Made by a program: the position numbers and the translations under genes. DNA of 29,407 nt from Tubulinosema ratisbonensis (Eukaryota > Microsporidia > Tubulinosematidae): positions 1 through 29,407 of the forward strand of contig RCSS01000652.1 in NCBI GenBank assembly GCA_004000155.1. The letters run 5' to 3'. Positions 1-29,407 of the stretch are shown here, piece by piece. Below the pieces are notes generated by a model that searched no databases, had not been told where the DNA came from, and worked only from the letters and a program-made list of their open reading frames with translations. Positions within the stretch are counted from its first letter, which is position 1. Each line of letters starts with the position of its first letter.

Positions 1-204
1 ATTTTCGCCAAACTGTAGATTTGTTATCATCACAAAACAAATTTAATTTGAATTCGTCAAAAACACCTCTTTACTCCAGAATCCATTTATCTTCAAAATA
101 TATTGTTTTACAAATTCATTTCTTTTAAGATATTAGTATTGCCAACAAGAGGTTTTTAACAGCATTTCGACATACAAACCCCAATCACCATAAATAATTA
201 CTAA

Positions 205-505
205 TTATTTTGAAACTAATAAATCATTAAATTTGTTTTTAAAAAATTCACTACATTTCACGGCATTGAACTTTGGATCCTTTTTAATCATGTCTTTCAA
301 TTCTTCCACATCATATATCTTACAGTTTTCATTTACACCTAACCCGTTTTTTGCTGAATTGTTTTCCCTGTTTTATATGAATCAACTATTTATTTTGTAG
401 TTTAATATGGCATATTACCATACTTTCTATCCTCTCATAAAATTTACTTTCAGACTTCCGCTTAACTTTTAGTTCTTTTAGTTGTTCTAGATCATGTTTT
501 CTCAT
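205..505 (-). pseudogene. unidentified decayed coding relic
   Basis: Two short reading stretches on the minus strand have coding-like, charged composition. From an ATG at 505 the first reads MRKHDLEQLKELKVKRK and runs about 39 codons to a stop. In another frame a second stretch contains VNENCKIYDVEELKDMIKK and ends at a TAA at 205-207. The lysine/glutamate-rich helical character contrasts with the surrounding AT-rich noise, so this looks like the C-terminal part of a gene broken by one frameshift. I do not recognise the family. It could belong to one of the transposons nearby or be a decayed host gene; chance open frames are also possible. Confidence 0.3.
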
Positions 506-602
506 AATTTTTTAATATTTCTAATCATATTCTGTTGAAGGGAAAAATACTAAATATTAATTAAAGCCTATATTCATTAGTTAGAAAAAGTGCTTCTGAT
601 AA

Positions 603-705
603 TGATGTGTGACCAGAACATCTAACAACCATAGAGGTAGTGTGGGTATGGTGACCTACCTCTTTATCCTTCTGGTGACCCTTTAAGGTGGCCACCAGAA
701 TCTTT
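603..705. other. GC-richer island with two adjacent hairpins
   Basis: Two inverted repeats lie next to each other: GAGGTAG (634-640) with CTACCTC (656-662), and TTCTGGTG (670-677) with CACCAGAA (693-700). Composition is far above the local GC level. It could be a small structured RNA, a transposon end or a MITE-like fragment; no tRNA, snRNA or snoRNA signature was recognised. Confidence 0.35.
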
Positions 706-905
706 ATCGTTAAAGTTATTTTTAAAATTATTTAGCAAATCAAAATTTATTTATTATTCTGTATTTAAGCTTTAATTTCCCTCCAAAAAGAAAAGAAATA
801 ATACTTTATTTTAGATAACATCTCTAGTTTGCATAACTTAAAAGGTATTTTTCACATTTTTTATCTAAATACACCTACAATAAAAAGATTTTGAATACTA
901 AAAAT

Positions 906-965
906 AGTAAAATATTGTCAATAATCAATTTTTAGAGTAAAATATTGTCAATAAGAAATTTTTAA
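906..965. repeat. 30-bp tandem duplication
   Basis: Two successive 30-bp units both begin AGTAAAATATTGTCAATA (at 906 and 936). A shortened, decayed third unit follows. No gene is associated with it. Confidence 0.8.
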
Positions 966-1379
966 AATAAAATATTTTAAAACATATTTTTCAAAAAATG
1001 TTTTGTAACACAGGAAACTATTTACAGTTTTTTTTTATTACTTGTGATTAAAAATTTTTTACGCTTCCTAAATATTATAGTTTTATTAGAAAATTAAAAT
1101 TTCAGAGAATTTTTAACTTACTAAAGTTACCTATATTAAATATAAAAAAATTAAGACTTCTTCAATATTTTCTCTTGGGTTAGATTTTAAATAAAAAATA
1201 TTAAAATTTATAAAAAAATAAATCTAATATTAAAAAATATAACAAAAAAATATTTAGTAAAATTCGTAAAATTCTAATTTTATAACAAAGAAGAGCTTTC
1301 ATCAATAAATTAAGAAAAATTTCATTCCTATTAGGCAATGAAAATGAGAGCAAGGTTTCCATTGGTTAGTCTTTTTTAT

Positions 1380-2110
1380 TAATCTTATAAAGAAGACTGT
1401 GCAATATTTGCTACTCTCAGGTGATGCAAACAAAAACACAAAAAACTAGTGGTTTTTGTGCGTTGGCCTTATACCAGGTCTTTTAGGCTGAAGAAGGCAT
1501 TCTAAGAGAATATTCTTAATGATCAAGATTAGAAACCGGTATTATTATCGAGTTTATATACTCTTGGTCTTTTGATGAATGTTCTTGCAAAAAATGCTCT
1601 TGTGAACTTGGTGTCGCACCTGAGAGTTTTTAAAATTTAAGGTCATACCCAACATGGGTATGAGCCATGAAACTTATACAAAATGACTTTGTTCGTAATG
1701 GGCATTGGGTAAAGGTTCAGATTGATAAATCTTTATTTGCTAGTAGAAAGTTTAATCAAGAAGTTTTATAAAGCTACAATGAGTTTAAAGAGCTGTTGAA
1801 TGTAATGCAGACGAGAGTGTTTTAATTTCTTTTGAAAACAGGACTAAAGTTGAATTATTTACAGTAATTCTTAAACACATTTAAGTGAGAAAAATTATTG
1901 TATCTGATTAATAAATATCATATAATAATCTTGAACTGTATTGTTATTTTTATTTTACTATTAACCACATTAAAAATTTTATTGATCTGTCCATAGGCTA
2001 CAATATACAATTAATTGAAAATGTTGGATGAGACATAAGAGAAGAAATAAAACAGAAGCAGAAAAACAATGAGATATTGCAAATTGCCACTGCATATAAT
2101 TTAATGGAAG
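1380..2110 (+). mobile_element. decayed Merlin (IS1016/ISXO2-like) DNA transposon, transposase relic
   Basis: The plus strand can be read only by changing frame and passing stops, but Merlin transposase landmarks occur in order. Around 1715 it encodes VQIDKSLFASRKFN, matching the first-aspartate block (consensus V-E/Q-I-D-E-S-x-F-x-x-R-K-x-N) with the E replaced by K. Around 1810-1900 it reads ENRTKVELFTVILKHI and then KIIVSD, the second-aspartate block. Around 1955-2010 it reads TINHIKNFID and then a decayed TG-x-x-TQ-x-IE block. The element is clearly dead. The terminal repeats were not identified, so the ends are approximate. It is more decayed than the copy at 4802-5590. Confidence 0.7.
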
Positions 2111-3199
2111 CTAAAATATAGAAAAGATGTCTTTAAGAATATAATGAGCATTAATCAATTTTCATTTATAAATTGAATTAAATATCTTTTTATTATAGTT
2201 TTTGAATATCTAATTTTTTTTTGTATTTAATTAAAATTCCAAAACTGAGGTAATAACGTAAAAACCCTCTAATTGGTTGAGGTAGTTGTTTGAAATTATC
2301 TAAATGGTATTTTCGAACAAGTGAGTGGTTTAATTTTTTACAATTTTTAGAAAGGGGTCATTAAAAATGTTATTTAGGAAATATAATCAAAATAATTTAG
2401 AAAATTTTTAGCATTAATATTTATACATATATTTGATCTATCTCAACTAATTTAATGTGAATAGTTTTATATTTCTTTAATTTTATTTATTTTTGTGGTT
2501 TAGTAAAAGCTAGAATTATTCTGCTATTCAACTTTATTTTTTAAGAGTTAGCGTTAAAGGATTCAATTTATTTAATTTTTTCACTTGGTGTTTGTTTTGT
2601 GCATAATTATTATCAAAACTCTATTTGTGTTTTCTCTCTAAAGTTTTATATACTCGTTCAGGAGTTATATTAACTATTTTTATGACGTATAGACAAATCA
2701 TTTGGTCTCTTTTTTTGACTCCATATTTCTTTACTTTTTAAACTGTTTTTTCTCTTCGAAAATAGTCAATAGTATACAAGCATGATATAACTTTGTGTTT
2801 ATCATCTTCAAAAGGCAATTTAATCTCTGTTATTGCCATTTAATGTTCACTCATAGCGTATTCTATCGATACTATTTTGTTCCATTCCAATTTTTTCTCA
2901 TACACATGGTCATTAAAACTCTACCTAAATATGTGTAAAAAACTTGTATTCCAGTATTTTTTATGGATTTTTATATATTTTAAGTTAAAAAGATCTATTC
3001 AAATTTTTATATATCACAAAGTTTTCTTTGTTTATTGACCATTAAAGTTATACATTTAGAATTTATCTTTTATACCTTTTGCTAGCATGATATCTATCTG
3101 ATGATCAAAATATTCTTTTTGTTATTTTATTGGCATAAATGTACATTTAAAAGAAATATTTAATTTGTACATTTGATATCTTCGCTTTCACCCGAAAAT
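2111..3199. other. AT-rich intergenic stretch, no supported gene
   Basis: No sustained open frame occurs. On the minus strand around 2640-2900 there are fragments with mixed amino-acid composition (for example LNCLLKMINTKLYHACILL) interrupted by many stops, which suggests another very old coding relic, but no family can be named. Confidence 0.4.
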
Positions 3200-4025
3200 G
3201 AATTCCAAATCGCTTTTTTCTAAATGATATGTAATAGCAAGTCCGTTTTTTATTATTGCTCAAGTAGTTCAGAGAATTACCGCCTTTCCTGCACTAATTA
3301 TCAAGGTAAGAAAATCAGACTCTATGTGTCGAATGTAGACTTACTATAGAATATCTATAAGTATTAAGAAGATTTAGCTAAGATAGCCAAAATAAGTGTT
3401 CAATGTTAAAACCCCATTAAATTGTTACCAAACAAGGTGAGGAGTTTTATTCTACCATTTTAGGTGTGTTTTTGTTAAACAAACCATTTGTCCTTTATTA
3501 AAGAAAGGCTACCCTTTTTTTAGTTTATTAATAGAGGTGATTTTTATTCCCGATTTCATAATTATCTTAAAATTTGAGCATATTGCTTAAGGAGATTACC
3601 ATGGTTTTGCATAACTCTCATTAGTCATAGCAACGTTCCTCAGAATAACCTAGAACTTTATGTTTAGCAAAAGTATTTCCCCAAAGCTAACCTTATCAGC
3701 TTTTAATATTTTTTTGTAAATGTCAGCTAGATAACTTTACTACACAGGATTTATACTCTATAGGCCAAATTTTGTTAAATCTACATGATGGTAGGTAAGT
3801 ATCAATTGAATTTTTGAGCGGTCTTGTGCCATATTCGATAGACTATTCATTTATCTTTTTNGGGCATATATTAAGCAAAGATTAGGTAATAAAAATCGAA
3901 ACAAATATGATTTAAAAGAAGAGATTTAACTTATTTGGGATAAAATTACTCCAGAGTTTTGTAAGAAGCTTATTTATGCATGCCCAAGAGATTGGAAGAA
4001 GTGATTAAATGGGAGGGGGGATGCT
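3200..4025 (+). mobile_element. decayed Tc1/mariner transposon, transposase relic (C-terminal half recognisable)
   Basis: The end of the region encodes, from about 3862 and with two stops, the recognisable Tc1-type C-terminus: AYIKQRLGNKNRNKYDLK, then IWDKITPEFCKKLIYACPR. This matches the family pattern N-x-x-E-N-L-W-x-x-x-K then W-x-x-I-x-x-E-x-C-x-x-L-x-x-S-M-P-R. Just upstream (about 3812-3861) LVPYSIDYSFI corresponds to the W-P-x-Y-S-P-D-L-N-P-I block with substitutions. The catalytic acidic residues cannot be placed with confidence. The N base at 3861 lies inside the conserved block. The 5' limit is a guess from expected family length. Confidence 0.7.
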
Positions 4026-4801
4026 CAATATAAATTAAAGATTATATTTAGAAAACTTCTTACATTCTTCTATAAAACACCTTAGTTACATAGTATAAAC
4101 CGCAATTTTTTCGTTAATGTTATTAAACCCCTCTCATAGATTTAAAAAAATCAAATCATTAATAAAAAAACTAAAATACCAAGAAGTCATTCTATAGATC
4201 TATTTTTATAATATCATCGTTTAAACAAGTAACGTTCTGTTTTAAGTATTATTTGCATGATATAATAAGGGTTATAAATTATTTTTCAGCTTTTTATATC
4301 AATAAAGGAATTTTCCCTGCTTTCATAAAAGGATTAAAATTCATTTATTAATGTGGTTTTTATTTAATATTTAATTTGAAAATCTTTTATTATTTTACAA
4401 TAAAATTTTTCAAACTTATATGTTCGAATTATGAAAAAGAGGAACGTAAGTTACATCTATACTTGAACATATTTTTTTCAATAATGAATCATATAACTTT
4501 CTTCTAAAAATTCAAAATTTCAAATCGGATAATATTTGGCCTTGTTGTGAAGCAAGTATGTCAATATCAAAACAGCCCATTATCACTAAAAGGGTATTAT
4601 TTTGTAAAAATAAAAGAAATTTAAAATATAAGTTAAAAGGAAACAAAATGTAATAATAAAAATGTTGTTAAAATATAAAATAAAAAAAAATAAATTATTT
4701 AAAAAAATAAATATAAATATATTTTTTATATGAATTTAATAGTAGATAAAATGAAAAAATTCAGTAAAAATTCAACAATTATAGTTTAAATTTAATTAAG
4801 T
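4026..4801. other. AT-rich intergenic stretch, no supported gene
   Basis: No open frame of note and no RNA signature. It probably represents decayed flanks and ends of the two neighbouring transposon relics. Confidence 0.5.
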
Positions 4802-5590
4802 TTAAAATAGCATTGAAAAAATTATTACTGTGATAAAATAAAAACAAAATTCCCTCAAAAAATCTTCTCTTTTTTCTGTTAAAATTTCTTTTTGATGTTT
4901 AATTTCTAATTTTAGCTCGTTGTGAAACAATTCAATTGATTGTGTGTTAATTCCAGTCTCAGAACTCACAAATTCATATTTGTGACAAACAGTAACGTGA
5001 AAAAAAGGAGTATCGAGACAAATTGGAATGGAGCTTGTGTTCATCAGTCCAAATGATGCTTTTATTGAATACTTGGCTACATATAATTGGTATTATCGTC
5101 TCTTGTTTTTATCAGGAATTATTTTTGCATAAGCCCTGGTAATATTGTCGAAACATTCGATAATACATAATGAATCAGTTTTGTTATGTGAAGGTCATCC
5201 TTGGTGGCTTTTTACTTTATAGTTTAACATAGTTTCATCAACTTGAACTATAAAATTTAGACCCATAAGTTTGTTAGAAGAAAAGACTGTTTCGGGAATA
5301 AGTGATTAAAATTTTTAAAAAATATATTTTATAGCATTTTCGCTATAGTCGAATGACAGTTTTATACTGTATAACGGTTGCTTAGTTAAATATCTTATTA
5401 TAATTCGTAAAATATCAGATAAAGACAAACTAAGATTTTCAAAAAAAGAGCCCTTTCGAATGCTCTTGTATGTTTTATATACTGTACATCGTTTTTGCAT
5501 GCACCTCCAAGCAAAACTATCGATATTTTGTTTCAACTTAAAAATCTTCAATAGCTTTTGGTTATTTGATTTAATACCGTTAGGCGTTTT
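4802..5590 (-). mobile_element. Merlin-family DNA transposon, transposase pseudogene (best preserved copy)
   Basis: Three consecutive minus-strand pieces together cover a Merlin transposase. Piece one (5551-5315) carries the zinc-finger/HTH start: FAWRCMQKRC, then SIRKGSFFENLSLSLSDI. Piece two (about 5270-5070, another frame) carries LNFIVQVDETMLNYKVKSHQG, then after a stop NKTDSLCIIECFDNITRAYA, which is the first DDE aspartate block. Piece three (5044-4802) carries VCHKYEFVSSETGINTQSIE and ends LREFCFYF, the block with H, N and the final glutamate. The damage is two frameshifts and a few stops, so it is inactive but young compared with the other Merlin remnants. Gene order, motifs and length (about 250 residues) fit the family. 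Confidence 0.85.
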
Positions 5591-5743
5591 TTAATTTTGT
5601 AATTTTAAAATTAAATCATTTTTTATTTTCTTATTTCGTTCTCAAAACATTCTAATTCTTCATTAATCCTGTAAACATCATTTCTATTTCTTCCAAAAAC
5701 ACTTTCTTCTTCTTTAAATATTTCTGTACACCCAAAATTGTGC

Positions 5744-6508
5744 TTAAGAATGTAAAATGACAGGTAAATTTATTTTTTCACACATTTCTTTACATTCCCT
5801 AACAATTACTTTTTTAATTTCATTATCAATTGCATCATAAGTTAAAATGTATGATGGATAATCAATCAGAATATTTTTAATAATCTCTGTTGCTTGGATT
5901 GATCCAATAATACCACACACTGATCCTAAAACACCAGCACTGCTACAATTTTCTCTTACTGTTTTGAATTCTGGGAATAGACAGGTGTAACAAGATTTTC
6001 CTTTGGGAAATACGTAAACTTGACCAGCAAATTTTAACACTGATCCCATAATCAAAGTTTTTCCAAATTTCTTGGCGTAAGCACTAATAACATACCTGGT
6101 ATTTAAATCATCAGTGCAATCAACCAATAAATTTGCTTCTTTTGCTATTTCTTCTATATTTTCCTCATTTACTTTTTTAGTAAAACATTTTACTTCCATT
6201 TCTGAATTTAAATTATTTATAAAATTCTTTGCACTTTCTGTTTTAAATTTGTTAATGAAATTTTCTTGGTGGATTGTTTGTCTTTGTAAGTTGTGTAATT
6301 CTACTTTGTCAAAATCAGCCAAAATAATTTTTTTTATTCCACTGGTACAAAGATAAGTGACCACTGGTGAGCCAAGACCACCTAATCCTACCACCAATAC
6401 AACTGTGTTACTAATTTTTTTATGGTTTTCTAAGCCTATTTCCTTTAAAATTATTTGTCTGGAATATCTTTGAGTCTCTGTTTCACTTAATGCTGTTGTA
6501 TATTCCAT
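5744..6508 (-). CDS. ThiF/MoeB/UBA4-type E1-like adenylyltransferase
   Basis: The product is a 254-residue E1-like protein that would adenylate the C-terminal glycine of a ubiquitin-like or sulfur-carrier protein (UBA4/MOCS3 with URM1 in eukaryotes, acting in tRNA thiolation and urmylation). Visible features: RYSRQI near residues 14-19; nucleotide-binding GLGGLG at 41-46; LADFDKVELHNLQRQ at 63-77; DCTDDLNTRY at 130-139; zinc pair CYTC at 173-176; C-x-x-AGVLG at 188-195; second cysteine pair C239/C243. The frame is open 22 codons further up to an ATG at 6574, but the ATG at 6508 is preferred: it directly precedes the conserved RYSRQ start and is preceded by an A-run/T-run typical of microsporidian starts. 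The rhodanese domain of full-length UBA4/MOCS3 is absent, and the second zinc pair is spaced CxxxC rather than CxxC. SAE- or ATG7-type E1s are less likely. Confidence 0.82.
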   Translation of the reverse strand: MEYTTALSETETQRYSRQIILKEIGLENHKKISNTVVLVVGLGGLGSPVVTYLCTSGIKKIILADFDKVELHNLQRQTIHQENFINKFKTESAKNFINNLNSEMEVKCFTKKVNEENIEEIAKEANLLVDCTDDLNTRYVISAYAKKFGKTLIMGSVLKFAGQVYVFPKGKSCYTCLFPEFKTVRENCSSAGVLGSVCGIIGSIQATEIIKNILIDYPSYILTYDAIDNEIKKVIVRECKEMCEKINLPVILHS

Positions 6509-6606
6509 AAAAAAAATTTTTTTTAAAAGAACATTAAAAATTCTTTGGGTGTTTAAATCAAAATTATTGGTCAAATAATTGTTTTTACAAAATTTTTTTA
6601 TGATTT

Positions 6607-6939
6607 CTAACCAATGTGACTGAACAGAAAAAATATCAAATTTATTTCAAAAATTATTTTGTCACTTTCCAAATATTCTAAACAAATATCCACTTCATTT
6701 TCATTTAATTTGTGTAAATGATTAATATTTTTAATAATCTCAACCAAATTAGCACCCTTATTAGAAATATCTGACCTAAACACTTTTCCCACAACCAAAT
6801 TATACCTCTTAATTATTAAAAGAGTACAATAATCATAAAAAATTTTTCTTTTTATCTCTTCATAATCCACACAACAATAATTTTTAATTTCTTCTTTTTG
6901 TTTCTTTAATTCTATTTAATTTTCTTTTTCTTTGTACAT
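6607..6939 (-). pseudogene. short gene with in-frame stop near its start; possible RPC82/RPC3-like winged-helix N-terminus
   Basis: An ATG at 6939, 15 nt after the stop of the upstream gene, opens a frame that meets a TAA at 6916-6918 and then stays open for about 100 codons to 6607. No other in-frame ATG exists, so the gene is broken, misassembled (one homopolymer error) or starts elsewhere. The body reads YCTLLIIKRYNLVVGKVF, then KGANLVEIIKNI, then EVDICLEYLESDKIIFEI. That order resembles the N-terminal winged helix of RNA polymerase III subunit RPC82/RPC3 (LLI-x-E-x-FG-x-IV-x-KV, then TL-x-EI, then V-x-x-x-L-x-x-L). The match is weak, and full RPC82 is several hundred residues long, so other winged-helix proteins are possible. 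Confidence 0.35.
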
Positions 6940-6954
6940 TAACTTGACTTGTGA

Positions 6955-7230
6955 TTAGTCTATTAATTTAACAAACTTATTCAAAACTAACAAATCTAAT
7001 TCTTCTAAACTTTTAATTCCATTTTGCCTGTAAAGCTTTTTAGCTCGCAAGAACTTAGCAGTGTCTATCTTTTTAGCCTTGCAAAATTCTCTCTCCGCAT
7101 ATCTCAAACCATCAATTATTTTTAATTCATCCGAAAATATATCAGTAATCTTGAAAATTAATCCTTGTTTTCTCAATGGTTCTATTTCTTCTTTTGTAAA
7201 ATTTCTTATAGCTTTTTGTTTTGTATGCAT
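6955..7230 (-). CDS. unidentified 91-aa helical protein
   Basis: The product is 91 residues, mostly helix-forming and basic, starting MHTKQKAIRNFTKEEIEPL. The middle carries a charged stretch (YAEREFCKAKKIDTAKFLRA) and the end is hydrophobic-alternating (LEELDLLVLNKFVKLID). I recognise no family. The start is the first ATG in the frame, with a TACC-type element a few bases upstream. It sits in a same-strand cluster: 15 nt separate its stop from the next gene's candidate ATG. The compact context and clean frame support a real gene, perhaps a small subunit of an RNA or transcription complex, but that is inference. Confidence 0.65.
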   Translation of the reverse strand: MHTKQKAIRNFTKEEIEPLRKQGLIFKITDIFSDELKIIDGLRYAEREFCKAKKIDTAKFLRAKKLYRQNGIKSLEELDLLVLNKFVKLID

Positions 7231-7754
7231 AATTGGTAAACATCATTGTTTTTATTAAGTTTTCTTGAAACATAATGGATTCAATTTTTATTGGTTTTTT
7301 ATTAGAACATAAATAAACAAGAGATTTTTCTATAATTTTTATAAGTAAATCAGTTTAAAATATCAAAGTGATTTACTTTGATATTTTTTAAAAAAATTTT
7401 TTTAATTTTTTTAACTATATTTTAATTTCAAATAAAAAACTTAAAAATCTAGATTTTGGGAAGAATTGTATTTTTAAATCTATTTAGACTGAAAAATAAT
7501 GATTTAATGCAATCATATAATCAAATAATGAATTTATTTTCTCAAAATAAATCTTTAAAATTCTTATAAAAAAATTTAAAATAAAGTAAAAATCTGTTTG
7601 TAAAAAAGTATGAAGTTTAATTAATTTAAAAAATTTGACATTCATTTGTGATAAAAATATTTTCTTAATAAACAGAAAAATTTTGAAAAATAAAAATAGT
7701 CGAATATTTTAATATTTTATTTTTTAATTTTANTTTTAATTTGAAAACATGATT
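7231..7754. other. AT-rich intergenic region between the 91-aa gene and the exosome gene
   Basis: No gene. It holds a perfect 13-bp hairpin at 7357-7387 (listed separately) and an unresolved N at 7733. It must contain the promoter of the 91-aa gene and the 3' end of the exosome gene. Confidence 0.5.
7357..7387. other. perfect 13-bp hairpin followed by a T-run
   Basis: AAAATATCAAAGT (7357-7369) and ACTTTGATATTTT (7375-7387) are exact inverted repeats separated by a 5-base loop. A T-run follows on the plus strand. On either strand it could form an RNA hairpin; its role (3' processing, a foldback element remnant or a protein-binding palindrome) is unknown. Confidence 0.7.
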
Positions 7755-8417
7755 TTATTTTTTAAATAATTCATTTTTAATGTGTGACAAATTCTTATTA
7801 ATTTCACACAAACTAATCCCTTTTTTACCTTTAAAAATAAATTCTTTTACTTCATTATCTTTAACCAGAAAAAAATAACATCCATCACTGCTTTCTTCTT
7901 CCTTTAAATTAGGATCATTTAAAAAAATACCATCAATTATTCCTATCTCATACGCAAAAGGAAAATCATACTTTTTTACTGATTCAAAGTAATTAGGAAC
8001 AAAGAAAGGTACCTTTATGTCTGATAAGATTTCTTTGATTGAATTAATAATCAATGATAAAATACTGCCATCATTTTTAATTATTTTAATCTCTAATTTT
8101 AGAGATAATTTAGTTTCTGAGAAAAAATCATTAAAATATTTTTGAATATCAAAAGGAAATTCATAATTGATTGTCAATGAAGGCTGTGATTTTATTTCTC
8201 TTTCTTTAAGTTGGCTTAAAAAGGTGTCATTTTCTAAAAAAATAACAAATATTTCTATTATGCTATTACCCTTTCTAAATTGTAAAGAATATTCATATCC
8301 TAAACAGTTTAAACCTCTTTTCTCAACTCTTCTTGACACATGAATCTGTCTGGTGTCCAATCTAAGCTCATTTCTCACCAAATTTCTTACAAAACTTTTT
8401 TCATTTTCATTTAGCAT
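7755..8417 (-). CDS. RRP42: RNase PH-fold exosome core subunit, RRP42-like
   Basis: A 220-residue protein fits an inactive RNase PH-like subunit of the nuclear/cytoplasmic RNA exosome ring, which threads RNA to RRP44/RRP6. The start MLNENEKSFVRNLVRNELRLDTR follows the RRP42 pattern (L-S-E-x-E-K-x-x-I-x-x-x-V-x-x-x-x-R-x-D-G-R), although the usual DGR is DTR. Around residues 115-140, DGSILSLIINSIKEILSDIKVPFF matches the family helix after the G-G-D/N-x-x-x-A-x-x-x-A motif. Near 160-185, GIIDGIFLNDPNLKEEESSDG matches the x-x-D-P-x-x-x-E-E segment. Family members are usually 250-300 residues, so it is shortened. RRP45 or RRP43 are alternatives. No CCC motif precedes the ATG; an ATTAATTT stretch does. 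Confidence 0.7.
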   Translation of the reverse strand: MLNENEKSFVRNLVRNELRLDTRQIHVSRRVEKRGLNCLGYEYSLQFRKGNSIIEIFVIFLENDTFLSQLKEREIKSQPSLTINYEFPFDIQKYFNDFFSETKLSLKLEIKIIKNDGSILSLIINSIKEILSDIKVPFFVPNYFESVKKYDFPFAYEIGIIDGIFLNDPNLKEEESSDGCYFFLVKDNEVKEFIFKGKKGISLCEINKNLSHIKNELFKK

Positions 8418-8449
8418 AAATTAATAAAATTTTTTTATTTTTTTTTAAT

Positions 8450-8689
8450 TTATTTTTCTTCTTTTTCTTTTGCTCTTCTATTTTGAAACCAAATGACAAT
8501 ATTTTTCTCTGGGATAAGAAACTCCTTCTCTAATATCATTTTTATCTCATAAGTAGGATATTTGTTATGCTGGAAGTACATTTCTAAAGCTTTTTTCTGG
8601 GCATAGTTTAGTTTTATTCTATTTCTTTTCGGTGGTTTGTTTTTAGAATAAGATTTTTTTATTTCTTGAGTTACGTCAATTATTTTCAT
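8450..8689 (-). CDS. minimal homeodomain transcription factor
   Basis: The 79-residue protein is almost entirely a homeodomain (about residues 20-79). Visible: basic N-terminal arm KRNRIK (21-26), helix 1 around AQKKALEMYFQ (30-40), NKYPTYEIK between helices 1 and 2, and recognition helix 3 with the invariant W67, F68, Q69, N70, R71, R72 of the W-F-x-N-x-R signature, then AKEKEEK. It should bind DNA in the nucleus as a sequence-specific regulator. It has no other domain and no extension, so partners or dimerisation are unknown. It lies 32 nt upstream of the RRP42-like gene on the same strand. The unbroken spacing between YP and the recognition helix indicates a typical (60-residue) rather than TALE (63-residue) homeodomain. 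Confidence 0.93.
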   Translation of the reverse strand: MKIIDVTQEIKKSYSKNKPPKRNRIKLNYAQKKALEMYFQHNKYPTYEIKMILEKEFLIPEKNIVIWFQNRRAKEKEEK

Positions 8690-8870
8690 GAATATTCAAA
8701 AATTTTTTTCTTTTATGTTTTGTGTAATTTGCTTCTTTTTGTTAAAAAAGGATGTTTTTTCCTTCCTTTTTTTCTTTTTAAATTTAATTTGTTAATTTTT
8801 AGTTCTTTTTTGGAAGATTCTTTTTTGAATTTTGATTTGTCATTAAAATTAAAAANAATAACATTTTAAT

Positions 8871-9269
8871 TTATTTTTTACCTTTTTTCTTCTTTTTAGG
8901 TTGTAATCCTAAAGGATTATTAGCATTAATGACCTCTTTCTTTGTTTGTGTCTCTGCTTTAATCTCCTTTTTCTTCTCATTTTCCACTTTTCTAACCCTA
9001 TTTTCTTTAATAACACTTGCTAACCCTTTAATAATATAAGCTTTGTCAAATGATTTTTTTATGCTAAATCTTCCATAAACGAAAGGATCCCTTGGGTGTC
9101 TTTTTGTGTCATCAAAATTATGCTGAATTTCCAACTGATTGAGTGCCAATTGTATCTCTTGTGAGGTTGGTTGAGGTAAACATTTGTTTAAAGGGTATTT
9201 TCTTCCTCTTGAGTACGGTCTGGATGAGTCTAAGTAAATTGGGTACAAGCAAAAACTGTCTTTGTCCAT
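8871..9269 (-). CDS. SRP19: signal recognition particle 19 kDa subunit
   Basis: The 132-residue product matches SRP19, which binds helices 6 and 8 of SRP RNA in the nucleolus and allows SRP54 to load. Seen: LYPIYLDSSRPYSRGRKYPLNK near residues 8-29 (family pattern I-Y-P-x-Y-L-x-x-x-x-x-x-x-x-G-R-x-I-P), PQPTSQEIQLALNQL (32-46), and then the variable loop ending PRDPFVYGRFSIK. The C-terminus is a lysine-rich tail that ends KKKKKGKK, as in eukaryotic SRP19. The length is typical. An N at 9272 sits 3 bases before the ATG. It is divergent from the plus-strand gene at 9391, with only 121 bp between the starts. Confidence 0.9.
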   Translation of the reverse strand: MDKDSFCLYPIYLDSSRPYSRGRKYPLNKCLPQPTSQEIQLALNQLEIQHNFDDTKRHPRDPFVYGRFSIKKSFDKAYIIKGLASVIKENRVRKVENEKKKEIKAETQTKKEVINANNPLGLQPKKKKKGKK

Positions 9270-9390
9270 GANTCTAAGGAAATAAATAAAAAAATAATAT
9301 TTTTAATAAAAAATTATTTATTTAAATAAATAAGAAGATATTATTTTAAAAAAATAAAAAGATAATTTTTTATTATTTTATTTTTTACCC

Positions 9391-9777
9391 ATGGATTTAA
9401 CAAAAGTTTCTAAAAACACAAAATTCAAAGATCTTCCAGAAAACATAAAAAATGTAATTTATCATTTAATAAAAGTAAACACAGACTTATCTGCACCACC
9501 CCAATTGGACATATCTTTGTACGAGAAGACTAAAATTAAGATAGACTCTTTTGATACACAATATAAGGTAGATTTATTTGAGCAATGTGTTACTAATTGT
9601 GAGTACTATAAGAATAAAAAAAAAGTGGATTACCAGGTTAATGAATCATTGGATATTATTGATAGTAGATTGGATAATTTTATTAATGCTAATTCATCAG
9701 AATTTCTTTATGAAATGTATGACTGTATTTTAAGTTTGAATGGAAGGTTTAATAAAATAAAGAAAGATGAAAATTAA
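9391..9777 (+). CDS. 128-aa helical protein, possible Nup49/Nup58-type coiled-coil nucleoporin
   Basis: This is the only plus-strand gene of the cluster. The ATG is directly preceded by TTTTTTACCC, the CCC start signal shared with other genes here, which fixes the start. The protein begins MDLTKVSKNTKFKDLPENIK and is helical throughout, with DIIDSRLDNFINAN near residue 87-100 and a charged end. The F-K-x-L-P-E-x-I-K start followed by long helices resembles the coiled-coil domain of the Nup58/Nup49 central-channel nucleoporins, minus FG repeats. That is a weak resemblance, and the gene could be an unrelated lineage-specific protein. Its stop lies only 5 bp from the stop of RPL4 on the opposite strand, so the two transcripts must overlap. 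Confidence 0.6.
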   Translation: MDLTKVSKNTKFKDLPENIKNVIYHLIKVNTDLSAPPQLDISLYEKTKIKIDSFDTQYKVDLFEQCVTNCEYYKNKKKVDYQVNESLDIIDSRLDNFINANSSEFLYEMYDCILSLNGRFNKIKKDEN

Positions 9778-9782
9778 TTTTT

Positions 9783-10790
9783 TTATTTTATGCTAAATAA
9801 ATTTTTTAAAATTATGTTTTTTAAANAATACCTTTCTGTTATTTCTTTAGGATCCCTAATTGCCTTAGTGCCTGGTAAAAGATTAAACACATCAATAAAA
9901 TTCTGTACCTTTTCAGAGTAAAAAATTGATTCAACATCATCATGAGAGACAATGGAATTTGGTAAGAAATATCCTTTCTTACCATTTACTTCTTCACTGT
10001 AAGAAGAATAGACATTGTTCAACTCTTCAAAAGCCTCTTCTAACCAAAGAATAAGCCTTCCTGCCTGTCCACCAGGGCATAATTTGATTAAATCTAAATT
10101 ATCAACTGATACCAATTCTACTCCCTTAATATTCCTAAAAGCTTTGATCATTTGAGTCTTTTCTTTGTAAACTATCAATAATCCTTTCTTAACCAAATAC
10201 CTTCTGTTTCTTGCTTTACCTTTTCCTGGTCTTAAGGTAATATTTTCTTTTACTTTTTCAATTTCATCTTTTAAACCAAAATTTTGTAAAATTTTTACTG
10301 CTTCTTTTGTTTTCTTAATTTCTTTTACTTGGTTAGAAATTACAAGAGGAACAGATTTTAAAGATTCAATTCTGTGACCTCTGCTTTGTAAAAGGGCTGG
10401 TACGGCTGAAGCAGCTATTCCCATTGCTATGGCATGTCTTTTGGCTGTACGATTAAACTTTCTTTGCCATCTTCTGGTTACCTTGGTAGGATGTGCTAAC
10501 CTTCCTTTTCTTGCAAAGTTAGCGAAGGCTGCCTGACCAGATCTCCTTGTTCCACCACCAGATACTCTTGGGACTCTTGCCATTGCTCTACCAGTACCCC
10601 AAGAATGAGCAGAATGTTGCATACCTGCCAAAGGAGACACGGCGTAAGGTTGTCTTTTGGCCATGTTGAGGCATCTGAATGCGTCTTGGATTAAGTCTGA
10701 TCTGACTGGTACTTTAAATACTTCTGATACTTTCAAGGTTTTTTCTACTGTCTGTCCGTCTGTGCTGTAACAGTTTACTTGGTTTAGCAT
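9783..10790 (-). CDS. RPL4: 60S ribosomal protein uL4
   Basis: The 335-residue product is clearly eukaryotic uL4 (RPL4/L4-L1), which binds 25S rRNA and lines the exit tunnel. Motifs in order: PVRSDLIQDAFRCLN near 27-41; the tunnel loop with QPYAVSPLAGMQHSAHSWGT (48-67), GRAMARVPRVSGGGTRRSGQ and FARKGRLAHPTKVTRRW; AIAMGIAASAVPALLQSRGH; IKKTKEAVKIL; and GKGKARNRRYLVKKG with the IKAFRNIKGVELVSVDNL block. Length and order are normal. The ATG is immediately preceded by TTTTTACCCA. The N at 9826 lies in a codon near the C-terminus but does not disturb the frame. It is convergent with the 9391 gene. Confidence 0.98.
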   Translation of the reverse strand: MLNQVNCYSTDGQTVEKTLKVSEVFKVPVRSDLIQDAFRCLNMAKRQPYAVSPLAGMQHSAHSWGTGRAMARVPRVSGGGTRRSGQAAFANFARKGRLAHPTKVTRRWQRKFNRTAKRHAIAMGIAASAVPALLQSRGHRIESLKSVPLVISNQVKEIKKTKEAVKILQNFGLKDEIEKVKENITLRPGKGKARNRRYLVKKGLLIVYKEKTQMIKAFRNIKGVELVSVDNLDLIKLCPGGQAGRLILWLEEAFEELNNVYSSYSEEVNGKKGYFLPNSIVSHDDVESIFYSEKVQNFIDVFNLLPGTKAIRDPKEITERYXLKNIILKNLFSIK

Positions 10791-10929
10791 TGGGTAAAAA
10801 TTTTTTTAAATTTTTAATTTAAAAAAAAAATAAATATTAATTAAGGATGATTTATTTAAATATTTTCTTTAGCATTCGCTTTTATTAAATTTCACACTTT
10901 ATTTCTCTAACACCCTAAAAAACCCTGTC

Positions 10930-11110
10930 ATATAAATAATACAACAAGTTTATAAATATTTTTGATTTGCTCTTCTTCTAAAGCCAGGCACTAAGAAGAA
11001 TATTTTCTTTTATTTTGTTAAGTAATTTTCGATGGGATTTAGAAGCGAAGAGTAAGGTGACATGACTAATTTTTTGATTTATTATTTAAAATAAAATTTT
11101 TGATCATAAA
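10930..11110 (-). mobile_element. decayed DDE transposase fragment, IS630/Tc1-mariner superfamily
   Basis: On the minus strand at about 11078-11020 the sequence encodes VMSPYSSLLNPIENYLTK. This matches the DDE_3-type block L-P-P-Y-S-P-x-L-N-P-I-E-N-x-F-S-K with the usual spacing to the third acidic residue (E of NPIEN). Further downstream, interrupted by stops, GFRRRANQKYL could be the C-terminal basic helix. Upstream sequence is too decayed to read. This is distinct from the hAT relic next to it, so two elements have landed in the same interval. Confidence 0.55.
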
Positions 11111-11269
11111 GCATCTATGAAATCTAATATTGTTTATAAAATTACGGCGCTAGAAGCTTCAGCAAGTTTTTAATTTTTATTTATTTAATATTATTTTATT
11201 ATGTAAAATTGGATTTTTATCGTTTAGGGGGCTACAGAACTTAACCCTCATGAAATTAAATATGATTCG

Positions 11270-12560
11270 AACTAAAGCCGTATCCTCTAAAATTTTTGTT
11301 GATGCAGAAAAAACAACTCTTGAAGTCTTTAGATAGCTTACAGGCACTAACAAACTCCTAGTACTTTGGTAAAAAATAAATAATTTTCATTTTAAAACAT
11401 CATGTTAGTTATATCAGAGAAATTAACCAACATTGGTTTTTTCATTCATAGCAAAATCGATTTGTATTAAATCTAAAAATCTTTCCTTTAAATCTAATGA
11501 TAAAGAGTGCAGATGATCCATGATTATCAATATCGCATAATCGTATACCTCGCACTTTCGAAGCCAATTAAATTGTTTAAAATTTCTTTGATTTTTTTAG
11601 TTTTGTAGTAATTTAACTTGGGTGACAGATCCAAATCTCTTTGTCTTACCATCAATTAATGTTTTTTTGGACTCTGAAGTTGTTTATCGAAAATGTTAAA
11701 CTTTTCAATAAATCGGCTAAATATTTTAAAAACTCTTTGCCATCGGGCATATTCCGATATTTCATCTCAGCCTTTTATGCAAAACCGCTGATAACATTAA
11801 AAAGTGTCAGAAATCCTTTTAAACAATTCCCTTTGGATAACCATCTTACTATGGTATGGTATAAAAGTTTTACATGATCTTTGCTTTTTTATTTGCAAAA
11901 CAATTCTAAAAGACATTCAGCTTTAGCACTAACTTTTTACTGAACTATACAACTTATTACCATATTTAGTATACAATTAAGAATCAGTGAAATGTTTTTG
12001 CCAACTAAATTTTCTCTGTGAATGACACAATGTATAAGCAACATTTGTGGATTGTCATCTTTTAATAATTTAAGACATCCGTTTTTGCCCATCGTATTTG
12101 GTGCTTCATTGTGTAACAAGAAATCATACTTTTTATAGATTTATCGTGAAGAAACAAGTAGTTTCTTAACTCGTTATATATGTCTTTTGATGTTTTGGTA
12201 CTTTGTAGCTTTTCACAAAAAAGCATTTCTTCTACAAATTCATCGTTTTAAATATATCGTAAATAAGCAATTAATATTGCTTCGCCATCTATAAATGTTG
12301 ATTTACCGTTTGACCTGAGAATTCTTGTGATTTTACTTCTGTATTAATTGATTCTTAACATTCTCGTTCATTCTACTTATTTTTCTACTAACCGTGTCTT
12401 TACAAAGAGTAATATAGTTTTGGCTAATTAATTGTCTTTTCCAGTTAAGAATTTAATAAACAAATAGTTGCGGGGTTTAAAAAATTTTCTTTTATGGTAT
12501 GAGCCTTTCTGTATTAAGCTATAAGTAACAAATTTGAAAGTAACTTAAGAATACTAGATT
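11270..12560 (-). mobile_element. decayed hAT transposon, ZBED5/SCAND3-like transposase relic
   Basis: The relic reads in order on the minus strand with stops and frame changes. First FVTYSLIQKGSYHKRKF (about 12540-12490) matches the family's S-Y-L-x-A-Y-x-I-A-K-x-x-K-x-H. Next come DGEAILIAYLRYI and NDEFVEEMLFCEKLQSTKT (about 12300-12190), the R-Y-V-x-x-x-x-x-x-E-E-x-L-F-C block. Then at 12119-11937 come NEAPNTMGKNGCLKLLKDD and LIHCVIHRENLVGKNIS, the D-G-A-P-x-M-x-G-x-x-x-G and H-C-x-I-H-R-x-x-L-x-x-K-x-L blocks. Finally DLKERFLDLIQIDFA lies near 11500. The catalytic aspartates of two blocks are altered. The 97-codon frame at 12751-13044 has C-x-x-C spacing and may be a rotted BED finger. 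Confidence 0.85.
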
Positions 12561-13316
12561 AGCTTATGGATTTAAAATTAAAAACAGAGTTTAAAAAGAT
12601 TCCATTTATAAATTGTTCTTTTAAGTTTTATAAATAACTCAAATTAGTAATTACATGATTGCTATGGTCTGTTTTAAGGTGTTTATCTATTTTACACCGC
12701 TTTTTGATTTATTTTGTCGTTGTTTAATACTTCTTTATTCAAATTAGGATTCATCCTGGGTTAATAAATAAAATATTTAAACAATTATTTTTGTAGAAAA
12801 TATCCGTAGATATTTCCTTTACATTTATTAAACATTTATGGCATAACCAACAGAAAAGCACCGTTCTATCATTTTCAAAAAGAATAAATCTGAAATAAAG
12901 AAAATGCGTAGAATACTGAGTTAAGTTTCTCTTAATTATATTTTTTATAGTACAAAAATTTTGATAAAATAGAACAAATAACATAAAAATAAGATAAAAT
13001 TTATAATACTCTTTTATTTTTAATAATTTTCTAGAGTATATCATTTTGCTAAAATATGAAAATGAAAAATTTTAAATAAAGTACCATTGAAATAAATATT
13101 AAGAAAAGTAAATTAAAGCTAAATTTCAAATTGAATATTTAATTTTTGTAAGATTGTTTATAAAAAGTGTTTGTAGTGTTGCAGGGAAATATTTTTTAAT
13201 TTTATTTTTATATTTTTAATATTAAAATATTTTAAAACAATTATCCATGAATATGCAGGGTAAGAAACAATTTTTAAAGAAAAATGATACTGACAGCTTT
13301 TATTTTAAATCTACAA

Positions 13317-13370
13317 GTAAGGACACGAGATGACTGATCGACATTTTCTTTAGTAACAAGTCGTCCTTAC
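13317..13370. other. 54-nt imperfect stem-loop with GC-richer arms
   Basis: GTAAGGAC (13317-13324) and GTCCTTAC (13363-13370) are perfect inverted repeats around a 38-nt loop that is GC-richer than the surroundings. No known small RNA class was recognised. Confidence 0.35.
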
Positions 13371-15638
13371 ATGATCTCAACAGAGTTTCTTAAAACTCTT
13401 AATTTTATTTATTATTATGCATCTCAACTATATTTTTATGATATTTTTAATTGTAAAAATCTTCTTCTTTGTTACATTGTTAATTTTTACAATACAAAAA
13501 TTAATAGATCATACTTTTTTTTATTCAATTTTTAATCTCTGTTAAACTTTAATATTTATGCTCTTCTGCTTTTATTTTCGATTGCAAATTAATCTTAAAG
13601 GTATATTTTTATAGTATGCTTCGGAGAGACAAAAAATTCAGGCTTTCATTAGAAATCTTAAATTGCCCACAGATAGGGTTAAGCCCGACTTTAAGAAGTA
13701 CTAATCAAAATTCAATTTATAGTTTCTTATTTTGCTATACTCCTATATTCATTATGATTTTTCTTTTTGTTTTATTATAAATAAACTTTAACTTAAAATT
13801 TAAACTACAAAATATTTTTAACCCCTTTTTAGATAAAATTAATAGTAAACGATAAGATTTTATTTCTGATTGATAAAAATAACAATAGCGTTTTTTTAAT
13901 CACGGAGTTAATTATTTTTGTTTGTTGTATAATAAATATTTTGGCACTGAAAATAAAATTTAAAAAGCCATTTTGAACAATTCATAATAAATTCAATCTT
14001 GATTATTCAAAGAAATCTAAAATTTAAGTAAAAAATTGTTTTTAAATTTTCTATAACAAATCATCAAAGTTTTTTACAAACCTAAACAGAAACATAAAGT
14101 TGCAATAATACCATCATTTATAGTACCATATTATTTCCAGGCTTGAAACAAAAAACCATTGCAGATGTAGAATTAGTCTAAAACTACGTTTGATTCTGCT
14201 GATATCTTTAAAAAATATAATAATAAATCAAAGTATAAAAATAAAAACACTAAAATAATCATACAGGTTGTTACAAGAATATTTATAGTCAAGAAAATTT
14301 TTTATAAGCTGAATCAATAATATTTTAAATAGTATATTCTTTCTGTTACAAATAAATTAATTTACAGATATAAATAGTTCATATCAACATAATTTTGCAT
14401 TTAAATCATACTTTTTGATATATAACATATAAAAAATTAAATTGCTACGATTAAAAGATATGACAGAGGAAAAGAAGCATTTTATCATTCTATAAATTTA
14501 TTAGATATGTAAAACTAGATATAGAAAGGCTAGCAAAGATTAAAAAAAGAAGCTTTAACATCTATTGGTTATAAAAAAGATATCTTGCTAATATAGATAG
14601 AATTCAATATTCTAAAATTTATTTAATTTCTTTGCCTCATATAACGAAAATGTTATGTAAAAAGATTGATTTTAAACACATATTTGAAATCAAAAAATAA
14701 ATAAAAATAAGTAAAAAAAAGCACATGGAATATTAAAAATAATTTTAGAAAAGCAGGCTGTTTCAAATTTTTAGACGGAAAAAAATTCAGAGGATAAAAA
14801 ATGTAAGAATACATTGAAAATTTTTAATGTATAAAATAAAAAACTAGGAGCAAATAAAATAAAAAATTTTATTGGAAAAAAAATATTCGCAGTTTTTATA
14901 TAACACAATAAATTAAACATTTTAAATTACTAAAAAAATTCTAGACTTGTAAATTTAATAATTAACATAATCATTTTCAGACAAAATTACTGTATTTATT
15001 TTCTTATACGTTTATTTTAAAAGGTTTATACATAATTTCATTAAAAAAACTAAATCAAAGCAATTCATGTTCTTATTTTTATTTGATTTATAAATTATTT
15101 ACAGTTTTCGTTAAATTTCAACCAGAAATTATTATTAAATTTAAATCAGATTTTAAAGAGGCTACTACAATATTTTAATATTTATCTTTATAGAATATTT
15201 CTTTTCCAAGTAACTTTATTTTTTTAGTTATTTTAATTTTAAAAAGAAAAAAATGTAAAGTTCTTAATTTTAGCAGATAAATGAATGATAAAAATATTTT
15301 ATTTATTATTCTACATTATCTAGCATACAATAAATAATCTTGTTTTTAGAGTTCGTTTTAACAAAACATATGCACAATAAATTTTTTCATTCCGAACTTT
15401 ATTATTTTTTAATATATTAAGTATGTAAGTGTTTTTAGCAAATAACTAAATAAAACACTTTCCGCAACTATTTATGTTAATTTTTATTTATCCTAAAAAA
15501 TTAACTTCATCTATGTGCCGAAAAAATATTAACAACAGGCACAAATATTTAATACTTTTTTTTATTTAAGAATTACTATATTATAAGATCGAGTTTTTCA
15601 TATTTTATTTTTTTGCATACTTTTAAGATGTATATTGC

Positions 15639-15678
15639 ATGACATAAATTTGATGTTTTTTTATAAATTTTATGTCAT
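15639..15678. other. inverted repeat hairpin in the desert
   Basis: ATGACATAAATTT and, after a short spacer, AATTTTATGTCAT form a near-perfect palindrome with one extra T in the right arm. Function is unknown. Confidence 0.5.
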
Positions 15679-16705
15679 ATTATTAAATACATAAATTCAT
15701 TTTACTTTTCAACTTTTTTTCTATAAGTTATTCAGTAATTAATTTTTCGAATACTTATTTTTATCTAATTTAAAAAGGTATTTATAAATTTTCGAGTATT
15801 TTTGCATTATTAAAAATGAAATTATATTTTTTTACTATTATTTCCAAAGCTGTACTTTTTTCTCTAAAACTCATTATCTTATGCCATCTTTTTCCCAGTA
15901 TTAATAAATGATATAATACTTTTTCGATTTTTAATTATTATTTTAGTAAGTAAACTTGAAATTTTTCAAGATTCTAATTTTTTGAAAAAAATTAGAAAAT
16001 AAATTATTTTTACATATCAAAGTTATTTTTTAAAGCACTGTATTCATTATTAACATATTTTTGTAAAACCTTTGTTTTTTTATCTTTACTAAAGATCTCA
16101 TAATTTATATAAAGACTCGTATGTATTTTTTTACATTGAAATATATTTTAGATTACTTAGCCGTGGAAAATTTTTGAACCATTCTTAACACTTATACCAT
16201 GAACGAAGTGATTTTAATATTAAGAAGTGAATTCTACAAAAATATTTAAAATAGAGGTTGGTGAGTAAAACTTGAATTTTTGAAGAAATATATCAAAAAT
16301 TTAATGAATAAAACTTACAAATGCAAAAAAAAAGTAAAAAACATCATATAAATAGTTTTGTAAGCAATGCAAATGTAAATTAGCACTTATAAATAAAATA
16401 TATAAAATAACTATTCTATTTTCTAAAAAAAACTGTTAATTATAAACTTTATTTCAACTTATTAAATTCACAGTATATTATATGTAGTAAAAATAAATAA
16501 CTTATTATTAATTGATTCCTAGAGAATATATTTACTAAAAGCATTCTAAGTCATATAATATTTTCATGTTTTAATTATTTATTAAAGTAAAAGTTTATTA
16601 AAAGTACATAGTTAAAAAAATTAATTTACAAATCAAATCTTAAAATTATAAAATTTTTTAGAAAAAAGATCTAATAAAGTTTCTTAAATAATTTTTAATG
16701 AACTT

Positions 16706-17683
16706 TTAATCTCCTCCAGGTATTACTCTATGATATTCTGCATATTTTTCATACACAACCACCAATGGACAAGGTATTATTATAAATTTACTTGATTTAT
16801 TGTCATTCATAAACTCAGTCCATTTACTATTTTCATATAAATATGCATGAACCTTTCTTCTTTCTCTGGTTAAAAATCCAACAGCTCTGTAAGAACAAAC
16901 TTTGTGTTGATCGATATATTCAAATTGATATACTTTCTTCATATCTAAAAACTCTACCTTTTTCCTCTTTATTAAATCAACATTGAAATAAAGATACTTT
17001 GGATATAAGCTATTAAAACTCAAATCTGAATGAAAAACGTTTTTCTGTGGTACGTCCTCATGTAAAAACTGTCTTGTATCGATGGATCGAAAAAAACTTA
17101 AAGCAAAGTTTAATTTATTATCTTTTCCATACCATTTATCAAAAACAAAATTTTCTTTCAGTAATGGATTATTCTGATATCTGTCATACAATTTTTTTCC
17201 ATTTGGATCTGTTAGAAACTGACCTAATATAAAAAAAATTCTGAAAAAATAGGTTTGAGTCAATACACCATCAGGGTAAGTTGTATCATCTGGGTTAAAC
17301 AAAATTCTTTTTAATTCATTCAAAGCTTTAACCACTTGCTTTTTATCACTGGATGATTGATCAAAATGATCAAATATAATGCAAAGATTTTTTGCTAATG
17401 GATGCTGTATATGACGCATATGCTGTTTGGTTGAATAATGTAATAATCTAGCTATCCCCATCAATCTTGTTATTTCTAATGTTTCTTGTAAAAAATCTTT
17501 TTGTTTTTTATTTTTCGGTAAAAGTTTTGGATTATCTTTAACTTGTGTATCATCTAAAGTAAGATCTGACATTAGTTCATTTTTTGTTCCTAATGAAGCT
17601 AAACATAGTTTTAAAGTTGATGCGACTACCCATAAAAGGACTATTTTCTTTTTTAAATTATTCTCTTTATAATTTGTATCCAT
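16706..17683 (-). CDS. secreted family protein, copy 1 (degenerate USP-like)
   Basis: The 325-residue product has an N-terminal signal peptide (KKKIVLLWVVASTLKLCLA, likely cut after A29), so it is probably secreted into the host cell or the vacuole. The mature part has a helical half (GIARL at 76-80, TYFFRIFFILGQFL at 144-157) and a C-terminal block LYPKYLYF (226-233), DQHKVCSYRAVGFL (258-271), YLYENSKW (281-288), PCP (304-306) and EKYAEY (312-317). This block follows the order of a USP/UCH protease C-terminal lobe: P-K-x-L-x-F, then Y-x-L-x-G, then Y-x-x-Y-x-x-x-x-x-W, then Y-E. The Cys box (GNTCY-x-N) and the G-H-Y-x-x-Y histidine are missing, so it would be a pseudo-enzyme. The USP relation is inference. 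The ATG is preceded by CCC and TGATAAG. Confidence 0.85.
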   Translation of the reverse strand: MDTNYKENNLKKKIVLLWVVASTLKLCLASLGTKNELMSDLTLDDTQVKDNPKLLPKNKKQKDFLQETLEITRLMGIARLLHYSTKQHMRHIQHPLAKNLCIIFDHFDQSSSDKKQVVKALNELKRILFNPDDTTYPDGVLTQTYFFRIFFILGQFLTDPNGKKLYDRYQNNPLLKENFVFDKWYGKDNKLNFALSFFRSIDTRQFLHEDVPQKNVFHSDLSFNSLYPKYLYFNVDLIKRKKVEFLDMKKVYQFEYIDQHKVCSYRAVGFLTRERRKVHAYLYENSKWTEFMNDNKSSKFIIIPCPLVVVYEKYAEYHRVIPGGD

Positions 17684-17690
17684 GATAATA

Positions 17691-17724
17691 GGGTTATTTT
17701 CTTAAAATGTTTATAAATGATAAG
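17691..17724 (-). promoter_or_regulatory. shared family promoter, copy 1 (TGATAAG-24-CCC)
   Basis: Read on the plus strand, GGG (17691-17693; CCC on the coding strand) is followed 24 nt further from the gene by TGATAAG (17718-17724). The same pair with 23-nt spacing precedes the other two family members. TGATAAG is the consensus site of GATA-type zinc-finger factors. It lies 35 bp from the ATG. Confidence 0.7.
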
Positions 17725-17783
17725 CGAACAATGATAAATTATAAAATTATAAAATTTTTATTATTTTAAAAATATTCAAATTT

Positions 17784-17829
17784 AAGGGGATTTTAGTAAT
17801 ATGATAAGATAAAACTTATAAATGATAAA
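17784..17829. promoter_or_regulatory. second conserved upstream block shared by copies 1 and 2
   Basis: AAGGGGA, ATTTT, then ATGATAAGATAAAACTTATAAAT recur, with small changes, upstream of copy 2 at 20931-20967. It lies about 100 bp upstream of copy 1. It could be an upstream promoter element or a remnant of the duplicated flank. Confidence 0.5.
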
Positions 17830-19870
17830 ATATTTAAAAAAATATAAAATTTAAGAGATAAAAAATTTTAAATATAATTTCATTTTGAAGTATTTTTTAA
17901 ATTTTATTTTAATTGTTTTAGTAAACAAAGATTATTAAAGCAAAAATTTGAAAAAAAATTTGATAAATTATTAAATTTTATAAAAATTTATTTCAAATTT
18001 AAACTGATTTTGAAAATTTTCTAAACTGATAAAAACATACTAAGCATATTTATTTTTACAGAAATCTTTATGTAAAAATACACAATTTTTCAAGCCTTGC
18101 TGTATTTATTCTATTGTTTAAAATTTATAAAATTATTTTTTTAAAGTATTACTTATACAAAGAGATTTATAAAGTTTAGTATAATAAACATATACAAATA
18201 ATAAAATTTAAATTTTTATATGTTACAAATATAAATGTTTTTAGTGTAAAAATCATTAGTTTTAAAAAATAATTTAAAAATTTTTATTTATTAAATCTTG
18301 GCTTTATGTTTTTATGAAATCTTTAGTATTGAAATTTGTTTTAGGAAGGATTCATCAAAAGGGCTAATTTATTTTTTCAATTTTAATTATTATTTTGTTT
18401 ACAGTTTTGAAAAGAATCATAATGTTTTTTATTATAAATTAATTTTTATTAAATAATAAAAAAAATTAAAGTTTCAATAAAACTATTTATATCTTCAAAA
18501 TTTTAATATTTTTTATTATTTAATAAAAATTAATTTAAAAAATCGGTATAAAAATGCATAAAACGAATGCTGTCAAAATATTATACATAGACATTATACT
18601 TATTTATGATGTAAAAATATTAAAAATTATTAAATTTTTAAAATTTATTTCTTATAAATTGAAATCTTAATGATGAAGCATAAGTTTATGAAATAATTTT
18701 TTATAAATTTTAAATATTAAAAAACAAATTTCATTTAAAAAAACTTTATTTTTTATACTAAAGCATAACCATTCCTTACTTTATTTGTTTAGAATTAATT
18801 TAAAAAAATTTAGATATTAAAATTAGCCATATTGCTTATAAATCTGTATTTATGAAAATTATACTTTTATTTTAGCATTTCGAAATAAATCAAAGCTTCT
18901 TTTTTTTGTTATAAACTAATATATTTTTAACATATCCGCAAATATTTTTTTTATAAAATATGATTTTTAAAAATCAAAATACAAACTTAAACAATCAGTA
19001 ATTTTTTTTTACTATGTTTATTATCACATTCTATTTTTTTGTGCAAACATGTCATAATAATTTTTATTTTAGCATAATTTAAAACAAACAAGACAGTGGT
19101 AATCTTAATTTATGAAAGAAACCTTAATTAAATTAAAAAAAAATTTAGATTATTTCTTTTTTTGTTGTTTGGATATTTAAAACCATACAAAAATTTTTTT
19201 TAATATAATTTTTAAAATATTCATAAAAAACGCTTATTTTTACAGTACATTTTATTATGATTTTCTATTTTTTAAATTAAATATGTTTTAAGTAAATTTT
19301 TTAAAAATTATATTAAAAAGTATTTCTTAAACAAATATTCAATAAATTTTAATGGTTCATACTTTAACACATATTTATAAATGAGTTCTTATTTTAGAAA
19401 ATAAATATAAATTTTTATTTACTTATAAATGGATTTTTTAAAATTTTTAATTAAAAATTAATTTTAGTTTTTATCTTTTCTATTTAAAATTATCTAAAAA
19501 TTTGAGTGATCTAAAAAAAATTTTTTTTTAAATGTTTCTGTAAAAATTAATTAAAAAAAAATTCAAATTTTTGATTGTTTATTTTTAGTTATAAAAATAT
19601 TCAATTAGAACTACAAATAAGTAATCCACAAATTAAAATTTTTTTGTATATTTTTTATCAAAAGTATAAATAAACAAATTTAAAAAGTGTTAAAAATGTT
19701 TATAATGAAAATTTAAAATAAAAAATTAATATTTTTTTTAAATCAAAGTTATAAATATTATCAACTTTAATAAGAAAATAAACAAATTTATACTTAAAAT
19801 TCAAATTAATTATCTTTTTTTTTAAAAAATCATATGAGTTAATTTTTTATTTAATTTCCTATATTGATAT
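17830..19870. other. 2-kb AT-rich gene desert between family copies 1 and 2
   Basis: No gene is visible. It contains a 29-bp perfect inverted repeat (18435-18537) and repeated CTTATAAAT words (18651, 18834, 19422). Confidence 0.5.
18435..18537. repeat. 29-bp perfect inverted repeat with 45-bp spacer (foldback/MITE-like)
   Basis: The left arm 18435-18463 starts TAAATTAATTTTTATTAAAT and continues AATAAAAAA. The right arm 18509-18537 is its exact reverse complement. A perfect 29-bp pair is unlikely by chance even in AT-rich DNA. No ORF is inside. It could be a foldback element, a MITE remnant or a transcript hairpin. Confidence 0.75.
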
Positions 19871-20854
19871 TTATATTTTCTCAGATAAATTTATACGATA
19901 TTCAGCATATTTTTCAAACATAACAACTGTAGGACAAGGTGTTGATTTGTTAAATTTAACTTGTTTATTATTAATATACCTTCTCCATTCATTATTCTCA
20001 TTCAAATACGAATACACTTTTCCTTCCTCCTCGTTCAAAAATCCAACAAGTTGATAAAAACATACTTTATTTTGATCAGTGTATCTAAAAAGATATTTTC
20101 TATTAAAATTAATACATTCAAAAAGTTTTCTGCTATCTTTATGTACAATAAAATAAAGATATTTTGGATATAAACTATTATACATATATTTTGATTTGAA
20201 TACATTTTTTTGAGATGTTTTTTGTGATAATAAATCTGTTGAATCGATGAATCTTAAATGATTTATAAACGTTTGTGGTTGTTGATCTTTAAGATGAAAC
20301 TTTTCTAAAATAAAATTTTCATTTAAAAATGGATTGGTCACAAAAGTATTAAATAAATCATTTTCAGATGAATCTATTAAAAATTCGCCTAATTTTAATA
20401 GAAGTCTAAAAAAATAAGTGTAAACTTCTGTTTCATGTACACAAAGATTATCTGTTTCTTTGTATAAGATATTATTTAGTTCTTTTACTGCATTAGTTAC
20501 TTGTTTAATGTCAGTTAGTGATTCATCAAGAAATTTAAAAATTACAATAAGATTATCTACTATTGGATGCTTAATTTCACTCATAGAGTTTTTAGCGGAG
20601 TATTTGAACAATCTAGCAATACCAAATATTATTGTAAATTCTTTAGATTCTGGCAAATAATCTTGAGGTTGTTGATTATTTTGTGAACATTTAAGATGAT
20701 CATGAACTTTTATAATTTCTAAAGTCTGATCTTGAACTAATTTTCCTTTTATTTCTGGAGTAGCCAAACATAGCTGTAAAAATGATGAGATTAGAAACAA
20801 AAATAGTGCTAATTTACATAGATCAATTTTTTTGCAATCTTTATTTTTAATCAT
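19871..20854 (-). CDS. secreted family protein, copy 2 (degenerate USP-like)
   Basis: This 327-residue paralogue of the 16706 and 25026 genes is about 2.2 kb from copy 1 on the same strand. The signal peptide is LALFLFLISSFLQLCLA near residues 14-30, likely cut before TPEIKG. Conserved landmarks: IFGIARLFKYSAKN, VYTYFFRLLLKLGEFL, SLYPKYLYF, YTDQNKVCFYQLVGFLNEE, VYSYLNENNEWRRYINN, PCPTVVMFEKYAEYR. The FYQLVGF and ENNEWRRYI segments are the clearest USP-like features, but the catalytic His position is not retained. Copies 1 and 2 are more similar in their C-terminal third than in the middle, consistent with a fast-evolving secreted protein. The ATG is immediately preceded by ATCCC. Confidence 0.85.
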   Translation of the reverse strand: MIKNKDCKKIDLCKLALFLFLISSFLQLCLATPEIKGKLVQDQTLEIIKVHDHLKCSQNNQQPQDYLPESKEFTIIFGIARLFKYSAKNSMSEIKHPIVDNLIVIFKFLDESLTDIKQVTNAVKELNNILYKETDNLCVHETEVYTYFFRLLLKLGEFLIDSSENDLFNTFVTNPFLNENFILEKFHLKDQQPQTFINHLRFIDSTDLLSQKTSQKNVFKSKYMYNSLYPKYLYFIVHKDSRKLFECINFNRKYLFRYTDQNKVCFYQLVGFLNEEEGKVYSYLNENNEWRRYINNKQVKFNKSTPCPTVVMFEKYAEYRINLSEKI

Positions 20855-20887
20855 GGGATAAAAAATAATAAATTTTACATTGATAAG
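20855..20887 (-). promoter_or_regulatory. shared family promoter, copy 2 (TGATAAG-23-CCC)
   Basis: GGG at 20855-20857 (CCC on the coding strand, touching the ATG) and TGATAAG at 20881-20887, 23 nt apart. The flanking bases ACATTGATAAGCAGATA are nearly identical to those upstream of copy 3. Confidence 0.75.
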
Positions 20888-20930
20888 CAGATAATATTTA
20901 TAAATTAAGTTATAAATAAATTAATTAAAA

Positions 20931-20967
20931 AAGGGGAAATTTTGATGGTAAAATAAACTTATAAATC
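20931..20967. promoter_or_regulatory. second conserved upstream block, copy 2
   Basis: AAGGGGAAATTTTGATGG followed by AAACTTATAAATC parallels the block at 17784-17829 upstream of copy 1. It lies 77 bp upstream of the ATG. Confidence 0.5.
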
Positions 20968-22826
20968 AAAAATAATCACAATAAATTCAAATCGAAATAT
21001 TTTTATTTACTTTTTTTACTATCTTAATTATTAAATCAATAAGATTTTTTTATTTTTGATTGTTTTTTAGTTAAATAGAAAAAAAGAACCTTAAAATTTT
21101 AAAATAGTCAAAGAAATATTTTAAAATATTTAACTCAATATAAGTACATAATATGATAAAACTAATTTGAGTTTAGAATTGAATTGAAGACTATAATTTT
21201 TAAAATAGATTATAAGTTGTTAACTTGCATTACAGACTGTAATACATTTTAAATCTAATATTTACAGATAAAACTATCTGAAAATTTTTAAAATATAAAG
21301 ATAAAATTATTTAAAGTTCATTTATTTTATTGTCAAAAAAACCAAACTTAATATTAATACTTATTAATTTTAAAATTTGATGTAACTTATATTTATATTA
21401 CAAATTTTTAAAAATTTTTTTGTTTCTTTAAGATTAAACAACAAATCGAATATCTTATAGACCATAAAAAATTCAAATCTTAAAAGTAAATAAAGAAACT
21501 TAATTTTACTTATATAGAATTATACAATCAAAAAAAAGATTAGAAAAAGTGTTTATTAAAATATTATAGCATTTATTTTTTTTGTATTATTATGACAAAC
21601 ATAATCTATGTAAAAGAAGTATAATGTTTTAATCTTTTATACTTTTTTTGATCATATTATTTGGAAAAAAAAATTTAAACTGTAAAGATAAGAAATATGT
21701 TACAATATTTTAAATAAAAAATTCCTCAGTTTTAATGTAATTTTAATAAAAAATATCTCTTTCTAATATGAAAAACTCGATGCAAAAAATATTTCTTACG
21801 AATATAAATTTAGCATTTAAAAATAGAGTTTCATAATTCTTTGAAAAAATCTCCTTTTTTAACAATCTAAAATTTTATTTTCTCCTCTATTTAACTTTAA
21901 ATCAAACCTTTTTGATATTTTTTAAAATCTAATAACCCCAATAAATTTATTTCTATTTATTTTATATAAAAATTTAAATTTCTCCTTTGAATCTTTTTTC
22001 AAAGTATATTATTTTAATTATTTGTTAATCCTTCTCTTCAATTCTAAATTATAGCATATTAGTATTCATTTTAATTTCTCTCTTATGAATCTATATTTAT
22101 TGTTTAATTTTAACAGCAACATGTTTTGAGTTTAAGGGTGTTGGAAATTTTTACTGAGTTATTTGTTAACGTCTTGTTTTATTTCTTTTATAATTTTAAA
22201 AACAAACTTCAAAAAAGTTTTTCCAAGATTTTTTGTAATGCCTCATTTTGATCAATAAAAAAGGTTACTTAGACTAAGAAAAAATCTTAATATCGAAATC
22301 GTTTTTATGAAAGTTTTATATTAAATGAGTCTTATTGTTTTTTATTAATATTCCAAAAAATCTAATTCCAAAAAATTTTTAAAATTACTTTCTATAAAAA
22401 TCAAAGAAGATTGATATGCTACATTGTTAAGATATAAAATAAGATTTTTGTTTGTAAGTTATTAACTTAAAATACTCATCGAAAAAAATAATTTGATAGC
22501 TTTTTTGTGATTAGCAAACTATCTGAATGTTTGAATACACGTTCTCTTAATTTAGGAAGCAAAAAATATAAAATTTTTAGTTAATAAAAAGATTATGATT
22601 TTTAATTTTGATTCTGCCGAAATAAAAAAAATTTATATTTTTTATAAAAAATATTTATTATGCCATTGTTTTAAATTTCTTAAGTTCATTCAAAAACATT
22701 ATTTTTTCATAAAAAAATTAACATCAATGCTTGTATTATTTATTTATTGAAATTAATTTGTTTAAAAAACAGAGTTCTTTTATGAAAATAATAATAAAAA
22801 ACACAACTAATCTAAATCATTCTTAT
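20968..22826. other. AT-rich desert upstream of copy 2
   Basis: No open frame, RNA gene or transposon motif was recognised. The region has frequent A/T runs. Confidence 0.5.
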
Positions 22827-23020
22827 GGATCAATCTGAATCATTAGCGCCTACAGAAAAAGGAATTTTTGAAGTATTTTGATATATTAAATTTGACAAAA
22901 ATTTAACATCAGAAAAATACAAATATCTTTGTCTTAATAAGAGGTGTTTAAGACTTAACGTTATTAGAAACATGTCTTTTTTTAAAAAAGACAGCCAAAT
23001 AGCATGCAAAGCTTTTATTT
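22827..23020 (+). mobile_element. decayed N-terminal fragment of a Merlin transposase
   Basis: An ATG at 22827 begins MDQSESLAPTEKGIFEVF, then after a stop the frame reads YIKFDKNLTSEKYKYLCLNK, followed by RCLRLNVIRNMSFFKKDSQI. The C-x-x-x-x-C...(S/N)-V/I-R-K/N-x-S-F-F pattern matches the zinc-finger/SIRKGSFF start of Merlin transposases such as the copy at 4802-5590. Nothing readable follows, so only the N-terminus survives. Confidence 0.5.
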
Positions 23021-23904
23021 AATTTATATTTCTACTTTGTTACTTATTTTTTGGCTGAAAATTCCAAAAATTCTGAAAATTTTCCATAGCATATTTTAAT
23101 AAGCAATCATACTTCAGTAAAAACAATATTTTAAGTAATTTTTAGAATAAAATTTTAGGATGTTTTATGATTCTACACCATTTTTTTATATTTTTATAAA
23201 ATCTAATGTAAAATTTAATAGTTCACAATAAATGTAAAAGTGAGATTTGTATGTTATTTTCTTTTAATAGTTTATGATATCTGGTTTTATATGAGATTAA
23301 ATGATCTAAATTCTGATCTGTTAGATTAGTATTCATAAACAATAAAAAAATTTTTAATTGAGTACCTATTATGGTATTTAAGCTCTTAAATCTTATTCTC
23401 TTGTCAGCTGGCATTCCTTCTTTTTTTAATGACAAAAAATCGGTTCTATGGGTTTATATGTTTACTTCATTGTCTTTTTGAAGATAAAAAAGAACAATCT
23501 AATGACAATATTAGATATGTCTCTTTTTTTTGTTAAATTTTTTTTTATAAAAGTTTTATTAAATAAGTTATAAAAAAAAAAACTTCATCATGTAAAAATA
23601 AATAATTAAAATAATATAAAACGAGCCAAAAAAAATTATAAAATTAAAATTGTGTTTAATAACCTTGTCTGTTACACATAAATTAGGATAATTAAATTAG
23701 ATTTTTATGGTGTTTTTAAGTCATTATTTAATCAACAAAAAAGCTTGTAGGTTTTAAGAATAAAGTTTTGTTTCATATTTACAAATTTTAAAAGTTTTAA
23801 ATTATAATGTAGATAATTACAGTTTTTAAATCACTAAGATCCTACCTGAAATGTAATATGATTGCATTAATCACTATAATTTTAGTATTCATCTTATATG
23901 TATT
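23021..23904. other. AT-rich intergenic stretch, no supported gene
   Basis: A 70-codon minus-strand frame (23223-23435; begins MSLKKEGMPADKRIRFKS) exists but has no recognisable family and no CCC/TGATAAG start signal. It may be part of the decayed Merlin copy's surroundings or chance. Confidence 0.35.
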
Positions 23905-24122
23905 GTAACCAAAGCCTGCAAGATAAGGTAGACTTAGGCAGTTGATAGAGTGCACGGGGGTGGGTTTTAGCTGATGAAAGGCTCGCAGTATCTTGAGCTA
24001 TACCAAAGTATGGGAAACATATTTTACCGTATGTTTCCATCGACTAGGTATAACTACTCTCATAAAGAAGGTATAGCGAAAAGATCTCCGTATGGATTTC
24101 CCATCCCTAGGCAAAAAAAAAC
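23905..24122 (+). repeat. dispersed structured repeat, left copy (short form)
   Basis: A GC-richer element starts ACCAAAGCCTGCAAGATAAG and contains GTGCACGGGGG, TTGAGCTATACC, a perfect hairpin (GGAAACATA with TATGTTTCC) and CGACTAGGTAT. It ends CCTAGGC followed by an A-run at about 24112-24121. The reverse complement of 29407-29026 has the same landmarks in the same order. The A-run end suggests an SINE-like or other retroposed RNA, but no tRNA-type A/B box was found. Confidence 0.75.
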
Positions 24123-25025
24123 CTTGTATGTATTTTAGCATACAAAATTGGTTTACCTTTTCTTTGTCTTCTATGATTTATAAACAAGTTTTGCTTTGAA
24201 ATTTTATTACAGCAAACATTAGAATCTTTGAATATTTCGTTCTGATAAATTTTTTATTTTTTAATCAACTGATTTATTAGTTGAAGTGAAGACATAAAGA
24301 AAAAGAGTTGACAATATGATAAGAGCTTTTTAAGAAATATGTTTAAAACTAAAAATATTAAATTAAGATGTTTTTTATGGAATTTTATTTTAAATAGAGA
24401 TGAAAACTCTAAATCTCGCTGGGTTGAGATTAAAAAACTTAGAAAAATGCATTTTTAATTTTTATGTTATTATAGCACTTTTTCATAATAATTTAACCAA
24501 TTATAATATTTCCACAATAGCTCTGATAAATCACCTTAATTGTGTTAATATCATTTATCCTTAAAAGGTGAACTTTAATCACCTTCTACAATTCGAAAAA
24601 TAACAACAAAAACAACCTAAATGCGCTGATTAATAAAATGCTTTTTATATCTACTTTAATTTTTTAAAATTTTATATTTGTATAATTTAAAATATATAAT
24701 TTTGTATATTTAGTAATTAAATACGATCTAGTAGAGCTTCCACCTAATTAACAATAAAGTTAAATTGTTATCTAGCGTTGATACTCTATTAGCCGAAGTT
24801 CGAGGCTTGTATATGCTGTATTGAGGTAGTGTATCATACATTTGAAATCTAATCAAGTAAGAAAATTTAAAATTTCAATTTTAAAAAAACTTCTTACAGT
24901 TTTTAAACTATTTAATAAATAAATTAATTCAAAAAAAATTGACATTTATGATTTAGAAAGTAGTGGTATCATTATTTAAATAAAAATTATATTGGGTCTA
25001 ATCTAGAGTTTAATTTAATAGCTTA
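24123..25025. other. AT-rich stretch downstream of copy 3
   Basis: No gene. An imperfect palindrome around GCCGAAGTTCGAGGC lies at 24779-24836 (TGATAC at one end, GTATCA at the other). Confidence 0.45.
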
Positions 25026-26003
25026 TTAATTTTTAATTCGTTCAGATGGATTACGGCGATATTCAGCAAATTTTTCGAACACTGCTGCGAATGGAACTCG
25101 AATCAATCTTCTTTCTTTTACCTTTTGGTTAGAAATATATCTATTCCACTTTCCATTTTCTTTTAAATAACAACTAACACCAGTGAAGTCTTCGGTCAAA
25201 AATCCTGCAAGTTTATAAAAACATGTTTTATTTTGATCTGTAAATCTATAAANATATTCCCTTTCTAAACTGAAAAATCTTGGCCTTCGTTCTTCATCTT
25301 CTAAAATACTAAAATAAAGATATTTTGGATATAAANTATCGAACTCTGTTTTTGATTTAAAGACGTTTAAGTGTGCAGGTGAATGATCTAATAACATTTT
25401 TATATCAATGCAACCTGGAGATTCTATGCATGCGAAATGATTATTTTCCCTGCTAGAACATCTTAATAAAACAAAATTTTCTTTTAAAAATGAACATTTC
25501 ATATAATTTTCATACGCAGAATCTCCAACTGGATTAGATAAAGAATCTCTTAGCTTTACAAGGATATCAGCAAAATAAATTCTGTCTTTTTTTTCATAAG
25601 AAAAATTTCTATTTTCCTCGTTTTCTAAAAGTTCGTATAACTTTTCAATGGCTTTATGTACTTTGTTTTTGTCATTTTTTGGTTCTGAAAAAAAATTAAA
25701 AAGAATACAAAGGTTTTTTGCTATTAAGTGTTTCATATTACTTATATTTTTTCCTGCTGTATATCTAAATAATCTAGCATATCCTAGCATTCTTGTTACA
25801 TCATAAGAATCTGATAAAAAATCACAATGAGTAAAATTATCTTGTAACGATTCTAGATTATCTTGGACTTCTTGGTCATCCAATGAATGATCTGTCTCGA
25901 GTTCGTTTATAACTTCTAAAGATCCTAAACATGGTTTTAAAATTGAAACAATTATAAATAAATAAAGCAAAAAGTTTCTAAAGTTTTTTCTTTGATGATA
26001 CAT
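25026..26003 (-). CDS. secreted family protein, copy 3 (degenerate USP-like)
   Basis: This is the third, most diverged paralogue, 325 residues. The signal peptide is FLLYLFIIVSILKPCLG near residues 11-27. Landmarks kept: MLGYARLFRYTAGKN, LYPKYLYFSILEDEE, RFTDQNKTCFYKLAGFLTED, CYLKENGKWNRYISN, then PFAAVFEKFAEYRRNPSE. PCP is replaced by VPF, and the middle has several extra cysteines. Two N bases (25253, 25336) fall inside the gene as single uncertain codons and the frame stays open. It lies 125 bp downstream of the RNase P RNA gene on the same strand, so its promoter sits in a very short gap. Same signal peptide, motifs and promoter as the other two copies; function unproven. Confidence 0.83.
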   Translation of the reverse strand: MYHQRKNFRNFLLYLFIIVSILKPCLGSLEVINELETDHSLDDQEVQDNLESLQDNFTHCDFLSDSYDVTRMLGYARLFRYTAGKNISNMKHLIAKNLCILFNFFSEPKNDKNKVHKAIEKLYELLENEENRNFSYEKKDRIYFADILVKLRDSLSNPVGDSAYENYMKCSFLKENFVLLRCSSRENNHFACIESPGCIDIKMLLDHSPAHLNVFKSKTEFDXLYPKYLYFSILEDEERRPRFFSLEREYXYRFTDQNKTCFYKLAGFLTEDFTGVSCYLKENGKWNRYISNQKVKERRLIRVPFAAVFEKFAEYRRNPSERIKN

Positions 26004-26013
26004 CTCAATAAAA

Positions 26014-26047
26014 GGGGTAAAATTTGAGAATTTTTAACATTGATAAG
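26014..26047 (-). promoter_or_regulatory. shared family promoter, copy 3 (TGATAAG-23-CCCC)
   Basis: GGGG at 26014-26017 (CCCC on the coding strand) and TGATAAG at 26041-26047 are separated by 23 nt, the same spacing as copies 1 and 2. The element begins ACATTGATAAGAAGATA. Confidence 0.75.
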
Positions 26048-26123
26048 AAGATAAAAAATAAAATTTAATTTAAAAAAAAACATTCAATTAAAAATTAAAT
26101 TTTATTTTAAAAAATATTTAAAT

Positions 26124-26130
26124 TAAAAGT
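26124..26130 (-). terminator. T-run terminator of the RNase P RNA
   Basis: The coding strand reads ACTTTTAATTT just after P1; the TTTT (26128-26125) is a RNA polymerase III-type stop. Confidence 0.6.
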
Positions 26131-26366
26131 GTTTGCCAGAGAGTAGTCTGAATTCAGTTACAGTTCACAAACTGTCTTTCGTATTTGACTATTCTTTAAG
26201 CTGCACATCTTCACTTTCCCAATCTTATTACCATCATCCCATTTCAGTCAGGTAGCAAGAGAATTTCTGTTAAGGAAGATATAGGTTTAACTAATGGCTT
26301 CTCGCCAACGTGCATTCTCAGACCTTCCTAAGAGTAAGATACTCCTTACGAAAGCTTCTGGCTAAC
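26131..26366 (-). ncRNA. RPR1: RNase P RNA
   Basis: On the minus strand this gives a structured RNA of about 236 nt that would process tRNA 5' ends with the protein subunits. The 5' arm GTTAGCCAGA (26366-26357) and 3' arm TCTGGCAAAC (26140-26131) form the closing helix P1 (10 bp, one mismatch). The coding-strand block AGGAAGGTCTGAGA (near 26330-26316) matches the corresponding conserved block of eukaryotic RNase P RNA. AACAGA (26271-26266) fits CR-IV, and AATTCAGACTACTCTC (26154-26139) matches CR-V, as in the human H1 RNA, where ATTCAGACTACTCTC is near-identical. The MRP RNA alternative is less likely, because the CR-II-like block and CR-V are of P type. CCC lies just upstream of the 5' end. 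Confidence 0.88.
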
Positions 26367-26400
26367 AAGGGTAAAAATTTTTTAAATTTATATATTTAAA
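26367..26400 (-). promoter_or_regulatory. upstream region of the RNase P RNA (CCC and TATA-like)
   Basis: On the coding strand ATATATAAATTTAAAAAATT is followed by TTTACCC at about 26373-26369, touching the RNA 5' end. The TATA-like stretch (26398-26388) sits about 20-25 nt upstream. The same CCC motif precedes Pol II genes here. Confidence 0.5.
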
Positions 26401-26429
26401 AAAATTATATTATTTTTTTAATTTTTTTA

Positions 26430-26756
26430 TTACAAAAAGTAAAATGGTCTTGAAATGTCAATCCCATACTCAGCCAATGCCTTCTCAATATCAGCTATTT
26501 GTAAAGCATTTTTCTTCTCTTTAGGCATTCTTTTATCTTTTGAGGCACCTTTTTGATGAATTTTTCTGTGCTGCATGGCTGAGGTAGCAATGTCTGTAAT
26601 GAATTTTTGTGCAAGTAAACTGACATACTTTTTTACATTATCGTCACAGCATTCTATTCCTGCTTTCTCTATAAAGTATTCGGTTACTGCATCTGGTAAA
26701 AGTGGAGTGAATTTTTCTAATTTATCTTTGAATTCGTTGAAGGTTTCGTCTTTCAT
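26430..26756 (-). CDS. TAF10: transcription initiation factor TFIID / SAGA subunit 10
   Basis: The 108-residue product is TAF10, a histone-fold subunit of TFIID and SAGA. The pattern LEKFTPLLPDAVTEYFIEKA (13-32) matches the family's L-x-x-Y-T-P-x-I-P-D-A-V-x-x-Y-x-L-x-x-A. Then VKKYVSLLAQKFITDIATSA (41-60) and ALAEYGIDISRPFYFL at the end match the R-L-I-S-L-A-A-Q-K-F-I-x-D-I-A and L-x-E-Y-G-I-x-x-x-x-P-x-Y-F blocks. Length is minimal (histone fold only, no N-terminal extension). The ATG is preceded by CCCC. Its stop lies about 63 bp from the RNase P RNA 5' end, and the RhoGAP stop is 28 bp upstream of its ATG. Confidence 0.95.
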   Translation of the reverse strand: MKDETFNEFKDKLEKFTPLLPDAVTEYFIEKAGIECCDDNVKKYVSLLAQKFITDIATSAMQHRKIHQKGASKDKRMPKEKKNALQIADIEKALAEYGIDISRPFYFL

Positions 26757-26784
26757 GGGGAAAATTATAAATTAAATTATATTT

Positions 26785-27567
26785 TTAATATTTTAATATT
26801 ATTTTATATTTTTTATTATTTTTTTTTACATTTATTTTATATTTTTTATTATTAACCTCTTTTTTTAAAAAAGATACTGGTACATTTTCATAATCCAATT
26901 CATAAACAGTCTTCATAAATTTAACAAATGGCATAAATTCTTTTATATTTTTTTGTACCACTCTTGGGAAAATAGTAGGAGGAACTATTAATAAAATATT
27001 ATCAATATTCATAAGATTAACATTAGAATGACTGTCTACCTCTTTAAAAAGAGAAAAAAGTGCTACAAGCAAATCTTTTCTATCTTCATCCAAGGTAAAA
27101 GGAAAATATTCTAAATTTTTAAAAGAAGTTTCTTTCTTAAAATTCTTTTCTAAGCTTATAGCCACACTCTCAGGTATCAATCCATCCAATTCTTCTCTTA
27201 TATAATTCTTTAATGAATTTACAATGGTAAAATGGTCATATTCTTCTAAAGGTACTCTTTCATTGTTAATAATATGATTGGTTAATTTTTTAGTAAGGTT
27301 GTAATTGGAAGGTAATCTAAAAATACCAAGTGTATTTAAAGCATTCTTTTTTAAATAATCTATCACTTCATAAACAAAAGAAGAAATCTTTTTTTTCTTA
27401 GCTGATGATACAAACATTCTTTTAAAGGAGCTAGCTAGGAAATCTAAGGTACAATCTGAGTTGTACATTCTTAGACAGTGTCTTTTAAGTGCATCTTTCT
27501 CTTCTTGGAATAGTTTTTTATAATTAATTACTCTTAGTGTTTTTGTTTTAGGTGTACAATTTGTCAT
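26785..27567 (-). CDS. small RhoGAP-domain protein
   Basis: The 260-residue protein carries a Rho GTPase-activating domain from about residue 62. YEVIDYLKKNALNTLGIFRL (66-85) contains the arginine finger R84 in the GIFR motif. HFTIVNSLKNYIREELDGLIPESV (112-134) matches the family's H-x-V-A-x-x-L-K-x-F-L-R-E-L-P-E-P-L-I block, with the final proline pair altered. NIDNILLIVPPTIFPR near residue 185-210 matches the N-L-A-x-V-x-x-P segment. No other domain is visible; the C-terminus is lysine/asparagine-rich low complexity. It should act on a Rho/Rac/Cdc42-type GTPase in actin or polarity control. The ATG is preceded by CCCTA, and a 30-bp tandem duplication lies just upstream. Confidence 0.88.
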   Translation of the reverse strand: MTNCTPKTKTLRVINYKKLFQEEKDALKRHCLRMYNSDCTLDFLASSFKRMFVSSAKKKKISSFVYEVIDYLKKNALNTLGIFRLPSNYNLTKKLTNHIINNERVPLEEYDHFTIVNSLKNYIREELDGLIPESVAISLEKNFKKETSFKNLEYFPFTLDEDRKDLLVALFSLFKEVDSHSNVNLMNIDNILLIVPPTIFPRVVQKNIKEFMPFVKFMKTVYELDYENVPVSFLKKEVNNKKYKINVKKNNKKYKIILKY

Positions 27568-28394
27568 TAGGGAGATTTATAAAAAAATACCTATTTTTTA
27601 TTTAATTTATTTTAAAATACCTATTTTTTTTTATTTATTTTAAAAATTAAAACATTTTTTAAAAATAAAAATAGTTAAAAAAATAATATTTTATTTTTAT
27701 GATTTAATGTAATAATAAAGTTAGTTAAAAAAATAAAATAAAATACCACCTTATTTTTTAAATTAAAGAAATACACAATGATGATCTTACAAATTATTTA
27801 AAGTATTTAATATACCATGCCAGTCATTTTTATTTTTAAAATTAGTTGAATAAAATTGTTCTATTATGGTTGTAAAATACAAGTAAAATTAGATATGTTT
27901 AAATTAATAAGACATATTTTATGATTTTTGTTTATTATTGGTTTAGTTTATTAAAAAAGAACATGGAGTAGGTTTAACTAATTACACTTAAATTTTTCTG
28001 TTAAAAATTTATTAACTCTTCTTTTATATTTAAATTACTTAAAATAATGAATAATTTTTACTAAATTTAACACAATTTTGAATCTTTTGTGTGTGTAAAG
28101 TGATGACATACACAGTAAAAATGTATTAGTTAAAAATAAAAAATACAGATTAGTGAAATAAATGATTGATTTATACTTAAACGGAAGTTTCAATTACAAC
28201 TTTTTAAAAATTATTATTTTACTTATATGATTTTAGTAAAAAAATATAAAGTACAATTTTTTAATAATACCGAGCGCAGCTAACCCAAGGCGCAACTTTT
28301 TTTTGTTGCCTATGACCAAAGAACTTAATGTTCAATGAAAAAATTATTTTATTATCATAGCATAAATTCTTTACTATAGCGACATAAGCTTTTA
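27568..28394. other. AT-rich intergenic stretch upstream of the RhoGAP gene
   Basis: No gene is supported. A GC-richer patch at about 28270-28320 includes a bulged hairpin (GGCGCAAC and GTTGCC) around a T-run. Confidence 0.4.
27584..27643. repeat. 30-bp tandem duplication in the RhoGAP upstream region
   Basis: Two units each starting AAAATACCTATTTTTT (27584 and 27614) end in ATTT-rich tails. Because they lie 17-76 bp upstream of the RhoGAP ATG, they may alter its promoter. Confidence 0.7.
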
Positions 28395-28398
28395 TTGT

Positions 28399-28745
28399 TT
28401 ATATAGTCATTTTTCTAATAAACACTTTTACTTGTGTCCACGTTGCTTCGATGAATGAATATGAACTAAGTATATATATTCTTAATTTTTTAGAATAATT
28501 AACAAATACAATAATTTTTAATCCGTTGAAAATCATCAAACTAAATTTAAAGTTTATAAAATGTTTCGCGGAGTCTAGCAATGCACATTTCCATTTTTCA
28601 TAAGTATTTTCACACATTTTCTTTTAAGTTTTTTTAGTTAAATTCTATAGTAAAAAGACATATAACACGAAAATATTTTAATCTATTTTTTCTATTCTAC
28701 CATATTTCCACTAAAAATGAGTTTCATCCATTTGATAAGATCATT
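28399..28745 (-). mobile_element. decayed Merlin-like transposase fragment
   Basis: On the minus strand QMDETHF followed by WKYGRIEKID (about 28735-28680, one stop between) resembles the first DDE block of Merlin (V-Q-I-D-E-T/S-x-F-x-x-R-K-Y). The following 72-codon frame (28617-28399) ends SFIEATWTQVKVFIRKMTI, resembling the T-x-x-I-E-S-T-W-x-x-x-K-x-x-x-R-K block near the transposase C-terminus. Between them the order is lost. Chance similarity remains possible. Confidence 0.45.
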
Positions 28746-29025
28746 TTTTTATATAAATAAGTTTTTTTATAAAATGTTTTTTTTATTATTTTTAGATATG
28801 TCACTTAAATTTATTTTTTGCCTAAGTGTTAATTTCGATGTACTTTACATAATAAGTTTTGAATGATCTATAAAATCAATCTATTGTTAATGTTTTAAAA
28901 TATTAAAAACAACCATTTTTAGCATAAAAAACTGCAATCTTAATGATTTTTAGATTGCTTTCATTTGTTGTTTGCATCTTTGGCATAGTACTAACGTATT
29001 ATAGAATTTATCATTCCAAATATTT

Positions 29026-29407
29026 TTTTTTGCCTAGGAATAGAAAGTTCATTAAAGATCTTTCATTATACCTTTGTCTTGTATACTGAGCATGCGCCCT
29101 TACCTAAGGTAAATATTGTATAGACCTTTGTCTTTAATCGTTTAATTATAGGTTGCTCTACTTTGTCAGTCTGTTGTGGTTTTCTTCTATAACTTTGTGG
29201 GGTTCGTCGTTTTTTAAATAAATATTTTTTAATTTATCTGACAACCTTCTGTAGAAAATATTAATACCTAGTTGAAAAAAACATACTGTAAAATATTTTT
29301 TTATACTTAGGTATAGCTCAAAATGTTACGAGTCATTTACCTTTAAAATCCCCCGTGCACTTATCTGGCTACCTAAGCCTACCTTAACTTGCAGACTTTG
29401 GTACAGG
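29026..29407 (-). repeat. dispersed structured repeat, right copy (long form), runs off the window
   Basis: The reverse complement begins CCTGTACCAAAGTCTGCAAG at the window end, then carries GTGCACGGGGG, TTGAGCTATACC, TATTTTACAGTATG, CAACTAGGTATTAA, AAAGATCT and CCTAGGC plus an A-run, matching 23905-24122 in order. About 165 bp of extra sequence lies between the ACTAGGTAT block and the GATCT block. The element may continue beyond the window. Confidence 0.75.

What the first reader, a model, noticed from the sequence alone, without database searches (positions are those of the whole stretch)
16706..26003. A secreted three-gene family that looks like degenerate, catalytically dead USPs
Three 325-327-residue paralogues share a signal peptide and a C-terminal block (LYPKYLYF; Y-x-L/A-x-GFL; YL-x-EN-x-W; EK-Y/F-AEY) in the order of the second half of a ubiquitin-specific protease, while the Cys box and catalytic His motif are absent. 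A secreted pseudo-protease family could bind host ubiquitin or act as host-targeted effectors. Signal peptides, paralogy and motif order are seen in the sequence; the USP relation is inferred.
Basis: partly seen in the sequence, partly recalled or inferred. Interest (0 to 1): 0.8.

Follow-up and report, generated by a model that had tools for sequence, protein, structure and literature searches.

The report
Secreted dead-deubiquitinase family in microsporidian
A microscopic parasite of fruit flies carries a small cluster of genes for exported-looking proteins that seem to be shaped like enzymes that remove the tag ubiquitin but have lost the parts that cut, so they probably bind something rather than cut it.

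The parts
16706..17683 (-). Paralogue A, 325 aa, secreted USP-fold pseudoprotease
   Evidence: model of this paralogue low confidence
17594..17683 (-). signal-peptide-like N-terminus of A (about residues 1-30)
   Evidence: hydropathy and charge; cleavage site inferred
16985..17008 (-). LYPKYLYF strand of A
16820..16891 (-). His hairpin of A, Y265 to W288, spacing 23; one His (H279) not shared
17691..17724 (-). CTTATCA element plus CCC signal upstream of A
19871..20854 (-). Paralogue B, 327 aa, USP fold predicted (pLDDT 68.8, pTM 0.68)
20762..20854 (-). signal-peptide-like N-terminus of B (about residues 1-31)
   Evidence: cleavage site inferred
20150..20173 (-). LYPKYLYF strand of B
19985..20056 (-). 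His hairpin of B, Y267 to W290, spacing 23, no His
20855..20887 (-). CTTATCA element plus CCC signal upstream of B
25026..26003 (-). Paralogue C, 325 aa (two codons with N); the only one of the three that the anchored USP L003 matched in tblastn at E <= 1
   Evidence: not modelled
25923..26003 (-). signal-peptide-like N-terminus of C (about residues 1-27)
   Evidence: cleavage site inferred
25311..25334 (-). LYPKYLYF strand of C
25146..25217 (-). His hairpin of C, Y263 to W286, spacing 23, no His
26014..26047 (-). CTTATCA element plus CCC signal upstream of C

Best explanation
The three genes encode secreted pseudoproteases with a compact ubiquitin-specific-protease (USP) fold that have lost the catalytic Cys and His. 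Shown: ORFs, paralogy, CCC signals, absence of the catalytic residues, a His hairpin shorter than in USPs of the same genome. Supported by prediction: USP fold (one paralogue well, one weakly), entry into the secretory pathway with the domain translocated. Inferred: descent from the genome's membrane-anchored USPs by duplication, loss of catalysis and change of topology; release into the host cell or onto the parasite surface; action by binding a protein (a ubiquitin-like modifier or a former USP partner) without cutting it, as a decoy or blocker.
Confidence: 0.5

Rival explanations
1. USP fold kept only as a protein-binding scaffold: no contact with ubiquitin or a ubiquitin-like protein, as for the PAN2 pseudo-ubiquitin hydrolase.
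For: PAN2 chains are among the best structural matches; the His hairpin has spacing 23 against 27-32 in L001, L002, L003 and P0004, which should change the site for the ubiquitin tail (inference); no CxxC in the finger zone (also none in the five USP-like proteins tested there).
Against: No partner known; compact fingers are shared with L002, L003 and P0004, which keep Cys and His.
Confidence: 0.2
2. Parasite-internal role: lumenal protein of the ER, spore wall or polar tube, not delivered to the host.
For: A signal peptide alone does not show export to the host; no localisation data.
Against: Lineage-specific, fast-evolving families with targeting signals are typical of host-exposed microsporidian proteins (PMC5423893, passages and section 10); NG86 dN/dS about 0.53-0.70, a crude figure with dS 0.83-0.99.
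Confidence: 0.15
3. The USP resemblance is false: another alpha-then-beta fold.
For: Weak sequence signal and a low-confidence model for A.
Against: Two models, of A and of B, both put USPs on top; the profile-profile score beats all 200 shuffles with the small USP set and, narrowly, all 100 with the larger set (23.1 against 21.7).
Confidence: 0.12
4. An active protease with relocated catalytic residues, for example with the invariant Thr of helix 1 or the Cys shared by A, B and C (C263/C265/C261).
For: Thr72/74/70/207 is invariant in 4 of 4; one Cys outside the signal peptide is shared by the three window proteins.
Against: That Cys is missing in L009 and no His is invariant in the four-member alignment.
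Confidence: 0.03

Closest known systems
Ubiquitin-specific proteases (Pfam PF00443, UCH)
   Same: Predicted fold, order of helices and strands, order of C-terminal motifs
   Different: No catalytic Cys or shared His, Asn/Ser in place of Asp, shortened His hairpin, no PF00443 match, signal-peptide-like start
Membrane-anchored USPs of the same genome, L002 and L003 (TUBRATIS_29710), and the relative P0004
   Same: Similar length (307-315 aa), N-terminal hydrophobic segment, compact finger zone (50-53); L003 has FPKYL where the family has YPKYL (L002 has TPEIL)
   Different: These keep Cys, His and Asp and match PF00443; L002 and L003 have a more hydrophobic anchor with somewhat more positive charge after than before it (+2/+3, +1/+5), suggesting the domain stays on the cytosolic side (inference)
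PAN2 pseudo-ubiquitin hydrolase
   Same: USP fold without ubiquitin hydrolysis (titles; biology recalled)
   Different: Intracellular, part of a deadenylase with a nuclease domain (recalled); the window proteins show one domain and a signal-peptide-like start
UCH-domain proteins among predicted host-exposed microsporidian proteins (PMC5423893)
   Same: UCH is among the commonest domains of predicted host-exposed proteins outside the large families (section 10 read)
   Different: Named there by Pfam domain, which the window proteins do not match; loss of catalysis is not discussed in the passages and section I read

Membership tests
Ubiquitin-specific protease (USP, peptidase family C19; label recalled) | USP fold (thumb helices then beta palm) | tested here: met
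Ubiquitin-specific protease (USP, peptidase family C19; label recalled) | Catalytic Cys at the start of helix 1 (Cys box) | tested here: not met
   No Cys from -15 to +19 around the invariant Thr in 3 of 4; one at -10 in C, not shared. Exact register of the Cys place is uncertain.
Ubiquitin-specific protease (USP, peptidase family C19; label recalled) | Catalytic His in the His box | tested here: not met
   No His between the conserved Y and W in 3 of 4; H279 in A only
Ubiquitin-specific protease (USP, peptidase family C19; label recalled) | Asp or Asn as third residue | tested here: inconclusive
   Asn in 3 of 4, Ser in C; Asp in 6 of 6 USP-like comparators. Asn is allowed in some USPs (recalled).
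Ubiquitin-specific protease (USP, peptidase family C19; label recalled) | Match to PF00443 above the gathering score | tested here: not met
   PF00443 not listed for A, B, C at E <= 1, nor for L009 at E <= 0.01
Ubiquitin-specific protease (USP, peptidase family C19; label recalled) | Deubiquitinase activity | not testable with these tools
   needs purified protein
Microsporidian host-exposed protein | Signal peptide or transmembrane segment | tested here: met
   By hydropathy and charge only; no signal-peptide predictor was available
Microsporidian host-exposed protein | Clade-specific | tested here: inconclusive
   Only A and B themselves returned from the protein database; how many microsporidia it holds is unknown (one search shows P0003 of this species)
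Microsporidian host-exposed protein | Physical presence in the host cell | not testable with these tools
   no localisation data
Large gene family as defined in PMC5423893 (10 or more members in one genome) | At least 10 members | tested here: inconclusive
   4 intact members and broken copies at 2 places in the held 4.12 Mb; the published assembly is 7.56 Mb

The most novel reading that the evidence does not exclude
A parasite has turned a membrane-anchored deubiquitinase lineage into a set of secreted, dead USP-fold proteins that capture host ubiquitin, SUMO or another modifier and so block modifier-dependent host responses: a secreted pseudo-deubiquitinase decoy family.
Probability: 0.22. 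Interest if true: 0.85.

Novelty: new variant of a known kind. Interest (0 to 1): 0.57.

Why it matters
If right, it shows a parasite using the shape of a deubiquitinase without its chemistry, in a family that a Pfam-based survey of host-exposed proteins would miss, in a parasite of Drosophila, where host genetics is strong. The same genome keeps intact, sub-threshold and undetectable stages of the apparent decay, so the path from enzyme to pseudoenzyme can be followed.

Tried and rejected
Sequence-only proof of the USP relation failed: Pfam (the only matches were chance-like, the lowest being AnfG_VnfG for C at E 0.0048, 17.5 bits against a cut-off of 27), PDB by profile (three hits at E <= 10, none a USP), HMMs both ways against shuffled and reversed decoys (best family member 2.5 bits against a best decoy of 6.0 among 1004; best USP 2.1 against 14.5 among 1506). 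Adding viral USPs to the USP profile lowered the hhalign score from 37.8 to 23.1. hhalign against the three-member L003 group alone gave 0.8%. The 12 protein decoys were single sequences, the family a four-member profile; the fair comparison is with single family members (17.2-23.9 against at most 16.6 with the small USP set; 18.5-23.7 against at most 17.4 with the larger). PF13423 (UCH_1) found nothing in the genome, but nothing rang in the control genomes either. A scan of viral contigs for relatives of L001 confirmed none.

[quoted passage not shown] ratisbonensis and no role for them in controlling it.

The shared promoter element was tested as a marker of a wider secreted regulon: the pattern gives 11 rows, 9 distinct places in the held genome counting C117/C118 as one, against 1 match of the reversed control; 4 of 9 are followed within 60 nt by an ATG that opens a frame of at least 296 codons, the three window genes and one unrelated-looking 410-aa protein. 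The longer form CTTATCAATGT is found only before B and C. No regulon is claimed; common descent of the three genes explains the sharing as well.

Papers: the listings show no report of a secreted pseudo-USP in microsporidia. They cover open-licence PMC text only; others (5 of 6; 12 of 766; 8 of 11; 10 of 7,056, none listed holding the term Anncaliia algerae) listed only part; supplements were not read. PMC9552668 (passages) says that in microsporidia only one DUB, an OTU protein of Nosema bombycis, has been partially characterised.

Full report
WHAT IS THERE. The window is contig C197 of a held 4.12 Mb, 236-contig assembly. A USP-like protein on contig C228 of the same assembly (L003) is identical to a record named TUBRATIS_29710 of Tubulinosema ratisbonensis (P0003), so the organism is that microsporidian parasite of Drosophila melanogaster (PMC6675976, first of two parts of the text read). 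The published assembly is 7.56 Mb in 952 contigs, so every genome count here is a lower bound. The three ORFs lie at 16706-17683 (A), 19871-20854 (B) and 25026-26003 (C), minus strand, 325, 327 and 325 aa, A sharing 40% and 34% identity with B and C, B and C 36%. Each has a CCC signal 0-10 nt before the ATG, as do 4 of the 7 other ORFs examined in the window (uL4, TAF10, RhoGAP, 9391). All three also carry CTTATCA 30-31 nt upstream of the CCC.

SECRETION. The first hydrophobic segment is moderate (19-residue Kyte-Doolittle mean 2.0-2.2, against 2.4-3.3 in the anchored relatives L002, L003, L009, L020 and L021), preceded by net positive and followed by net negative charge (+3/-1, +4/-1, +4/-4), and ends in CLA or CLG before Ser or Thr. 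That fits cleaved signal peptides with the domain translocated. L002, L003, L020 and L021 show more positive charge after the segment than before (+2/+3, +1/+5, +1/+3, +2/+4); L009 is balanced at +3/+3. By the positive-inside rule (recalled) the domains of the first four may face the cytosol. These are inferences from composition; no signal-peptide predictor was available.

SEQUENCE. PF00443 is not listed for any of the three at E <= 1. hhalign of the four-member profile against five own-genome USP-like proteins gave 42% and, with P0004 added, 44.8%, score 37.8; 0 of 200 column shuffles reached it (best 22.1) and the reversed profile scored 13.4. Single family members against the same profile scored 17.2-23.9, 12 other proteins of the genome at most 16.6. 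With viral USPs added the family profile scored 23.1 (1.6%), barely above the best of 100 shuffles (21.7); against the L003 group alone it gave 0.8%. HMMs in either direction did not beat decoys. BLASTP of L003 with C gave E 4e-4 for that one comparison, in register with the YPKYL and Y-x-L motifs, and L002 with C E 0.005; in tblastn L003 matched C (E 0.013 for the window) but not A or B at E <= 1. So the sequence signal shows only against the closest USPs and is not proof by itself.

THE CATALYTIC SITE. USPs have Cys at the start of helix 1, His in a G/N-H-Y box and an Asp or Asn (recalled). In the family the start of helix 1 has an invariant Thr and no Cys from -15 to +19 in 3 of 4 (one unshared Cys at -10 in C). 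Between the conserved Y and W of the His hairpin there is no His in 3 of 4, and one unshared His in A. The hairpin spacing is 23 in 4 of 4, against 27, 32, 28 and 28 in L001, L002, L003 and P0004, and 28 and 29 in the dead L020 and L021. The residue at W+5 is N, N, S, N in A, B, C, L009 and D in 6 of 6 comparators. The finger zone is 50 residues in 4 of 4 and 47-53 in L002, L003, P0004, L020 and L021, without CxxC in any of these nine (anchors chosen by eye from the alignment).

A DECAY SERIES IN ONE GENOME. PF00443 finds L001 (no N-terminal anchor segment seen), L002 and L003 (both anchored). L003 has two paralogues, L020 and L021. L020 has Ser or Ala at the Cys place and lacks the His; L021 keeps a Cys but lacks the His. 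L020 falls below the Pfam cut-off (18.7 bits) and L021 shows no match at E <= 0.01. The window family looks one step further. L009 (C94) has an anchor, a linker of coiled-coil look and the same dead domain; C158 and C188 hold broken copies. NG86 dN/dS of about 0.53-0.70 (dN 0.47-0.58, dS 0.83-0.99) suggests weak purifying selection, a crude estimate at this divergence and base composition.

WHAT IT PROBABLY DOES. UCH domains are among the commonest domains of predicted host-exposed microsporidian proteins outside the large families (PMC5423893, section 10 read), so USP-like domains at the host interface have precedent. A secreted domain without catalysis most likely works by binding. Whether the partner is ubiquitin, another modifier, or neither (as for PAN2) is open; the shortened His hairpin should alter the ubiquitin-tail channel (inference). 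My odds: USP fold about 0.85, dead about 0.95 given the fold, host-directed about 0.6, modifier binding about 0.35.

NOVELTY. Pseudo-USPs and microsporidian host-exposed UCH proteins are both known. A secreted, lineage-restricted dead-USP family was not in the listings named in Tried and rejected. I file it as a new variant of a known kind, not as a member of the USP enzymes.

Noticed in passing
L020 (G000:C86:8239-9042 -) and L021 (G000:C7:23075-23986 +): Two membrane-anchored paralogues of an intact-looking USP that have lost catalytic residues; L020 is below the Pfam cut-off and L021 has no Pfam match at E <= 0.01.
   Followed up: yes
L009 (G000:C94, ORF 946-2298 of the locus): 450-aa protein with N-terminal anchor, linker of coiled-coil look and the same dead domain as the window trio.
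   Followed up: yes
17691-17724, 20855-20887, 26014-26047: CTTATCA (its reverse complement holds GATAAG) 30-31 nt upstream of the CCC signal in all three genes; 9 distinct places in the held genome against 1 for the reversed control.
   Followed up: partly
L031 (G000:C190), ORF 1546-2778 of the locus: 410-aa ORF with the same CTTATCA-CCC arrangement and a hydrophobic start; no likeness to the trio seen by eye.
   Followed up: no
L018 (G000:C134:590-829 +): Fragment 49% identical to the anchored USP L002, in a frame open for only 127 codons.
   Followed up: no
8450-8695 minus: 81-codon open frame with a homeodomain (Pfam E 1.2e-14), missed by an ORF list cut at 100 aa.
   Followed up: partly
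5744-6508 minus: 254-aa ThiF-family protein (Pfam E 8.7e-68), perhaps an E1-like activator for a ubiquitin-like protein, in the same window.
   Followed up: no
G000:C117 and G000:C118: Two contigs of equal length (13236) with the same pattern match at the same place; probably duplicates in the assembly.
   Followed up: no
G000: The held assembly is 4.12 Mb in 236 contigs, the published one 7.56 Mb in 952, so copy counts are lower bounds.
   Followed up: partly
P0004: Relative of L003 (47-49% identity) on a 1911-base contig of an unnamed source; points to a related microsporidian in other sequence data.
   Followed up: no
10806-16705: Gene-poor stretch of nearly 6 kb; the longest stop-to-stop frame within it has 106 codons.
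   Followed up: no
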